Positions 1 through 64,000 of a stretch of 64,000 bases of DNA are shown piece by piece. Source of the DNA: Cytophagales bacterium. Its GTDB lineage: Bacteria > Bacteroidota > Bacteroidia > Cytophagales > Spirosomataceae. Where the stretch lies: NCBI GenBank assembly GCA_013298865.1, contig JAAFJL010000004.1, forward strand, positions 1 through 64,000, read 5' to 3'. The stretch's first letter is position 1. Each line of letters starts with the position of its first letter. The notes under the pieces are model-generated. The model saw only the letters and a list, made by a program, of their open reading frames with translations, was not told where the DNA came from and searched no databases. Position numbers and translations under genes: made by a program.

Positions 1-179
1 TTTTCGAGATTCCTTTCTTGGTTAGCAACAACTCCTTTTGCATAGGCATCTAAAGCCTTTTTATTAGTTGAAGAAAGCTCCTGAGAAAAAACAGAAGTAA
101 CTGATAAACAAATAGTTATCAAAATTACAAAGAAATCTAATTTAATGTTAGGGCAAGGTTTTGAGAAAAAATAAATCAT
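1..179 (-). CDS. N-terminus of an exported protein (partial, runs off left edge)
   Basis: An open frame reads on the minus strand from an ATG at 179 to the window edge. The first ~35 residues form a signal peptide: a polar N-terminus, a hydrophobic core (DFFVILITICLSVTSV) and the signal peptidase I-like end VFSQ. The mature part begins with a polar helical stretch containing KALDAYAKGV, which recalls the first helix of TPR or OmpA/PD40-type envelope proteins, but 26 mature residues cannot decide a family. It is read in the same direction as the alanine dehydrogenase gene upstream (64 nt gap), so the two may share a transcript. The rest lies outside the window. Confidence 0.55.
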   Translation of the reverse strand, partial: MIYFFSKPCPNIKLDFFVILITICLSVTSVFSQELSSTNKKALDAYAKGVVANQERNLE

Positions 180-243
180 AAATTGGCTATTGATTTTAGT
201 CTTGAATATCAATAACGTTAAAAAGATAAAACTCTTGTACTTT

Positions 244-1464
244 TTAAAACCTCGCTGCTGCCAACAAACTTAAATCTTTGTATTTCAAATCAAATTTCTT
301 GGCAATTGTGTTGTTCGTCACGCTTCCTTTGTAGCAGTAAACGCCTTTCATAAATGATTTATGGGCAAAAATCATTTCTTCAATTCCGCCAGTTTTTCCA
401 GATTTTAATAAGAAAGAAGAGAATACATTACTGAGAGCCAAACTGGCAGTATGGGCAACCCGTGAAGGAATATTGGGTACGCCATAATGAATAACATCGT
501 GTTTCCTGAAAGTTGGATTGCTGAGGGTTGTTAGTTCGGAAGTTTCAAAACAACCGCCTTGGTCTATACAAATATCTATAATTACCGAATCTGGTTTCAT
601 TAAGGCAACCATTTCTTCTGTCACGATACAAGGTGTGAAACCGTCTTCGGCACGTAATGCACCGATAACTACCTCTGCATCTGCGATTGCTTTTGTAAGA
701 TTCTGAGAATCAATGACACAGGTATAAATACTCTGTCCGACAGCGTATTTTAATCTTTGCAATTTGAATAAATCTTTATCAAAAACCTTTACGTCTGCTC
801 CTAACCCCATGGCGGCTCTTGCTGCATATTCAGACACTGTTCCTGCTCCCAGAATCACCACTTTTGTAGGTGGTACGCCCGTCACACCACCTAAAATCAC
901 TCCCATTCCTCCATTTGTACTTGATAGACACTCTGCCGCAATCAGCATGGCAGTATTACCTGCAATCTCAGACATTGCCCTGATAATGGGTAGTCCCCCA
1001 GCATTATCTTGGATGTATTCGTAGGCAAGTCCTATTATTTTTTTATGATTGAGTTTATTAAAATATTCTTTGTTCAAATTCGGAATATTCAAGGCAGAAA
1101 TCAAGGTAGAGCCTTGTTTTAAGTATTCAAACTCTTGTTCAAGCAATGGCTCAACTTTTACGACTACATCAGCTTTGTAAACTTCTTCTGGCGAATACAC
1201 AATTTTTGCTCCTGCTTCGGCATATTGGTTATCGGCAAACTTTGCTCCTTTTCCTGCATCTTTTTCTACCACAATTTCATGCCCATTGTTTACCAAAATA
1301 GATACTGCTTCTGGCGAAAGTGCAATGCGTTTTTCTTGCATCGAAATCTCTTTCGGAAGACCAATAAAAAGACTTTTGGCATTCTTTTTTGTCCAGACCA
1401 ATGCTTCCTGAGGCATCAAATCTGTCTGATTCAATATATCTTTAAATCCTGATTGTTGTGGCAT
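244..1464 (-). CDS. ald: alanine dehydrogenase
   Basis: A 406-residue member of the alanine dehydrogenase / PNT-alpha family. These enzymes oxidatively deaminate L-alanine to pyruvate and ammonia with NAD+ in the cytoplasm. The N-terminal catalytic domain carries the family signature IGLPKEISMQEKRIALSPE near residues 34-52. The Rossmann domain follows, with VVILGAGTVSEYAARAA (about residues 203-219) and the acidic end of strand 2 in VKVFDKD. The C-terminal part returns to the catalytic domain (GVPNIPSRVAHTASLALSN). The length is slightly above the usual ~370 because of an N-terminal extension of about 30 residues, as in Bacteroidota homologues. It lies directly downstream of tsaE on the same strand (56 nt gap). 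NAD(P) transhydrogenase alpha is the main alternative, but it would not occur alone. Confidence 0.9.
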   Translation of the reverse strand: MPQQSGFKDILNQTDLMPQEALVWTKKNAKSLFIGLPKEISMQEKRIALSPEAVSILVNNGHEIVVEKDAGKGAKFADNQYAEAGAKIVYSPEEVYKADVVVKVEPLLEQEFEYLKQGSTLISALNIPNLNKEYFNKLNHKKIIGLAYEYIQDNAGGLPIIRAMSEIAGNTAMLIAAECLSSTNGGMGVILGGVTGVPPTKVVILGAGTVSEYAARAAMGLGADVKVFDKDLFKLQRLKYAVGQSIYTCVIDSQNLTKAIADAEVVIGALRAEDGFTPCIVTEEMVALMKPDSVIIDICIDQGGCFETSELTTLSNPTFRKHDVIHYGVPNIPSRVAHTASLALSNVFSSFLLKSGKTGGIEEMIFAHKSFMKGVYCYKGSVTNNTIAKKFDLKYKDLSLLAAARF

Positions 1465-1520
1465 GGGCTATTATTGGGGCTATTGGTTGTTGGCTTTTGG
1501 CTTTCAACTTGGGTCAATGA

Positions 1521-1949
1521 CTACTTAATTACAGATAAAGTTATGGTTCTTTTTTCTTCAAAATTCACATCAATCTTAACTTTGAGGTATTGCAAAGGTA
1601 GAAGATTCTCAATTTTAGAAGCCCATTCTATCATACATAAGTTCCCAGAATACAAATATTCCTCTACGCCCATGTCCATTGCTTCTATTTCTTGTTTAAT
1701 TCTATAAAAATCAAAATGATAAATAATCTCGTCAGATGAAGTTTCATACTCGTTTACCAAAGAAAAAGTGGGGCTTTGGATATGAGATTGCACCCCTAAT
1801 TCCTTACAAATTGCAGTGATTGTTGTGGTTTTCCCCGCTCCCATTTCACCTTCAAAAATCCAAACATTTTCTCCTTTTCCAAAATCAATAATTTGTTTGG
1901 CAACCGATGGTAGCTCTGCTAAATTGGTATATTCAATAGTTTTTTCCAT
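1521..1949 (-). CDS. tsaE: tRNA threonylcarbamoyladenosine biosynthesis ATPase TsaE
   Basis: A 142-residue P-loop protein of the TsaE (YjeE) family. TsaE is the ATPase partner of TsaB/TsaD in making the universal t6A modification at A37 of ANN-decoding tRNAs. The Walker A motif GEMGAGKTT lies at residues 34-42, and the family motif SPTFSLVNEY follows at 59-68. Near the C-terminus is IEWASKIENLLP, the conserved EW segment. I chose the ATG at 1949 because the 11 extra residues from an upstream start are not family-like and the length then matches the usual 140-155. The gene sits upstream of ald on the same strand. Confidence 0.92.
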   Translation of the reverse strand: MEKTIEYTNLAELPSVAKQIIDFGKGENVWIFEGEMGAGKTTTITAICKELGVQSHIQSPTFSLVNEYETSSDEIIYHFDFYRIKQEIEAMDMGVEEYLYSGNLCMIEWASKIENLLPLQYLKVKIDVNFEEKRTITLSVIK

Positions 1950-2057
1950 AAAACAAAGATAAGTATTTTTGGATAGCCTCAAAAAAAATAGACTTCTTAC
2001 CTGAGTTTCCTTTGGTAAAAAGTCTATTTAATCAACTACTCTGACGCTATTAACTTT

Positions 2058-3641
2058 CTAAATCTTACTCATCCGCACGCCCAAAACTTCCTCTACATAA
2101 GATTCTGCTACTTTTGAAGCTATTTCATCTCTTAGTTTCAAACCTAATCTTCTTTCCAGAACATCGTCTGTTGTTATCGCCATTTCTTCGTTTACGGCAT
2201 AGACAACTTCAGCCTTAATAAATGGATGATTGGGACTTAATAAATTTTTTAAATCGTCCTGATTATCAGTTAGTTGCAAAACTTTCTGAGCATGAGTTCC
2301 ATACTTTTTCATGAGATGTTTGGCTGTCCATTCTGAAACTCCATATTGTACAATCAAATTTTGCCAGTCTTCAAAATTGTAGTTTTCTCCACCATGTAAT
2401 ATCTGATGTTCAGATGTACATTTTACCAAATCTTTCTTCAAAACTTCAGTATAAATTGTATCTAAAGTATCCTTTGCCATGAGTCGGTAGGTTGTCCACT
2501 TTCCGCCCATAATACTTACTAATTTTGAACGACGGTCAATCTCAACTTCATGGTCACGTACGATTGATTTAGTATCGGCATTCATGGCAGTTTGTAATTG
2601 TGCCTGCAAAAGTGGACGCAAACCAGCAAAGCCACTTTTGATTTGGTCGAGTGTTACAGTTTTTTCGATGTACCGATTCACATATTCCAATAAATAGGTT
2701 CTTTCGTAATCTTCTAATTTAGGGTTTTCGGAAAGTTCGTCGGCTTCGTCTGTTGTTCCTACAAGCACTTGGTCTTGCCACGGAATCATGAAAATCACAC
2801 GACCGTCATCGGTTTTAGGAACAAGAATTGCCGTGTCTCCTTTCATGACTTCACGAGGTAAAATCACATGAGCTCCACGGCTTACTTTGATACGGGATTT
2901 CAACTTTGCATTTGCCATTATTCTGATACTATCTGCAAAAGGTCCCGTGGCATTAATGAACACTTTGGCTTTTATAACAGAGTCTTCTTCTGAAACTAAA
3001 TCTCTAACATTCAATGATTTAAGTCTTCCATTATCTTCATTTTTACTAAATTTTATTGCCTGAACATGGTTTAAAACTACTGCTCCTTTTGCGGCTGCTG
3101 TCTGTACAATTGCCAAGCAATAACGAGCATCGTCCAACTGTCCATCATAGTACAAAACACTCGAACTTAGTCGTTTTGCTTTTAGTTCTGGAATCAAATC
3201 AAGGGTTTCTTTTTTAGAAAGCCACTCACTTTTAGCGATACTTTGTGAACCCGAAATCCATTCGTACATTTTCATGCCGATGGTGTAATAAATTCCCTCG
3301 AAAAAGTTAAAACATGGCGTAATCAGTGCCAACGGACGGGTTAAATGTGGAGCATTTTTGAGGAGTGTTTCTCGTTCACGGAGGGATTTGCGAACCATTT
3401 TGAATTGTTCCCAATCTAATTTTTTAACGGCTTGTTCCAAGTATCTAACTCCACCGTGAATCAATTTTGTAGATTTTGAGGAAGTCTGACCCGCAAAATC
3501 ATTTTTGTCAATTAATACAACTTTTAGTCCTCTTAGTGCAGCATCCAAGGCAATACCTGCACCTGTTGCTCCTGCACCAATAACACATATATCAAACTCT
3601 TTTGTGGTCTGTAAATGTTCAATTTGTTCCTGACGATTCAT
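2058..3641 (-). CDS. glpD: FAD-dependent glycerol-3-phosphate dehydrogenase
   Basis: A 527-residue flavoprotein that oxidises sn-glycerol-3-phosphate to dihydroxyacetone phosphate and passes electrons to quinone at the inner face of the cytoplasmic membrane. The N-terminal dinucleotide-binding motif is VIGAGATGAGIALDAALRG (residues ~20-38). STKLIHGGVRYLEQ follows, the GlpD flavin/substrate loop. FMIPWQDQVLVGTTDE and GGKWTTYRLMAKD are typical of the substrate-binding and C-terminal cap regions. The length agrees with family members. It is the first gene of a minus-strand group. No glpF or glpK is next to it in the window, so glycerol uptake must be encoded elsewhere. Confidence 0.93.
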   Translation of the reverse strand: MNRQEQIEHLQTTKEFDICVIGAGATGAGIALDAALRGLKVVLIDKNDFAGQTSSKSTKLIHGGVRYLEQAVKKLDWEQFKMVRKSLRERETLLKNAPHLTRPLALITPCFNFFEGIYYTIGMKMYEWISGSQSIAKSEWLSKKETLDLIPELKAKRLSSSVLYYDGQLDDARYCLAIVQTAAAKGAVVLNHVQAIKFSKNEDNGRLKSLNVRDLVSEEDSVIKAKVFINATGPFADSIRIMANAKLKSRIKVSRGAHVILPREVMKGDTAILVPKTDDGRVIFMIPWQDQVLVGTTDEADELSENPKLEDYERTYLLEYVNRYIEKTVTLDQIKSGFAGLRPLLQAQLQTAMNADTKSIVRDHEVEIDRRSKLVSIMGGKWTTYRLMAKDTLDTIYTEVLKKDLVKCTSEHQILHGGENYNFEDWQNLIVQYGVSEWTAKHLMKKYGTHAQKVLQLTDNQDDLKNLLSPNHPFIKAEVVYAVNEEMAITTDDVLERRLGLKLRDEIASKVAESYVEEVLGVRMSKI

Positions 3642-3975
3642 ATTTATTTTTATTTCGATAGAAAATTATTAAAATAAATCAAGAGCATCATTAAAATATT
3701 TTATAATTGTAATTTATTCTTGAAATAGTGAAGTAAAAATGAGTTTTGTGAGAGATTTTTGAGAAAATAATAGATAATCTTTTTGTTCTTCTAATAATAA
3801 TTCCGAGAAAATTAAAGAATTCAATAAAATATGAATTGAACTCAGCAGATGTCTGTAATTTTACAATAATTTTCAAAGTAAATATACCAAAAAGTAAATT
3901 TTCAAACACTTTCTAACCATCTGATAATCAATTAATAAACAAAAAAATGCAAATTTATTGAGTAATTTTAATGTT
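3642..3975. other. divergent intergenic region between glpD and the M36 protease gene
   Basis: 334 bp of very AT-rich DNA separating two divergent genes, so it should hold both promoters. On the minus strand a TAAATTTG box (complement at 3950-3957) matches the Bacteroidota -7 element, but no TTG lies at the right spacing and the box lies only ~20 bp from the protease start. Short open frames here have no recognisable features. No repeat or hairpin of note. Confidence 0.4.
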
Positions 3976-6900
3976 ATGAAATACGTATTTTCATCAGATA
4001 CTAATTGTGAAAAAAAAATCGCTAAAATAGTATTTACCCTTTTACTTTTCTTTGTATCCATCTCTGCGAATGCTCAGACTGAAATAAATATTGCCAAAAA
4101 TCACCTCAATGCTAATGCGGTAAAGTATAAATTATCTGAAAAAGACCTTTCAGAAATGGCTGTTTCGAGTGCCTATCTTTCTCCGACGACGGGTTGGTAT
4201 CATGTGTATTTTAATCAGTCTTATCAATCAATTGAAGTTTATAATGGTATTTTGAATACAGTTCTGAAAAATGGGCAAGTACAGAATGTTACGAGTACTT
4301 TCATTGAAAATTTATCTGCTAAAGCAAAAATAAATCCCTTAAAAATAAGTATTAGTCCCCAAAAAGCGATTCAGAATTCGGCACAAAGTCTAAATCTGAA
4401 TTCAGGTTCACTCACAGAAATTAGCAGACAACAACTGACCAACGGACTTACTACGAAAATCTCTTTTAAGGATGCTAATCTTTCCAATGAAAAGATTACG
4501 GCAAAACTTTATTGGTTTGCGTATGAAAGCCCAGAGACTGAAAAAACTGTCCCGAAATTAGCCCTCACTTGGAACGTCAGAATTGCCACAAAAGATGGTA
4601 AATATGTCTGGAATACTCATGTAGATGCACTCACAGGGAATATTTTACAAAAGAAAGACGACATACTTCACTGTAATTTTGGCACACCTGAACACAGTAA
4701 AAGTCCGCATATTTATCCAGAAAATTCTACTAAAACACTTGCAAAAAACGATGCAACCGTAGTTACTGCCAATAGCTATAAAGTATTTGATTATCCTATC
4801 GAAAGCCCCAATCATGGTTCGCATAGTATTGTTACAAATCCATACACTCGCTTTACTCCTGCCAATACTGGTCCAGGTGCAACGAATGGTTGGCATAGTG
4901 ATGGTTCGACGGACTATGTAACTACTCGTGGAAACAATGTTTACGCCCAAGAAGACACCAATGGAAATGATGGCTTCGGGGCAAGTCCGATTTCTGCTTC
5001 TGGTGATGCTTTAGATTTTAATTACAACCATTCACAGGGTACAAATACAGCTGCAGTAAATCAGAATGCTGCCATTGTAAATCTTTTTTATTGGAGCAAT
5101 GTCATGCACGATGTTTTGTGGAGGTATGGTTTCGATGAACCCAGTGGAAATTTCCAACAAAATAATCAAGGGCGTGGTGGTTTAGGAAACGACTTTGTTA
5201 TTGCTGATGCCCAAGATGGTTCTGATACGAATAATGCTGATTTTACAACACCCGATGATGGTGGAAATGGGCGTATGCAAATGTATCTTTTTAGTAATGC
5301 GGGGAGTCCTGCTTACCAACCCGATGCAGATTTTGACAATGGAGTAATTTCGCATGAGTACGGACATGGGTGGTCAACTCGATTGACGGGTGGACCTGCC
5401 AATTCAAACTGTCTCGACAATGCCGAACAAGCTGGAGAAGGTTGGAGTGATTTTGCTTTATTGATGTTTACGACCAACTGGGCTACATTACCAAAGACCG
5501 TTGCCAGTGCCAATATTCCAAGAAGTGTAGGAACTTATGTAAAAGGGCAAGACCCAGTTACGGGTAATGGGATTCGTCCTTTTCCGTATTCTTATAATAA
5601 AACTGGAGTGAATGATGCTGTAACTTATGGAGGCGTAAATAATGCTGCACAGTTTTCTCAACCGCACGGAATCGGCTCAATTTGGGCAACAATGCTTTGG
5701 GATATGACTTGGGAAATTATTCTACAAGATGATTTTATTGCTTCAAATATCTATGATGTTCCTGCTAATATTTTAGACATGAAAGGGAATATTGCAGCAC
5801 TAAAACTCGTGAATGAAGGTTTAAGATTACAACCTTGTAGCCCCAGTTTTGTGCAATCTCGTGATGCGATTTTTCAAGCAGACCAGTTATTATTCAATGG
5901 GCGGTATCGTTGTGCAATCGGGAAGGCATTTGCTCGGAGAGGCTTAGGTGCGTATGCTTCAACGGGAACTTCGACGAATGATAGAATTGTAATAGAAGAT
6001 TTTTCGGCTTTTGTGAGTCCTGCATTAAGTTCACCGAGTACTCAAACGGTTTGTAACAACCAAGTTTTTAACTATACTGCTACCACTGCTGCAAGTGGTA
6101 CATATACGTACAGTTGGACTCGGGCGGTAGTTGCAGGAATAAGCAACTCAGCAGGTAGTGGAAATACTGACAATATCAGTGAAACCTTGGTCAATACTAC
6201 TTCAAATCCTGTTACGGTTCAATATTTAATTACAATCAGCCCTAATACTTGCGGAAATGCTTTGGCAGGACAACCTGTGAATGTTGTGGTAAATCCCTCG
6301 CCAATTCCTACGGTTGGGGCATATTCTGTTTGCCAAAACGGTACTGTTCCGAGTGGTCAAGGTTTGGTAGTCCCCGTTGTTTATAAAAATATTGTGAATG
6401 GTGCATTGGTAGTAGGTACAACTTATCAAAGAGGTTCGGGCGATAATAATTCTACTTATTCGCCGTCTTCGGCGGGTTCAACAGTATATTTCAAAACTTA
6501 TACTTTTATTGCACCATCTGCTGGAACAACCACTTTTGAAATTACGGCATCGAATCTTTCGCCAGGTGCAACAGATGACACTTATTTATCTTTGTACCAA
6601 ACTTCATTTAATCCAGCTTTGCCCGCTACTAATTTTCTGAGGGGTGATGATGATAGTGGTATTGGTTTATTTTCAAAATTAACTCAAAATCTCACGGCTG
6701 GTAGCACTTATATTTTAGTGGTAAGTACCTACGACAACAATGTTACAGGCAATTTTACGATGCAAGCATCCACAACAGGATTTACGGGCGGAGTTAATAA
6801 TTGGTACTTAAATCCGTCTGGCGGTTCAGTTTTAACAACAGGAGAAATTTTCAATCCTGTTGGTTTGGCTGGTTCGGGGATTCCTAATACTGCAACATTG

Positions 6901-9096
6901 GGGTCAACTACTTTTTATGTAGCCAATGCGGATTTTCCCACTTGTCGCACACCTGCCAATTTCACTATCGGAACAATTGCAAGTGTTGTCAATGGAGATG
7001 CAACCGTTTGTCCGAATAGTAATGCAGGAACATTGAATTTGACAGGACAAATAGGAAGCGTCATTCGGTGGGAATCTTCTACTGATAATTTTGTCAGTAA
7101 TATCATCAGTATTCCGAATACCAGTACGTCCCAGACATATTCTAATCTTTCGCAAACAACAAAATACCGTGCTGTTGTTCAGAACGGCACTTGTACCGAA
7201 GCAAATTCTGCTTCGGCGACTATCACGCTGGGCACGGGTTCTGTGGCAGGTGCAGTTGGGACAGACGTGAATGTTTGTGGTGGTCTAAATGCTGGCACAT
7301 TGACTTTGACAGGGCATACAGGCACAATTTTACGTTGGGAATCTTCAACCGATAATTTTGTCAGTAATATCATAACGATTCCGAATACGACTAATGCTCA
7401 GACTTTTTCAAACCTTTCGCAAACCACAAAATACCGAGCTGTGGTACAAAATAGCCCTTGCACACCAGCAAATTCTTTGGCGGCGACAGTTACAGTTTTA
7501 ACTCCTGTCATACCAGTAGCAAGTGGTGCAACAATTACAATTGGTGATGCCCCAATTACGCTAACCGCTACGGGTTGCACGGGCGTGGGTTTTGTTCTTA
7601 TTTGGCATCAAACTTCTGATAATCTGATAGTTACAATGCCGATTTCTCCAACTGTGACAACTCAGTATTATGCCAAATGCCAACAAACTGTGGGAGCAAC
7701 CGTTTGTCTTAGTACCAAAAGTAATGATGTAACTTTAACCATAAATCCTGTACCAGTAAATGTTGTTTATGTGAATGTTGCCAATGCGGCTGCCCCAACG
7801 CAAAACGGGAGTTCTTGGGCAACTGCTTATGGAGATTTAAGCTCTGCATTGACAAGTACTCCTGTTGGTTCAGAAGTTTGGGTAGCTCAGGGAGTTTACA
7901 AACCGACCGCTACAACGAGTAGATCAATTTCTTTCGATGTTCCTTCTGGTATAAAAATGTATGGCGGTTTTGTGGGAAATGAAACAAGTTTGAACCAACG
8001 AAATTCTGCCTTAAACGAAACACTTTTGAGTGGAGATATTGGCACAATCGGAGATTATACTGATGACAGTTATCATGTCTTGAGAATTGTCGGAGCAAAT
8101 AATCAAACAGTTGTTGATGGTTTTGCTATCAGATATGGTTACGCTGCTAATCAGCCCCCTGTTTCTAATAGTTCTCTGCCTGGCGGTGCGTCATTGCAAC
8201 CTGTTTTAGATGAAAGTGGCGGTGGAATTTATCTTCAAAATAGTAACGTAACAATTACAAACTGCATAATTCAGTCGAATTTTGGAATTTTTGGAGCAGG
8301 AATTTACTGTGACAGTGGAAGTATTGCCCAAATAAATACTTGTGAGATTTCTGGAAATTTTGCCACTTTTGGCGGTGGTGTTTACTGTGTGATTAGTAAT
8401 GCAAATTTCAATAATAATTTAATTTCAGGCAATAAAGGCTTGGGGGCAGGAATGTACATTAATCACTGCGACCCAACGATTTCTAATACAAGTATCGTTA
8501 GTAACGATGGCTTTGTTGGGGGTATTTATAACACGTCAAACTCAGGCTATGAAAGTTCTCCTGTTATCAAAAATTCTATTCTTTGGAACAATACAAATGC
8601 CGCAATAGTGAGTACACTTGCCAACATCACGTATAGTATTGTACAAGGTGGCTATTCGGGCGAGGGCAATAGAAATCTTAACCCACAATTTGTTAACCAA
8701 ATCGCATCAAATCTTGCTCCGACAATTGCTGGAAATTATCAATTAACCAATACTTCTCCTGCAATTGATGCTGGAAATAATGGAACTATTAACCTGACAG
8801 ACAGAGACTTAAATAAAAATTTCAGACGATATAGTGGTGGAATTGTAGAAATGGGAGCTTATGAATTTCAAGGAAATAGAACTGGTGAAACCGTCATTAG
8901 CATTGTCTCTGGTAATTGGGAAAATGATGCCATTTGGGATATTGGCAGAAGTCCATTAGCAGGAGATTTGGTCATCATTAACGATAATCATCAAGTAACT
9001 ATCAATAATACTGGAACGGCTAAAAATTTAACCATAAAACCTAATGCAGCAGTTATTTATAGCCAAGCAAGCAGTAAAATTCAGATTGGTTTTTGA
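3976..9096 (+). CDS. secreted M36 (fungalysin-type) zinc metalloprotease with Ig-like and beta-helix repeats
   Basis: A 1706-residue exported protein. A signal peptide (residues 1-~35, ending SISANAQ) is followed by a propeptide. The M36 catalytic domain has the zinc motif HEYGH at 460-464 (two His ligands and the catalytic Glu461) and GEGWSDF, whose Glu488 is the likely third ligand. Next come an Ig-like domain and a pre-peptidase-like beta-sandwich. Two near-identical modules share RWESSTDNFVSNII and TTKYRAVVQN. A right-handed beta-helix/choice-of-anchor region starts at about residue 1270. The C-terminal ~60 residues begin SGNWENDAIWDIGRSP and do not look like a standard T9SS domain. I took the ATG at 3976; an upstream TTG adds only six residues. 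Likely role: extracellular protein degradation. Family call is firm; export route is inferred. Confidence 0.88.
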   Translation: MKYVFSSDTNCEKKIAKIVFTLLLFFVSISANAQTEINIAKNHLNANAVKYKLSEKDLSEMAVSSAYLSPTTGWYHVYFNQSYQSIEVYNGILNTVLKNGQVQNVTSTFIENLSAKAKINPLKISISPQKAIQNSAQSLNLNSGSLTEISRQQLTNGLTTKISFKDANLSNEKITAKLYWFAYESPETEKTVPKLALTWNVRIATKDGKYVWNTHVDALTGNILQKKDDILHCNFGTPEHSKSPHIYPENSTKTLAKNDATVVTANSYKVFDYPIESPNHGSHSIVTNPYTRFTPANTGPGATNGWHSDGSTDYVTTRGNNVYAQEDTNGNDGFGASPISASGDALDFNYNHSQGTNTAAVNQNAAIVNLFYWSNVMHDVLWRYGFDEPSGNFQQNNQGRGGLGNDFVIADAQDGSDTNNADFTTPDDGGNGRMQMYLFSNAGSPAYQPDADFDNGVISHEYGHGWSTRLTGGPANSNCLDNAEQAGEGWSDFALLMFTTNWATLPKTVASANIPRSVGTYVKGQDPVTGNGIRPFPYSYNKTGVNDAVTYGGVNNAAQFSQPHGIGSIWATMLWDMTWEIILQDDFIASNIYDVPANILDMKGNIAALKLVNEGLRLQPCSPSFVQSRDAIFQADQLLFNGRYRCAIGKAFARRGLGAYASTGTSTNDRIVIEDFSAFVSPALSSPSTQTVCNNQVFNYTATTAASGTYTYSWTRAVVAGISNSAGSGNTDNISETLVNTTSNPVTVQYLITISPNTCGNALAGQPVNVVVNPSPIPTVGAYSVCQNGTVPSGQGLVVPVVYKNIVNGALVVGTTYQRGSGDNNSTYSPSSAGSTVYFKTYTFIAPSAGTTTFEITASNLSPGATDDTYLSLYQTSFNPALPATNFLRGDDDSGIGLFSKLTQNLTAGSTYILVVSTYDNNVTGNFTMQASTTGFTGGVNNWYLNPSGGSVLTTGEIFNPVGLAGSGIPNTATLGSTTFYVANADFPTCRTPANFTIGTIASVVNGDATVCPNSNAGTLNLTGQIGSVIRWESSTDNFVSNIISIPNTSTSQTYSNLSQTTKYRAVVQNGTCTEANSASATITLGTGSVAGAVGTDVNVCGGLNAGTLTLTGHTGTILRWESSTDNFVSNIITIPNTTNAQTFSNLSQTTKYRAVVQNSPCTPANSLAATVTVLTPVIPVASGATITIGDAPITLTATGCTGVGFVLIWHQTSDNLIVTMPISPTVTTQYYAKCQQTVGATVCLSTKSNDVTLTINPVPVNVVYVNVANAAAPTQNGSSWATAYGDLSSALTSTPVGSEVWVAQGVYKPTATTSRSISFDVPSGIKMYGGFVGNETSLNQRNSALNETLLSGDIGTIGDYTDDSYHVLRIVGANNQTVVDGFAIRYGYAANQPPVSNSSLPGGASLQPVLDESGGGIYLQNSNVTITNCIIQSNFGIFGAGIYCDSGSIAQINTCEISGNFATFGGGVYCVISNANFNNNLISGNKGLGAGMYINHCDPTISNTSIVSNDGFVGGIYNTSNSGYESSPVIKNSILWNNTNAAIVSTLANITYSIVQGGYSGEGNRNLNPQFVNQIASNLAPTIAGNYQLTNTSPAIDAGNNGTINLTDRDLNKNFRRYSGGIVEMGAYEFQGNRTGETVISIVSGNWENDAIWDIGRSPLAGDLVIINDNHQVTINNTGTAKNLTIKPNAAVIYSQASSKIQIGF

Positions 9097-9125
9097 GGAT
9101 GAAACTGAACAAAATAATTTCTAAT

Positions 9126-9270
9126 TTTGATAACGACATTAATAGATTGTCATGTTAGAAAATCCCTACGGGATAATTTGATAGTCAAATTAACAAATCA
9201 TTAGGTGTTTCTTCGGACTTTGAATCTCAGTTTGAAAAATATAAAACTATCTATCAATGTCGTTATCAAA
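9126..9270. repeat. 145-bp MITE-like element with 15-bp terminal inverted repeats
   Basis: The element is bounded by a perfect 15-bp inverted repeat: TTTGATAACGACATT at 9126-9140 and its reverse complement at 9256-9270. Inside are two small perfect hairpins, ATCCC-tac-GGGAT and AATTTGA-tag-TCAAATT. It has no coding capacity. It fills the gap between the protease gene and the 2Fe-2S subunit gene. Terminal repeats plus internal hairpins suggest a non-autonomous mobile element, but a large structured RNA end is possible. Confidence 0.5.
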
Positions 9271-9341
9271 TTAATCAATGATTTTATGTAATTCCCTTTA
9301 GTTTTGGTAAATTCATACTTCAAACATAAACAAACACAGAA

Positions 9342-9830
9342 ATGGCAAAATATAACCTCAATGTAAACGGGAAAAAATACAATGTAGAAGCAGATTCGGA
9401 CACGCCTTTGCTGTGGGTTCTGCGTGACTATGTAGGGCTGAAAGGTACAAAATTTGGTTGTGGTATGGCTCTTTGCGGTGCTTGTACTGTGCATCTGGAT
9501 GGTCAGCCAATTCGTTCGTGTTCGACACCCGTTTCGACACTGAAAACTTCCAACAAAATCACAACTATCGAAGGTATTTCTGAAAATACAGACCATGCTG
9601 TTCAGAAGGCTTGGATAGAAGCCCAAGTACCGCAATGTGGTTATTGTCAGTCTGGACAAATCATGTCTGCGGTTGCATTATTGAAAACCAATGCCAATCC
9701 ATCCGACGAAGATATTGATTCAGCCATGTCTGGAAATATTTGTCGTTGTGGTACATATCCACGCATTCGCAAGGCAATTCACCGTGCAGCCGAAATGATG
9801 AAAGAAGGTGGAAATTCCACAGGGAAATAG
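9342..9830 (+). CDS. iorA: (2Fe-2S)-binding subunit, isoquinoline 1-oxidoreductase alpha-like
   Basis: A 162-residue small subunit of a molybdenum hydroxylase (xanthine oxidase family). It carries two [2Fe-2S] clusters that move electrons from the molybdenum centre to an outside acceptor. The plant-ferredoxin-like cluster uses Cys40, Cys45, Cys48 and Cys60 (CGMALCGAC). The second, in a four-helix domain, uses Cys99, Cys102, Cys134 and Cys136 (CGYC and CRC). The length and lack of a FAD domain match IorA-type two-subunit enzymes. The expected partner, the Mo-binding subunit, lies at 15143-17308, with about 5.3 kb of unrelated genes in between. The protein has no signal peptide; in this family it can be co-exported with the Tat-bearing large subunit. 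Substrate unknown (aldehyde or N-heterocycle). Confidence 0.88.
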
Positions 9831-9977
9831 AGGTTTTCAATTAAAAATTAGGAGTTAAGAACTATGAATTAACTATTTGATAATCAAATTCTTACATCCT
9901 TAATTCTACTATTTTTAAATAATTTATGGAATCTGTTTGAATCGTGCATCATGTTAGAAACAAATAACTGATTCGCC

Positions 9978-10895
9978 ATGAAAACATACTTCCAAAGCCC
10001 TAAAGCCTTGATTTTTTTCAAGCAAATTTCTCTTGTAAAAGTTGTTGGATTATCCCTAATTTTATCGTTGTATTCTTTCCAAAATTTTTCCCAAAAAACT
10101 AAACTTTGGGAACAGGCAAGCAATTATTACGAAGCGAAAAATTGGGATAAAGCCCTTGCAGTTTATGCCAAAATTCATGAAAAAAGCAAAGTAAATAGCT
10201 CTGATTATGCGAGAGCTTTTTATAATATAGGTCATGTTAAATTGCTAAAAAAGGATACACTCGAAGCCGAAAAGATTTTTCTAAAAATCCTCGAAAGTGA
10301 TTTCAATGAACTCGACAAAGGTGGACGAGGGTCAGGTGTGATGCAAGAACCTTATGCACTATATCGAAACAATTCTTCTAAGATTTTAGCACAAATCTAT
10401 CTCCAACGTAAAGATTACAAAAAAGCACTTTTTTATGTAGAATTAGCCGATAAAAAGTACAAATATCGCCATTTTTGTGGGAATGAATTAGAAGCCGATA
10501 GAATAGAAATGGCTACCTATTTTGGTGAATGCTACTGGGGTTTAAACGAATTTGATAAGTCCATGAATGTGTTATTACCTCATGTTTTTAATTCAGGTTT
10601 AGCAGATAATGACCATTTGGTAAAATTGACGGTACAGTACCTCATTGAAAAGTATGGAAAAGAAAAGGTAAAAGCAGAACTAACCAAATCTTTAGGGACG
10701 GTCACTTCAAAAACTCGTAAAATGGGAAAAGAGAAGTACGATTATAATGAGTGTACAATTTTCGGAAAAAACATTGAATTATACGCTCATTTTGACTGGA
10801 AAGACCAAGCGGAAGTCAATAAACTCAATCTTAAAGAAAATGAATTGGTTCAAGAAAGTATGAGGAGGAGTCTGTTTTTTAGGAGTGTATTTTAG
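9978..10895 (+). CDS. exported TPR-repeat protein of unknown function
   Basis: 305 residues. The N-terminal ~39 residues are a signal peptide or anchor (hydrophobic VVGLSLILSLYSF, ending NFSQ). Helical repeats of TPR type follow: YYEAKNWDKALAVYAKI, ARAFYNIGHVKLLKKD, and QIYLQRKDYKKALFYVELADKKY. The remaining C-terminal third is charged and helical. Such proteins usually act as scaffolds in the periplasm or envelope. This is the first gene of the small-gene cluster separating the two Mo-hydroxylase subunits. It ends 21 nt before the next ORF on the same strand. No specific partner can be named. Confidence 0.7.
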   Translation: MKTYFQSPKALIFFKQISLVKVVGLSLILSLYSFQNFSQKTKLWEQASNYYEAKNWDKALAVYAKIHEKSKVNSSDYARAFYNIGHVKLLKKDTLEAEKIFLKILESDFNELDKGGRGSGVMQEPYALYRNNSSKILAQIYLQRKDYKKALFYVELADKKYKYRHFCGNELEADRIEMATYFGECYWGLNEFDKSMNVLLPHVFNSGLADNDHLVKLTVQYLIEKYGKEKVKAELTKSLGTVTSKTRKMGKEKYDYNECTIFGKNIELYAHFDWKDQAEVNKLNLKENELVQESMRRSLFFRSVF

Positions 10896-10916
10896 GTTTT
10901 TTTAGTGTGAACAAAT

Positions 10917-11603
10917 ATGAAATATTTTATTTTCTCTTTTTTCCTTTTGTTACATTCATATACTTTTTCTCAACAGAATAAAGGTATTGTTATTGGAGAT
11001 TCTGTAATATTATATGAAGATGTTAATTCTCGAAAAGTGATTGCTATTAATTCTAATTTGGACGAATTAGATATTCTGGATGATACAACATTCAAAATTA
11101 ATAAATCTGAGAATGACTGCTTAAAATTCAGTTGGGTTAATGTAAAATCCAAAACAGGTCAAATAGGATGGATTAGTAGCAAAGATTTTTATAAAATTAT
11201 TTCGCCTTCAAAAAAGGAGTCTAAAGTCAGATATTTAAAAATTAAGGGTATCGATTACATATTGTTGATTTGCAGAAACTATGGATTAAAAGATATGAAC
11301 ACTGATGGCTTGACTGATTGTGAAGATTTATATCCTGTTGTTCTTCAAAATTCTAAAAATAAGAGCTATGCTTTAATTCAGAACAATAATTTCATGTTTT
11401 CTGAAAAGAAATATTTATGTCTTCGTGATGATAATATGATAAAAGAAACAATTGCTAACAAAATAATTGTTTCAGATAATGTTACTTTAACTATAGATGC
11501 AACTTTTCAGGAAGGTTATGGGAAATATGATATTCATCTAAAAAAGGTAAATGATACAATAATTGCACATTATGGAGAGCTTATTAGAAGAGATAAAAGA
11601 TAA
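10917..11603 (+). CDS. exported protein with an SH3-like domain
   Basis: 228 residues with a clear signal peptide (MKYFIFSFFLLLHSYTFSQ). Residues ~25-95 resemble a bacterial SH3 (SH3b) fold: GDSVILYEDVNSRKVIAI, then KFSWVNVKSKTGQIGWISSKDFYKI, which is the WV-x(n)-GWI pattern that ends such domains. The rest has no recognisable domain but carries MNTDGLTDCED, an acidic loop that could bind calcium. It follows the TPR gene by 21 nt and may be cotranscribed. Role unknown; SH3b domains in exported proteins often bind cell-wall material. Confidence 0.6.
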   Translation: MKYFIFSFFLLLHSYTFSQQNKGIVIGDSVILYEDVNSRKVIAINSNLDELDILDDTTFKINKSENDCLKFSWVNVKSKTGQIGWISSKDFYKIISPSKKESKVRYLKIKGIDYILLICRNYGLKDMNTDGLTDCEDLYPVVLQNSKNKSYALIQNNNFMFSEKKYLCLRDDNMIKETIANKIIVSDNVTLTIDATFQEGYGKYDIHLKKVNDTIIAHYGELIRRDKR

Positions 11604-11631
11604 CTATTTTCCCCAATAACTTATTCCTGAA

Positions 11632-11961
11632 ATGATAGATGTTGAAACTGCTTATGAAATTTGTCTTTCGATGCCCGAATCTGAGGAATATGATCATTTT
11701 GGAAAACCTGCTTTTCGAGTAAAAGGAAAGACTTTTCTTACGATGAATCTTGACGAAAATTGGTGTACGCTAAAATTTACACCAGAACAACAATCAGAAT
11801 TTTGTGAGAATGCTGCTATTTTTCCAGTACCCAATAAATGGGGGAAATCTGGTTGGACTCATGCAGATTTAGCAATCATCAATAAGACTGAATTCATAGC
11901 AATTACCAAAGTAGCTTGGCGGAATGTATTGTCGAAAAAGATGAGAGAGAAGTATGAGTAG
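11632..11961 (+). CDS. MmcQ/YjbR family DNA-binding-like protein
   Basis: A 109-residue small cytoplasmic protein of the MmcQ/YjbR (CyaY-like fold) family. Characteristic segments are the N-terminal ETAYEICLSMPESEEYDHFG, the FRVKGKTFLTMN strand pair, LKFTPEQQSEF, and the C-terminal WRNVLSKKMREKY. The length fits the family (110-125). Members have a double-wing fold thought to bind DNA, but their biological role is not settled. It starts 28 nt after the preceding gene. A weak hairpin follows it at about 11983-12010. Confidence 0.8.
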   Translation: MIDVETAYEICLSMPESEEYDHFGKPAFRVKGKTFLTMNLDENWCTLKFTPEQQSEFCENAAIFPVPNKWGKSGWTHADLAIINKTEFIAITKVAWRNVLSKKMREKYE

Positions 11962-12086
11962 ATAGTTTTTAAAAACCTGAAGGCTTGCAGTAATTCACTG
12001 ATTACAAGCAAGTTAAATATTAAAGTTTACAAGTTTTTATTCTCAATTTATCTTTTTCTTTTTCTCAAACGAATAAAACTAAGATT

Positions 12087-12359
12087 ATGAAAGCAATCAT
12101 CCTCCTATTTTTCACTGTTATTTGTTCAAGTACGTTGTCTTTTTCTCAAAGAAAGTCACTCGAACAAACATCAAAAATTGCCAAATTAACACCCAAATTG
12201 TTACTGCTAAAAACTGAGGTAAATCCTTTAAAAACCCCTGATTTTACTTTTAGTATTCCTTTTCATACTATTTGCATTTGTTTAATAGAATCCAAAAAAG
12301 AAGAAGTTTGGAAAAAAAATAGTCAATCTCGAATCGAAGACATACTAAGATACTTTTAA
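12087..12359 (+). CDS. short exported protein, unrecognised, possibly a gene remnant
   Basis: 90 residues with a convincing signal peptide (IILLFFTVICSSTLSFSQ) and a basic mature part without recognisable motifs. The mature portion is only about 70 residues and lacks the periodic pattern of a folded domain, so it may be the surviving N-terminus of a longer gene. It lies between the YjbR-like gene and the two-barrel protein. Confidence that it is expressed is low. Confidence 0.35.
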   Translation: MKAIILLFFTVICSSTLSFSQRKSLEQTSKIAKLTPKLLLLKTEVNPLKTPDFTFSIPFHTICICLIESKKEEVWKKNSQSRIEDILRYF

Positions 12360-12449
12360 ATTCATCCAAATTTACTCTCTTGCTCAACTTCTAACAATGT
12401 TTAGACCTCCACAAATCAAACACATTTATTGCATTCTCAACCCAAAACC

Positions 12450-13007
12450 ATGACCGTAAAAGACAGATATTACAATAGACTCAAGGACGAAAAAATTCTT
12501 GTTGATCTATACACAGACAGTTACAGCGAATCAGATTATGGATTCATTATTGATTTTAATGAAGAGTTTTTGGTGCTTAAAAAATTTACAAACGAAAGTT
12601 TATTTGATGGCATTTCCGTGTTCAGAAGGGACAATATCACCAGAATGAATTGGGGTGGAAATGATATAGAAAGTACTTTTAAATTGATTTACAAAAAAGA
12701 CTATGAGTCTGAAATTCAGCACATTAACTTAGAATCTATTGAAACAATTATTAAATCTATCTATGAAGTTTTCAATCATGTAACTGTTTATTTTCAAGAT
12801 ATTGATAGTACAATTTGCTTCATCGGGGAAGTTGAAGAAATAGACGATGATACGCTAATACTTGATTCTTTCGGAACTCGGGCAACTTTGGACAGAAAGC
12901 ACATTATGATTTCAATAGGCGATATTACCAGAGTTGATGCAGGTGGAATTTATGAGAAAAATTTACAGATTTTATTCAACAAAAAAGCTGAGTCAGGAGA
13001 CAATTAG
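12450..13007 (+). CDS. two-barrel (Sm/SH3-like) protein of unknown function
   Basis: 185 residues from the ATG at 12450; an upstream TTG would add seven. The protein looks like two copies of one beta-rich unit. The first unit runs DYGFIIDFNEEFLVLKKF ... ITRMNWGG ... FKLIYKK. The second runs FIGEVEEIDDDTLILDSFG ... ITRVDAGG ... LQILFNK. Each has the order gly-strand, acidic turn, LVLK/LILD strand, 'ITR' strand and a closing strand, as in Sm-like or SH3-like barrels. There is no signal peptide, so it is probably cytoplasmic. No named family recognised. It ends just before a hairpin and the palindromic repeat at 13061. Confidence 0.55.
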   Translation: MTVKDRYYNRLKDEKILVDLYTDSYSESDYGFIIDFNEEFLVLKKFTNESLFDGISVFRRDNITRMNWGGNDIESTFKLIYKKDYESEIQHINLESIETIIKSIYEVFNHVTVYFQDIDSTICFIGEVEEIDDDTLILDSFGTRATLDRKHIMISIGDITRVDAGGIYEKNLQILFNKKAESGDN

Positions 13008-13024
13008 AAACAAGTAAAAACTAC

Positions 13025-13058
13025 TTTTGGCGAAATATAAAATAAGAATTCGCCAAAA
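13025..13058. terminator. hairpin after the two-barrel gene
   Basis: A perfect 9-bp inverted repeat, TTTTGGCGA (13025-13033) and TCGCCAAAA (13050-13058), with a 16-nt loop, 18 nt after the stop codon at 13007. No long T-run follows, so termination is probable rather than certain. Confidence 0.4.
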
Positions 13059-13060
13059 TG

Positions 13061-13121
13061 AAACTTAGAGGATTAGAGAAAAGGTAAAATATTAACTCTA
13101 ATTCTCTAAACCTCTATGTTT
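13061..13121. repeat. dispersed palindromic repeat, copy 1
   Basis: A 61-bp imperfect palindrome. The left arm AAACTTAGAGGATTAGAGAA (13061-13080) pairs with 13102-13121 with two mismatches. It is closely related in sequence to the element at 17356-17423, including the central part between the arms. Both copies lie about 40 bp before the start codon of a plus-strand gene. This looks like a REP-type repeat of Bacteroidota intergenic DNA. Confidence 0.65.
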
Positions 13122-13163
13122 CATTGTTACAGGTTATTTTTAACTCATTTTGCCCTAACTTGT

Positions 13164-13676
13164 ATGAGCAAACCCAAAGAAAATCTTGAAGTTTGGATGC
13201 GTGGTCCAATTGCTGGTTTGATACCCTTATTACAGCCCGTTGCCCATGCCATCTTGCAAGCACGTGAAGAAGTAAATCTAATGATGATTGATTTTCCAGA
13301 AGAATTTTTATGGCAAAATCCAAACGGAGTAGCATCGGTAGCTTTTCATTTGCAACATCTTTCTGGCGTTTTGGATAGGCTTTTTACGTACGCCAATAAC
13401 CAGCTACTCAACGAAGACCAATTGGAATTACTGGCTTTGGAATCTGACACAAATCAGCCAAACTTAACGGTTAAAAATTTATTGACTCGGTTCAATAATC
13501 AAGTCAATAAAGCCTTGACCCAATTAAAAAATACGGACGAAAAAATGCTTCTGGAAGCTCGTGGCATAGGAAGAAAGCAAATTCCTACTAATCTTTTAGG
13601 CTTACTATTCCATGCCGCCGAACATACCCAACGCCATGTAGGACAACTTTTGGTGACGGTGAGGGTTTTGAAATAA
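13164..13676 (+). CDS. DinB family protein
   Basis: 170 residues from ATG 13164; earlier in-frame ATG 13116 lies inside the palindromic repeat and adds a non-family N-terminus. The protein has the DinB/YfiT four-helix-bundle pattern with three spaced histidines that would hold a metal: VAFHLQHLSGVLDRLF in the first part and FHAAEHTQRHVGQLL at the end. The family includes metal-dependent thiol transferases and damage-inducible proteins; this member's reaction cannot be told from sequence. It is followed by a lipoprotein gene after 11 nt. Confidence 0.8.
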   Translation: MSKPKENLEVWMRGPIAGLIPLLQPVAHAILQAREEVNLMMIDFPEEFLWQNPNGVASVAFHLQHLSGVLDRLFTYANNQLLNEDQLELLALESDTNQPNLTVKNLLTRFNNQVNKALTQLKNTDEKMLLEARGIGRKQIPTNLLGLLFHAAEHTQRHVGQLLVTVRVLK

Positions 13677-13687
13677 ACAAAAATACT

Positions 13688-14197
13688 ATGAAAAAATCAA
13701 TGACATTAGCTTCAATACTATTCTATCTGGTAGTTTTTGCTTGCAAAAATAATGATGAACAAGAAATTAGAAATGTAGTTGAGGCTTTTTATAAGGAAGA
13801 TAAAACAATTGATTTTAGGGAAAATAATAAAGCCTTATTCTCAAAAGATTTGTCAATGCTGATTGATAAAACGGTTGCGAGAGAAGCTCTTTCAGCAGCA
13901 AGAATCTTGAAAAGCGATTACCCAACCGACAAGCCTTTGGTAGTTGAAGGTGATATTTTTTCGAGCTTGTATGAAGGGTCAGATTCGATGAAAATCTTGG
14001 CAGTTAAAATTGAAGAAAATAAAGCGATTGTTACGGTAGAATACAAGCAAAGAGAAGTTGAAAAACCTTGGAAAGATGAATATATTTTGGTAAAAGAACA
14101 GGGCTGGAAAATTGATAACGTCATTTTTAAATCTTTTGAACACCATAATAATAGTACTAAAACATTGTTGCTGGATGTGATAAATGCTAAAGAATAA
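13688..14197 (+). CDS. small lipoprotein, NTF2-like/DUF3828-type
   Basis: 169 residues. A hydrophobic N-terminus ends in the lipobox VFAC, so the mature protein would begin at Cys20 and be lipid-anchored. The mature part follows the pattern of a cystatin/NTF2-like fold: EIRNVVEAFYKEDKT helix, then three strands ending DEYILVKEQGWKIDNVIF. Similar small Bacteroidota lipoproteins are annotated DUF3828. No enzymatic residues can be identified. It lies 11 nt downstream of the DinB gene. Confidence 0.6.
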   Translation: MKKSMTLASILFYLVVFACKNNDEQEIRNVVEAFYKEDKTIDFRENNKALFSKDLSMLIDKTVAREALSAARILKSDYPTDKPLVVEGDIFSSLYEGSDSMKILAVKIEENKAIVTVEYKQREVEKPWKDEYILVKEQGWKIDNVIFKSFEHHNNSTKTLLLDVINAKE

Positions 14198-14248
14198 AGG
14201 TCATTTTGACTATTATAATTTGCTTTTTGTATAGAAAGTAGTGATATT

Positions 14249-14274
14249 GCATAATTTAATATACAAAATTATGC
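14249..14274. promoter_or_regulatory. candidate operator overlapping the HTH gene start
   Basis: A perfect 9-bp inverted repeat, GCATAATTT (14249-14257) and AAATTATGC (14266-14274), with an 8-bp spacer. The right arm covers the ATG at 14271. The geometry fits a site bound by a dimeric XRE-type repressor, and the gene that starts inside it encodes one, so autoregulation is a reasonable inference. Confidence 0.45.
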
Positions 14275-14537
14275 TTTTTGAAACACTAAAAATAAAAGAC
14301 GTAAAAACCGACCTCGGCAAATGGGTAAAGCTGATGAGGAAGAAGCAAAAACTGTCACAAGACCAATTGGCGGATTTGCTAAATATGTCGAGAATCACCA
14401 TTCAGAATTTAGAATCTGGGAAGAATATTACCATTGATACACTCTTGAAAGTTTTCCAGCATTTTGATGCTTTGGAGAAATTCAACCATTTTGTACAAGA
14501 AGAAATCAAGAATAACAGTTATAAATCTTTGTATTGA
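14271..14537 (+). CDS. XRE-family helix-turn-helix regulator (HipB-like), without a partner toxin
   Basis: 88 residues from ATG 14271; a GTG at 14241 would add ten. The DNA-binding domain is typical XRE/Cro: LGKWVKLMRKKQKLSQDQLA, the recognition helix region MSRITIQNLESGK, then NITIDTLLKVFQHF. The size and the C-terminal tail resemble HipB-like antitoxins, which normally precede hipA. Here no ORF follows for 290 bp, so it is an orphan or the survivor of a lost toxin-antitoxin pair. The inverted repeat across its start codon suggests self-repression. Confidence 0.75.
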   Translation: MLFETLKIKDVKTDLGKWVKLMRKKQKLSQDQLADLLNMSRITIQNLESGKNITIDTLLKVFQHFDALEKFNHFVQEEIKNNSYKSLY

Positions 14538-14570
14538 AATGGCGAAAAATAATTTCTATAGATTTATAAA

Positions 14571-14662
14571 AAGCAAAAGCCGACATTTGGCATGACGGCT
14601 TTAAAAACCTACAATCTATGAGGTACGAAACCTTCCTTCTCGATACGTCCGAAACGATTTAG
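14571..14662 (-). ncRNA. candidate small RNA with its own terminator
   Basis: On the minus strand a TAAATTTG box (complement 14669-14676) matches the -7 element of Bacteroidota promoters. About 60-90 nt downstream is a terminator-shaped hairpin: AAAGCCG/CGGCTTT arms at 14576-14582 and 14596-14602 with an inner CAT/ATG pair. It is followed on the minus strand by TTTTGCTTTTT. No clear -33 TTG is seen. The transcript has a short open frame without ATG ending FGRIEKEGFVPHRL, which may be a gene remnant. A small RNA is one reading; the tail of a lost gene is another. Confidence 0.3.
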
Positions 14663-14828
14663 GTAATACAAATTTATGAGTAATTAAGTAATGTTAAAGA
14701 ATCTATTTGATAGCTTAGAAACCTTTGATTTTAACATAAAATAGACTTTACGAAACCGCTAAATGGATTCTTACGAGAATGGCAGGCTGGGGGGTACATG
14801 AATAGAAAATTAATCTTAAAGTACAAGC

Positions 14829-15146
14829 ATGAATAAAATAGAACTTTGGAAACATATCTTTTGGGGAACGGTATTATCAATTCTCATATTTTTTTCTGTA
14901 TCCTTTTTATCCATATTACCACAAATAAATCCATTACATTATTATCGTAAAGGTGAACTGTATAATTTGTATATAGGTTTCCCTTTTGAGTATTATGGAC
15001 AATTTTGGTTTCGTGGGTGTGATATTCCAAATTCAGAATGGAACCCAAAAAATCTATTTTATGATTGTTTCTTATTTTGGATAATTGTAACTGGTATTTA
15101 CGTTATGAAACAAAAAAATAATTCTCAAAATCAACAAAACACATGA
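14829..15146 (+). CDS. small two-helix membrane protein, overlaps the Mo-enzyme gene
   Basis: 105 residues with two membrane segments: VLSILIFFSVSFLSIL near residues 16-31 and FLFWIIVTGIYVM near 82-94. Between them is an aromatic-rich loop (YIGFPFEYYGQFWFRGCD) that would face the periplasm. Its stop overlaps the start of the downstream large-subunit gene by four bases (ATGA), indicating translational coupling. A role linked to the molybdenum enzyme, such as membrane attachment, is possible but unproven. No family recognised. Confidence 0.65.
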   Translation: MNKIELWKHIFWGTVLSILIFFSVSFLSILPQINPLHYYRKGELYNLYIGFPFEYYGQFWFRGCDIPNSEWNPKNLFYDCFLFWIIVTGIYVMKQKNNSQNQQNT

Positions 15147-17308
15147 AAAATAACTCACGCAGAGAATTCATTAAAGCCAGTTCGCTATTGGCAATCGGTT
15201 TTTCATTGCCTTCTTTTGGGCGTGAGAAAAATGAAATTCATAAAATTACCAATATTTCCAATGCTTCCCTCGGACTGGAACTAAACCCTTATATTGTCAT
15301 TGATGATTTAGGGAAAATTATCATCTATAATGCCAAACCCGATGTCGGACAAGGTACTTGGCAAGCTATTCCGATGCTTTTGGCAGAGGAGTTGGAGGTT
15401 TCGATGGAACAAATCGAAATCCGTATGACGGACGGTACTGCTAAGTTTGGACAACAAGGAATTGGTGGTTCAAATTCTGTTCGGTCACGTTGGAAGCCCA
15501 TGCGTCAGGCGGGGGCAGCGGCAAAAGAAATGCTCATTAAAGCCGCCAGTAACAAATGGCAAGTGTCTGAAAATGAATGCTTTGCAAAAGAAGCAAAGGT
15601 GTATCACAAGCCTACCAATAAGTCATTTACTTACGGTGAATTGATTGCTGATGCCTCAAAATTAGAAGTTCCAAAAAGTCCAACGCTCAAAGACCCAAAG
15701 GATTTTAAGTTGTTGGGAAAATCATTACCCCGTCCAGAAATTCCTTCAAAAACCAACGGAAAAGCCGTCTTCGGGATTGACGCTGTTTTACCCAATATGT
15801 TGTACGCAAGTATAGAAATGCCTCCTGCGATTTACGGAAAAGTAGGTAGTTTTGATGGTGCGGAGGCAATGAAAGTCAAGGGTGTAAAGTACGTTTTGAA
15901 AACCGAACGAAAATTAGCTCATGCCATTCCAGAGGCTGTGGCGGTTGTGGCGGATAATTATTGGGCTGCATTGAAAGGTCGTAAAGCTCTGAAAATCACT
16001 TGGAATGAAGAGGGAGTTGAACGTTTTTCTACCGAAAAGTACATCCAAAAACTTAGAGAGTTAGGAAAAGAAGATGGCAACATTTACCCAGAAAATACCA
16101 AAGGAGATTTTACGAAAACATATACAGATGCGTCTAAAAAATTAGAGTCTGTTTACGAAACACCACACTTGGCACATTCACCACTCGAACCCGAAACTGC
16201 AACTGTATGGGTGCAAGGCGAAAAGGTCGAAATTTGGGCTCCCGTTCAATCTCCCGATGGTGTGATAAAACAGGTTTCGGAGTATTTTAAATTCAAACCT
16301 GAGAACGTAAAAGTGAACGCTATGTTACTGGGAGGGGCTTTTGGACGGAAATCAAATATTGATTTTGTGATGGAAGCTGTCCACATTGCCAAACAAGTGA
16401 ATCAACCCGTTAAACTAATCTGGACTCGTGAAGACGACATTAAACAAGGTCCGTTCCGCCAAGCGATGGTAAGCGTAATGCAAGGAAGTTTAGATGAAAA
16501 TGGAACAATGTCTGGCTTGAATCACAAGCAAGTCGGCGATGCTATTCTGAGACAAGCGGCAAAGATGGATTTCAAAACTAAGCCCGATTTTGTAGCTATT
16601 GAGTCGGTAAGTTTTAAGGGTAGCCCGTACCAGATTCCAAACCGTAGAAATTCATTTAATTTGGCTGAATCTCCTGTGCCAATTCACTGGTGGAGAGCCC
16701 CTTATGCTTGTAATAATGTATTTCCACAAGAAAGTTTTATCGACGAAATGGCACATTTGGCAGGAGCTGACCCAATGGAATTCCGTCTGAAAATGTTAGA
16801 TAAAGATGCTCGGATGACCAATGTTTTACGAGAATTGGCTAATAGATCTGATTATAAAAATGTAAAAACTGGTCAAGCAATTGGCATTTCTGTTGTGCAA
16901 CTTTATGGGTCGTACATTGCCCATGCTGTTACTGTTTCTAAAAAAGGGAAAGGTGTAAAAATCGAAAAAGTAGTTTCGGTGATTGACTGTGGTTTAACGA
17001 TAAATCCAGACAATGTGAAAGCCCAGACACAAGGAAATGTAGTGATGGGAATTTCTTCGGCAATAAAAAATGGGATTACTTTTGTGGACGGGAAAGTACA
17101 ACAAAATAATTTTCATGATTATCAAATACTAAGAATCTCGGAAGCAGGTTTCCCGATTGATGTTCACTTAATGGAAAGTTTTGAAAGTCCAGGCGGAGTT
17201 GGCGAAACAGGGCTTCCACCAATCGCTCCAGCTTTAACAAATGCCATTTTTAGATTGACGGGCAAACGAATAACAACTTTGCCTTTTGATATGGATAATG
17301 TGGGGTAA
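15143..17308 (+). CDS. iorB: molybdopterin-binding subunit of xanthine dehydrogenase family (isoquinoline 1-oxidoreductase beta-like)
   Basis: 721 residues. The N-terminus is a Tat signal (SRREFIKASSLLAIGFSL), so the folded holoenzyme is exported. The body is the Mo-binding fold: an a/b-hammerhead domain (GKAVFGIDAVLPNMLYASIE), LGGAFGRKSNIDFVMEAV for cofactor binding, and the C-terminal GGVGETGLPPIAPALTNAI, whose Glu in GVGE is the expected catalytic base. The one-polypeptide Mo subunit with a Tat signal pairs with an IorA-type 2Fe-2S protein; the only candidate here is at 9342. The family oxidises aldehydes or hydroxylates N-heterocycles. The gene is coupled to the membrane protein before it. 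A Crp-type regulator follows. Confidence 0.9.
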   Translation: MKNNSRREFIKASSLLAIGFSLPSFGREKNEIHKITNISNASLGLELNPYIVIDDLGKIIIYNAKPDVGQGTWQAIPMLLAEELEVSMEQIEIRMTDGTAKFGQQGIGGSNSVRSRWKPMRQAGAAAKEMLIKAASNKWQVSENECFAKEAKVYHKPTNKSFTYGELIADASKLEVPKSPTLKDPKDFKLLGKSLPRPEIPSKTNGKAVFGIDAVLPNMLYASIEMPPAIYGKVGSFDGAEAMKVKGVKYVLKTERKLAHAIPEAVAVVADNYWAALKGRKALKITWNEEGVERFSTEKYIQKLRELGKEDGNIYPENTKGDFTKTYTDASKKLESVYETPHLAHSPLEPETATVWVQGEKVEIWAPVQSPDGVIKQVSEYFKFKPENVKVNAMLLGGAFGRKSNIDFVMEAVHIAKQVNQPVKLIWTREDDIKQGPFRQAMVSVMQGSLDENGTMSGLNHKQVGDAILRQAAKMDFKTKPDFVAIESVSFKGSPYQIPNRRNSFNLAESPVPIHWWRAPYACNNVFPQESFIDEMAHLAGADPMEFRLKMLDKDARMTNVLRELANRSDYKNVKTGQAIGISVVQLYGSYIAHAVTVSKKGKGVKIEKVVSVIDCGLTINPDNVKAQTQGNVVMGISSAIKNGITFVDGKVQQNNFHDYQILRISEAGFPIDVHLMESFESPGGVGETGLPPIAPALTNAIFRLTGKRITTLPFDMDNVG

Positions 17309-17355
17309 AACATAGATTGAGATAGTTGAAGAAAACTGTGATTTAGACAAAAAAC

Positions 17356-17423
17356 AAACTTAGAGGCGTAGAGGATTAGAGAAAAGTAAAATACTAACTC
17401 TAAATCTCTATGCCTCTAAGTTT
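17356..17423. repeat. dispersed palindromic repeat, copy 2
   Basis: A 68-bp palindrome with arms AAACTTAGAGGCGTAGAG (17356-17373) and CTCTATGCCTCTAAGTTT (17406-17423), 17 of 18 pairs. The middle segment matches copy 1 at 13061. Position: 40 bp before the Crp-family start codon. It may also act as a terminator for the Mo-subunit gene. Confidence 0.65.
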
Positions 17424-17462
17424 AAAATGTTGAAGGTTAATTTTATCATTCTCTTTTTTGCC

Positions 17463-18041
17463 ATGCTCAAAAACACAATCCAAATCATCACCCAAAATTT
17501 TGCTCCACTTTCAGAGGAATGTATGGCTGATTTTGAGCAATATGCTCAGATTCAGACTTTCCCAAAAGGGCATCAATTAGTCAAAGAAGGGCAATTTTCT
17601 GATAAATTATTCTTCATTGTTGAAGGTTGTGCAAGGGCTTATTATTTGAAAGACGGCAAAAATATTACCGATTGGTTTGCCTTTGAAAATGATTTTATTT
17701 GTGCTATCAATAGCTTTTTCCTATTTATCCCAAGTCCACATTATATTGAATTATTGGAAGACTCAACCTTGCTGGTGGTTTCGAGAGAAGACATGATTAC
17801 TCTTTCTGACAAATACCACGATTTTGAACGACTCGGCAGAATCAGTACCACCAAAACCATGCTTCAACTTCAACAACGAGTGGTTTCATTACAATTCGAG
17901 AGTTCCCAACAACGCTATTTGAATCTCATTTCCATTTATCCTCATATCGAACTCCGTGTGCCTTTGGGCGATATTGCTTCTTATTTGGGCATTACCCAAG
18001 AAACTTTAAGTAGAATTAGAGCCTCCCGAAACCGAATTTGA
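17463..18041 (+). CDS. Crp/Fnr family transcriptional regulator
   Basis: 192 residues from ATG 17463; upstream ATG 17427 touches the palindromic repeat and adds a non-family hydrophobic stretch. The N-terminal part is a cyclic-nucleotide-binding-like beta-roll (FPKGHQLVKEGQFSDKLFFI, ARAYYLKDGKNITDWFA). A long dimer helix follows. The C-terminal winged helix carries the reading helix in LGDIASYLGITQETLSRIR. The family's cAMP-contacting residues are not obviously kept, and there is no Fnr-type cysteine cluster, as usual in short Bacteroidota members. It probably senses an unknown small molecule and may control the membrane proteins that follow. Confidence 0.87.
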   Translation: MLKNTIQIITQNFAPLSEECMADFEQYAQIQTFPKGHQLVKEGQFSDKLFFIVEGCARAYYLKDGKNITDWFAFENDFICAINSFFLFIPSPHYIELLEDSTLLVVSREDMITLSDKYHDFERLGRISTTKTMLQLQQRVVSLQFESSQQRYLNLISIYPHIELRVPLGDIASYLGITQETLSRIRASRNRI

Positions 18042-18100
18042 TTTATATCAAAAGAGATTTCGTTTTTGTTGGTGAATTTTGTCAAAAACAACTAAACAAA

Positions 18101-18472
18101 ATGCTCATAATCATCGGAGGCTTTCATAGCCTATTTTTCGCTGTTTTTCATTGTCTTTTTTGGAGTAAATTGGACTGGAAAAACCAATTATCAAGGCTCA
18201 GCAAAACCAATAGTGCCGTGATGCAAATTCTCAATCTCCGCATCATTTCATTGGCTGCTCTTCATGCTTTGATGTGTTTCCGCTATGGAAATGAACTTTT
18301 AACGACTCCTTTGGGAAATGCCGTTCTGATTGGTTCTTCTCTTTTTTGGATTGGTAGAACTATCGAACAATTTATTTTCGTTAAATATCTCCCTTTCAAA
18401 GAACCCATGAATATTTTTGTAACTGCACTTTTTATCATGGGCGGAGTCATCTACCTAATTCCTTTGTTCTGA
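18101..18472 (+). CDS. four-helix integral membrane protein, unrecognised
   Basis: 123 residues from ATG 18101. Four hydrophobic segments are visible: IIIGGFHSLFFAVFHCLFW, ILNLRIISLAALHALMCF, NAVLIGSSLFWIGRTIEQF and IFVTALFIMGGVIYLIPLF. Histidines lie within the first two helices, which might bind a metal or heme, but the pattern matches no family I can name. It stands between the Crp regulator (59 nt gap) and the next membrane gene (1 nt gap), so the three probably form one operon. Confidence 0.65.
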   Translation: MLIIIGGFHSLFFAVFHCLFWSKLDWKNQLSRLSKTNSAVMQILNLRIISLAALHALMCFRYGNELLTTPLGNAVLIGSSLFWIGRTIEQFIFVKYLPFKEPMNIFVTALFIMGGVIYLIPLF

Positions 18473-18473
18473 A

Positions 18474-19085
18474 ATGTTACTCAAAAATCTCCATAGAATC
18501 ACGGGAATAATTGTCTCGGCATTTGTGATTACCCATCTCTTCAATCACTCAATGGCATGGTTTGGAATCACTACGCATCAACGAATTCTTGATACTCTCA
18601 GAATCGTTTATCGACAACCTGTTATTGAAATATGCTTGATTTCATGTTTTTTATTTCAAGCATTTAGTGGCGTGAAATTAATTTTTAGGCTTAGAAAAAA
18701 AGAAGAAAAAAGCACTTTCGAGAAGATACAAATCTATTCTGGGGTGGTTTTGGGCTTGTTTATTCTCCAACACATTATCGCTACGATTGGACAAAGATTT
18801 TATTTTAAATTCGATACCAATTTCTATTTTGCCTCAAGAGTCGTTTTACAAAATCCTATCAAATGGTATTTCATTCCCTACTACGCTTTGGGAATTATGT
18901 CATTTGCTACGCACGTGGCGAATGTGCATCAACACAAGATGATTTCAAGAATTGGAGAACGGCAAGCGAAGATTCATTTTTGGGGAATAATTGGCGTTTT
19001 TGCTATAATTACTACCATTATTTTGTACGTATTCATGGGTGGAAGATTTGAGATTATCATTCCGAGTGAGTATTTGGTTTATTGA
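18474..19085 (+). CDS. membrane protein resembling succinate dehydrogenase cytochrome b-type subunits
   Basis: 203 residues, about five membrane helices. The first helix carries LHRITGIIVSAFVITHLFNH, with histidines spaced as in cytochrome b subunits of succinate dehydrogenase or fumarate reductase. More histidines follow in ILQHIIATIGQRF and ATHVANVHQHKM. This supports a di-heme or quinone-linked membrane protein, but no SDH catalytic genes are near, so it is not an SDH subunit by context. It starts one base after the stop of the preceding gene, showing coupling. A strong terminator follows at 19104. Confidence 0.6.
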   Translation: MLLKNLHRITGIIVSAFVITHLFNHSMAWFGITTHQRILDTLRIVYRQPVIEICLISCFLFQAFSGVKLIFRLRKKEEKSTFEKIQIYSGVVLGLFILQHIIATIGQRFYFKFDTNFYFASRVVLQNPIKWYFIPYYALGIMSFATHVANVHQHKMISRIGERQAKIHFWGIIGVFAIITTIILYVFMGGRFEIIIPSEYLVY

Positions 19086-19103
19086 AAATACTGTAACGCC
19101 ATA

Positions 19104-19137
19104 AAAGAGGGACTTGAAAATTCAAGTCCCTCTTTTT
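19104..19137 (+). terminator. intrinsic terminator
   Basis: A 15-bp perfect stem (arms 19104-19118 and 19121-19135, core GAGGGACTTGAA) with a 2-nt AA gap between the arms and a T-run, 18 nt after the stop codon at 19085. It ends the Crp/membrane-protein operon. Confidence 0.85.
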
Positions 19138-19140
19138 ATT

Positions 19141-19429
19141 AGAAAGATGATTTTTATTTTCTGCAAATTATTCATTTTGTATTGCTAAATTTGAGAGAAA
19201 TACTGCAACTTTGACCATTATATAAGCAAAATTATGCAAGATTGTGAAAAGGCTTGAAAACACAGAAGATTTGATAATTGAAGTTTAGAACTCATTGACA
19301 AGTAAAAGTTGCTCTCAACATGGATTAAGCACCAATTCGCAGTTATGGCTTCTCGAATAAATTAACAGATATTCTTCATATTCGGGTATCAGTCAAAGAC
19401 TTGATATAAAATTTAAGGAAAAGAAATTG
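19141..19429. other. gene-free stretch
   Basis: About 290 bp with stops in all frames at short intervals. A TAAATTTG box at 19186-19193 resembles a plus-strand -7 element but lacks a spaced TTG. The 11-mer CAAAATTATGC also occurs at the start of the HTH gene (14264-14274). Nothing else can be supported. Confidence 0.4.
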
Positions 19430-19432
19430 CAC

Positions 19433-19536
19433 AAAAAAAGCAGTAGTTCAAATGAGCTACTGCTTTACAATTAATATCAGTTTTATTTTGCAGGAATTGC
19501 CTGCTGTATCAATTATTTTAAAAATGGTTAATGATT
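19433..19536 (-). ncRNA. candidate small RNA divergent from the DeoR regulator gene
   Basis: The minus strand has a promoter match (19542-19573) followed by ~105 nt ending in a strong terminator. The first hairpin is GCAGG-caatt-CCTGC (complement 19490-19504). The second is a 13-bp stem with arms 19437-19449 and 19454-19466, containing one G-U pair. It is followed on the minus strand by a T-run reading TTTTTTTG across the stem end. No ORF with a start fits. Promoter, hairpin and terminator in this order suggest an independent small RNA; it has not been matched to a known family. Confidence 0.45.
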
Positions 19537-19541
19537 GTTTA

Positions 19542-19573
19542 CAAATATATGCAAGTTTTTTCATAAATTACAA
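19542..19573 (-). promoter_or_regulatory. Bacteroidota-type promoter for the candidate small RNA
   Basis: On the minus strand TTG (complement 19571-19573) is followed after 21 nt by TATATTTG (complement 19542-19549), fitting the TTG-N(17-23)-TAnnTTTG consensus reported for Bacteroidota. Confidence 0.45.
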
Positions 19574-19642
19574 AAATTATTGCAAAATATTGCAAAACAT
19601 TTTTTGCTTACAGAATAGTATTAACTCAATCCAATTTTATAG

Positions 19643-20392
19643 ATGCTAAAAGAAGAACGTCACCAACTAATTCTCGAAAAATTAAATACAGATAAGAAAG
19701 TTAATTTAGTAGATATTAGCCAGTTACTGAATGTTTCGTACGATAGTATAAGAAGAGACATTATTGAATTGGAAGACAAGGGGCTTCTAAAAAAAGTACA
19801 TGGCGGGGCAATTGCAAATTCTTACCTTTCGATGAAGGCAAGTAAGGGATTGGGTATTGCCAATTCTGAGATTATGGGAATTGCAAAAAAGGCTCACAAA
19901 CTCATTGAAAATCATCAGACAATTATTATGGATGGTGGTACAACAAATTTTTACATTGCCGAACAGCTTCCGAAAAACCTTGAAGCAACAATTATTACCA
20001 ATAACCCCCATTTGGCGATTTCGTTGAGTGAACACCCAAAAATTGATGTCATTCTTTTGGGGGGAACATTCTATAAACGCTACCAGATTTCGATTGGTAT
20101 TGAAACTTCAACAGCATTGGAACATATCAATGCTGATTTATATTTTATGGGTATCAATAGTATTTCTGCAAATAATGGGGCGGCAATCAGAAACTATGAA
20201 GAATCTCTGATGAAAAGACGCATGATGCAGTCGGCAAGAAGAACAATTGTTGGGGTTGTAGAAGAAAAAATTAATATCCAAGAAACCTACAAGGTATGTG
20301 AGTTTTCACAGATTAGTTGTCTAATTTCAAGTTTATCGCCCTCTGACGAACTGCTGAAAGACTTTCATGGTCAGGGAGTTGAAATTTTATGA
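19643..20392 (+). CDS. DeoR/GlpR family transcriptional regulator
   Basis: 249 residues. The N-terminal winged helix is typical (EERHQLILEKLNTDKKVNLV, then LLNVSYDSIRRDIIELEDKG and KKVHGGAI). The C-terminal DeoR sensor domain, related to sugar-phosphate isomerases, shows IIMDGGTTNFYIAEQLP, IITNNPHLAISLSEHP and ILLGGTFYKRY. Such proteins usually repress sugar catabolic operons and are released by a phosphorylated sugar. Here no sugar gene is adjacent; the next plus-strand gene encodes an exported protein of unknown role. The TTGCAAAATATTGCAAAAC direct repeat just upstream (about 19580-19598) could be an operator. Confidence 0.88.
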   Translation: MLKEERHQLILEKLNTDKKVNLVDISQLLNVSYDSIRRDIIELEDKGLLKKVHGGAIANSYLSMKASKGLGIANSEIMGIAKKAHKLIENHQTIIMDGGTTNFYIAEQLPKNLEATIITNNPHLAISLSEHPKIDVILLGGTFYKRYQISIGIETSTALEHINADLYFMGINSISANNGAAIRNYEESLMKRRMMQSARRTIVGVVEEKINIQETYKVCEFSQISCLISSLSPSDELLKDFHGQGVEIL

Positions 20393-20485
20393 TTTAGTTT
20401 ATGATAATTCGCTCAATTTTTTTACTATTTTTGAGCTAATAATCAAGTAAGGAAAGAAAATCAGGCAATAATCATCTTTAATGAA

Positions 20486-20516
20486 ACATAATTGACTAAG
20501 AATCAGTTAATTATGT
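20486..20516. repeat. inverted repeat between DeoR and the exported-protein gene
   Basis: ACATAATTGACT (20486-20497) pairs with AGTTAATTATGT (20505-20516) with one mismatch and a 7-nt loop. It could be a regulator site or a weak terminator for the DeoR gene; no T-run follows. Confidence 0.35.
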
Positions 20517-20570
20517 CTTATAAGTAATTATTACTATTTTCTAATTTCATTAAAATTCTATCCCCTCCTA

Positions 20571-21530
20571 ATGATGAAAAAATTATTGCTTTTATCCGCT
20601 TTTTTATGTCTGGGTATTACTCAAGTCGATGCTCAGAAAAAGGCAAAGAAACCAAAAAAAGGAACTACAACCATTATTGCTACAAATGACCCCGTTGAGA
20701 GTCTGAATCACAAAATGATTTTTGGGGATGTTCAGCGTGTACAGGAAGAAGTTGAAGCCACACTTCAACCCAGCGACCGTACTCAGAAAAATCCAGAGGG
20801 TCAAATACGGCATTATGATACTTACAAAATCTATATGCACGCTGGCGAAGAATTGTTTCTGGAACATACTTCTAATGAATTTAGAGTAATGCTGGCTTTA
20901 AAAAAACCAGATTCAAATACGCAAACAGATTTCAGTTATGATTCTCAAAATTTTACGGGTAGCAGCAGAAATAAATTCTATTTCGTAGCTCCAACTACGG
21001 GTATTTATACGCTCTTGGCTACGTCGATGGACTCTGATAAATCGGGGGCTTATAAGATTGTCAAAACGCTCTATGCACCAGGTGCAGTAGAGGCAGAATT
21101 AGAACCAGAATTTGCCAAACAATTCCGTAATTTATTGGGACATAAAAAGAAAGCCTTTAAAGAAATTACTGGTGAAAAAATCAAAAAAGATAAAAATGAT
21201 AAAACGAATGGTTTGGAAAGATTTAACTCAAACTTTGAGTTGATTACTGGTAAAACAGGGACTGTAGTTTTGGAAAATAGTGGACAAACTGCCAATTTTA
21301 AGGCAGTTTTATTAGAAACGGATAATCAAGAAGAAGCAAAGACTTTTTTCGAGAAAATGAAAAAGCAATTGCAAATCCTGACAAGAGCTTGGTCTGAGCA
21401 ACCGCCAAGTGAAAATATTTTCAGTGCATCGACAGAAAAAGAAATTGTTTCATTGAATTTAGTCAATGAAGAGTTCAAGAAAAAGAAAGAAGTAAAACAG
21501 ATTTATAAAGTACAGTTTACTTGTAATTAA
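20571..21530 (+). CDS. exported protein with a pre-peptidase-like beta-sandwich
   Basis: 319 residues. A signal peptide (LLLLSAFLCLGITQVDAQ) is followed by a lysine-rich linker. Residues ~75-165 look like a PPC (bacterial pre-peptidase C-terminal) domain: YDTYKIYMHAGEELFLEHTS, then NKFYFVAPTTGIYTLLATSM and SGAYKIVKTLY. The C-terminal half is helical and lysine-rich with no known family. Either of two adjacent ATG codons (20571 or 20574) may be used. It ends at a strong terminator. Probably periplasmic or surface; function unknown. Confidence 0.65.
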   Translation: MMKKLLLLSAFLCLGITQVDAQKKAKKPKKGTTTIIATNDPVESLNHKMIFGDVQRVQEEVEATLQPSDRTQKNPEGQIRHYDTYKIYMHAGEELFLEHTSNEFRVMLALKKPDSNTQTDFSYDSQNFTGSSRNKFYFVAPTTGIYTLLATSMDSDKSGAYKIVKTLYAPGAVEAELEPEFAKQFRNLLGHKKKAFKEITGEKIKKDKNDKTNGLERFNSNFELITGKTGTVVLENSGQTANFKAVLLETDNQEEAKTFFEKMKKQLQILTRAWSEQPPSENIFSASTEKEIVSLNLVNEEFKKKKEVKQIYKVQFTCN

Positions 21531-21564
21531 GTAATTGGCTTTAGAAATAATACGCTGAGAAAAT

Positions 21565-21598
21565 AAAAAGAGCCAAGTTTGCATACTTGGCTCTTTTT
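21565..21598. terminator. bidirectional intrinsic terminator
   Basis: A perfect 14-bp stem, AAAAAGAGCCAAGT (21565-21578) and ACTTGGCTCTTTTT (21585-21598), with a 6-nt loop. It sits between convergent genes ending at 21530 and 21607 and serves both. Confidence 0.85.
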
Positions 21599-21606
21599 AT
21601 TTTGAT

Positions 21607-22623
21607 TTATTTGTAATCTTCAGGCAGAGGAGCATTCGCAAGTGGATGAGGTTCGTCTGGCTTCGATTGATTTGGCACTATTTCTATTAAACTAACATTT
21701 TGCGTTTTCAAATCATACTTGCCAACTAATGAGGCAGTTCTGTCTGAAAAATTCTGAGACTTTGCGTTTTCTGGTGTGAATAAATCATACACAAAATAGC
21801 AGTCCGACAATGTTTTTTGGTTCAAAATCCATACGACTGGATTGGTACTTGGCAAAACATTCTTTAGTTTAGCTGCATAAAGTGGAAACAACTTTTTAGT
21901 AATAGTTTGTCCCAATTCCAACTCTAAACTATCATTTTGGTAAATATGATTTCCAGAAAGTTGCTCCTTGTAATACGACGATTCTTCTTTTTTGAACATA
22001 TCCAACATCACTAAATAATGTTGTGTGAATCTGTCCCAATAGATTTTTTGTTCAAATTCAGCCGTAAAATTACTTTTCACAAACTCTTCTTGATTGACAT
22101 CAACTAAATTCAATAATACCTTTCCGTATTCATCTAAACTTAAATTATTTTCTAATAAAAAATCTTTGAGAATCATCCTGATTTTTTCGAGAATAATATC
22201 TCTTTCTATTGCTGAGATTTTCATTAAGTCTAACCTACTGTACAAACTGAGGCTAATTGCTTTGCCAGGATTCTGTAAAAAAACCTTGATAGGAATAGCC
22301 TTAGATAATTTTTCAGAGAGAGCATTTTGTAAGGATACCTCCTTTAAACGTGTTTGATACAATGCCTCAATGTCTCCCAGAAAAGCACCGTCTTTCCAAG
22401 CTACCGTAAAAACAATTCCATTTTTATCAGATAAAAAAACGGTCTCCCCGTCAGCAACTGGAATAAAGACTCCACCGTACTTTTTTTGTATATTTTCTAT
22501 CTTGAACTTATCTCCAAATTGGGATTCCAATTGCTTTTTCACTGCGTCTTCATTTTTGCAAGACATTAAAAATATTCCCAGAATGGTTGTCGCAACAACC
22601 AACAATATGATTTTCAAGAGCAT
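21607..22623 (-). CDS. lipoprotein downstream of the Hcp-lipase effector; candidate immunity protein
   Basis: 338 residues. A hydrophobic N-terminus ends in the lipobox FLMSC, so the protein is probably lipid-anchored in the periplasm or outer membrane. The mature protein has no recognisable domain; it is mixed alpha/beta with the segments YGGVFIPVADGETVFLSDK and NPVVWILNQKTLSDCYFVYD. It is the third gene of a minus-strand group (gap 39 nt after the ankyrin gene) headed by an Hcp-lipase fusion. Periplasmic lipoproteins are a known form of immunity protein for type VI lipase effectors, so this position suggests that role. Direct similarity to a known immunity family is not visible. Confidence 0.6.
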   Translation of the reverse strand: MLLKIILLVVATTILGIFLMSCKNEDAVKKQLESQFGDKFKIENIQKKYGGVFIPVADGETVFLSDKNGIVFTVAWKDGAFLGDIEALYQTRLKEVSLQNALSEKLSKAIPIKVFLQNPGKAISLSLYSRLDLMKISAIERDIILEKIRMILKDFLLENNLSLDEYGKVLLNLVDVNQEEFVKSNFTAEFEQKIYWDRFTQHYLVMLDMFKKEESSYYKEQLSGNHIYQNDSLELELGQTITKKLFPLYAAKLKNVLPSTNPVVWILNQKTLSDCYFVYDLFTPENAKSQNFSDRTASLVGKYDLKTQNVSLIEIVPNQSKPDEPHPLANAPLPEDYK

Positions 22624-22662
22624 ACACGTTGTGTTAAAATTCAGGCAATAAGGTACTGATTT

Positions 22663-23514
22663 TTAAATACTTATCTGAGGTTCTCGAATGTTATTTTCTT
22701 GCATCCACATTCTGAGTGACGCATTTTCGGCAGTTTTGGCATCAGTCCATGCTTTTCCAAAACCTCTTGGGTCGTTGCTGATATTCTGTAATCTCACTTG
22801 CCATTCTGTACCTATTGGAGTTTTATACCACTGATTTCTAAGGTCAGCATAGGGCAATTCATAGGGTCTTTCAACAGGAAATTGAATACCTTTCTGAATT
22901 AAAATTTGCTTTGTAGCCGCCTGAGCTTCGATAAATTCTTCTATCTCGGCTTCGTTTTCTTGAACTTGCATCGGAATTCCACCCTCTCCTCTTTCGGTTT
23001 CAACATCAATCCTTGCACCTTTTTCGATGAGAGAATTTAATTCTTTGAACCAATTCAGGTAAGCACATTTCATAGCAATGGTATCACCACCTTTATCAGT
23101 TCTGTTGATGTCTGCACCGTATTCAAGCAACAAATCGAGATTATTCCAAAATTCATTAATCAAAGCGTCATGAATCACAGGCGTTTGTCCATCACCACTA
23201 CCATTTGGGTCAGCTTTATTTTCAAGCAAAATTTTCAAATACTTGCTTTCATCATCAGCAACTGTGGCATAATAAATAGGCTGAATATTTTCATTATCTG
23301 TAAGATTTGGGTTCGCCCCCAATTTCAATAACTCTCTAACAGACAGTTCTTTATCACCTACCATTCCCCAAAGTAAAAATGTAACATTATCATGAAAGAT
23401 TTTATCTAAATCTAAACCTTCATTGGCAAGTGTATTGATTGTTTGTAGGTCTTCATTCAAAATAGCATTCGCCATTTCGAGAGATTTTCCCTCAAATATT
23501 TCTTCTGGTTCCAT
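22663..23514 (-). CDS. ankyrin-repeat protein, candidate immunity or adaptor
   Basis: 283 residues, no signal peptide. About four ankyrin repeats span residues ~20-185, with repeat loops such as ELLKLGANPNLTDNE, LLENKADPNGSGDGQTP, LLLEYGADINRTDKGGDT and SLIEKGARIDVETERG. The C-terminal 90 residues are a separate charged region (WYKTPIGTEWQVRLQ). It begins 32 nt after the effector gene and ends 39 nt before the lipoprotein gene, so all three should share a transcript. Ankyrin proteins are often found beside type VI effectors and may bind the toxin; this one would be cytoplasmic. Confidence 0.8.
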   Translation of the reverse strand: MEPEEIFEGKSLEMANAILNEDLQTINTLANEGLDLDKIFHDNVTFLLWGMVGDKELSVRELLKLGANPNLTDNENIQPIYYATVADDESKYLKILLENKADPNGSGDGQTPVIHDALINEFWNNLDLLLEYGADINRTDKGGDTIAMKCAYLNWFKELNSLIEKGARIDVETERGEGGIPMQVQENEAEIEEFIEAQAATKQILIQKGIQFPVERPYELPYADLRNQWYKTPIGTEWQVRLQNISNDPRGFGKAWTDAKTAENASLRMWMQENNIREPQISI

Positions 23515-23546
23515 GTCTTTATCTAATTTTTGTGGTTTGAGTACTA

Positions 23547-25244
23547 TTATTTACAACCTAAAATGTCTGCCATTTTCTTCAAATCATCTTTTTTCTCTTT
23601 TTCCATAGAGTCAATCAAGAAACCCATTCCATGCAATTCAACTCTTCTCATTACTCCTGTTGCTCCTGGATCTGCAATTGGATTTCCGTTTATATCTTGT
23701 GCTGTTACTTGGCGACGTTGACCAACTGCCTGAGGCAATGAACCATTAAACAAATTTTTAACATTATTAACTGTACCACTAATAATACCTCCACCAGTGC
23801 CTACTACTGTACCAACAGTTCTTCCTATCCTTTTTCCTATACCAAAACCACCAAAAGGTAATTTGTTATCAACAGCAGAACCCATCTCACCACCTCTTTG
23901 ATAACCAGAAACGCCCCCATCAAGTACATCAACGAGACCTCCTGCGGGACTTAGTAAAAACTTGATTGCTTCTGGAGTACTCTGTGCATAAGTTAAGATT
24001 TCACCAGGGAAGTTGTAGGCCTGTACTAATGGTTTTCCTCCCAAAATATCAACACCTTGTTCTCGTGTTTTACCATATTTACCAACTGTCGCAGAGTGAA
24101 CACCCGCCGCATTAAAAGTATATGCTCTCGAACCCGTAACAATTCCAGCAGCAGCGGCTTGTCCGCCAGCTTTTGAGTGACCTGTTACTTCAATAGATCC
24201 ATACCGAGCTTTCACTTTCTGAGCTTCAATCATAGTAAGATTATATTGTTCAGTCTCTACACCTCTTCCTTGTTTCAGATTTCCTCGAATCCAGTCTTTG
24301 TATCCTTCGTCAGCATTATCAGTTCCTCTAAATACCAGAACTGGTTTTGCATTAGGTTCAAAATCATTGGCATAAACAGCCGAAGCAAAGCCCGATTTAG
24401 GGTCTTTGTAGAAAGGTTTTACAACTCTCCACCCTTCTGGAATAGTTGCTTTTGCTTTTGAATTTACATCAGGAGGGCTACTTTTTCCCCAAGCATAGAT
24501 ATGATCCGAAAGTTTTGCTCTTTCAATGGCTGCATTATTTCCTGCAAAACGTCTCATTGGGGCATACAAGCTATCCGTTTCTTTGGGTGGATACGGATGA
24601 GTTGAAGGAGGATACAATTTATTAATTTTATCATGTATAGCCTGATTAGCCGCCGCAACAGTATTTGTTCTTGCCGTATAACGTACCTTCTTGGTTTTAG
24701 ACATATCCGTAGAAGTCTTCACGTTGTCGCAAGGGGTTGGTGCTTTTGCAGCGAGGGCTGTACTTTTCAAGCCTGGCGTTGGTTTTTCTTCTCCTTTTCC
24801 ATTGCTCTTATCGCTTGCTCCTTTCGAGCCGTCACCTTTTCCAGTTCCGCTTACAATCCATTTATTGTCCAATTCCACGCCACCAATATTGATTCTTTCG
24901 GGTGAAATCGTGATGGTTGTTTTCATGTTGGAACTTGCCATTGTTCCATCAAACCGTTCTATGAAATTGATACAGTAAGCATTATAGAAATTGATAGTTT
25001 TCATGGTAGAATCCTGATTTTGATTCTTGAAAATAATACTACCATCTAATTGCTTTACGGGGTTTGCCATCCAATCAGTAATCATATCATTGTCGGACGG
25101 AGTGTCGAACTCCACCGTCATGATTCCTCCTCTGGCAAGTGAAGCAGGACGACTTCTGGCATCTACCGCTTGGTTGATGTCCAAATCAAGATAATCAATA
25201 TCAATGGATTGACCTGCAATTTTGAGTACAGCTTTAAAAGACAT
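23547..25244 (-). CDS. Hcp (TssD) needle protein fused to a serine lipase-like toxin domain
   Basis: 565 residues. Residues 1-130 are a Bacteroidota TssD/Hcp domain, the tube protein of subtype iii type VI secretion (MSFKAVLKIAGQSIDIDYLD, DARSRPASLARGGIMTVEF, LDGSIIFKN, ISPERINIGG). A low-complexity linker (131-170) follows. Residues ~220-440 match class-3 lipase/alpha-beta hydrolase architecture: PVLVFRGTD (oxyanion region), then GHSKAGGQA with nucleophile Ser357. A C-terminal HGM motif offers His538. An acidic residue at Glu415 (NFPGEILTY) may replace the usual Asp. A Gly-rich segment lies at 463-490. Inference: an effector carried as part of the needle, attacking lipids of a rival cell. 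No other T6SS gene is in the window. Confidence 0.82.
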   Translation of the reverse strand: MSFKAVLKIAGQSIDIDYLDLDINQAVDARSRPASLARGGIMTVEFDTPSDNDMITDWMANPVKQLDGSIIFKNQNQDSTMKTINFYNAYCINFIERFDGTMASSNMKTTITISPERINIGGVELDNKWIVSGTGKGDGSKGASDKSNGKGEEKPTPGLKSTALAAKAPTPCDNVKTSTDMSKTKKVRYTARTNTVAAANQAIHDKINKLYPPSTHPYPPKETDSLYAPMRRFAGNNAAIERAKLSDHIYAWGKSSPPDVNSKAKATIPEGWRVVKPFYKDPKSGFASAVYANDFEPNAKPVLVFRGTDNADEGYKDWIRGNLKQGRGVETEQYNLTMIEAQKVKARYGSIEVTGHSKAGGQAAAAGIVTGSRAYTFNAAGVHSATVGKYGKTREQGVDILGGKPLVQAYNFPGEILTYAQSTPEAIKFLLSPAGGLVDVLDGGVSGYQRGGEMGSAVDNKLPFGGFGIGKRIGRTVGTVVGTGGGIISGTVNNVKNLFNGSLPQAVGQRRQVTAQDINGNPIADPGATGVMRRVELHGMGFLIDSMEKEKKDDLKKMADILGCK

Positions 25245-25609
25245 GAAATTTTAGTTTAAAGATGATTTTTTTATAGCAAGAAATGAAGAAGCTATTTTGG
25301 AATTCTAAGGAGTTTATCTAACAATGAAGGCATCGAACATTCAGATTCTTCATTGCTTAAATTCTCATTATTTCAATAACAACACAAATAAAGTATTTGT
25401 TAGGCTTAACTTCAAAAAATGTAGCAGATGAATGAGTGAACGGTAAAATTTAATTAAGTAGTTCTAATCTAAGAGTTTTTACTCAGTTTTCTGGCAACAA
25501 AAAATTCATTCTTGTAAAGAAAATCAATAAAAAATATCAATGCTGAACTATGTTTAAATCAATTTTGAGTAAATTGTCAAAAACTAAAATTTCATAAGCA
25601 CTAAAAACC
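25245..25609. other. divergent intergenic region (effector operon / MHS transporter)
   Basis: 365 bp of AT-rich DNA that must hold the promoters of both the minus-strand effector operon and the plus-strand transporter gene. I found no full TTG-N19..21-TAnnTTTG match, no strong hairpin and no ORF worth reporting. Confidence 0.4.
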
Positions 25610-26971
25610 ATGCAACAGTCTTTCGACAATAATAATGTTAGTAAATCTACCCTCTGGAAAGTTATCACAGCGTCCTCCGTTGGTACAGTGATTGAATGGT
25701 ACGATTTTTATATTTTCGGAGCGTTAGCAACAATTATTTCTACCTATTTTTTCCCTAAAACTGACCCTACTGCTGCCTTCCTAAGTACCCTTGCAACCTT
25801 TGGAGCTGGCTTTGTAGCAAGACCTTTTGGTGGAATTATTTTCGGACGATTGGGTGATTTGATTGGTCGAAAATATACTTTTTTAGTCACCTTAATTTTA
25901 ATGGGAGGTTCAACTTTTGTAATTGCTTTTATACCAAGCTACGCAAAAATTGGCGTTGCTGCACCAATTATCTTATTGATACTTAGAATCTTACAAGGTT
26001 TAGCCCTGGGTGGCGAATACGGTGGTGCAGCCACTTATGTAGCAGAACACGCACCCGACAATCAGCGTGGAAAATATACTTCTTATATCCAAACTACGGC
26101 TTCGCTGGGTTTGTTGTTTTCGATTGTGGTGATTCTGTCTTGCCAAAAACTGATTGGAAAAGAGGGCTTTGAAGATTGGGGCTGGCGAATACCTTTTGCT
26201 TTGTCTGGAATTCTGGTCATTGTGTCGTATTTCATCAGAAAAAATATGCACGAATCTCCACTTTTTGCCAAACTAAAAGCCGAAGGTACAATTTCTAAAA
26301 ATCCTTTAAAAGAAGCATTTGCGACGAAGGAAAACATTAATTTAATGCTTGTTGCGATGTTCGGAGCAATTATCGGACAAGGAATTGTTTGGCATACTGG
26401 GCAGTTTTATGCTCAGATTTTTATTGGTAAAATCCTCAATGTTGAATTTGTAACAACCAATTCGATTATTGCTTTTTCATTGATTTTTGCGACACCATTC
26501 TTTGTAATTTTCGGTTCACTTTCCGATAAAATTGGTCGTAAAAAAATCATGTTGGGTGGAATGTTACTGGCTGCAATTTTCTATTATCCGCTTTTCAAAT
26601 TAATGGAAATTATAGTAAATTCAGAAGGAACTTTGGTTGGCAAATCTATTGAATTAACCATGTCTGGAAAGGTTTCTTTAGTAGGAATTTGTTTTATCTT
26701 AGTCATTTTTGCGACTATGGCTTATGGTCCAATTGCTGCTTTTTTGGTAGAATTATTTCCTACAAAAATCAGATATACCTCATTATCAATACCTTATCAT
26801 TTTGCGAATGGTGTTTTTGGCGGATGCGCTCCTTTTGTGGCAACATACATCGGGGCTGAAACGGGTTCAAGATATGCGGGGCTGTTTTACCCTATTTTCT
26901 TAGCCGCCATGACAGTTATTATAGGAGGAATTTTTCTGAAAGAAACAAAAGGAAAAAAGATTTTGGATTAA
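25610..26971 (+). CDS. MFS transporter, metabolite:H+ symporter (MHS) family
   Basis: 453 residues, 12 predicted membrane helices. MHS hallmarks are the N-terminal SSVGTVIEWYDFYIFGALA, RPFGGIIFGRLGDLIGRKY (the MFS signature between helices 2 and 3), and RILQGLALGGEYGGAATYVAEHAP. The second half repeats DKIGRKKIMLGG and AFLVELFPTKIRYTSLSIPYH. The family imports proline/betaine, citrate, alpha-ketoglutarate, shikimate or dicarboxylates; the substrate cannot be fixed from sequence. It is a lone plus-strand gene, 76 nt before an unrelated lipoprotein gene. Confidence 0.9.
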   Translation: MQQSFDNNNVSKSTLWKVITASSVGTVIEWYDFYIFGALATIISTYFFPKTDPTAAFLSTLATFGAGFVARPFGGIIFGRLGDLIGRKYTFLVTLILMGGSTFVIAFIPSYAKIGVAAPIILLILRILQGLALGGEYGGAATYVAEHAPDNQRGKYTSYIQTTASLGLLFSIVVILSCQKLIGKEGFEDWGWRIPFALSGILVIVSYFIRKNMHESPLFAKLKAEGTISKNPLKEAFATKENINLMLVAMFGAIIGQGIVWHTGQFYAQIFIGKILNVEFVTTNSIIAFSLIFATPFFVIFGSLSDKIGRKKIMLGGMLLAAIFYYPLFKLMEIIVNSEGTLVGKSIELTMSGKVSLVGICFILVIFATMAYGPIAAFLVELFPTKIRYTSLSIPYHFANGVFGGCAPFVATYIGAETGSRYAGLFYPIFLAAMTVIIGGIFLKETKGKKILD

Positions 26972-27047
26972 GCAACGGTGAAACATTAAGCAACGTCTTA
27001 TTACAAAAGGAACTTCATCCTATTTAGACCATTCAAGACAAATTTCT

Positions 27048-27755
27048 ATGAAAAAGAGATATTTATACTTCTTACTACTTAGTTTTTTACAAACTACTTG
27101 TACTGAAACTAAAGAATGCTGTGGTCCAAATCTTAGTGGAATTAATTTAGATTCTCCATTTTTCCCGACTGAAGATTTGGGTTTTTATACGATTTATGAT
27201 GTAGTCGAAACAAACTATGCCTTGACGAGTCCGACAGTTGTAAAAAAATATCAATTAAAAGAACAAATTCAATCAACTTTCACAGATTCAGAAGGTGGAA
27301 AAAGTGTCAGAATTGACCGATACCGAAGAAATGATGCTCAGGCAGAATGGAAAATTGACACTGTTTTTACTGCAAAAAAAGTGGTTGATAAAGTGACTAA
27401 AACGGAGAACAATCAAACCTTTGTAAAATTGATTTTTCCATTCAGAGAAAACCTAAAATGGGATGGAAATCTTTACAATAATGTTGGGAAAGACGATTAT
27501 GTGTTAAAAAATGTTTATTTACCTTTTAAAATTGATACCAAACAATTCGACAATACCGTTACTGTTTTACAACAAAATGATTCTACATTAGTTGATTTAA
27601 AAAAGCGAACAGAGGTATATGCTAAAGGTGTTGGAGTGATTTTTAGAGAAAAAACTTCTTTGTTTTATTGCGACAAACCAGAGTGTGTTGGTAAAGCAAA
27701 AATTGATTTTGGTACACGCTACATTCAAACAATTAATAGTTATGGAAAAGAATAA
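27048..27755 (+). CDS. lipoprotein of unknown function
   Basis: 235 residues. The N-terminal hydrophobic segment ends FLQTTC, a plausible lipobox giving a lipid-anchored Cys. The mature part is beta-rich (YTIYDVVETNYAL, VKLIFPFRENLKWDGN, YAKGVGVIFREKTSLFYC) with four cysteines, two of them in the pair ECCG. No known family. It directly precedes the subtilase gene and may be cotranscribed. Confidence 0.6.
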   Translation: MKKRYLYFLLLSFLQTTCTETKECCGPNLSGINLDSPFFPTEDLGFYTIYDVVETNYALTSPTVVKKYQLKEQIQSTFTDSEGGKSVRIDRYRRNDAQAEWKIDTVFTAKKVVDKVTKTENNQTFVKLIFPFRENLKWDGNLYNNVGKDDYVLKNVYLPFKIDTKQFDNTVTVLQQNDSTLVDLKKRTEVYAKGVGVIFREKTSLFYCDKPECVGKAKIDFGTRYIQTINSYGKE

Positions 27756-27756
27756 T

Positions 27757-29403
27757 ATGACTCGTAAAATTTTATTTTTAGTTTTTGCCTTGAGCCTATT
27801 TTTAGGAGAAAATACCTTTGCACAAGGTGTCGCTCGGAAATATTTAGTTTTGTTGAAAGACAAAGCTAACAGTCCATTTAGTACCTCGAAACCAACAGAT
27901 TTTCTATCTGCTCGTTCTATCGACCGTCGAAAAAAGCAAAATATTCCTCTCATTTCCAGAGACTTACCCGTGAATCCAACTTATGTTTCTGAAATGAAAA
28001 AAGTGGGAGCTAAAATTACTTTTACGTCAAAATGGATGAATGCCGCTTTGGTAGAAGCAGATTCGTCCGTACTCAAAAAAGTACTTGCCCTCAGTTTTGT
28101 AAAAGGAATTGAAGGAAATATTGCCCTTAATTTGGGGGCAAATGGGACAAGAACTTCTTATAAATTTGAAACAGAATCTGCAAATTTCGACTATGGTAAA
28201 GCTGATACCCAGATAAAAATGCTGAAAGCTAATTTAATGCACGACCAGGGGTATCGTGGCGAAGGAATGATGATTGGTGTATTAGATGCTGGTTTTTTGA
28301 ATGCGAATAAAATTCCTTGTCTGAAAACGTTATTTGATGAAAAACGAGTCGTTGGCACTTTTGATTTTGTGGCAAATGAAAAGAATGTTTACGAAGATGA
28401 TACGCATGGTACGCACGTTCTGAGTTTAATGGCGGCATCTCTCGATGGACAGATGTTAGGAACTGCACCGAAGGCTTCATATTTACTATTACGGTCTGAA
28501 GATGCTTTTACTGAAAAACTAATCGAAGAAGCAAACTGGCTTTTTGCTGCAGAGTACGCTGATAGTGTGGGAGTTGATATGATTAATTCATCGTTGGGTT
28601 ATAGTGAATTTGATTATACGCTGACCAATCATAAATACAAAGACATGAACGGTAATACGACCATCGCTGCAAAAGCCGCAGATTGGGCGGCAGCTACTGG
28701 GATTGTTTGTGTGGTTAGTGCTGGGAATGAAGGACTTAGCCCATGGCGATATATTGCTACTCCAGCAGATGCCGATTCTATTATTACAGTTGGTTCTGTG
28801 AATAAAAGTCAATTTCCCGCTCCTTCAAGCTCGATTGGACCTTCTGCGGATGGTCGTATAAAGCCTGATTTATCTGCAATGGGCGAAGGTGCAACCATTG
28901 GAGATACCCAAGGAAGTATTTCGAGTGGCAGTGGAACATCGTATTCATCACCATTATTATGTGGCTTTATTGCAGGTTTTTGGCAAGCAAATCCGAAATT
29001 AACTGCTATGCAAGTGATTGATGCCATGCGGAAATCTGGAAGTCAATATACCAAACCAGATGCAAAATTGGGCTACGGAATTCCTGATTTTGTTCGTGTC
29101 CAAAAAGTATTGGGTATTACTGTACCAGAAACTATTGTTCCTTTGGGAAATGAACCTTCAGAAAATCGAACGTTTGTTGTGTTGCCAAATCCTTTTCAGG
29201 GAAATGCCGTTCTTTCTATAAAGAATTACGATGGTAAACCCGTTGCTCTGACAGTAACAGATATTTTAGGCAAAAATATTTGGACAGGTACAGTTAATGA
29301 AGAGAAACAGTCGCTTCCTTTTCAGAATTTCAAATCGGGACTTTACTTCCTAAAGGCTGAAAGCAATAAAGGAACGGAGGTTATCAAAATCATGAAAGAA
29401 TAA
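27757..29403 (+). CDS. S8 subtilisin-like serine protease with T9SS sorting domain
   Basis: 548 residues from ATG 27757, the start giving a clean signal peptide (ILFLVFALSLFLGENTFAQ). ATG 27742 is possible and would overlap the upstream gene. The propeptide is followed by a subtilase domain with Asp177 (IGVLDAG), His217 (DDTHGTHV) and Ser395 (GSGTSYSSP). The last ~75 residues form a type IX secretion C-terminal domain: LPNPFQGNAVLSI, LTVTDILGKNIW and GLYFLKA. The protein is therefore expected to cross the outer membrane by T9SS and be released or surface-attached. Role: extracellular proteolysis. Confidence 0.92.
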   Translation: MTRKILFLVFALSLFLGENTFAQGVARKYLVLLKDKANSPFSTSKPTDFLSARSIDRRKKQNIPLISRDLPVNPTYVSEMKKVGAKITFTSKWMNAALVEADSSVLKKVLALSFVKGIEGNIALNLGANGTRTSYKFETESANFDYGKADTQIKMLKANLMHDQGYRGEGMMIGVLDAGFLNANKIPCLKTLFDEKRVVGTFDFVANEKNVYEDDTHGTHVLSLMAASLDGQMLGTAPKASYLLLRSEDAFTEKLIEEANWLFAAEYADSVGVDMINSSLGYSEFDYTLTNHKYKDMNGNTTIAAKAADWAAATGIVCVVSAGNEGLSPWRYIATPADADSIITVGSVNKSQFPAPSSSIGPSADGRIKPDLSAMGEGATIGDTQGSISSGSGTSYSSPLLCGFIAGFWQANPKLTAMQVIDAMRKSGSQYTKPDAKLGYGIPDFVRVQKVLGITVPETIVPLGNEPSENRTFVVLPNPFQGNAVLSIKNYDGKPVALTVTDILGKNIWTGTVNEEKQSLPFQNFKSGLYFLKAESNKGTEVIKIMKE

Positions 29404-29428
29404 GCATTTTTTAGGTATTAGGCATTTT

Positions 29429-29509
29429 TTTAGGTATAAGGTTGTAAAATTTTATCGCTAAATTCTTCTACAAATTCTACGACCTCATACCTACAACCTA
29501 ATACCTAAA
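29429..29509. repeat. long-armed inverted repeat between convergent genes
   Basis: TTTAGGTATAAGGTTGTA (29429-29446) pairs with TACAACCTAATACCTAAA (29492-29509) at 17 of 18 positions, with a 45-nt loop. Shortened copies of TAGGTATTAGG lie on either side. It probably ends both convergent transcripts and resembles REP-like intergenic repeats. Confidence 0.55.
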
Positions 29510-29528
29510 AATTTATACCTAAAAATTT

Positions 29529-30140
29529 CTACATTTCTAAGAGTTTTTTCAAGTCCATTGATTTAACAATTTCTTGCAAAGACTCGGTACTTTCAATGTT
29601 TGAGGCTTCGATATTGATTAAAAAACGGTCATTAATTACAGCCGTTAATGTGCCTCGTTTTTCTTTTTTCTTGAAATCTTCCCAGCCTTTCATTCCTTCT
29701 TGGTCAAATTTCACACTACCAATGTGTTCGGTATCATTGTCCACTGAATAGCCAGAACTTAGCATGGTGGTTGCCATCGACAGTACTCCAAAAGCAGCAT
29801 TATAATCCATTAGAGATACATTTAATTTGGAATCACCTTTACTAAACCTCTGATTAGCAACAGAATATGACATTCCCATGGCATTTACGGATTCGCCCGA
29901 AGGTTCGCCATCTTTCTCGAAATTACTCACCGATGATGGCAAATACGCTTGTAAATCTTTGTAAGGAATTGCCACAGTGTCGCCTTTTGCTTGCCGTTCC
30001 TTCATTTTATCGCTTGACTGCTGGGTAGTTTTCTCTAAGTTTGTAACTGTTTCTACTACATTAGCAGCTTCCCGAATTTTTCCGCAAGACCAAATTAAAC
30101 TTACAGATAGCAGGATTAGGAGGATTTTTAGAATTTTCAT
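29529..30140 (-). CDS. lipoprotein of unknown function
   Basis: 203 residues. The signal sequence ends in the lipobox LIWSC. A short coiled-coil-like helix follows (REAANVVETVTNLEKTTQQS), then a globular part beginning YLPSSVSNFEKDG. Phrases such as YSVANQRFSKGDSKLNVSLMDYN and the ending LQEIVKSMDLKKL recur in uncharacterised Bacteroidota lipoproteins. No active site is seen. It is convergent with the subtilase gene and stands alone. Confidence 0.6.
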   Translation of the reverse strand: MKILKILLILLSVSLIWSCGKIREAANVVETVTNLEKTTQQSSDKMKERQAKGDTVAIPYKDLQAYLPSSVSNFEKDGEPSGESVNAMGMSYSVANQRFSKGDSKLNVSLMDYNAAFGVLSMATTMLSSGYSVDNDTEHIGSVKFDQEGMKGWEDFKKKEKRGTLTAVINDRFLINIEASNIESTESLQEIVKSMDLKKLLEM

Positions 30141-30380
30141 AAAATTTGTGATTGAATAAGCCTAAAAATCCGAAAATTTGAGTTTCAGTTTTATGACTTG
30201 TTAGAAAAAATTAAGTTGTTTAAAATTCATAAAGTTTCGTCACAAAATCATTACCAATTACTCAATATGAGAACCGTATCCTAAATTTTGAATTTTCTGA
30301 AAATTAACGCTCACTGCAAACTAATTTTACAAAAAATCAGTTGAAACTGTAATATAAAATCTTTTAAACTCAAAAATACA

Positions 30381-30797
30381 ATGGTAAAAATAACGCCAAT
30401 TTATACAGCAGAAGCCACCAATTCGGGTGGAAGAAAAGGTCATGTAACGTCATCAGACGGGATTCTTGACATGGATGTTTCTATGCCTTCTGCCATGGGT
30501 GGACATGGTGGCAAAACCAATCCAGAACAATTATTTGCCGCAGGTTATGCCGCTTGTTTCAACGGTGCAGTTGGAGCTATGGCAAAAGGAAGAAATATTG
30601 CTGGGGCAGAAATTACTGCAAAAGTTACTATCGGGAATGACCCCGCAGGTGGATTTGCTTTAGCTGTGGCGTTGCACGGAAATTTCCCGAATCTTTCTGC
30701 GGAAGAAGCTCTTTCTGTTATGGAAGATGCTCATTCGGCTTGCCCGTATTCAAAGGCAACCCGTGGAAATATTGAAGTTGCTCTTTCGGCTAATTGA
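30381..30797 (+). CDS. ohr: organic hydroperoxide resistance protein (Ohr)
   Basis: A 138-residue Ohr/OsmC thiol peroxidase that reduces fatty-acid and other organic hydroperoxides in the cytoplasm. The two redox cysteines are Cys59 (YAACFNGA) and Cys121 (HSACPYSKATRGN), in the Ohr arrangement; the latter motif separates Ohr from OsmC. Other family residues are GRKGHVTSSDG and TNPEQLFAAGYA, whose Glu49 is usually catalytic. No OhrR/MarR regulator is adjacent. A shared terminator separates it from htrA. Confidence 0.93.
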   Translation: MVKITPIYTAEATNSGGRKGHVTSSDGILDMDVSMPSAMGGHGGKTNPEQLFAAGYAACFNGAVGAMAKGRNIAGAEITAKVTIGNDPAGGFALAVALHGNFPNLSAEEALSVMEDAHSACPYSKATRGNIEVALSAN

Positions 30798-30845
30798 TTT
30801 TCGATGTTTGTTTTTCGATGCTCGATTTTCGTTTTTCGCAAAAAT

Positions 30846-30879
30846 AAAAAGCCCTTTAGCAAATGCTAAAGGGCTTTTT
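30846..30879. terminator. bidirectional intrinsic terminator
   Basis: A perfect 15-bp stem (AAAAAGCCCTTTAGC, 30846-30860, with 30865-30879) and an AAAT loop, between ohr and htrA, which are convergent. Repeated TTTTCGATG-like words flank it. Confidence 0.88.
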
Positions 30880-30912
30880 ATCTCTGATAATCGAACATCG
30901 AGAAAAGGAAAA

Positions 30913-32412
30913 CTATCGAATGAAATCTCTAAAGTAATATTTAGAACCTGGCTCTTGTGGAATTGTTCCTTCAAAAGTTACTCTTCCTCTTCTTCCATTT
31001 AACATTTCTGCAACTTCTTTCGGAGAACTTACTACTTTATCATCAATCTTCGTGATTACAAATCCCACAGGCACATTATTGGCTTCTAACATTCCACCTT
31101 CTATAACTTCCGTTACTTTTACACCGCCTGATATTTTTAATTTACTACGCTCTGTATCAGACAGTTCGCCTAATTTTCCACCTAAACTTTCAATTTTAAC
31201 TACGGCATTTGACTCACCTTTTACGATTCCTGTATTTCCATCTCTGTTTTTCAGAATTACATTAAAATCTTTCGTTGCACCATCACGATTTACAGTTACT
31301 ACAACTGTTTCACCTGGACGTTTACGACCTACTATTTCCATTAATTTAGATGAACTCTCTACTTCCATTCCATCTATTTTCATGATTACGTCATTTACTT
31401 TCAAGCCCGCAGTTTTTGCCGCACTATTTTCATTGTCAAACTCGCCAACGTAAACTCCTTTCGACACTTTCAAATCTTTTTGTTCAGCAATTTTAGCATT
31501 TACTTCTTGGATTTTTACTCCTAAGAAACCTCTTTGAACATTACCAAATTTGATTAAGTCCCCAGACACTTTTTTCACGATGCTTACAGGTACTGCAAAT
31601 GAATAACCTGCAAATTGACCTGTACGGCTATAAATTGCTGTATTAATTCCGATTAATTCTCCTTTCAAATTCACTAAAGCTCCTCCTGAATTTCCTGGGT
31701 TTACTGCGGCATCTGTTTGGATGAAAGACTCTAAAGGACGATCATTATTTTCGATGATATTCTGGCGACCTTTTGCCGAAACAATCCCTGCCGTAACCGT
31801 TGATTCCAGGTTGAAAGGATTCCCGACTGCCAAAACCCACTCTCCAACTCTGAGGGCATCAGAATCGCCAAAAGTCAAAAATGGTAAACCAGAAGCCTTA
31901 ATTTGAATTACTGCTAAATCCGTTGAAGGGTCTGTACTGATGACTTTTGCTTTCATTTCACGTTTGTCATTCAACATTACCGAAACCTCCTCAGCATCTT
32001 GTACTACGTGATTATTGGTTACGATATACCCATCTGCACTGATAATCACACCCGAACCCGAAGCCTCTTGTGCTTCTGGTTGTCCACCACGACGACGGCT
32101 TCCACCACCGAACGGATCACCGAAACCAAAGAAATCTTCAAATGGATCTCCTCCCTGACTTCTCGCCTGACGAGTTGACTTCGTTTTGATATGCACAACT
32201 GCTGGAGTAGTTTTTTCGGCTGCATACGTGAAGTCTCCTGGCACGCCCGAAAGAATTGGCGTATTATCTGAAACCAGACGAGTAAACGCTGATGGAGTAC
32301 TCGTAAAAACAGAATCGTTTGATGGTTTTTCAACAAAAAGTTTGTACGCTCCAAGCGTAGTAGCACTGCTCAAAATCCCGACCAATGCAATAGTTTTAAT
32401 GTTACTGTTCAT
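30913..32412 (-). CDS. htrA: Do-family serine protease/chaperone (DegP/HtrA)
   Basis: 499 residues. An N-terminal membrane anchor or signal (IALVGILSSATTLGAYKLF) places the protein in the periplasm. The trypsin-like domain has the triad His135 (TNNHVV), Asp165 (STDLAV) and Ser242 (NPGNSGGAL). A Gly/Arg-rich loop (residues 86-112, with FFGFGDPFGGG) corresponds to the LA loop that controls oligomer state. Two PDZ domains follow: RGFLGVKIQEV ... GLKVNDVIMKIDG, and a C-terminal GFVITKIDDKVV ... LNGRRGRVTFEG. Its role is degrading or refolding misfolded envelope proteins. Confidence 0.94.
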   Translation of the reverse strand: MNSNIKTIALVGILSSATTLGAYKLFVEKPSNDSVFTSTPSAFTRLVSDNTPILSGVPGDFTYAAEKTTPAVVHIKTKSTRQARSQGGDPFEDFFGFGDPFGGGSRRRGGQPEAQEASGSGVIISADGYIVTNNHVVQDAEEVSVMLNDKREMKAKVISTDPSTDLAVIQIKASGLPFLTFGDSDALRVGEWVLAVGNPFNLESTVTAGIVSAKGRQNIIENNDRPLESFIQTDAAVNPGNSGGALVNLKGELIGINTAIYSRTGQFAGYSFAVPVSIVKKVSGDLIKFGNVQRGFLGVKIQEVNAKIAEQKDLKVSKGVYVGEFDNENSAAKTAGLKVNDVIMKIDGMEVESSSKLMEIVGRKRPGETVVVTVNRDGATKDFNVILKNRDGNTGIVKGESNAVVKIESLGGKLGELSDTERSKLKISGGVKVTEVIEGGMLEANNVPVGFVITKIDDKVVSSPKEVAEMLNGRRGRVTFEGTIPQEPGSKYYFRDFIR

Positions 32413-32591
32413 ATATAAATAATTTATTTGGATTTATGTGAAAGCCCTTGCTCATGAGAGGCTTAATTTTCATTATGCTAATTTAACGTAAAAACGATTT
32501 GAGAGGTATTTAAGTTTACTCGTTTTTAACAAATTTTAACGAAAGAATTTTTCGATGATGGGTTTTCGATTTTCGATGTTGAGATAAAGAC

Positions 32592-32620
32592 AGAAGCCCA
32601 CGCTTTGGGCGAAGGCTTCT
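32592..32620 (-). terminator. weak hairpin downstream of hsp20
   Basis: AGAAGCC (32592-32598) pairs with GGCTTCT (32614-32620), with an inner CCCA/TGGG pair. On the minus strand only TCTTTAT follows, so termination would be modest. Confidence 0.4.
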
Positions 32621-32652
32621 AAAAAATTATTGCAATGATAATTTCCAAATTA

Positions 32653-33099
32653 TTAAGCTACTGCAATTTCTTTTACAGCAGGTTTTACTTCTTCTTGTTT
32701 AGGAACATTGATTGTCAAAATTCCGTCGGTATAAGTTGCACCAATGCCTTCAATTTCTACATTTTTAGGTAAATTAAAAGTACGTTGGAAAGACGTAAAG
32801 CTGAATTCTTTGCGAACAAATTTCTCTGTATTTTCTTCAGTTTTTTGTTCCTGATTTACCGAAATCGTCAGGCGATTTTCGTTCAAGCTCAATTTGAAAT
32901 CTTCTTTCTTTAAACCTGGGGCAGCGACTTCAATATGAAAAGCATTTTCAACATCTTTCACATTTACGGCTGGCAATGTATTGTATTGGCTGTGGGCAAT
33001 TTTGTTAGGTAACATGGCGTCAAAAGTTTTAAATAAATTGTTAAAATCGTTTCCAAATACTTGGTTTACTGCTGGCTGATTGAATCTTACAAGTCTCAT
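32653..33099 (-). CDS. Hsp20/alpha-crystallin small heat-shock protein
   Basis: A 148-residue cytoplasmic holdase chaperone. The alpha-crystallin domain runs from about residue 42 (LPAVNVKDVENAFHIEVAAP) through GLKKEDFKLSLNENRLTISV to FQRTFNLPKNVEIEGIGATY and GILTINVPKQEE, including the G-x-L motif (GILTI). The N-terminus has the usual short aromatic segment (FNNLFKTF). It is preceded by a Pnkp-like gene, 225 bp away, on the same strand. Heat induction is likely in the family, but no CIRCE-type site was seen. Confidence 0.92.
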   Translation of the reverse strand: MRLVRFNQPAVNQVFGNDFNNLFKTFDAMLPNKIAHSQYNTLPAVNVKDVENAFHIEVAAPGLKKEDFKLSLNENRLTISVNQEQKTEENTEKFVRKEFSFTSFQRTFNLPKNVEIEGIGATYTDGILTINVPKQEEVKPAVKEIAVA

Positions 33100-33324
33100 G
33101 ATATTATGTGTTTTAAGTTTTGAATTTTTGTTATGTCTTCATCTAAAACTGATTTCGTTTAGATGTTATGCCAATCTTCAAATCTTATACCATTTGGTTT
33201 TTAATGCCATTTTGTCTTATTTTTAACAATTTTAATAAAATTTAACTGCCATAATTACCGATTTTAATGAATCAAAGGCGTAAAACTGTCAGATTTAAGA
33301 ATTCAAGTTAAATCGAAAATCGAA

Positions 33325-34206
33325 TCAAAAATCTCCATAATTCACTTGCAAGCAGGGCAAACCCAAATCTAAACGCCATAAATCAACTACTTGGTTGCGG
33401 TCGTCCAAGACAAATTTCACAAAATATTTCCCTCTAATTTCAGCCTCAAAAAGTTCTTTTTTCACGATAGAATCCTTTCGTTGGTCACCCGCTTTTCGCA
33501 TGAATAATTCATCGTAAGGAATTCTATTATATGCCAACCAATTGGTTGTTGGGCTTCTAAAATTTTCATCTCGCCCCGACATTAAAACGATTTTTACCCC
33601 TAATTGATGATACGTTTTCACGATTTCTGCAATAGGTAAATTGATTAAATCTTGTTCACATTTACTGGCATCAAAAGGGCTTCGGTCTTTGATAATTGCC
33701 AACGTGCCATCAATATCACAAATAATTACGGGCGGTAAAGTATCGTCCTGTTCCTGATAATGTGGACCACGTTCGTCTTGAAGAATATGTTGTTTATACA
33801 TCTTCATAATAACATTATCGCCCACTTTTTTCTCACGGGTTTTGTCTCTTTCCAAACATTCTTCCAAGGTCGTTTCCATTTCCTTGAACTGAATTTGCAC
33901 TTTTTCGCCTGTTTCGTTACAATAATTATCCACCACTTGCCTGATGCGAGCAATTGACTTTTCTGATAAATTGGTATCATCAATCACGACGTGTTTACCA
34001 GCTTTTAGAGCCTCTACCAACATCATATCACGGACATTCGCCACAAATTTTTCATTGGGAAAACTATGGGCAGAGTTATCCAACATCGCACGGAGTTCGT
34101 CTTTGTTGAGGCGTTTCCAAGCGTGTGGATTTTCGGCTAAAATATTTTTGGCATACGTGGACTTTCCGCTTGCTGGGAGACCCCGTAAAATTAAGATTGT
34201 TTTCAT
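33325..34206 (-). CDS. phage T4-type polynucleotide 5'-kinase / 3'-phosphatase
   Basis: 293 residues, collinear with T4 polynucleotide kinase-phosphatase. The N-terminal kinase has the P-loop GLPASGKS (9-16), NKDELR (34-39, the acceptor-binding Asp and Arg) and DDTNLS (76-81). The C-terminal HAD phosphatase has DIDGT (164-168, nucleophile Asp164 and acid Asp166), SGRDE (210-214) and LDDRNQVV (267-274). It ends in GDF like the phage enzyme. Such enzymes heal RNA ends so a ligase can rejoin them. No RNA ligase gene is in the window. Alternative annotation 'AAA kinase with HAD domain' describes the same thing. Confidence 0.87.
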   Translation of the reverse strand: MKTILILRGLPASGKSTYAKNILAENPHAWKRLNKDELRAMLDNSAHSFPNEKFVANVRDMMLVEALKAGKHVVIDDTNLSEKSIARIRQVVDNYCNETGEKVQIQFKEMETTLEECLERDKTREKKVGDNVIMKMYKQHILQDERGPHYQEQDDTLPPVIICDIDGTLAIIKDRSPFDASKCEQDLINLPIAEIVKTYHQLGVKIVLMSGRDENFRSPTTNWLAYNRIPYDELFMRKAGDQRKDSIVKKELFEAEIRGKYFVKFVLDDRNQVVDLWRLDLGLPCLQVNYGDF

Positions 34207-34505
34207 GGTCGTTTTTTTGAAAGAACGAAGTTATGTTACAATAATTTCATTAACTAAAGAATGGGAATTCAATAAAGGAGAGTACGAACAAATGCAGATT
34301 CCTTAAAGCAATTCTATCCATTAATATTATCAAAATTTTATTATTTATTAACTAAATTAGTAATACTTTTATTTGTGTTTATAATACTGATTTACTTTTA
34401 CTTCTCGGAATGTTTTTTGTCAAAAAAATAATGTAGAAATTGATTAAAAGCAAACCTAATTAACTGGTAATTAAAGGTTTAAAATATAATTTAAAACTTC
34501 ACAAA

Positions 34506-35774
34506 ATGGACAAAAAACGCAGGCAAATTTTGAAATTAAGTGGTTTAGCCGCTTTCGGAATATCATCAAATGTGAATTTGAGTGGATCATCATCCTCAGT
34601 ATTGCCAGATTTGAAAGAAACAAATTTAGAAGAACCAAAATTGAGTATCATTGGGAAATATGGTGAATGGGCTACGCAGCTTAGAGGAAAACAATTACCA
34701 AAATTTTCATTCAGAAGCGGTAAGTTTAACGACTTAAAAGCATGGCAGAAACTTGCTAAAAACCAAACGATTGAGCGAATGGCTATTCCAGAAATTGCTG
34801 GTTTGCCAAAAGTGAAGGTGGTAGAAACCATGACTTATGACGGGCTACATATTGAAAAACTAACATGGCAATTGCCTTATGGACGACCAACAGAAGCCAT
34901 TATCTTAAAACCACTCAATGCGAAAGGAAAATTACCAGCCGTACTTGGTTTTCACGATCATGGGGGTGATAAATATTTTGGAATACATAAAATAACAAAG
35001 ACTTCCGACGTTCAGCATCCTTTGATGAAAAAAGGGCAAGAAATCTCTTATGAAGGAACTGCTTGGGCAAATGAATTAGCAAAAAGGGGCTATGTTGTCT
35101 TGGTTTCAGATGCTTTTGCCTTCGGAAGTCGTAGGGTCATGATGGAGGATATTCCTGAATATAATCGTGAAGGTTTGACAGATAAAGACCCTGATAATCC
35201 CGATAATATTAAGGCGTATAATGTTTGGGCAAACCATCACGAGCAAACGATGTCGAGGTCACTTTTTAGTGCGGGTACAACTTGGCCTGGGGTATTTTTT
35301 GCCGAAGACAAAAAGGCTTTGGATATTCTCTGTGCAAGAGAAGATGTTGATAATGAACGAGTTGGATGTTGTGGACTGTCGGGTGGTGGTTTACGAACGG
35401 TTTTTATGGGAGGTTTAGACACTCGAATAAAATGTGCCGTTCCAGTAGGATTTATGACGACTTGGAATGATTTTGCCCTCAATAAATCCTTCACACATAC
35501 GTGGATGACTTACGTTCCATTGCTTCCAAACGAACTGGATTTCCCTGAAATTTTAGGATTAAGAACGCCATTGCCAACCTTAGTTTTGAATGATACGAAC
35601 GATAATTTATTTACGCTTTCAGAAATGGAAAAAGCAAGTGATATTTTGAAAGAAATCTATAAAAAAGCAGGTGCTGAGGATAAATATAAATGCAGTTTTC
35701 ATCCAGGTCCTCATAAATTCGACAAAAAAATGCAGGCAGAAGCGTTTGATTGGTTTGATAAATGGTTGAAATGA
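34506..35774 (+). CDS. exported alpha/beta-hydrolase (dienelactone hydrolase / acetyl-esterase type)
   Basis: 422 residues. The N-terminus KKRRQILKLSGLAAFGISS is Tat-like, with twin Arg (though not a perfect SRRxFLK). The hydrolase core shows AVLGFHDHGGDKYFG (HGG oxyanion region), GYVVLVSDAFAFGSR, GCCGLSGGGLRTVF with nucleophile Ser292, and a late PGPHKFDKKM carrying the likely catalytic His. LVLNDTNDNLF may supply the acid. This pattern fits the Abhydrolase_7 group of Bacteroidota, often acting on ester decorations of plant polysaccharides. It is convergent with the FG-GAP lipoprotein and close to a SusCD pair, which supports a polysaccharide link. Confidence 0.78.
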   Translation: MDKKRRQILKLSGLAAFGISSNVNLSGSSSSVLPDLKETNLEEPKLSIIGKYGEWATQLRGKQLPKFSFRSGKFNDLKAWQKLAKNQTIERMAIPEIAGLPKVKVVETMTYDGLHIEKLTWQLPYGRPTEAIILKPLNAKGKLPAVLGFHDHGGDKYFGIHKITKTSDVQHPLMKKGQEISYEGTAWANELAKRGYVVLVSDAFAFGSRRVMMEDIPEYNREGLTDKDPDNPDNIKAYNVWANHHEQTMSRSLFSAGTTWPGVFFAEDKKALDILCAREDVDNERVGCCGLSGGGLRTVFMGGLDTRIKCAVPVGFMTTWNDFALNKSFTHTWMTYVPLLPNELDFPEILGLRTPLPTLVLNDTNDNLFTLSEMEKASDILKEIYKKAGAEDKYKCSFHPGPHKFDKKMQAEAFDWFDKWLK

Positions 35775-35784
35775 TTTTTGATTC

Positions 35785-35819
35785 AACTTCCCGAAAGTTA
35801 TTTTTACTTTCGGGAAGTT
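35785..35819. terminator. terminator-like hairpin between convergent genes
   Basis: A perfect 14-bp stem: AACTTCCCGAAAGT (35785-35798) and its complement at 35806-35819, loop TATTTTT. It lies 11 nt after the esterase stop; it can serve both the esterase and the FG-GAP gene ending at 35871. Confidence 0.75.
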
Positions 35820-35870
35820 CCTACAAGTCAAAATTGGTCTATTTGTATAAAGTGTCAAAGTAGAACTACC

Positions 35871-38800
35871 TTAATTCAACTTAAATACTTTCACTTTTTC
35901 ATTATTCATGCCAACAACCAAATTCCTTCCTATTATCTCCATACTTCGCACATCTCCTTTTAGATTTAAGCCTGTTTTATCACTTGATACGTAGCTAAAA
36001 TTTCCTTTGCCATCACCCAATAAAACTGTTCCATTTACTGCATCATATTTGCCAAATTTAATGCGGGCAACTGAAAGATTTCCTGCCATAATGAGGTCTT
36101 TTTTTCCATCATTATTTACATCTGCCGTAGTTATTGCATACACAGGAGAAAATTGCACTTGTTGTGGTAGTTGTTTTATTTTCAAAGACTTACCAGTATT
36201 TTCTAAGAAAACAGTTTGAAGATTATTGGCTTTCAGCGTAATTGAACCTGATAATTCTGTACTGTTGAAAAGGTCAGTAATTTGGGCATCTGCATAAGAT
36301 TTATAATCGGTAAATTTCTTTTTCAACATCGGCAAATGCTCCAAAAGGTCATCTCTGGAAGGCATTGGGTAGCTTTTGCCATCTAAATAATAAGTCATGA
36401 TTGGGTCAATAGTTCCATTGTCGTCAAAATCTTTGAAAGTGATTTCTGCGGGTTGATTTTCACTCACTTTTATCTGAGAGTTCTGTCCGTGATTGCCCAC
36501 TACCAAGTCAATATCACCATCATTATCCATGTCTTCTGCCAAGATTTTATTCCATAAACCATTGCTTGGTTGAGTAATCCAAGTAGCAGATTCATCCACT
36601 AATTTTCCTTTTTGATTGATGAAAATCTTTATCGGCATCCATTCGCCCACAACTACTAAATCTTTAATATTATCCTTGTTCATATCCACCCAAACAGCAT
36701 CCGTAACCATTCCTAAATTGCTGATTTTCTGTTGGTTATCTTTTACAAAAATACCCCTTCCTTGATTGATTAATATAAAACTTTCGGGTGTGGTGGGATA
36801 ATTTTGAGGTATTAATCTTCCCCCAACAAAGAGGTCTAAATCACCATCATTGTCAATATCAGCAGGACGAACGCATGAACCACTGATGGATTCTTTGGGC
36901 AATTGACCTTTGCTGAATCGTAGCGACGAACCGTTCCCTTTGCCATCATTCAAATAAAGACGGTCTTGAAGGGCGGCATCATTAGGACTAAATTCACTCC
37001 CTCCACTGACTACATACAGGTCTAAGTCTTTATCGTTATCAGCATCAAAAAATGTAGCTTCACAGTCTTCTGAGGCAATATCTTGCTTGAAAATGGCTTG
37101 TGATGTTGGGGTAAATTGTCCACTTTTTTGTTGTAAAAAAATCTCACCCGATTGCCCAGAAGCACCGCCTACAAAAAGGTCTTCCAAGCCATCATTATTT
37201 ACATCACCTTTTGCAAAGCAAGGACCCGATCGTGAGAGCATATAAGGCAAAAGAATCTGCGATTTGAAGTCATTATAGTTGTTTTCAATATGGGTAAAAT
37301 TGAAGTTATTTTCTTGTTGAGTGAAGAGTTTTTTACTGGTAATTCCCTGGTAAACAAATGATTGATTCGCTTCTAATTTTTTAATAGAAAGAATTTGATT
37401 AGGTTTTACATTCTTCAAAACCTGTTTTTTATCATCATTCCAAATCACTACTAAAGAATCAATCTGAACGGATTTTCCAATACCAAAATTCAAAATTTGT
37501 TCAACTGAAGACTGAAACCCCCGCACAGGCATTTGTTCCTGCATATAGCTCTGCCCGTTTGCATATACAAGAACCTTTGAACCTATACCCGACACGTTTT
37601 TTGAATCACCCAATAGTTTGACTTTCAGGTAGTTATTTTTCAATAAAGTATTAGCATTGTTCTGATAAACTGTTGCGTATTCGTTGATATTGTTGACGAC
37701 TAAATCCATATCGCCATCATTGTCGAGGTCTGCATAGGCTGCACCACTCGAAACTACATTTCCTCCAATTCCCCAATCTTTGTTTTTCTTATCGAAAGTC
37801 AGATTTCCTTTATTTTGGAATACATAACTTTCTGTGGTCGATTTAGGCATTTTTTCGATTAACTGACTTACTGAGAGCTTTTGAGCCTGTCCTTCATTTG
37901 CCTTAATTTGCTCATCAGTCGTGAATTTCAAGAAATCCATATCAGTATAATCTTTTACAAAACCGTTGGTAATAAAAAGGTCTTTAAAGCCGTCATTGTC
38001 ATAATCTTGAAACAAAGCTGACCAAGACCAATCTGTACTGGAAACACCAGAAAACTGTGCTATTTCAGCAAAATGACCATTTCCATTGTTTAGATGCAAC
38101 ATATTTCTACTGAACTGACTCCCAAAACCGAGTGATTCTAAGAGTTTGAATTTGTCGTAATTATCTGCCCCAGAAGTCATTTTTTGGCGATGATTTCCTT
38201 CGGCTTCCATGTCCATTGTTAGGATTTCGGGAGAGCCGTCATTGTTAATATCTGCCGCATCTGAACCCATTGAAAATAGAGAAGTATGCCCCAATCGTGA
38301 AGCAGATTCGTCAATAAATTGTGGCGAAGAACCATTTTTTTGATTGATATATAAATAATCTTGTTCGTTGAAATCATTGGACACGTAAATATCCAGCCAA
38401 CCATCATTATTTACATCCGAAATAGCTACTCCCAAACCAAAACTCAATACATTTGAGACAATACCCATTTGTTGAGAAACTTCCGAAAATCGTGGCGACG
38501 AACCGTTCCCATCGTTTCGGTATAATTTATTGCCATAAATCGGACTAACTTGTTTCTTCAAGTCAGGCAGAATTTTACTAAATCCAGCAAATTCATTAAG
38601 TGAATGATTCAATAAAAACATATCTAAATCGCCGTCTTTATCATAATCAAAAAAGGATGCTTGGGTAGAATATCCTTCATCAGCAAGACCATATTCAGCG
38701 GCTTTTTCCGTGAATCGTGGCGACGAACCGGGGTTATTCCCATTATTGATATAAAGCAAATTCGCCCGTTTCTCTGGACGTGTATCTGCCGAGCGGCAAA

Positions 38801-39182
38801 TGTAAATATCCAACCAACCATCTTCATTAATGTCCACCATCGTTGCTCCTGTACACCATCCTTGTGCATCCGCAACGCCTGATGTAGCTGTTATGTCTTC
38901 AAAATTCATTTCCCCTTTATTAATGAAGAGGCGATTTTTAACCATATTTCCCGTAAACAAAACGTCCGTTAATCCATCGTTATTGACATCACCCACGGCA
39001 ACGCCACCGCCATTGTAGAAATACATATAATTCAGTACATTCAACTCTTCGGACTCCTGCAAGATATTCCTAAAATTAATACCAGTCTTACTTTTTGAAA
39101 GGCTTGTAAAGAGTTTATCGTCTGATTGACAGGCGGTTATGAGAATAACCATGAAGATAATTAGGAAGATTTGTGGTTTCAT
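35871..39182 (-). CDS. FG-GAP/VCBS-repeat lipoprotein with ASPIC/UnbV domain
   Basis: 1103 residues from ATG 39182, which puts the lipobox ITACQ right after the signal helix. The protein contains many FG-GAP/VCBS units with calcium-binding loops (GDVNNDGLTDVLF, VDINEDGWLDIY, DLDNDGDMDLVV, ADIDNDGDLDLFVGG), expected to form two beta-propellers. An ASPIC/UnbV segment lies between them (YLKVKLLGDSKNVSGIGSKV). Four loops carry the unusual insert GSSPRF, GSSPQF or GSSLRF. Such lipoproteins often accompany SusC/SusD pairs and are thought to bind carbohydrate or other ligands at the surface. It follows susD on the same strand, with a terminator between. Confidence 0.85.
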   Translation of the reverse strand: MKPQIFLIIFMVILITACQSDDKLFTSLSKSKTGINFRNILQESEELNVLNYMYFYNGGGVAVGDVNNDGLTDVLFTGNMVKNRLFINKGEMNFEDITATSGVADAQGWCTGATMVDINEDGWLDIYICRSADTRPEKRANLLYINNGNNPGSSPRFTEKAAEYGLADEGYSTQASFFDYDKDGDLDMFLLNHSLNEFAGFSKILPDLKKQVSPIYGNKLYRNDGNGSSPRFSEVSQQMGIVSNVLSFGLGVAISDVNNDGWLDIYVSNDFNEQDYLYINQKNGSSPQFIDESASRLGHTSLFSMGSDAADINNDGSPEILTMDMEAEGNHRQKMTSGADNYDKFKLLESLGFGSQFSRNMLHLNNGNGHFAEIAQFSGVSSTDWSWSALFQDYDNDGFKDLFITNGFVKDYTDMDFLKFTTDEQIKANEGQAQKLSVSQLIEKMPKSTTESYVFQNKGNLTFDKKNKDWGIGGNVVSSGAAYADLDNDGDMDLVVNNINEYATVYQNNANTLLKNNYLKVKLLGDSKNVSGIGSKVLVYANGQSYMQEQMPVRGFQSSVEQILNFGIGKSVQIDSLVVIWNDDKKQVLKNVKPNQILSIKKLEANQSFVYQGITSKKLFTQQENNFNFTHIENNYNDFKSQILLPYMLSRSGPCFAKGDVNNDGLEDLFVGGASGQSGEIFLQQKSGQFTPTSQAIFKQDIASEDCEATFFDADNDKDLDLYVVSGGSEFSPNDAALQDRLYLNDGKGNGSSLRFSKGQLPKESISGSCVRPADIDNDGDLDLFVGGRLIPQNYPTTPESFILINQGRGIFVKDNQQKISNLGMVTDAVWVDMNKDNIKDLVVVGEWMPIKIFINQKGKLVDESATWITQPSNGLWNKILAEDMDNDGDIDLVVGNHGQNSQIKVSENQPAEITFKDFDDNGTIDPIMTYYLDGKSYPMPSRDDLLEHLPMLKKKFTDYKSYADAQITDLFNSTELSGSITLKANNLQTVFLENTGKSLKIKQLPQQVQFSPVYAITTADVNNDGKKDLIMAGNLSVARIKFGKYDAVNGTVLLGDGKGNFSYVSSDKTGLNLKGDVRSMEIIGRNLVVGMNNEKVKVFKLN

Positions 39183-39236
39183 AGGTCCATTATTTAAAAC
39201 GCTTATTTGCATATTGATTTAGCTTGAAATATAATC

Positions 39237-39268
39237 AAAAAAGATAGACATTGCTGCCTATCTTTTTT
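39237..39268 (-). terminator. intrinsic terminator after susD
   Basis: An 11-bp perfect stem, AAAAAAGATAG (39237-39247) and CTATCTTTTTT (39258-39268), with T6 on the minus strand, 24 nt after the susD stop. It probably reduces read-through into the FG-GAP gene. Confidence 0.8.
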
Positions 39269-39291
39269 GAAAATTTTATAATAAAACAATA

Positions 39292-40845
39292 CTATTTATT
39301 CCACCATAAACGAGTAGCAGCATTATCAGCACCACCTAACTTTGATACACCTGTTTCTAATCCCTTAGCATTCGTATTTTTCTCCCCAATTACGTAAGGT
39401 ACACGACGAAGAACTGCATTTGCAGGAACATCAGCATTAGAAGAGTTGATTCTTGCATAAAGTTTTGGATATCCTGTTCTTCGGTATTCAGCCCATGCTT
39501 CCAATGAATTTGGGAAAAGCGAAAGCCACTTTTGTGTATGAATTTGCTCCAATTGCTTCTCTGCATTTGTACCAAATTTAACGGGAACATCCGTCAATGC
39601 TGGTGTTTGTACTTTATCAGCAAGAGCAATGGGCGTCGTTGAACCGTTTGTATAGGCAGCAATTGCGGCTGCGTCATTAATTCCCCATTGTTTCATCGAA
39701 GTCGATATACCCATTTCATAAAAATCTTTGGCAGTTCCAGGTCCCATATTCCAACCTTTCAAAGCTCCTTCAGCTTTCAAAAAATGTGCCTCAGAAGCAT
39801 ACATTACTACATAAGGTGTAGTAAACATATTATCTGGAAGAAACGTATTGGCAACATTTGAATTTGCACTTGGTGTATTCTCTTTCTCTCCAAGTTCAAC
39901 TGTTGAATATCCATTACGAAGTCCCTTGTAAGTATCAGTTGTACCTGCAACAGGAGCAAAGAATTTACTCATTCTTGGGTCTTTGTATCCTTTCAATACA
40001 CTTTCCATAGCAGCACTCATTCTAAATTCATTCCATGCTGAAGTCTGAGCCATTGGATTTAATGAATTGGCTGTTACTTTCAAAAAGGCATCGTCAGCGT
40101 TAGTATTCAATACTCCTCCAGCAACTGCTGCTTCTGCTTCAGCTTGTGCTGTTGCTTTATCAACTCCTGACATTCTCATGGCTATTCTTAAACGCATCGT
40201 ATTTGCAAACAGAATCCATTTATCAACATTTCCTCTATATACTTGGTCATTTGAACCTAATACGTTTTTGCCTTTGAATGCCTGTAAGTCAGCCACTGAC
40301 TTTTTCAGTACTACCAAAAAATCCTTATAAATTGCCTCTTGACTATCATATTCAACACTTTTCGCTCCGTTACCAACACTTGAGTAAGGAATCGGACCCC
40401 AAAAGTCTGTTCTTGGCAAGAAAGCTTGTACTTTCCAAATACTTGCAATAGCAAATATGGCTGGGTTTGCGTTTGGTCCACCAGGTTTTGTATTATCAAG
40501 TACTCCTAACAAAGGTGGAATTGCACTACCATAAAATCCACCCCATGCTCCGTTTAGCCAGTTTCCTACCATTTCGTTCCTGTCGGAAGGGAAGTAAGGA
40601 GCTACATTTGCATAGAATTGCACTTGCAAATCTGAAAATAGACTATTAAATAATTGCCAGTTCCCAGCCACCGACAAAGCATTATACTGTGCCGAAGCAA
40701 AAGCGTTACCAATCCCTGCTTCGTCCAATGCTACTAATTTAGTCTTATCAGTATTTATTTCGTCGAAGTTATCTGTACATGAATAGTTACTTAGAGCAAC
40801 TATTAATAACACCATCGGTATTATCAGTTTTTTTAAGTTTTTCAT
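39292..40845 (-). CDS. susD: SusD/RagB family nutrient-binding outer-membrane lipoprotein
   Basis: 517 residues. A signal peptide ends in the lipobox NYSC, followed by TDNFDEINTDKTKL, the start typical of the SusD-like_2 group. Helical TPR-like repeats make up the body (FAIASIWKVQAFLPRTDFWG, YRGNVDKWILFANTMRLRIAMRM), and the ending EQIHTQKWLSLFPNSLEAWAEYRRTGYP is a strong family mark. SusD caps the SusC barrel and captures the substrate at the cell surface. The gene starts 30 nt after the susC stop. Confidence 0.93.
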   Translation of the reverse strand: MKNLKKLIIPMVLLIVALSNYSCTDNFDEINTDKTKLVALDEAGIGNAFASAQYNALSVAGNWQLFNSLFSDLQVQFYANVAPYFPSDRNEMVGNWLNGAWGGFYGSAIPPLLGVLDNTKPGGPNANPAIFAIASIWKVQAFLPRTDFWGPIPYSSVGNGAKSVEYDSQEAIYKDFLVVLKKSVADLQAFKGKNVLGSNDQVYRGNVDKWILFANTMRLRIAMRMSGVDKATAQAEAEAAVAGGVLNTNADDAFLKVTANSLNPMAQTSAWNEFRMSAAMESVLKGYKDPRMSKFFAPVAGTTDTYKGLRNGYSTVELGEKENTPSANSNVANTFLPDNMFTTPYVVMYASEAHFLKAEGALKGWNMGPGTAKDFYEMGISTSMKQWGINDAAAIAAYTNGSTTPIALADKVQTPALTDVPVKFGTNAEKQLEQIHTQKWLSLFPNSLEAWAEYRRTGYPKLYARINSSNADVPANAVLRRVPYVIGEKNTNAKGLETGVSKLGGADNAATRLWWNK

Positions 40846-40875
40846 TTGTATATTTTTTTAATGAGAAAATTTAAT

Positions 40876-43800
40876 TTAGAATTTCAAGTTTAAGTTTAAA
40901 CCAATCGTACGAGTGGGAGGAGTTGAAAATCCTTCTAATCCAACAGATGTGTTTTGCGAACCTGCTGTAAGTTCAGGGTCAAATCCTTTTGCATTATTCA
41001 TGATGAAGAACAAGTTACGCCCTACTAATGATAATGTTGCTGACTGGAAAGGTGATTTTTTAATTAATCCAGCAGGCAAAGAATATCCCAAAGTCAATTC
41101 ACGCAGACGAATATTCGATGCACTATAAGTAAATACTTCACCAGCAGGAGTATTTCTTCCACCTACTACAGTCCAATATTTCTCAGCATTGATGGCAACT
41201 TTATTTTGCTGACCTGCTGTTGGAGCAGGATTGTCTTTTGTAGTTTCAACTACACCATCAAATATGAATGAATCTCTACCTGCAAGGGTTTCTTCTGTCA
41301 CACCGTCACCATAGAGAACTGCGTTAGTAAATGATGTAACAACTCCTCCCATTTTAGCACTAACCAAAAAACTAAGGCTTACATTTTTATAAGTAAATTT
41401 GTTACTTATTCCCCCAATCCAATCAGGACGAGTATTTCCTAAATAAACAGTATAACCACTTGTAATTTTAGGAACACCATTCACTCCTACCAATATTTGA
41501 CCTGCGTCATTGCGTTGATAACCTCTACTGAATACTTCTCCTAATGGTTTTCCTTCTATGGCTCTCACACTGTTCATAAAGTCATTACCTCCAGGAATAT
41601 CATAACTTTTCAACTCAGGAGTCAATTCCACTAATTTATTAACGTTTTTAGCATAATTCAAATCGACATCCCAACGAAAATCACCTGTGTTAATTGGATT
41701 AAGATTCATCGTTATTTCAACACCTGAGTTACGAACTAAACCTGCATTAACATATTCCTGTGACCAACCAGATGCAGGTGGAATACTTACTCTGAATAGC
41801 TGGTTTTTAGAATCACTTGAATAATAACCAATATCAAATCCTAATCTGTTCTTGAGTAACTTAAATTCTAAACCAAATTCTATTGAAGTTGTTAATTCTG
41901 GCTTTAAATTTTCAAAAGGTTTCAATCCATCACGAGTGATAAATCCATTATCTCCACCAGCTCTGAATGTGTAAGTCTGGTTAATTAAATATGGAGCTGC
42001 ATCATTCCCAGTTACAGCATAAGTACCACGGAATTTGGCAAAAGAAATACTTGTTGGCATTTCAATTAAATTCGATAACACTGCTGAGAAACCAGCTGAA
42101 GGATAAAAATAAGATCTGTTTGCCTTTGGCAATGTACTTGACCAGTCATTTCTGGCTGAAACAGAAACCGTTAAAGCATCCTTAAAAGTTACATCGGCAG
42201 TAGCAAATACACCTTGTTTCTGGCTCTCAACTACTCCTCTATTATTCTGAGGTGCCCTTGCATTAGTTGTGATAAACAAATTATCTCTGTTCAATCCACC
42301 AGTATTAGAGTTTTGAAATAAGGTTGAGAAACTTTGAACATTACCTCCAACAAGGGCATCTAATGAAATGGTTTCATTAATACGTTGCTTATAAAGTCCT
42401 AAAAGGTCAAAGTTGGTTGATGAGTTTTCTGTCCAAGCAGTTCTATAATCACCATTTGGTGCTATCGTATAAGTATCTGTAAAGAATTTCCCCTCGAATT
42501 TATCAACGTATTTGTCAATACTACCACGAGCTATTATACTGAATGCTTTTGTAGCCTGATAAGTTAATGCCGAGAAACCAGTGATTCTGTCTCTTGTATC
42601 AGTTGAAGTGGTTCTGTTTTTAATCCAGTAGGGATTTTGTCCACCATTTGAACCAGGATTCCAGAAACTCTGTTTGTTGCGTCCCTGAGCATCAGTATAT
42701 TCAAATTGTTGTGCAGCCTCCAAAGATATATTTCTGGGCATCCTTGCCACGTGGCGATTTACATTTTGATAAACTTCTCCGAGAGTACCTCTGTTATCTA
42801 TGTTTTCAGCCAAATAAGTAAGTTTAGAATCAATAGATATTTTATCACTTATCTTATTAGAAATACGTAAGTTTACGATATTTCTTTGAAGTTTATTATT
42901 ATCTACAAGACCTTTTGCTCCAACATTGGTATAAGAAAAATACGTTTGCATTTTATCAGAACCTCCTGAAAACGAAACAGAGTTAGATAGTTGACTACCT
43001 GTCTTATAAAAATCATCATACGTATTAGGCTGCGGACTAAAACTATATGTTGCTGGTGCCCCAACTGCACTATTTTGCCAACCTTCTACTTGTCTTCCAT
43101 CCAATTTAGGTCCCCAGCTATTTTCAGATAATTTACTGTAAACGCCACCACTTCCTTGACCGTATTCATTTTGAAATTTACGGAGACTTATTGCCTGTTC
43201 AGCTTGGAAAGAACTGTTGATTGTTACGCCATAGCCTTTTTGAGTAACCCCTTTTTTAGTATTAATCAATATCGCACCATTGGCTGCACTACTACCATAT
43301 AAGGCAGTAGCCGAACCACCTCTCAAAATGTTCATTGATTCGATGTCGTCTGGATTGATACTTGAAATACCGTCTCCGCCATCTCTACCCCCAAAAATGT
43401 TACCAGAGCTTCCATTGCTATTATTGAATGGTACACCGTCAACAACAATTAGAGCCTGATTGTTTCCGCTAATTGAACGGTCTCCTCTCAAAACAACACG
43501 AGTAGAACCACCAATACCCGATGATGATCTCACAATATCTAAACCTACTACTCTACCAGCAAGGGAGTTAGCCACGTTTAAATCTTTTGCTTGCGAAAAC
43601 GTTTTTGTGTTAATTTGCTGAGTTGCATAACTTAGCGTTTTTTGTTCTTTCGAAATACCCAAAGCTGTTACAACTACTTCATCAAGACTATTTACGGATG
43701 CTGTCATCACCATATTTATTTCTGAAGCACTCCCAACAGGCATTTCTTTTGTACTAAATCCAATCGAAGAAAAAACAAGTACACCTTTGTCACCGACATT

Positions 43801-43989
43801 GATTTTGTAATTTCCTTCTACATCTGTTATTGTACCCCGTGTTGAGCCTTTTACTTTGACAGCTACTCCTGGGAGTCCGCTATTGTCTGAAGCATCTGTT
43901 ACTTTCCCTTTTACTTGTCGGTCTTGGGCAAATCCTTGTTGCATGACTACTAAGAGTAAGAGTACTGTTAATTGTAAGATTTTTTTCAT
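40876..43989 (-). CDS. susC: SusC/RagA family TonB-dependent outer-membrane receptor
   Basis: 1037 residues. A signal peptide (LQLTVLLLLVVMQQGFAQ) is followed by a carboxypeptidase-D-like regulatory domain (VKGKVTDASDNSGLPGVAV), the TonB-box region (LDEVVVTALGISKEQKTLSY), the plug (LAGRVVGLDIVRSSSG, QALIVVDGVPFNNS, IESMNILRGGSATALYGS) and the barrel ending in NLNLKF with C-terminal Phe. It imports an oligomer, sugar or peptide together with SusD. No sigma/anti-sigma (FecI/FecR) or SusR gene is adjacent, so its control is elsewhere, or works through the upstream palindrome at 44141. Confidence 0.95.
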   Translation of the reverse strand: MKKILQLTVLLLLVVMQQGFAQDRQVKGKVTDASDNSGLPGVAVKVKGSTRGTITDVEGNYKINVGDKGVLVFSSIGFSTKEMPVGSASEINMVMTASVNSLDEVVVTALGISKEQKTLSYATQQINTKTFSQAKDLNVANSLAGRVVGLDIVRSSSGIGGSTRVVLRGDRSISGNNQALIVVDGVPFNNSNGSSGNIFGGRDGGDGISSINPDDIESMNILRGGSATALYGSSAANGAILINTKKGVTQKGYGVTINSSFQAEQAISLRKFQNEYGQGSGGVYSKLSENSWGPKLDGRQVEGWQNSAVGAPATYSFSPQPNTYDDFYKTGSQLSNSVSFSGGSDKMQTYFSYTNVGAKGLVDNNKLQRNIVNLRISNKISDKISIDSKLTYLAENIDNRGTLGEVYQNVNRHVARMPRNISLEAAQQFEYTDAQGRNKQSFWNPGSNGGQNPYWIKNRTTSTDTRDRITGFSALTYQATKAFSIIARGSIDKYVDKFEGKFFTDTYTIAPNGDYRTAWTENSSTNFDLLGLYKQRINETISLDALVGGNVQSFSTLFQNSNTGGLNRDNLFITTNARAPQNNRGVVESQKQGVFATADVTFKDALTVSVSARNDWSSTLPKANRSYFYPSAGFSAVLSNLIEMPTSISFAKFRGTYAVTGNDAAPYLINQTYTFRAGGDNGFITRDGLKPFENLKPELTTSIEFGLEFKLLKNRLGFDIGYYSSDSKNQLFRVSIPPASGWSQEYVNAGLVRNSGVEITMNLNPINTGDFRWDVDLNYAKNVNKLVELTPELKSYDIPGGNDFMNSVRAIEGKPLGEVFSRGYQRNDAGQILVGVNGVPKITSGYTVYLGNTRPDWIGGISNKFTYKNVSLSFLVSAKMGGVVTSFTNAVLYGDGVTEETLAGRDSFIFDGVVETTKDNPAPTAGQQNKVAINAEKYWTVVGGRNTPAGEVFTYSASNIRLRELTLGYSLPAGLIKKSPFQSATLSLVGRNLFFIMNNAKGFDPELTAGSQNTSVGLEGFSTPPTRTIGLNLNLKF

Positions 43990-44420
43990 GAATAGAGCAT
44001 TTTTAAGTTTGAAAATGGGTATTTCGTTTTAAAGCTTTGTGCCTAAAACATTGTAAAATTTATAAATTTTTTGGGTAAAATACTAACTTGATAGTTTTTT
44101 TGTTAGTTTTTGTGGATAAAAAAAGGGTTTTGTTTTTAAAATCAGTAATTAATTACTGATATTTGAAACGTATATACCTAATAATCAAATTATAATTTAT
44201 AGTATTCCAGGATAAAAACTGTGCGTAAAATTGAGATTTTAGTAGAGAATCTCTCTATAATTGGTGCCATTTCCTTTCGTAATAAATATCTATTCTACTA
44301 CACTTCGTCAAAAAGCTATATTATTTCAAAAAAGACCTTAATTTTGTCTTATCCTTCTTTTCATTATGCAACCAATTTGAACTTTTGTTCGTCTTTAACA
44401 CATAAATATAATTGAACAAT
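43990..44420. other. divergent intergenic region with a perfect 20-bp palindrome
   Basis: 431 bp between susC (minus) and the large T9SS gene (plus). A perfect 20-bp palindrome, ATCAGTAATTAATTACTGAT, lies at 44141-44160 and could be bound by a dimeric regulator. Stretches of T (44094-44100, 44132-44137) occur near it. No gene is supported, and no full consensus promoter was found. Confidence 0.5.
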
Positions 44421-47400
44421 ATGAATCTTCGCTTTGTACCAAAAACAATACTCTTCCTTGGATTATTGATTTCAAATTTAACTTTTGCCCAAAATGCTAC
44501 TCCGCCTCCTGCTACAAAATGGACTCGGACAATTGCTGGTAATAATATCCAAGGTACTTCAGACGGTGGTTTCTTGGCTTTGAATACTGCAAATTTTCAA
44601 AAATATGATGCTTCGGGTGTCTTGCAGTGGACGGTAAGCACGCCTGCGGTAGAGATTGAAGAAATTGCTGGTGGTTTTGCAGTATTGGCTCAATCATCTG
44701 CGAATATTTTGAATTTTACTGGCTACGTTGGTGGTGTTGATACTTGGGTTTTTACGGTAAATACTGCTGGTGCTGTACAATGGTTTAGAAATCTCGGTGG
44801 TGCTGGGGCGGATAATGCTGGTGGTTTAGAAGTACTTTCTAATGGAGACATTGCAGCATCTGTTGTTTCTGGTTCAACGTCTGGAAATTATGCTGGTGGA
44901 AAAGGAGCAATTGACACTTGGGTTTTTAAATATAATGCAGCAGGAACATTACAATGGAAAAGAGCCAATGGGGGTACTGCCGATGATGAAGCCTATTTAA
45001 TGAAAAAAGATTCTGGCGATAGATTAATTTTAGCAGGTTCAACAAAATCAAGTAATGGAGACTTAGCGAGTACAGGAACAAGGGCTTTAAAAGATATTTG
45101 GGTATGTTCAATTGTTAGCACTGGTGCGAATGCAATTAATAAAGCATTCTTGGGAAATGGAGATGATTTTGCTACTGGTTTAGATTTTGGTGGAGGCTCA
45201 ATTTATGTTTTGGCATCTAATCAATCTACTACGGGTAGTTTTCCACTTACTTCTGGACGAGCTTTAGAAAATGTCGTGTTGAAATTTGATACAAGCCTTA
45301 ATCCGCCTACTACCAAAAATCTTTTCATTAATGGAAATGGAACATTCTCGCAATTTTTTGCAGCAGATGGTGGAGGTGTAGTCTTGGGAAGTAATAGCGG
45401 AGCAAGTCCGAACTTTACAGTTTCTGGAAGTGCTTTTGTGGCAAAATTAGATGCTTCACTGAATACTTCTTGGGCAAAAGATTTTGGTGGGATTTCTGGA
45501 CTAACTTCTGCTTCAAAAACAAGTGGTGATGGTGTTTTAGCAACTTATTATGCTGGGTCAAATTATACAACTGCAAAGCTATCAAGTGCAGGAGTGATAG
45601 AATGGACTTTTCCTAAAAACGGACTTTTTGCGACAAATGCGAAACAAACTCCTGACGGAGGTTATTTGGTTGCAAGAAATACTGGAACTTCTGGGTTTTC
45701 AGAAATCATTCGCCTTTGTCCAACTCCTATGCCCAATGTAACTTCGGCACTTAGTCAACCATTGTGTGATGGTGGTTCGGTAACTTTAACCACTGCTACA
45801 AAAACAGGGTTTACATTGCAGTGGCAAAAAAATGGAGTAAATATTGCTGGAGAAACTTCCGCTAATTATTTAGCAATGTCCCCTGCAACAACTGGTGTAA
45901 CTGATGTTTACAATGTAGTTTATACGGATGCTTCTTGTGGAGGCTCAGGAAATTCAGACAATATTTCGGTTTTTATTCAATCAGGAGTTCTCACGACACC
46001 AACGATTACAGTAACGGGTAATCTGAGTTTTTGTGATGGTGATTCTGTGAAATTCCAAGCTGTTTCTACTTGTAGGGTTACAACCTATCAATGGAAAAAA
46101 GATAATGTAAATATTGCAGGAGCAACTACTGCAACTTATTACGCCAAACAATCTGGTGTTTATACTGTAACAATTACGGGTAATGCAGCCACACAAACTT
46201 CGGCTGGAGTAACTACTGTTGTTACATTACCAAATCCTCAGATTAGTGCGGGAAGTACAATTTCTTTTTGTGACGGTGGCAGTGTGGTACTCACAACAAA
46301 TGTCGCTACTGGTTGTTCTGTCACAGCGTATCAATGGAAAAGAAACGGTGTTGATATTGCAGGAGCAACCGCAAGGACATATACCGCAAATCAGTCAGGT
46401 GTTTACACTGTTTCAGTGAGGACTGGCAGCAATACTACCGTTGTCTCGGCAACAGGTATAACTGTTACCGTAACGTTAAATATACCAACAGTTGTCTCAA
46501 GCAACGGTACTGCTTTTTGTGCAGGAGGTTCTACAACCCTAAGTGTAAATTCCAACGGTTGTAATCTCATTGCTTACGAATGGATACTCAATGGCACTAA
46601 AATCCCAGGAGCAACTGGTGGTTCTATTGTGGTAAATTCTACGGGAAATTATTCGGTTTATGTCACGGGTAGTACGGGTAATGCTGCTACTTCTCCTGTT
46701 CTTACGGTAACTGTCAATCCAAACCCTTCTGCCAATGCTGGTAATGCGGTTTCTCTTACGGGCAAGCAATTGTATTCACCTACTAACGTGCAAGTTGCCT
46801 CTGGTGGAACAGCCCCATATAGCTATTTATGGACAACGAATTTTCCTATAAATATTGATAATCCCAATATCGCAACTCCACAAATCGGTACTTTCAACCA
46901 AAGTATTTTTGCCAATGTAAAAGTTACCGATGTAAATGGTTGTACCGCAAATTCCTCGGTACTGATTACTTATGTTCCGTGTACAATTACAGCAACATCT
47001 AATGGTAATAATTACTTTTGCTTTGGCGACAGTACAAAGGTTTTAGCAGAAGTAGCTAATGATAATGGTGGTCTAAAATACCAATGGAAAAAAGACAATG
47101 CGAACGTTTCAGGTTCGTCAAATATATTTTATGTGAAACAAACAGGTCGTTATACTTTTTTTGTAGAAGATAAATTTGGTTGTGAGAAAACTTCTAACGA
47201 AATCTTGATTACTGAAAACTTCGCCCTCATTGCCAGTGCAGGGGCTGGAGCAAGTCTTACAGGAACAGAAAAATATGATTTGTCGAAAGCAAATACTTCT
47301 TTGGGTGGAACTCCCCCATATACATTCGTCTGGACAGCTACGCCAGCTGTGACAGGCAATAACTCTACAAATTCGTTCCCAGTTTTTGGACCATTCACAG

Positions 47401-48476
47401 CCAATACCAATGTCAGATTACAACTTACAGATTCCAAAGGGTGTAAAGCTACTGCTGCCGCAAACATCGTATATATTCCATGTACAATCACTGCATCTGC
47501 CAGAGGAGTAGCATCGTTCTGTACAGGAGACTCTACAATTATTGATGCAGTTTCGACCAACGGAAATTTACCTTTAGCTTATACATGGAACTTCAATACG
47601 GCTTCTCTCGGAATCCTAACCAGTAGAGTAAAATTAGCAGAAACTGGCAAAGTTGACTTGAAAATTGAAGATGCGAAAGGTTGTGTGGCAACTTCTTCTT
47701 TGTCTATCACGAAAAACCCAAATCCAGTAGTTGTAGTTGATGGTAAAAGTGTGTACTGTTTCAATGAAGCTACTAAATTAACGGCTAAACCAACAAGAGG
47801 TACTGCTCCGTATGCTTATACTTGGGTTTTTGAAAATGCTTTAGTAGGCTCAGATTCTACGTTTTCTGCTAAAAGAAATGGATTTTATCTTGTCCGTGTA
47901 CGTGATTCAAAAGGTTGCGTTGCTGAATCTCCGAACTTTAGCGTTTCGGGCAAAGCTCAATTAGTAGCCACCGTAACACCAGTGGGAACAACAACAGTTT
48001 ATGCACCATTTGGTGTTACGCTCAATGCCAATCAAGATGCTAATTTGGGCTATCAATGGAGGAAAGATGATAAAGATATTTCGGGAGCAACGTTAGCCAG
48101 TTATGAAGCCAAAGAAACAGGAAGTTATGTAGTAAAAATTTCTGATAAAGACGGCTGTATGGCAACTTCTGCTCCATTAGCCATTAAAATCGAAATACCA
48201 ACAGGGGTTGACCCAAGCCAAGAGTCTTTTGAGATTTCATTTGCTCCGAACCCAACTTCTGGAATGTTGAGAGTGAAAATCGTACTACCGCAAGCCTCTC
48301 CCGTAAGCATAACAATGCACGATTTATTAGGAAAATCAACGGGAGAATGGAATTCTCCACAGAATACCAGAGAACATACTTTTGAAATCGACCTTTCGCA
48401 GAAACCAACAGGAAGCTACTGGCTCAGAGCCAATGCCAACAATGGACAAGTAGTAAGGAAAGTGATAAAGGAATAG
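44421..48476 (+). CDS. giant secreted Ig/PKD-repeat protein with T9SS sorting domain
   Basis: 1351 residues from ATG 44421 (a TTG nine bases upstream is also in frame). A signal peptide (ILFLGLLISNLTFAQ) precedes a ~400-residue region with repeated TWVF/GG motifs, resembling a beta-propeller of the type seen in gliding and adhesion proteins. Then come at least eight Ig-like or PKD-like modules with the recurring pattern CxGDS ... YQWKKDN ... GVYTV and SGNY-type ends. The final ~85 residues are a T9SS type A domain: SFAPNPTSGMLRVKIVLP, ITMHDLLGKSTG and GSYWLRA. Likely a surface adhesin or cell-surface filament. It is flanked by a terminator. Confidence 0.88.
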   Translation: MNLRFVPKTILFLGLLISNLTFAQNATPPPATKWTRTIAGNNIQGTSDGGFLALNTANFQKYDASGVLQWTVSTPAVEIEEIAGGFAVLAQSSANILNFTGYVGGVDTWVFTVNTAGAVQWFRNLGGAGADNAGGLEVLSNGDIAASVVSGSTSGNYAGGKGAIDTWVFKYNAAGTLQWKRANGGTADDEAYLMKKDSGDRLILAGSTKSSNGDLASTGTRALKDIWVCSIVSTGANAINKAFLGNGDDFATGLDFGGGSIYVLASNQSTTGSFPLTSGRALENVVLKFDTSLNPPTTKNLFINGNGTFSQFFAADGGGVVLGSNSGASPNFTVSGSAFVAKLDASLNTSWAKDFGGISGLTSASKTSGDGVLATYYAGSNYTTAKLSSAGVIEWTFPKNGLFATNAKQTPDGGYLVARNTGTSGFSEIIRLCPTPMPNVTSALSQPLCDGGSVTLTTATKTGFTLQWQKNGVNIAGETSANYLAMSPATTGVTDVYNVVYTDASCGGSGNSDNISVFIQSGVLTTPTITVTGNLSFCDGDSVKFQAVSTCRVTTYQWKKDNVNIAGATTATYYAKQSGVYTVTITGNAATQTSAGVTTVVTLPNPQISAGSTISFCDGGSVVLTTNVATGCSVTAYQWKRNGVDIAGATARTYTANQSGVYTVSVRTGSNTTVVSATGITVTVTLNIPTVVSSNGTAFCAGGSTTLSVNSNGCNLIAYEWILNGTKIPGATGGSIVVNSTGNYSVYVTGSTGNAATSPVLTVTVNPNPSANAGNAVSLTGKQLYSPTNVQVASGGTAPYSYLWTTNFPINIDNPNIATPQIGTFNQSIFANVKVTDVNGCTANSSVLITYVPCTITATSNGNNYFCFGDSTKVLAEVANDNGGLKYQWKKDNANVSGSSNIFYVKQTGRYTFFVEDKFGCEKTSNEILITENFALIASAGAGASLTGTEKYDLSKANTSLGGTPPYTFVWTATPAVTGNNSTNSFPVFGPFTANTNVRLQLTDSKGCKATAAANIVYIPCTITASARGVASFCTGDSTIIDAVSTNGNLPLAYTWNFNTASLGILTSRVKLAETGKVDLKIEDAKGCVATSSLSITKNPNPVVVVDGKSVYCFNEATKLTAKPTRGTAPYAYTWVFENALVGSDSTFSAKRNGFYLVRVRDSKGCVAESPNFSVSGKAQLVATVTPVGTTTVYAPFGVTLNANQDANLGYQWRKDDKDISGATLASYEAKETGSYVVKISDKDGCMATSAPLAIKIEIPTGVDPSQESFEISFAPNPTSGMLRVKIVLPQASPVSITMHDLLGKSTGEWNSPQNTREHTFEIDLSQKPTGSYWLRANANNGQVVRKVIKE

Positions 48477-48510
48477 CTTTTGGCTTTTGGCAAAATTAGA
48501 TTAACTACTT

Positions 48511-48547
48511 AAAAATCCCTCCCAGAATAATACTGAGAGGGATTTTT
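48511..48547 (+). terminator. intrinsic terminator
   Basis: AAAAATCCCTC (48511-48521) pairs with GAGGGATTTTT (48537-48547), with an inner CAG/CTG pair; T-run follows. It lies 34 nt after the adhesin stop. Confidence 0.8.
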
Positions 48548-48658
48548 TGTTAGAAAAAAATATTGATTGCCTTAATTTCTAAATTAAGACCTCAAGATTC
48601 CTGAGATAACTCAATGAAGGTATGTCCCAATAGATTATCTTTGAAAAAACGTTTTACA

Positions 48659-49723
48659 ATGGAATTCAAAAATACAAACAACGATTATAAGCATTGGTTG
48701 GAACAAGTAAAAAGCCGTATTCATACCGCAAGAGTGAAAGTTTCATTAGCAGCCAATGCTGAACTGATTAATTTTTATTGGGATTTAGGGAAAATGATTC
48801 TCGAAAAACAAGCTCAAACTTCTTGGGGAGATAAATTAATCGAACAAGTAGCCAATGATTTGAAGGCAGATTTTCCTGATATGACTGGATTATCAACTTC
48901 TAATTTAAAATACTGCAAACGGTTTTATCAATTTTATCACTCTCAAATTGGTCAACAGGCTGTTGACCAATTACAAACAATATTGGTTACTCAGATTCCT
49001 TGGGGGCATAATATTTTAATTTTCACGAAATCACAGGACATAAATGAAGCTAATTTTTACCTTCAAAATACCATAGAAAACGGATGGAGTCGTGATGTTT
49101 TGGGCTTTCAAATCAAAGGAAACCTTTATGCAAGACAGGGTAAAGCGATTCATAATTTCAAAAATACACTTCCAGAACCAACATCAGATTTGGCAGGACA
49201 GTTATTGAAAGACCCTTATAGATTCGATTTTTTGTCAATGATAGAACCTTACAAGGAAAGGGAATTGGAAAATGCTTTGATTGATAATGTTACGAAGTTT
49301 TTGTTGGAATTAGGAACAGGTTTTGCTTATGTCGGAAAGCAAGTTTCCTTGCAAGTAGGAGATCAAGAGTTTTTTATTGATTTGTTATTTTATCATCTCA
49401 AACTCAGGGCTTATGTCGTGATTGAATTGAAGGTTACGGACTTTATTCCAGAACACGCAGGTAAATTGAGCTTTTATTTATCTGCTGCAAACGACCTTTT
49501 GCGACACCCAAGTGATAACCCAACGATTGGATTATTAATTTGTAAGAATAAAAACGATGTCATTGCGGAGTATTCTCTCAAAAATATTAATCAACCAATT
49601 GGTATCTCTGAATATCAATTAACTAAACTATTTCCAGAAGAATTCAAGAGTAGCTTGCCCACTATTGAAGAGATTGAGAATGAATTGAAAAATACTTCTA
49701 CCAATTCCAACCTAAAGAATTGA
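48659..49723 (+). CDS. YhcG/DUF1016-type PDDEXK nuclease domain protein
   Basis: 354 residues from ATG 48659; an ORF start at 48614 adds 15 residues not seen in the family. The N-terminal DUF1016_N region shows AELINFYWDLGKMIL and GWGDK-like SWGDKLIEQVANDLK, DMTGLSTSNLKYCKRFY and IPWGHNILI. The C-terminal nuclease domain has FFIDLLFYHLKLRAYVVIELKV, the D...ExK signature, then GKLSFYLSAAND and PTIGLLICKNKN. Family members occur with restriction-modification and other defence genes. Here it stands alone between an adhesin and two lipoproteins; action on DNA or RNA is inferred. Confidence 0.85.
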   Translation: MEFKNTNNDYKHWLEQVKSRIHTARVKVSLAANAELINFYWDLGKMILEKQAQTSWGDKLIEQVANDLKADFPDMTGLSTSNLKYCKRFYQFYHSQIGQQAVDQLQTILVTQIPWGHNILIFTKSQDINEANFYLQNTIENGWSRDVLGFQIKGNLYARQGKAIHNFKNTLPEPTSDLAGQLLKDPYRFDFLSMIEPYKERELENALIDNVTKFLLELGTGFAYVGKQVSLQVGDQEFFIDLLFYHLKLRAYVVIELKVTDFIPEHAGKLSFYLSAANDLLRHPSDNPTIGLLICKNKNDVIAEYSLKNINQPIGISEYQLTKLFPEEFKSSLPTIEEIENELKNTSTNSNLKN

Positions 49724-49760
49724 TTTTGAGTCTTTAAAGAAAAACTCAACAACTCTACTT

Positions 49761-50297
49761 ATGAAAAACATCTTCTATTTTCTAATAATTATTACCCTCG
49801 CTTCATGTAAAAATCCAGAAGCACAACCAGAAGTTGCTCAATATGACTTTTCGGAAGGTGCAATTGGCAATGCTTCTTTTAATGCTCTTTTCTTGTCGAA
49901 AGACAAAAAAGTAGTAATGAAAATTAGTGCAGACCCCATAAAATTAAAAGTGTCTGTTAAAGAGCAAATCTATAATTTCAAAGACTTTGTTTCTCCAAAT
50001 TTATTTGCTCAAATCAATGAATATCAGAATGTTATAAAAAGTCTTTTACCCGAAATACCTCCGCCAGTTACTCCTGAAAGACCAAATCCAGTTCTGAAGA
50101 CTTGGAACGCCATTGACGGAATAATTTCTATAAAACTTGACAGTGGACAACCCAAGGAAAATCGAGAATGTAATAACCCTTATAATGTTACGTTGAAATT
50201 GACAAATGTAAAATTCATTTCAAGTGATAAAAAGGAAATCTTTATTCTGAAAAACCAAGAAGTTAAGGGCTTATTGGTAGGTTGGTGTCCTTTGTAA
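49761..50297 (+). CDS. lipoprotein of unknown function
   Basis: 178 residues. The lipobox LASC follows a short hydrophobic segment. The mature part is beta-rich with one proline-rich stretch (PEIPPPVTPERPNPV) and no known domain. It starts 37 nt after the nuclease gene and ends 12 nt before another lipoprotein gene, so the two lipoproteins are likely cotranscribed. Confidence 0.55.
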   Translation: MKNIFYFLIIITLASCKNPEAQPEVAQYDFSEGAIGNASFNALFLSKDKKVVMKISADPIKLKVSVKEQIYNFKDFVSPNLFAQINEYQNVIKSLLPEIPPPVTPERPNPVLKTWNAIDGIISIKLDSGQPKENRECNNPYNVTLKLTNVKFISSDKKEIFILKNQEVKGLLVGWCPL

Positions 50298-50309
50298 AAC
50301 AAACAAATT

Positions 50310-50792
50310 ATGAAAATCTCAATTTTAGCAAAACCACTTTTGTTCATTGCCTTGTTGGCTTGTTCAAAAAATGAAATGATAGAAACTAACAGTTTTGAGG
50401 GTAATTATTCCCTCACGGATACCTATTGGGGCGGTAGTTGTACAACGCCTGCGGTGAAACAAGCAGACGGGACATTTAGAAATATTGATTGGAAAAAAAC
50501 AGTTGAAAATAGCACACTGACCATCACTAAAATCGAAAACAATAAGTTTGAAATTAAAGGTCTCGTAAATCTTTCAAAATCAAAAGTTATTGCTTACTTG
50601 GAAAAAGATACGCTGATTATTAGGGAAAATCCAGTATATCAGGACGTTGTTAAACTATCAGGAGAAACACCTTTATTTAAAAGTCTTCCCGTTAAAATCA
50701 TAAAAAACGGGACTAATAAAATTCAAACAAAATACAGTTTTACGTTAAACTACTCATGTTCAGAACATGAAATTGTTGCAGTTAAATTGTAG
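50310..50792 (+). CDS. lipoprotein of unknown function, lipocalin-like length
   Basis: 160 residues with the lipobox LLAC. The body starts FEGNYSLTDTYWGGSC and continues as alternating strands (LTITKIENNKFEIKGL, VIAYLEKDTLIIREN), recalling small lipocalin-like Bacteroidota lipoproteins. Two cysteines (SCTT and NYSC) might form a disulfide. It is the last gene before a strong terminator at 50814. Confidence 0.55.
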   Translation: MKISILAKPLLFIALLACSKNEMIETNSFEGNYSLTDTYWGGSCTTPAVKQADGTFRNIDWKKTVENSTLTITKIENNKFEIKGLVNLSKSKVIAYLEKDTLIIRENPVYQDVVKLSGETPLFKSLPVKIIKNGTNKIQTKYSFTLNYSCSEHEIVAVKL

Positions 50793-50813
50793 CGAAAAGA
50801 TGAGCTTTTCTAA

Positions 50814-50850
50814 AAAAATCCCACTCAGAATTATTCTGAGTGGGATTTTT
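50814..50850. terminator. bidirectional intrinsic terminator
   Basis: A 17-bp perfect stem, AAAAATCCCACTCAGAA (50814-50830) and its complement (50834-50850), TTA loop, between the convergent lipoprotein and permease genes. It resembles the terminator at 48511 in sequence. Confidence 0.9.
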
Positions 50851-50872
50851 GTTAAAATATCAAATTTCCAAA

Positions 50873-52519
50873 TTATAGCCTCAACTTACTGTGTTTATAC
50901 CCGTAAGAGAAATAAATTATTAAACCAATGACTAACCAAATCAAGAAAATCGCCCAGTTTAAAACACCTAATTCTGTCATTAAATAAAGATTAGTTAAGA
51001 TTCCTAAGACTGGTAAAATTGAAAATTTGTATAGATAAGCCAACACTGCTAAAATTCCCCAAACTAACCAAAAAACAATTAAAAGAGGCTTCTCTCCAAT
51101 CTCTGAAATAAAAGCATTCTGAGAAACAGCATATCCGAGGGCAAGAATGAGTAGTCCGCCTACTAAAAATTGACCATTCAAATAAGGAATTTTAAACTTT
51201 GCATCTTTGGAAATTCCTTTATAATCTAAAAATAAAACTCCCCCACAAACCACAATAAATGCAAAAAAAGTTCCCACGCTTGTTAAATCTGCCACAAAAC
51301 CCATGTCCAAAAACATAGACGGAATAGCTACTAAAAGACCCGTTATTATTGTAGAGAAACTTGGCGTTTTGAATTTGGGATGAATTTTAGAAAATCGTTT
51401 CCAAAGTAATCCATCACGGCTCATTGACATCCAAATTCTTGGTTGCCCCATCTGATACACCAACAAGGCACTCGTAATGGCTACTACTGCTGAAACTGAA
51501 ATAACTCCAGCGACAAAATCAAGGTTTACTTTCTGGAAAACATAAGCTAAAGGATCATCCACTTTAAGTTCAGTATAATTAACCATTCCTGTCAAAACAA
51601 GGGTAATCATCACGTACAAGACTGCACAAATTACCAAACAATAAATCATTGCACGAGGCAAATCTCGCTGTGGATTTTTACATTCCTCTGCCATCGTCGA
51701 AATAGAATCGAATCCAATAAAAGCAAAAAATACTAAAGCAACACCTTTCAATACACCTTTTGAACCATTCGGTGCAAAAGGTGTCCAATTTTCAGGTTTA
51801 ACATAAAATACACCAACAGAAATTACTAATAAAATAACTACTAACTTCAAGGCTACCAGAAAGTTACTTGCATTTCTGGACTCTTTTATACCAACATAAA
51901 CCAGGGCTGTAACCAACATGGTAATTACGCCAGCAGGCAAATCAATCAGGAAATGGATGCCACCAATTAAGGGGGCATTGATATAAGCCTGTGCCGCAGC
52001 AATATCGCCACCTACCAATTGTTCTGTCTGACCTAATAAAAATGCTTTATGGGCAGTTCCATAATCAAAAGTCAGAAAATCTGGAAAAATTATACCAAAT
52101 CCTTTTAACATAGAAACGAAATATTCTGACCAAGAAATAGCTACGACCATATTAGAAACAGCGTATTCTAATATCAACGCCCAACCAATAACCCAAGCAA
52201 AAATTTCTCCGAATGAAACATAACCATACGTATATGCACTACCTGAAACAGGAACTAAGGATGCAAATTGAGCATAACAAAGTGCTGTAAAAACACAGGC
52301 AATAGACACAAATACAAAGAGTAAAGAAACAGCTGGACCACCGTCAAAACTGGCTCTACCGATGGTACTAAAAATACCTGCACCAATGATGGCAGCAATA
52401 CCAAAAGAGGTCAAGTCCCTGACTCTCAGAATTTTAACTAAACCTGTACCATGACTCGACTCTTGCTGAGACATGACATTTGAAACAGATTTCTTACGAA
52501 AAATAGAATTACTTGCCAT
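50873..52519 (-). CDS. APC-superfamily amino-acid permease
   Basis: 548 residues with 12-14 membrane helices. The first helix has the APC signature FGIAAIIGAGIFSTIGRAS, which forms the substrate site with its unwound GAG segment. Further marks are YAQFASLVPVSGSAYTYGYVSFGEIFAWVIGW (shown in parts: VPVSGSAYTYGY), FFAFIGFDSISTMAEECKNPQRDLPRAM and QPRIWMSMSRDGLLW. The closest known group is the cationic amino-acid transporter (CAT) type. The gene is alone on this strand. Upstream lie two units of a 16-bp AATTTG-type repeat. Confidence 0.9.
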   Translation of the reverse strand: MASNSIFRKKSVSNVMSQQESSHGTGLVKILRVRDLTSFGIAAIIGAGIFSTIGRASFDGGPAVSLLFVFVSIACVFTALCYAQFASLVPVSGSAYTYGYVSFGEIFAWVIGWALILEYAVSNMVVAISWSEYFVSMLKGFGIIFPDFLTFDYGTAHKAFLLGQTEQLVGGDIAAAQAYINAPLIGGIHFLIDLPAGVITMLVTALVYVGIKESRNASNFLVALKLVVILLVISVGVFYVKPENWTPFAPNGSKGVLKGVALVFFAFIGFDSISTMAEECKNPQRDLPRAMIYCLVICAVLYVMITLVLTGMVNYTELKVDDPLAYVFQKVNLDFVAGVISVSAVVAITSALLVYQMGQPRIWMSMSRDGLLWKRFSKIHPKFKTPSFSTIITGLLVAIPSMFLDMGFVADLTSVGTFFAFIVVCGGVLFLDYKGISKDAKFKIPYLNGQFLVGGLLILALGYAVSQNAFISEIGEKPLLIVFWLVWGILAVLAYLYKFSILPVLGILTNLYLMTELGVLNWAIFLIWLVIGLIIYFSYGYKHSKLRL

Positions 52520-52524
52520 AAATT

Positions 52525-52556
52525 AATTTGAAGATGGGCTAATTTGAAAATTTGAG
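52525..52556. repeat. two units of the 16-bp AATTTG repeat
   Basis: AATTTGAAGATGGGCT (52525-52540) followed directly by AATTTGAAAATTTGAG (52541-52556). The same 16-bp unit is repeated seven times at 62047-62157. Confidence 0.55.
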
Positions 52557-52755
52557 AATATTTGTATCGTTTGCAAGGCATTCTTATTTCAGATATGAAT
52601 ACTTGTACGAAGTTAGTTTACGTAATTGCTTAGAAACTAAGCCAGTAGCCGTTAGGGAATAACCAACAGCTAAATACTATTATCAAAAATAGGAATTCTT
52701 TCACAGAAAACAGCACCATATTCTAAACAACGTCTAAACTTCTTAACTTTGTGGT

Positions 52756-53583
52756 ATGAATAACCTTTCAGACATAGCCGTTGTAATTTTGAATTATAAT
52801 GGTCGAGATTTTCTCAAGAAATACCTCCCTTCCGTAATTCAATATTCTGGGGATGCACAGATTATTGTAGCAGACAATGCTTCTACTGATGATTCTTTGG
52901 AAGTAATAAAACAGGGTTTCCCTGAAATTAATACTATAATCTTGCCAGAAAACTACTGGTTTGCCAAGGGCTACAACCAAGCATTGAAACAAGTAAAAGC
53001 AAAATATTTTGTTTTGTTAAATTCAGATGTAAGGGTTTCGGAGAATTGGCTTCAACCAATGTTAAGTCTCTTAGAATCAGATAGTTCAATAGCGGCTTGT
53101 CAGCCTAAAATTTTGGATGATAAGTCACCAGAATATTTTGAATATGCCTCACCCGCAGGAGGGTTTATTGACTATTTGGGCTATCCTTTTTGCCGAGGAA
53201 GAATTTTTGATACTATCGAAAAAGATGAAGGACAATATAATGATACCATTGAGGTTTTTTGGGCTTGTGGAGCTTGTATGTTTGTCAGGGCAGATATTTT
53301 TCAAGAATTAGGAGGCTTTGATGATGATTTTTTTGCTCATCAAGAAGAAATAGACCTTTGTTGGAGAATCAAAAATGCAGGATATAAAATCTATACTTGC
53401 GGAGAATCAACTATTTATCATTGGGGCGGAGGAACACTCAATTATGCCAGTTTTAGAAAGACTTTCCTTAATTTCAGGAATTCCTTGGCAATGGTTTACA
53501 AAAATCACTCACCAGAAGGATTAGCCAAAGATATTTTCCTGAGATTAATTTTAGATGGTGTTGCTGGCGAACACTATTGGTAG
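52756..53583 (+). CDS. GT-A family 2 glycosyltransferase, probably C-terminally shortened
   Basis: 275 residues. The GT2 fold is clear: VVILNYNGRDFLKKYLPSVI at the N-terminus, ADNASTDDS, LPENYWFAKGYNQALKQV, LLNSDVRV (the NSD metal-site motif), ACGACMFVRADIF, and DDDFFAHQEEIDLCWRIKNAGYK, a family hallmark. Related proteins usually run 330-350 residues, with a final set of helices after the segment ILDGVAG; here translation stops at GVAGEHYW. The shortened end may still be active, since the catalytic domain is complete. Likely acts in cell-surface polysaccharide synthesis. It is followed by 430 bp with only the csp leader. Confidence 0.85.
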   Translation: MNNLSDIAVVILNYNGRDFLKKYLPSVIQYSGDAQIIVADNASTDDSLEVIKQGFPEINTIILPENYWFAKGYNQALKQVKAKYFVLLNSDVRVSENWLQPMLSLLESDSSIAACQPKILDDKSPEYFEYASPAGGFIDYLGYPFCRGRIFDTIEKDEGQYNDTIEVFWACGACMFVRADIFQELGGFDDDFFAHQEEIDLCWRIKNAGYKIYTCGESTIYHWGGGTLNYASFRKTFLNFRNSLAMVYKNHSPEGLAKDIFLRLILDGVAGEHYW

Positions 53584-53840
53584 AGATTCTTAATTTATCT
53601 CCCAAATAGGTACACACTCCAAAGACTTGATTTTCAACGTAATATTTTAGATTCTCCATAATTATTAATGAGTTACGATAAGCAAAGTTACTATTTTATT
53701 GAAAATATCTATAATTAAGAACAATTAAATTAAAGATATGTTTACTAAAATGTCAATTTTTTATTGGAATAGTTATAAAACAATGTGTTTGAGTAGATTC
53801 AAAAATAATCCAATAAATATCTATTTTTTTTTGTAACTAC

Positions 53841-53870
53841 TTGTATATCCAATAATTATACTTACATTTG
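53841..53870 (+). promoter_or_regulatory. Bacteroidota consensus promoter of the first cold-shock gene
   Basis: TTG (53841-53843), 19 nt, then TACATTTG (53863-53870): an exact match to the TTG-N19-TAnnTTTG consensus. Transcription should start near 53876, giving a leader of about 140 nt before the ATG at 54016. Confidence 0.75.
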
Positions 53871-53879
53871 ACTTATTAA

Positions 53880-53990
53880 AGTCTCAAGAACGAGGTGATT
53901 TTAAAGTTAAAAGAAGTTTTTTAAGACTCAAATCTAAAAACGTACAGTAACCCGAATCCTAAGTCTTACACTTGGGATTTTTGTTTTTTA
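53880..53990 (+). promoter_or_regulatory. attenuator-like leader of the first cold-shock gene
   Basis: Four segments can pair in competing ways. Segment 1 AGTCTCAAGAA (53880-53890) pairs with segment 2 TTTTTAAGACT (53918-53928), allowing one C-A mismatch and a G-U pair. Segment 2 TAAGACT (53922-53928) also pairs with segment 3 AGTCTTA (53962-53968). Segment 3 lies in a terminator hairpin, AATCCTAAGT (53955-53964) with ACTTGGGATT (53970-53979), followed by TTTGTTTTTT. Folding 1:2 would free the terminator; folding 2:3 would block it. No leader peptide is obvious. A temperature-sensitive switch is an inference. Confidence 0.55.
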
Positions 53991-54015
53991 TATTTTTTAT
54001 TTTTTAATTTTTTTT

Positions 54016-54210
54016 ATGCAAACTGGTAAAGTAAAATTCTTTAACGAGAGTAAAGGCTTTGGTTTCATCACTGATGATGAGTCTGGTCAAGAAATTTTTG
54101 TTCACGTGACAGCCTTGGGTGGTATCACACTTCGTGAAGAGGACAGAGTTTCATTCGACATTGTCGAAGGTAAGCGTGGGTTGAACGCAGACAACGTTAA
54201 GAAAATGTAA
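54016..54210 (+). CDS. cold-shock domain RNA chaperone, copy 1
   Basis: A 64-residue single CSD protein: QTGKVKFFNESKGFGFI, with RNP1-like KGFGFI and RNP2-like EIFVHVTAL, and EGKRGLNADNVK at the end. It binds single-stranded RNA/DNA and melts RNA structure at low temperature. There is no purine-rich ribosome site; the bases before ATG are almost all T and A. It is controlled by the promoter and the attenuator-like leader upstream. It differs from the second copy (54417) at a limited number of positions. Confidence 0.95.
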   Translation: MQTGKVKFFNESKGFGFITDDESGQEIFVHVTALGGITLREEDRVSFDIVEGKRGLNADNVKKM

Positions 54211-54305
54211 TTTTCTTAGTGGGTTTGGTTCCCAAAAATTTCGTGAAATCGTTATCATTATTGTGATTTATGATCGTTTAATGGATATAGATTTTCGAGT
54301 AAGTG

Positions 54306-54341
54306 AAAGACTCCTAATTATTCACTAATTAGGAGTCTTTT
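54306..54341 (+). terminator. intrinsic terminator between the two csp genes
   Basis: AAAGACTCCTAATT (54306-54319) pairs perfectly with AATTAGGAGTCTTT (54327-54340), followed by T. It makes separate transcription of the second csp gene likely. Confidence 0.85.
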
Positions 54342-54416
54342 CAAGTCTGACAATTATGGTTCAGATAATACCCTTAAAATTTGAGTTTATTTTTTTATTA
54401 ATTATTTATTTTTTTT

Positions 54417-54611
54417 ATGCAAACTGGTAAAGTAAAATTTTTCAACGAAAGCAAAGGCTTTGGCTTCATCGTTGATGACGAATCAAACGAAGAAATCTTC
54501 GTACACGTAACAGGTTTAGGTGGTACTACGATTCGTGAAAATGATCTTGTTTCTTTTGAAGTAACTGAAGGAAAACGTGGATTGAATGCCGTTAACGTGA
54601 AAAGAAACTAA
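54417..54611 (+). CDS. cold-shock domain RNA chaperone, copy 2
   Basis: A 64-residue CSD protein, paralogue of the gene 207 nt upstream: the same start (QTGKVKFFNESKGFGFI) and the same RNA-binding aromatic residues (F10-type FF, KGFGFI, IFVHV). Changes cluster after residue 20 (DDESNEEIF, LGGTTIREND). The ATG is preceded by TTTATTTTTTTT, as in copy 1, without a Shine-Dalgarno sequence. No attenuator-like hairpin is seen in its leader, so the two copies may be expressed under different conditions. Confidence 0.95.
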   Translation: MQTGKVKFFNESKGFGFIVDDESNEEIFVHVTGLGGTTIRENDLVSFEVTEGKRGLNAVNVKRN

Positions 54612-54735
54612 TCAATTGCGAATTTAAGAATTCGGATTAGGTGATTTGTAAATGTTTGACTATCAAAACTTTATGTTTCTTTATATAGAATTCTAAATTT
54701 CAATGAAATTGTTTCCATCATTGAACAGGTACAAA

Positions 54736-54767
54736 AAAGCCCTGCATTCGTAAGAGTGCAGGGCTTT
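54736..54767 (-). terminator. intrinsic terminator of lysS
   Basis: An 11-bp perfect stem (AAAGCCCTGCA, 54736-54746, with 54757-54767) followed by T on the minus strand, 6 nt after the lysS stop. Confidence 0.88.
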
Positions 54768-54773
54768 GTATTT

Positions 54774-56489
54774 TTACTCAAACCATTTCATAACTTCATC
54801 CTTTTGTGGAATTGAAATATCTAATTTCAATTTCTTTCTCATTCCTCCCAAATCGTTAAAAACTTTATTAGGATTTGCTTCTTTCAAGGCTGTGATAGTC
54901 ATGAAGCCCATTTTTTGCAATACTGGAATCCATTCAACTGGTACGCCAATGGCTTGATATTCAGCCTCAGTAGCCATTTCTGATTTCTTTTCTGGACGCA
55001 TCTGTGGGAAGAAAAGTACTTCTTGGATAGACGTTTGATTAGTCATCAACATCGTTAGGCGGTCAATCCCTATACCTATTCCTGCTGTTGGGGGCATTCC
55101 GTACTCTAATGAACGCAAGAAATCTTCATCCATTGCCATAGCTTCATCATCCCCTCTTTCTGCTAATTTCAACTGTTCTTCAAAACGTTCACGCTGGTCG
55201 ATTGGATCATTTAATTCTGAATAAGCATTGGCAATTTCTTTTCCATTAACAAATAATTCAAAACGCTCAACTAAACCTGGTTTACTTCGATGTTTTTTAG
55301 TCAAAGGAGACATTTCGACAGGATAATCAATAATAAAAGTTGGCTGAATCAGGTTTGCTTCTACTTTTTCACCAAAGATTTCATCAATCAATTTACCAGT
55401 TCCCATAGTGCCATCAACTTCAATTCCCCATGATTTACAGTGTCCACGAAGGGTTTCTTCGTCCATACCTTCCACATTTACGCCAGTATATTTTTCGATT
55501 GCTCCAGCGATACTCAATTTAGTAAACTCGCCACCAAATTCGATTTCATTTTCCCCTACTTTAATATTTGTTTGCCCATTGGTTGCTAATGCTACTTTTT
55601 CAAAAATCTCTTCGGTGATTTTCATCATCCAGTTATAATCTTTATAAGCAACATAAAACTCCAAAGAAGTGAATTCTGGATTATGAGTTCTGTCCATACC
55701 TTCGTTTCTGAACATTTTACCGAACTCATAAACACCATCAAAACCACCAACAATTAATCTTTTTAGGTATAATTCATTGGCAATACGCATAAATAGGGGC
55801 ATATCAAGCGTATTATGATGCGTTTTGAACGGACGAGCAGATGCACCACCATGAATTGATTGAAGAATCGGCGTTTCAACTTCAAGCCAACCTTTTGCAT
55901 CAAACATTGACCGCATGGTTGTAACGATTCTTGAACGTTTCAAGAAAATATCTTTGATTTCTGGATTTACAATTAAATCCACATAACGCTGACGATAACG
56001 CATTTCTGGATCTGTAAAACCGTCAAAAATTTTACCATCTTCATCTCTTTTTACTACGGGTAATGGCTTTAAAGATTTATTCAAAATCTTGAATTCGGTA
56101 ACATGGATAGAGGTTTCTCCTGTTTGTGTCGTAAAAACATAGCCCTTTGCTCCGATAATATCACCAATATCTAAGAGTTTTTTGAAGACCGTATTGTAAA
56201 GTGTCTTGTCTTCGTCGGGGCATAAATCATCTCTACGAAAATATAATTGAATCCGTCCAGTTGAATCTTGTAATTCAGCAAAAGAGGCACTTCCCATAAT
56301 TCGGAAAGACATCAAACGCCCCGCAATAGAAATACTTTTATAATCTATTTTATTGTTTTCATAGTTCTTCAAAATATCTTCAGCCGTAACATTGACTTCA
56401 AACATTTCGGCTGGATATGGGTCAATTCCCATTTTTATCAATTCTTCTCGCTTCTGACGACGAAGTAGTTCTTGTTCTGAAAGTATCAT
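54774..56489 (-). CDS. lysS: lysine-tRNA ligase, class II
   Basis: 571 residues. An N-terminal OB-fold anticodon-binding domain (residues ~55-155, [20 protein letters not shown]) is followed by the class II core. Motif 2 is [20 protein letters not shown] and motif 3 is [13 protein letters not shown]. The last ~65 residues after QMRPEKK ([20 protein letters not shown]) form an extra helical domain with a helix-hairpin-helix-like look, typical of Bacteroidota LysS and absent from E. coli. It joins lysine to tRNA-Lys in the cytoplasm. Single gene with its own terminator. Confidence 0.95.
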
Positions 56490-56629
56490 TTTCTGCTTTT
56501 GATTATCTTTTACAAAATTATAAATAAATCGTGTAAAATGTCAATCGAAGTTCTATTTCCTTGTACTTTTCTGAGTTTTTATGTTTTAGAAAGAGTTTAC
56601 TAATTCACAGATTTGAGGTTTTCTTTTGT

Positions 56630-58648
56630 TTAATAAATCATTCCAATTGTTCTGTCATAATCATAATTGTCAGACGTAAAACCTAACCATTTCAGTAATT
56701 GGTTAGCTACTTCTCCATCATTTCTCGTAAAATCAATATTTGTTTGCAATTCTTTCCAGATGTTTTTCCAATTAGTGGGGTTAGATAATTGACTTTCATC
56801 TTTACCAAATTTTGTTGAGGCAATACCATCCGACATAGCAATGATTGCCGTGAAATCCTCTATAACCATGAAATGAATCCGTTGATACAGTTCATTTTGC
56901 TGCATAATTTCTGGCATGGTGATATAAGGGATTTGGGATGATAAGTTAAACCCTTTTTCTCTCAAAAAAGCTGCTTGTCCACTATTCATATCAAAGACTC
57001 CCAAGTTACCGTCGCCGACCCAAAGTGTGCCTATGAACCAACCAAAATCATATTTTTTGGCTATTAGCATTATTAGAGAAGTAGCGAAATTATTGACCAT
57101 TGTATTCTTTTCACTGGCTTCGTCTTCGATACTTTTATAAACATTGTAGGCAGTCATACCGAAAGTGTTGTACAACGTATCCCCAACAGATTTTTTTGTG
57201 CCATTATTCAAAACATAGTCATTGATGAGACTATCCAAACTGGCTGGAATGTGCTGTGACAGTGTTTCAAGTGTCATATTTACCGCCAATTGTGAACCTT
57301 TTGAACTATAAGGTGCGGTCTCTGAGCCTGATGCTAAAGCAAGTATATGCCATTGATTATTAGATAAATAGCTCTGCGAATAATCATTTTTCCGAGGATT
57401 TCCTGCTTGTCCAGATTTATTGCCACGACGGCTGGCAAAGGTCATGTATTTATCTCCACTGCCAGAAAAACCTTTATCATTATCTGGTTTCCAGTCTGGA
57501 TTTGAGGTATCAGAAGGTTGCTCTTTAATCGTTTCTTGAACTGGAATTGGTGGTTGAGGTTGATTAAAATTAGCTAAAATATCATCAAGTGATTTGGGCT
57601 TTGTTTCTGTATGATTTTCTTCTGGTAAATCCATTAAAGAGGTAAATCTTGGAGGTTCAGATTGAAGATTTTCTTCCATTTGATTGGCTATTGAATCCAA
57701 TGTAATGGGAGCTTCTTCTACTGGGATTTCTTCAACGAAGGAATCGTGTTCCGTTAGATTAAGGACAGGATGTTCTTCTTCTGCGGAATTTGTATTTTGC
57801 TGAACTTCTTCTTCAACAGGAGCTACAAATGGACTAAATGGTACTGCTGGTTTTTCTTCGACAGGAGCTACAAATGGACTAAATGGTACTGCTGGTTTTT
57901 CTTCAACAGGAGCTACAAATGGGCTAAATGGTACTGCTGGCTTTTCTTCAACAGGAGCTACAAATGGACTAAATGGTACTGCTGGTTTTTCTTCAACAGG
58001 AGCTACAAATGAGCTAAATGGTACTGCTGGTTTTTCTTCAACAGGAGCTACAAATGGGCTAAATGGCACTGCTGGTTTTTCTTCAACAGGAGCTACAAAT
58101 GGACTAAATGGCACTGCTGGCTTTTCTTCTGGATTTGCTAAACTTGAAAAAACTGGTGTTGGTTCTGGAGTCTTTTCTGGCGGAGCAACTAATGAACTAA
58201 AAGAGGTTACAGGTTTTTCTTCCGATTTTACCAATGTTGAAAATGTGGCAGGAGTATTTTGTTGCTGAACTGGCTTAGGTATCGACACAGGAGCAGGTTC
58301 TGGTCTTGTTGATTTCCCAAATAATTTTAGAATTGGAGAAAAAATCGACTCTTTTTCAACTACAAATTCTTCTTCGGAGGTTGAACCAATGAATGAACTT
58401 TGTGAAGAAAAAGGTACATTCACGACTACTGGAGGCTCTTGCTGAACAGGCTTTTGTACAGATTGTGGTGGCTTAACTACCTCATTACCTGTTACATGGG
58501 CATAAAATCCGTCCCAGTTTTCTATAATTTTTCCATCTAAGAAAGGAACAATAATCGACAAGAAATCTTCAAATGGAAGTTGGTCCATTTGGAGAGATGG
58601 GTATTTCTCGGAAATAACCTTTTTGATATATTCGGAGAGCTGGGACAT
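56630..58648 (-). CDS. PP2C-like phosphatase with seven 15-residue tandem repeats
   Basis: 672 residues, no signal peptide. Residues 1-~65 form a small helical domain (SEYIKKVISEKYPSLQMDQL). A long proline- and glutamate-rich region follows, containing seven repeats of PAVPFSPFVAPVEEK. A further acidic linker leads to a C-terminal PP2C_2-type domain (~residues 410-672): MTFASRRGNKSGQAGNPRKN, WHILALASGSETAPYSSKGS, WVGDGNLGVFDMNSGQAAFL and IIAMSDGIASTKFG. These include the D-G-N/S-D-G metal positions, though the first Asp of classical PP2C (DGxG) appears as SGSE. It may be a degenerate phosphatase or pseudo-enzyme with a flexible tether. Confidence 0.75.
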   Translation of the reverse strand: MSQLSEYIKKVISEKYPSLQMDQLPFEDFLSIIVPFLDGKIIENWDGFYAHVTGNEVVKPPQSVQKPVQQEPPVVVNVPFSSQSSFIGSTSEEEFVVEKESIFSPILKLFGKSTRPEPAPVSIPKPVQQQNTPATFSTLVKSEEKPVTSFSSLVAPPEKTPEPTPVFSSLANPEEKPAVPFSPFVAPVEEKPAVPFSPFVAPVEEKPAVPFSSFVAPVEEKPAVPFSPFVAPVEEKPAVPFSPFVAPVEEKPAVPFSPFVAPVEEKPAVPFSPFVAPVEEEVQQNTNSAEEEHPVLNLTEHDSFVEEIPVEEAPITLDSIANQMEENLQSEPPRFTSLMDLPEENHTETKPKSLDDILANFNQPQPPIPVQETIKEQPSDTSNPDWKPDNDKGFSGSGDKYMTFASRRGNKSGQAGNPRKNDYSQSYLSNNQWHILALASGSETAPYSSKGSQLAVNMTLETLSQHIPASLDSLINDYVLNNGTKKSVGDTLYNTFGMTAYNVYKSIEDEASEKNTMVNNFATSLIMLIAKKYDFGWFIGTLWVGDGNLGVFDMNSGQAAFLREKGFNLSSQIPYITMPEIMQQNELYQRIHFMVIEDFTAIIAMSDGIASTKFGKDESQLSNPTNWKNIWKELQTNIDFTRNDGEVANQLLKWLGFTSDNYDYDRTIGMIY
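57811..58125. repeat. seven 45-bp coding tandem repeats
   Basis: Seven in-frame copies of a 45-bp unit, differing at a few synonymous positions plus one Ser/Pro change (unit 3: PFSSF). The near identity implies recent expansion by slippage or recombination. Copy number is likely to vary between strains without breaking the frame. Confidence 0.9.
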
Positions 58649-58783
58649 GAATAATGTTTTATTAGATGATATTTTTTAAAATTAGGAAAAAGTTTTGATA
58701 TTCTGCACGCACTTTACCATTACCGAGTTAAAGGTTTATTACTTTTGTGTTACTAATCAATCAAACGTCGTTTTTAAACAATT

Positions 58784-59518
58784 ATGAAAAAAATTCTTGA
58801 TTACATTCTCAGTGCAATTTATTGGTTATATTTCTTAATTTGCCTCTTGATTTTCCATCCGATTCAAATGTTTTGTTTTCACATACTCGGGCGGAGAATT
58901 CATCAAAAATCAGTTCATGTGCTTAATTTTTTCTTGTTATACGGGGCATTAATTTTAGGAACGAAAATACGATTTGTAGAAAAAACTAAACTTCCAACCG
59001 ACAAACCCGTAATTTTTATAGCCAATCACCAGAGTGTTTTTGATATTATTGGGATGATTTGGTTTCTGAGAAAAAACTTTCCTGTTTTTGTTTCTAAAAT
59101 TGAATTGTCAAAAGGAATCCCTTCTATTTCGTATAATTTGCATAAAAGTGGAGCAGCATTAATTGACCGAAATGATGGTAAACAAGCAATAGTCGAGATT
59201 GCCAAGCTGGCAAAAATGATTGAAGATACTAATTTTTCCGCTTGTATTTTCCCCGAAGGCACACGCTCTCGGACGGGAATAATGAAGCCTTTTGCAGTAG
59301 GTGGGGTGGCGATTTTGTTGAAAAAAGCACCGAACGCCATCGTTGTACCTGTGGCGATAGACAACGTTTATCAAATGAATCCCAAAGGGTATTTCCCCTT
59401 AGTGAGTTTCAAGACATTGACTTGGACACAACTCGCCCCGATAGACAGAACAGGAAAAACCCCAGAACAAATTGTAGAAGAAGCCAGAGAAGCAATCGCC
59501 GCTGCGGTAGTCGTATAG
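58784..59518 (+). CDS. plsC: 1-acyl-sn-glycerol-3-phosphate acyltransferase
   Basis: 244 residues with an N-terminal membrane helix (IYWLYFLICLLIFHPIQMF). The acyltransferase motifs are in order: NHQSVFD (the NHxxxxD catalytic motif, about residues 82-88), SKIELSKGIP, and FPEGTRSRTG (about 162-171), then PVAIDN. It makes phosphatidic acid from lysophosphatidic acid at the inner membrane. The gene stands alone with a terminator at 59534. Confidence 0.92.
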   Translation: MKKILDYILSAIYWLYFLICLLIFHPIQMFCFHILGRRIHQKSVHVLNFFLLYGALILGTKIRFVEKTKLPTDKPVIFIANHQSVFDIIGMIWFLRKNFPVFVSKIELSKGIPSISYNLHKSGAALIDRNDGKQAIVEIAKLAKMIEDTNFSACIFPEGTRSRTGIMKPFAVGGVAILLKKAPNAIVVPVAIDNVYQMNPKGYFPLVSFKTLTWTQLAPIDRTGKTPEQIVEEAREAIAAAVVV

Positions 59519-59533
59519 AAAGAGTTTATAATT

Positions 59534-59570
59534 AAAAAAGCAGGCATACGAGATGTATGTCTGCTTTTTT
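59534..59570. terminator. bidirectional intrinsic terminator
   Basis: A 16-bp stem with one G-U pair: AAAAAAGCAGGCATAC (59534-59549) with GTATGTCTGCTTTTTT (59555-59570). It separates plsC from the convergent membrane-protein gene. Confidence 0.85.
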
Positions 59571-59585
59571 GGGTTTCTGGAATAT

Positions 59586-60101
59586 TCATTGTTCGAGAAC
59601 CTCCTCTTTTTTAACTTCTAAAACAATAAAATCTATAATTGCTAACCAAAGAATTGTAATTGAAATAATGGCGTAATCATTTGATGAAATATGAAAAAGA
59701 TGAGAGATAATATTTCCTAAATAGGCTATAACCCAAATTAGTTTTAAAATATCTAAATGCCTTTTTTCTCGTTTATTAATAAAACTTACTAAGTAAGAAA
59801 ATAGAACAATGCAAGTCCCTAAAATAACTAAAATGTTGGCATAATTCCAATGTAAAACTTTTATTAGTCCCCCAATAAGAGACAAGCCAAAACCCATAAT
59901 TATCAATAATAAATATTTAGTTTTAAGCAAACTTCCATTTAATACAAGCATCCAAAAGCCTAACAATAATCCAATACTATTTCCCCCTTCTGCAAGAATA
60001 AAACTAAAATCGTTTCTGTAGCCTAATGCAAATAATATACTACCGATTATGGTAGAAATAAATAGAACTCCGATAACGAAAAAAAAGTATTTAAGGGGCA
60101 T
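59586..60101 (-). CDS. membrane protein with a GldL-like helix pair
   Basis: 171 residues, about five to six membrane helices. One segment (GFGLSLIGGLIKVLHWNYA) recalls the GxxIxGALFKIxHW motif of GldL and its many stand-alone relatives in Bacteroidota. The rest has no motif. It is probably not GldL, since gldKLMN partners are absent. It may be cotranscribed with the decayed small membrane gene and the HigBA genes upstream on the same strand. Confidence 0.6.
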   Translation of the reverse strand: MPLKYFFFVIGVLFISTIIGSILFALGYRNDFSFILAEGGNSIGLLLGFWMLVLNGSLLKTKYLLLIIMGFGLSLIGGLIKVLHWNYANILVILGTCIVLFSYLVSFINKREKRHLDILKLIWVIAYLGNIISHLFHISSNDYAIISITILWLAIIDFIVLEVKKEEVLEQ

Positions 60102-60122
60102 TCTGCTGGTAGATTATGTCAT

Positions 60123-60433
60123 TCATCTCGTTTTATTTGCAATCCCAATAATAGTGAATATGAAGCCTAAAAAATTATTCCCCATAAAAAGATTGTGACA
60201 ATACCATTTGATGAAAAATACGAAATCAATGCAAGTACAAAACCACCACCTAAGAAAACGATTCCTAATATGAGATACATAGAGCCATCTTTTTTAGCTT
60301 TTTTACTTGATTCCTTAGCCAAAGAATTATAATCTTCTATGTATTTTTCTGTTAAAGTATGAACTTGATTTTCGTCTCCTCCTTCGTTTTTAATGAGGTT
60401 TTTTATCTCATCTATTCCTTTACCTTCATACAA
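60123..60433 (-). pseudogene. small membrane protein gene with a broken frame and no ATG
   Basis: The readable frame (60433 down to a stop at 60167) encodes ~88 residues: a helical N-part (GIDEIKNLIKNEGGDENQV) and a membrane helix (MYLILGIVFLGGGFVLALIS). No ATG precedes it; the frame is open back to ~60502, with TTG at 60433 as the only early start. The stop comes inside a second hydrophobic segment (GIIF) at a run of six A's (60169-60174). One extra base there would continue as LGFIFTIIGIANKTR, ending at 60123. A frameshift or a sequencing error in the run explains it; slippage is also possible. Confidence 0.5.
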
Positions 60434-60494
60434 AAGTTGGAATGCTTTTCTTTGAACAAATCGAATGTCTTTTTGTGGTATTATAAGTACAACT

Positions 60495-60809
60495 TTATTG
60501 TCCTACGCTAATATTTAGATTTGGCAATTCAACCTGTAATTTCACTTTTGCTTTTAACGCTGTGAATACTCTCATCAAAGTATCAATAGTAGCATTATTA
60601 GCATTGCTCTCAAGTCTTGAGATTTGTGCTTTTTGGACACCAATAAGTTTCCCTAATTCTTCTTGTGTCATATGCCTTTCTTGGCGTGTTTGTTTGATAG
60701 CTTTACCTATTAAATCCATTTGTAACTCATATTCAAAAATATCTCTATCGGGGGTGCCAATCTTCCCGATAAGTGTATCTTGAACCTCTGCTAATGTATA
60801 TGTTTTCAT
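60495..60809 (-). CDS. higA: HigA-like XRE antitoxin
   Basis: 104 residues from ATG 60809; a start nine residues earlier would overlap the toxin gene. The DNA-binding domain is MDLIGKAIKQTRQERHMTQE ... GVQKAQISRLESNANNATID, a standard XRE helix-turn-helix. Its position 7 nt after a HigB-type toxin gene, in toxin-antitoxin order, marks it as HigA. It should neutralise HigB and repress the operon. Confidence 0.85.
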   Translation of the reverse strand: MKTYTLAEVQDTLIGKIGTPDRDIFEYELQMDLIGKAIKQTRQERHMTQEELGKLIGVQKAQISRLESNANNATIDTLMRVFTALKAKVKLQVELPNLNISVGQ

Positions 60810-60816
60810 TATCTTT

Positions 60817-61161
60817 TTATTTATTTTTTTCTTCAAAATAGTTTATTCGCAACTGTTTTGCTCTCATAATTTCGTTGTCTGGGACTTTGCTTCGCTTCTT
60901 TATGAATCCATGTGTAGAGATTACTAATGTGTTTTCTGAATTCGTTTTGTCCCAAAATGCAAGTAAACGATATTGTAAACCCTGATATAGCGTTCTAAAT
61001 TCCCAAATATCATCATTTAGTTTTTTGAAAAGTTCTGGATCATGTTCTGTTTGAGCTTTACGAATATTATAAAGAATTTTCCCAGAGTGTTTTTTGTCAA
61101 GGTTACTCAAAAATTCAAACGCTTCATCTAAAAAAATAATGTCAAAAAAATGTTTATCCAT
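60817..61161 (-). CDS. higB: HigB-like toxin (Gp49/RelE superfamily)
   Basis: 114 residues of the phage Gp49-like HigB family: helical start FDIIFLDEAFEFLSNLDKK, then DDIWEFRTLYQGLQYRLLAFW, VISTHGFIKKRSKVPDNEIMRA. The KK...P..EI.RA ending is a family hallmark. These toxins cleave mRNA at the ribosome. It precedes its antitoxin gene, as in other HigBA loci. It may stabilise the chromosome segment around mlaE or serve in phage defence. Confidence 0.87.
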   Translation of the reverse strand: MDKHFFDIIFLDEAFEFLSNLDKKHSGKILYNIRKAQTEHDPELFKKLNDDIWEFRTLYQGLQYRLLAFWDKTNSENTLVISTHGFIKKRSKVPDNEIMRAKQLRINYFEEKNK

Positions 61162-61258
61162 TGGTTATATATTTCAGTAAAAATAATAATAAGTTTCATT
61201 AAATAGATACTATTTTAATTAAATCTATTACTTCTACAAATAAAAGTTTCTATCCCCC

Positions 61259-61993
61259 CTACCCAGAAATCAACAATTGGGCTAATAAATAATCGGCTAC
61301 TAAAACTGCAATACATGAGTTTGTTACGGCGATGGTACTGGCTTTGCCGACTTCTAAGGCTCCGCCGTTGGTGTAATAGCCTTGAAATGAGGAAATTGTA
61401 GCAATAAGATAAGCAAATACTACGGCTTTGATTAATGCCATCGTGATATTGAAAGGGACAAATCCGTAGCGTAATCCTGCGGCGTATTCTTCGGGTGTAA
61501 CTGCCCCCGTGAGGGTTCCTGCTAAATATCCGCCATAAATTGATAAAAATGCTGAGAGTGTCACCAACATTGGAAAGGTTATGATGGCGGCTACTAATTT
61601 AGGCAAAACTAAGTACGAAGCCGAGTTAATCCCCATCACTTCAAGTGCATCAATTTGTTCGGTTACTCGCATTGTGCCAAGACTTCCTGCAATATTTGAA
61701 CCTACTTTTCCAGAAAGCACCACACAGGTAATTGTTGGGGCAAGTTCCAGTATGGTCATGTCTCGGACAATGAGGGAAACAATGTATTTTGGCACAAAAG
61801 GGCTAACTAAATTGGCAGCAGTTTGCAAGCAAGTTACAGCACCAATAAAGGTAGAAACGATACTGACGATGAAAACTGAGTCAACGCCAATGAGGAGGCT
61901 TTCTTCAAAAATTAAGTTGAGATAAACCCGAAATTTTTCACGATTTCTAAATAATGAAGCTATGAAAAGTAGATATTTGCCTAATCGAGACAC
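61259..61993 (-). CDS. mlaE: MlaE/YrbE-family ABC transporter permease
   Basis: 244 residues with five or six membrane helices. Marks of the family are FIGAVTCLQTAANL, LELAPTITCVVLSGKVGSNIAGSLGTMRVTEQIDAL (its core GSNIAGSLGTMRVTEQIDAL is the signature that contacts the ATPase), and PKLVAAIITFPMLV. MlaE works with the ATPase MlaF and the MCE protein MlaD in moving phospholipids between membranes. Neither follows here; a HigBA pair lies directly downstream, so the operon appears interrupted or mlaF/mlaD are elsewhere. Confidence 0.9.
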   Translation of the reverse strand: MSRLGKYLLFIASLFRNREKFRVYLNLIFEESLLIGVDSVFIVSIVSTFIGAVTCLQTAANLVSPFVPKYIVSLIVRDMTILELAPTITCVVLSGKVGSNIAGSLGTMRVTEQIDALEVMGINSASYLVLPKLVAAIITFPMLVTLSAFLSIYGGYLAGTLTGAVTPEEYAAGLRYGFVPFNITMALIKAVVFAYLIATISSFQGYYTNGGALEVGKASTIAVTNSCIAVLVADYLLAQLLISG

Positions 61994-62046
61994 GTTGAAT
62001 GGGATTAAAATAAGTTTCTGTAAAGATAAGGGGATTTAATTTGAAA

Positions 62047-62157
62047 ATTTGGAAATGTACCAATTTGGAAATATGTCAATTTGAAAATGTATGAATTTGA
62101 AAATATATCAATTTGGTGGTGTGCCAATTTCCAAATTAACCAATTTCCAAATTACCT
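62047..62157. repeat. seven-unit 16-bp tandem repeat
   Basis: Seven units, the first at 15 bp and the rest at 16 bp, each beginning with AATTTG or AATTTCC, for example AATTTGGAAATATGTC (62062-62077) and AATTTGAAAATATATC (62094-62109). The last two units read AATTTCCAAATT, the complement of the AATTTGGAAATT form, so the tract is also partly palindromic. It overlaps the last few codons of the SGNH-like gene. Two units recur at 52525. Confidence 0.7.
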
Positions 62158-63183
62158 CATTTTCAAATCCTTTAAAATCTGTTTTGTCAGAATATCATTT
62201 GCTAATGCAGACGGGTGATTGTCGTGTGGAATATAATTTCCCTTTTGTACAGGGTTGAATAACTTTCTATAATCTAAATATTTTATCTTGTTGGCTTTCA
62301 GATAGTTAATGATATTTTCATCGGCTTCGTAATCTTCTGGATACATCGACGGATACATGATTACATAAAATTGGTCGTTGTGAAATTGCTTCTGATATTC
62401 CTTTGAAATTTCTTCTAAAACCTTGGCTGTTAGTGTAAAATGTTCTTCATTAAGCCTAAATGGATGTCCAATTTTGAAGAAACGAAAAAAACTACTTCCT
62501 GCCATTTTACTGTAAAACCATGTTCTGGTTGGGTGTACATCTCTGAAAAAACCTTTGTGAACGACTTGATTATTTTCTATTTCAAAATCTGGAGATTTCC
62601 CTTGATTGAAGGCATAATTAGACATCGAACCAATTGTTCTGTTCACATGGTCATGAATAAAAACAAAAAAGCCAATGCCTTCTTTCTGACTAACGTTTTT
62701 AGACAAAGAGTCATGTTGCAGTTTTATTAAAGCATGATTTGGACCAAAACCACTGTATCCAAAGTTATAACCTTGATAATTTCCTGAGTTTTTCGAGAAA
62801 TAAAAAGGAATTGTTTCATGATCATTCAGACCGTCTCCGAATGTAAATGAACAGCCCCAAAAAATCGCAAATTTCTCTTTTGTCGTAAGGCTATCAGGCG
62901 TAACTCTATGCCCGTTGGTGTCTAAACGATACGACATTGAGTAAATCAGGGTGTCCAAATAGGTTTTCTTTCCAGACTGAAAAGCCTTGCCATAAGGGCG
63001 GAATCCTAATAATGTATCTGGTTGAACTGCTTGGTAAAGTGTACCTGTGACAATTGGGACAGGTTTCTGGAAAAGTTTTCGCAAGAACATATTATACGCA
63101 AACTCTATAATTGCCAACATGATAACCACGGTGACAACAGAAACTGAAATATTGATAAGGAATGTTTTTAACTTCTTAAACAT
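62152..63183 (-). CDS. membrane-anchored SGNH-hydrolase-like protein
   Basis: 343 residues from ATG 63183. Earlier starts would overlap the neighbouring gene and add non-family sequence. An N-terminal membrane helix (SVSVVTVVIMLAIIEFAYN) is followed by a globular domain with FAIFWGCSFTFGDGLNDHET, close to the GDS block of SGNH esterases, GYNFGYSGFGPNHALIKL (Gly/Asn blocks), and the late DNHPSALANDILTKQ, in which D and H suit the block V catalytic pair (DxxHP). It likely de-O-acylates or modifies a surface polymer. The tandem partner starts 17 nt upstream on the same strand. Confidence 0.7.
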   Translation of the reverse strand: MFKKLKTFLINISVSVVTVVIMLAIIEFAYNMFLRKLFQKPVPIVTGTLYQAVQPDTLLGFRPYGKAFQSGKKTYLDTLIYSMSYRLDTNGHRVTPDSLTTKEKFAIFWGCSFTFGDGLNDHETIPFYFSKNSGNYQGYNFGYSGFGPNHALIKLQHDSLSKNVSQKEGIGFFVFIHDHVNRTIGSMSNYAFNQGKSPDFEIENNQVVHKGFFRDVHPTRTWFYSKMAGSSFFRFFKIGHPFRLNEEHFTLTAKVLEEISKEYQKQFHNDQFYVIMYPSMYPEDYEADENIINYLKANKIKYLDYRKLFNPVQKGNYIPHDNHPSALANDILTKQILKDLKMR

Positions 63184-63200
63184 AATTAAATGGCATAAAT

Positions 63201-64000
63201 TTAAAGGAATGATTCCAACAATTGTACCAAACGCATTGTGCGGATTTTGCGTCCGTCTCGATTGAGATGATAAACTCCGTTGGCAAAAAAAGTGTCGTCC
63301 ATCACAAAGTCTTCTGGACGGCACAACAAAACTCCCTCTGGAAGCCTTGTTTGAAGCATAATTTCAAGGTTATGGATTTCTGAAATATTAGCTTCAAAAG
63401 TGCTTTCTGGATAACAAGGAAACGTATAAAAGACTTGTATATTATTTCTTTTTGCCCAAGAAAGAAAATCAATGAGGGCTGGTAAAATGGATTCCCACTG
63501 CTTAGATTTCCAGCTAATGTCCTGAAATTTAGGAGATAAGACATCGAAAAGTTTTCCTTCGTAATCTCCTTTTGCAGAAAAATCTTTATCGCTCAAACTA
63601 TCAGGGCGAATTTGCCCGAAAGCCTCTTGCCAACCCATTTTTCGTTTTTCAGAATAAGTTGCGAGAAAAGATTTTTTCTCGAAAAACTGAAAAACCTCTG
63701 GTACATGATAATCTACTAAATTTCTGGTATTGGTTTCTGGGTCTGAACGACTACCATATTCAAAACTCATAACCACAACATCATCAGGGTGAAGTGAATA
63801 GCGTAACAGATTTAGGTTAAAATCAATGCCTAACCTTTCATCTAAACCAATGTTTATTGTCGGAATTTCAAATTCTTTTTCTAAAGCCATGCTGCTAATA
63901 CCAGTGGCAACATTACTGCCACCAACCAAGACAAGTCGGGGAGTTTTTACAGAATCTAATAAATCTTTTTTCTGATTGAGGGCTTTCAGGTAATGTCCAG
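63201..64000 (-). CDS. SGNH-like protein (partial, N-terminus beyond right edge)
   Basis: The frame is open from the right edge to the stop at 63201, 266 residues. It shows RLVLVGGSNVATGISS near the window edge, in the position of the first SGNH block (GGSN with Ser), LGIDFNLNLLRYSLHPDDVVVMSFEYG (shown in part: DDVVVMSFEYG), and the ending FANGVYHLNRDGRKIRT with an H near the end. This resembles the SGNH-like DltD/AlgX-type proteins that accompany MBOAT O-acyltransferases. It is 17 nt upstream of the next SGNH-like gene, so the two are one operon. Confidence 0.6.
   Translation of the reverse strand, partial: GHYLKALNQKKDLLDSVKTPRLVLVGGSNVATGISSMALEKEFEIPTINIGLDERLGIDFNLNLLRYSLHPDDVVVMSFEYGSRSDPETNTRNLVDYHVPEVFQFFEKKSFLATYSEKRKMGWQEAFGQIRPDSLSDKDFSAKGDYEGKLFDVLSPKFQDISWKSKQWESILPALIDFLSWAKRNNIQVFYTFPCYPESTFEANISEIHNLEIMLQTRLPEGVLLCRPEDFVMDDTFFANGVYHLNRDGRKIRTMRLVQLLESFL

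Follow-up and report, generated by a model that had tools for sequence, protein, structure and literature searches.

The leader of csp1, a cold-shock protein gene of a Spirosomataceae bacterium, contains what is, on the evidence of folding prediction, a genuine intrinsic-terminator-like element, and the stretch that separates it from the start codon is a U-tract that is a signature of these csp genes. Our results support a terminator inside the csp leader and do not support the four-segment attenuator that an initial annotation of the same DNA had proposed; the U-tract is a stronger signal in this leader than the four-segment claim. The locus lies in the window (the whole 64,000-nt stretch that was analysed), part of the 5.69 Mb draft genome of a relative of Arcicella.

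Csp1 and its tandem paralogue csp2 each encode a protein spanned entirely by the cold-shock domain (PF00313), and the LysS encoded at 54,774–56,489 shares up to 95% identity with that of Arcicella. The gene order in Arcicella (L005) is glycosyltransferase, PspC (minus strand), csp1, csp2, and lysS; Pseudarcicella sp. (L012) has the same order with one additional gene ahead of lysS, and in A. rosea the first four genes stand together with lysS on a different contig. The tandem csp pair beside lysS is thus kept in Arcicella. Compared with both genera, the window glycosyltransferase upstream of csp1 (52,756–53,583, plus strand) is shortened and the PspC-like gene (53,474–53,659, minus strand) is an N-terminal fragment, as though a deletion, or else misassembly, had joined the two. 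Coordinates of all features discussed are given in Table 1.

Table 1. Features of the csp1–csp2 region (window coordinates)
Feature	Position	Strand	Evidence or measure
Bacteroidota-type csp1 promoter: -33 TTG (53841-53843), 19-nt spacer, -7 TACATTTG (53863-53870)	53841..53870	+	sequence match
Predicted 5'-proximal leader hairpin, rival to pairing 1:2	53876..53904	+	MFE prediction
Claimed segment 1 (AGTCTCAAGAA)	53880..53890	+	present; pairing with 53918-53928 transient only
Claimed segment 2 (TTTTTAAGACT)	53918..53928	+	present; 7-nt complement to 53962-53968 within chance
Intrinsic-terminator-like hairpin GAATCCTAAGT-CTTAC-ACTTGGGATTT (claimed 3:4)	53954..53980	+	11 bp, -11.2 kcal/mol
csp1 U-tract, terminator to start codon	53981..54015	+	29/35 T
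csp1, 64-aa cold-shock protein	54016..54210	+	Pfam CSD PF00313, 72 bits
Hairpin AAGACTCCTAATTA-TTCAC-TAATTAGGAGTCTT between csp1 and csp2	54305..54341	+	-18.4 kcal/mol
csp2 U-tract abutting ATG	54382..54416	+	26/35 T
csp2, 64-aa cold-shock protein, tandem paralogue of csp1	54417..54611	+	Pfam CSD PF00313, 65 bits

The promoter was found exactly as the initial annotation had described it, and it fits the TAnnTTTG consensus with a -33 element reported for Bacteroidota (PMC7366714). A. rosea csp1 (L010) has the final 17 of these bases (AATTATACTTACATTTG) unchanged in its own upstream region, so the two promoters are very probably orthologous. Downstream of it, a stem of 11 pairs (53,954–53,964 with 53,970–53,980), slightly longer than had been claimed, is directly followed by the T-run TTGTTTTTTA—a stable stem-loop immediately before a U-run, as in an intrinsic terminator—and ends 35 nt before the csp1 ATG. 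Its predicted ensemble pairing probability is 0.96–0.99 at 10–37 °C, and when the preceding 115 nt were shuffled 1000 times, an equally stable hairpin with a U-run arose once. A generic terminator scan of the surrounding 10 kb is by itself no evidence, because its count (seven sites) equals that in shuffled sequence (6.7); what counts instead is the strength, position, and U-run of this particular hairpin. The preceding gene stops at 53,583, so the hairpin, 370 nt further on, is unlikely to be its terminator. With a consensus promoter upstream and no TAnnTTTG promoter between the hairpin and the csp1 ATG, a csp1 transcript initiated at that promoter has to run through the hairpin. Two relatives (L128, L135) carry a terminator-like element that resembles one hairpin arm and the T-run: at the 3' end of a gene unrelated to csp, an ATCCC...TGGGATTTTTGTTTT hairpin is likewise followed by a U-run. 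Those elements, however, come after a stop codon, whereas the window hairpin comes before a start codon.

The initial annotation had gone further, predicting on/off control of read-through from three mutually exclusive pairings, in which segments 2 and 3 would form an antiterminator and pairing 1:2 would release segment 3 to terminate. Each quoted segment sits at its claimed coordinates, and the 3:4 stem is real in the sense described above; the other two pairings did not hold up. As a crude proxy for transcription, we calculated how probable each pairing is in the whole leader and in RNAs stopping at successive 3' ends, at 10, 20, 25, and 37 °C; being equilibrium calculations, these do not reach kinetic effects or protein-stabilised folds. 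Pairing 2:3, a 7-bp helix of -3.6 kcal/mol at 37 °C, attains an ensemble probability of at most 0.043, at 37 °C in RNA ending at 53,968–53,970, falls lower in the cold, and drops to zero at all four temperatures once segment 4 emerges; the check that the initial annotation had suggested, folding at 10, 20, and 37 °C, thus finds it negligible at each. Nor would it compete effectively with the terminator, since it touches no more of the stem than 53,962–53,964, three pairs out of 11; the other eight would still form a stem ahead of the same U-run. A 7-nt Watson–Crick complement between the leader and the terminator arm or loop appears in 8.9% of shuffles, or 25.6% when G–U pairs are allowed. Pairing 1:2 (10 of 11 positions, -3.5 kcal/mol) reaches a probability of 0.22–0.38 only when the RNA ends near 53,930, and later gives way to the predicted hairpin at 53,876–53,904, which is the minimum free energy structure at 10, 20, and 37 °C for RNAs reaching 53,985, and also for RNAs starting at 53,872–53,876.

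Comparison with relatives was equally unfavourable to the switch. When searched without most of its U-tract, the promoter-leader region matched only itself among 222 family genomes (221 of them others); a search with the U-rich part kept was discarded, its matches being unrelated T-rich or terminator sequence. The complementary segments accordingly have no counterpart in relatives—an outcome that the initial annotation had itself named as counting against its model—and neither conserved nor covarying alternative pairings were found in the 221 other family genomes, which come from other genera only. Even the leaders of the syntenic Arcicella csp1 genes are unrelated to that of the window downstream of the promoter and carry different 3' hairpins. 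We consider the four-segment attenuator very improbable: complementary segments do exist at the places described, but the central pairing is negligible before segment 4 is made and absent after it, its complement is within chance, and the family holds no homologous leader. A version coupled to the ribosome, in which translation of a 9-codon GTG frame (53,895–53,924, VILKLKEVF) ending inside segment 2 changes the fold, seems to us more remote still, as the leader has no ATG and short GTG frames are expected by chance; this one is probably such a case. Of the predicted switch, then, conditional read-through is still a fair idea because a terminator-like hairpin stands between a good promoter and the csp ATG, and the RNA switch itself is left without support. 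The negative result is useful in pointing tests toward the hairpin and U-tract and away from segment 2.

How widespread are such leader terminators? In Pseudarcicella sp., the csp1 leader (L012) carries a terminator-like hairpin (CCAAAGTCTATCTCAGCACTTTGG) followed by nine T in the same place as that of the window. Because this hairpin shares no sequence similarity with the window hairpin, the arrangement may be recurrent even though the segments themselves are not conserved. Across the family, a terminator-like hairpin at least as stable as -6 kcal/mol was found within 150 nt in 10 of 100 csp upstream regions against a shuffle mean of 3.5, and in three of the ten it lies between two tandem csp genes. 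These counts do not support the leader terminator as a family-wide csp feature; among family csp genes it is occasional, not the rule.

Other csp leaders in the family have shared sequence of their own. Those of Arcicella and Flectobacillus csp1 genes are about 200 nt long and have a block AGTTTTCAAGAGTNYGTCA...CTCNTTGATTATCAA in common; the hairpins at their ends are unrelated. In these leaders (L005–L011, L015, L017, L020, and L094) we observed a near-invariant block, TTCAAGAG...CTCNTTGATTATCA, that could fold into a stem and is missing from the window csp1 leader. Consensus folding of the 11 leaders yielded 10 pairs (energy -2.4) in a stem that hardly varies and shows next to no covariation; the 3' hairpin was absent from the result. 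A different common block, ACAAAGTCNGT...GGTNCCTGTTT...CTTTTGT, with complementary ends, occurs in several other family genera (L146, L148, L153, L154, L158, L162, L163, L168, L096, and L113); consensus folding of an automatic alignment of these leaders gave no structure, and we regard the block, judged from its sequence, as a sequence motif. Spirosoma-type csp leaders gave no structure on consensus folding.

The U-tract is the more distinctive feature. The 35 nt before the ATG are 83% T in csp1 and 74% T in csp2, compared with an average of 33% (sd 9%) and a maximum of 49% across 48 window genes, the set on which these statistics rest; pattern searches covered the whole genome. A pattern built on the csp1 tract, with ATG as its end and three or fewer mismatches allowed, matched the genome twice, at csp1 and csp2, and a reversed-pattern control matched once in the whole genome. 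The csp1 match follows by construction, so the informative results are the csp2 match and the lack of others. Across 16 relatives the pattern matched 35 times, and 15 of these sites, spread over 13 genomes, are at csp genes; of five non-csp sites that we read, four led into open frames of roughly 8–50 codons and one into a lipoprotein-like gene (G009).

At most csp2 genes the U-tract is present without an adjoining terminator, so the tract could serve another function, such as one in translation. The window's own csp1–csp2 gap does contain a hairpin, and no TAnnTTTG promoter was found from it to the csp2 ATG (window 54,211–54,416); with a terminator-like hairpin ahead and no such promoter after it, csp2 may depend on read-through from csp1. 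The csp1–csp2 gaps of L015, L017, L020, and L094 also hold a terminator-like hairpin followed by the ATG with no TAnnTTTG promoter, the distance from hairpin to ATG being only about 30 nt in L020.

Csp proteins bind oligo-T/U RNA. The reading we consider most likely, while holding it tentatively and short of an even chance, is a leader terminator that works but leaks, with its read-through set in trans. The csp1 transcript would begin near 53,876 and reach the intrinsic terminator (53,954–53,985) before the csp1 start codon, where some transcription would end and some read through, both the termination and its partial nature being our inference. In a leader with no dedicated antiterminator helix, read-through would depend on RNA polymerase and growth state, and perhaps also on a Csp, a candidate trans factor here, binding the U-rich RNA formed by the terminator U-run and the 35 nt before the ATG. 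The strong, non-random hairpin with its T-run, the csp-specific U-tract, and the upstream promoter favour this reading; against it, leader terminators are not general among family csp genes, and the U-tract occurs at other csp genes that lack a terminator next to it. In E. coli, CspD associates with nascent transcripts, lowers intrinsic termination, and increases leader-regulated genes such as tnaCAB and thiMD (PMC9765468), whereas B. subtilis CspB and CspD alter terminator read-through mostly in favour of termination (PMC8307031), so any Csp effect here could go either way. A more specific proposal—that the csp-specific U-tract of Spirosomataceae is a Csp autoregulatory site, fused here to a leader terminator so that Csp tunes its own synthesis through termination—is speculative, and we think it improbable.

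Two other accounts of the hairpin deserve weight, each unlikely in our estimation. It could instead be a 5'-UTR stability or translation element that shields or presents the U-rich stretch before the ATG, an account that would suit the other family csp leaders in which a stem-loop precedes a U-rich stretch without a clean U-run: the Arcicella hairpins (TTCACAACG...CGTAGTGTGAA), with compensatory-looking changes in their upper stem, and the short 5'-end hairpins of L142, L160, and L170, which lie too near the promoter to be terminators. Yet in the window the U-run directly follows the stem as in terminators, two relatives have a similar arm and T-run where an unrelated gene ends, and the Arcicella/Flectobacillus consensus fold missed the 3' hairpin.

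Rather improbable, too, is that the hairpin, the U-tract, and the first five codons are of csp2 type, acquired when the tandem paralogues recombined or underwent gene conversion, and form a leaky leftover with no regulation. The window csp1 start (ATGCAAACTGGTAAAGT) and U-tract are indeed csp2-type (the Arcicella csp1 start is ATGCAAACAGGNACAGT) and the remainder of the gene is csp1-like, a combination that paralogue exchange would explain on what is thin evidence, and the hairpin resembles those between csp1 and csp2 in Flectobacillus (GAATCCCAG...CTGGGATTT). However, the csp2-like stretch is short and the difference in identity small (0.91 versus 0.86 over 30 nt), the window's own csp1–csp2 hairpin is different, and Pseudarcicella csp1 (L012) shares the start ATGCAAACTGGTAAAGT, so that the state may be old.

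What is known about the control of csp genes comes mainly from Proteobacteria and Firmicutes, and if the leader terminator and U-tract are functional they would represent a simple, testable form of it in Bacteroidota; a limited search of the open-access literature found no such csp control in that phylum. A known csp leader is the E. coli cspA 5'-UTR thermosensor, which refolds, changing translation and stability, and which likewise exceeds 100 nt and contains stem-loops. Rfam gave no match over the window at the gathering score, and at a relaxed threshold chance-level matches only, none of which identified a cspA thermoregulator. An 8-nt window sequence, ACGTACAG (53,940–53,947), resembles the E. 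coli cold box (UGACGUACAGA) and does not lie in a hairpin at the 5' end. The csp mRNAs of L142, L160, and L170 would start with a small, cold-box-like hairpin, e.g., CCTG-ACGTA-CAGG; as a general csp feature the cold box was rejected, since of 135 csp upstream regions just 7 contain ACGTACA/GACGTAC-like strings.

Attenuators of the trp and riboswitch types also place a terminator hairpin in the leader before the first gene, but the window leader has no competitive antiterminator helix, conserved ligand element, or leader-peptide element. Csp-dependent terminator read-through, as in E. coli at metY-rpsO and, for CspD, at SgrS, tnaCAB, and thiMD, shares with our leader an intrinsic terminator upstream, U-rich RNA, and a candidate Csp. 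Unlike in those systems, the gene behind the window terminator is csp itself, with the role of Csp here a candidate one.
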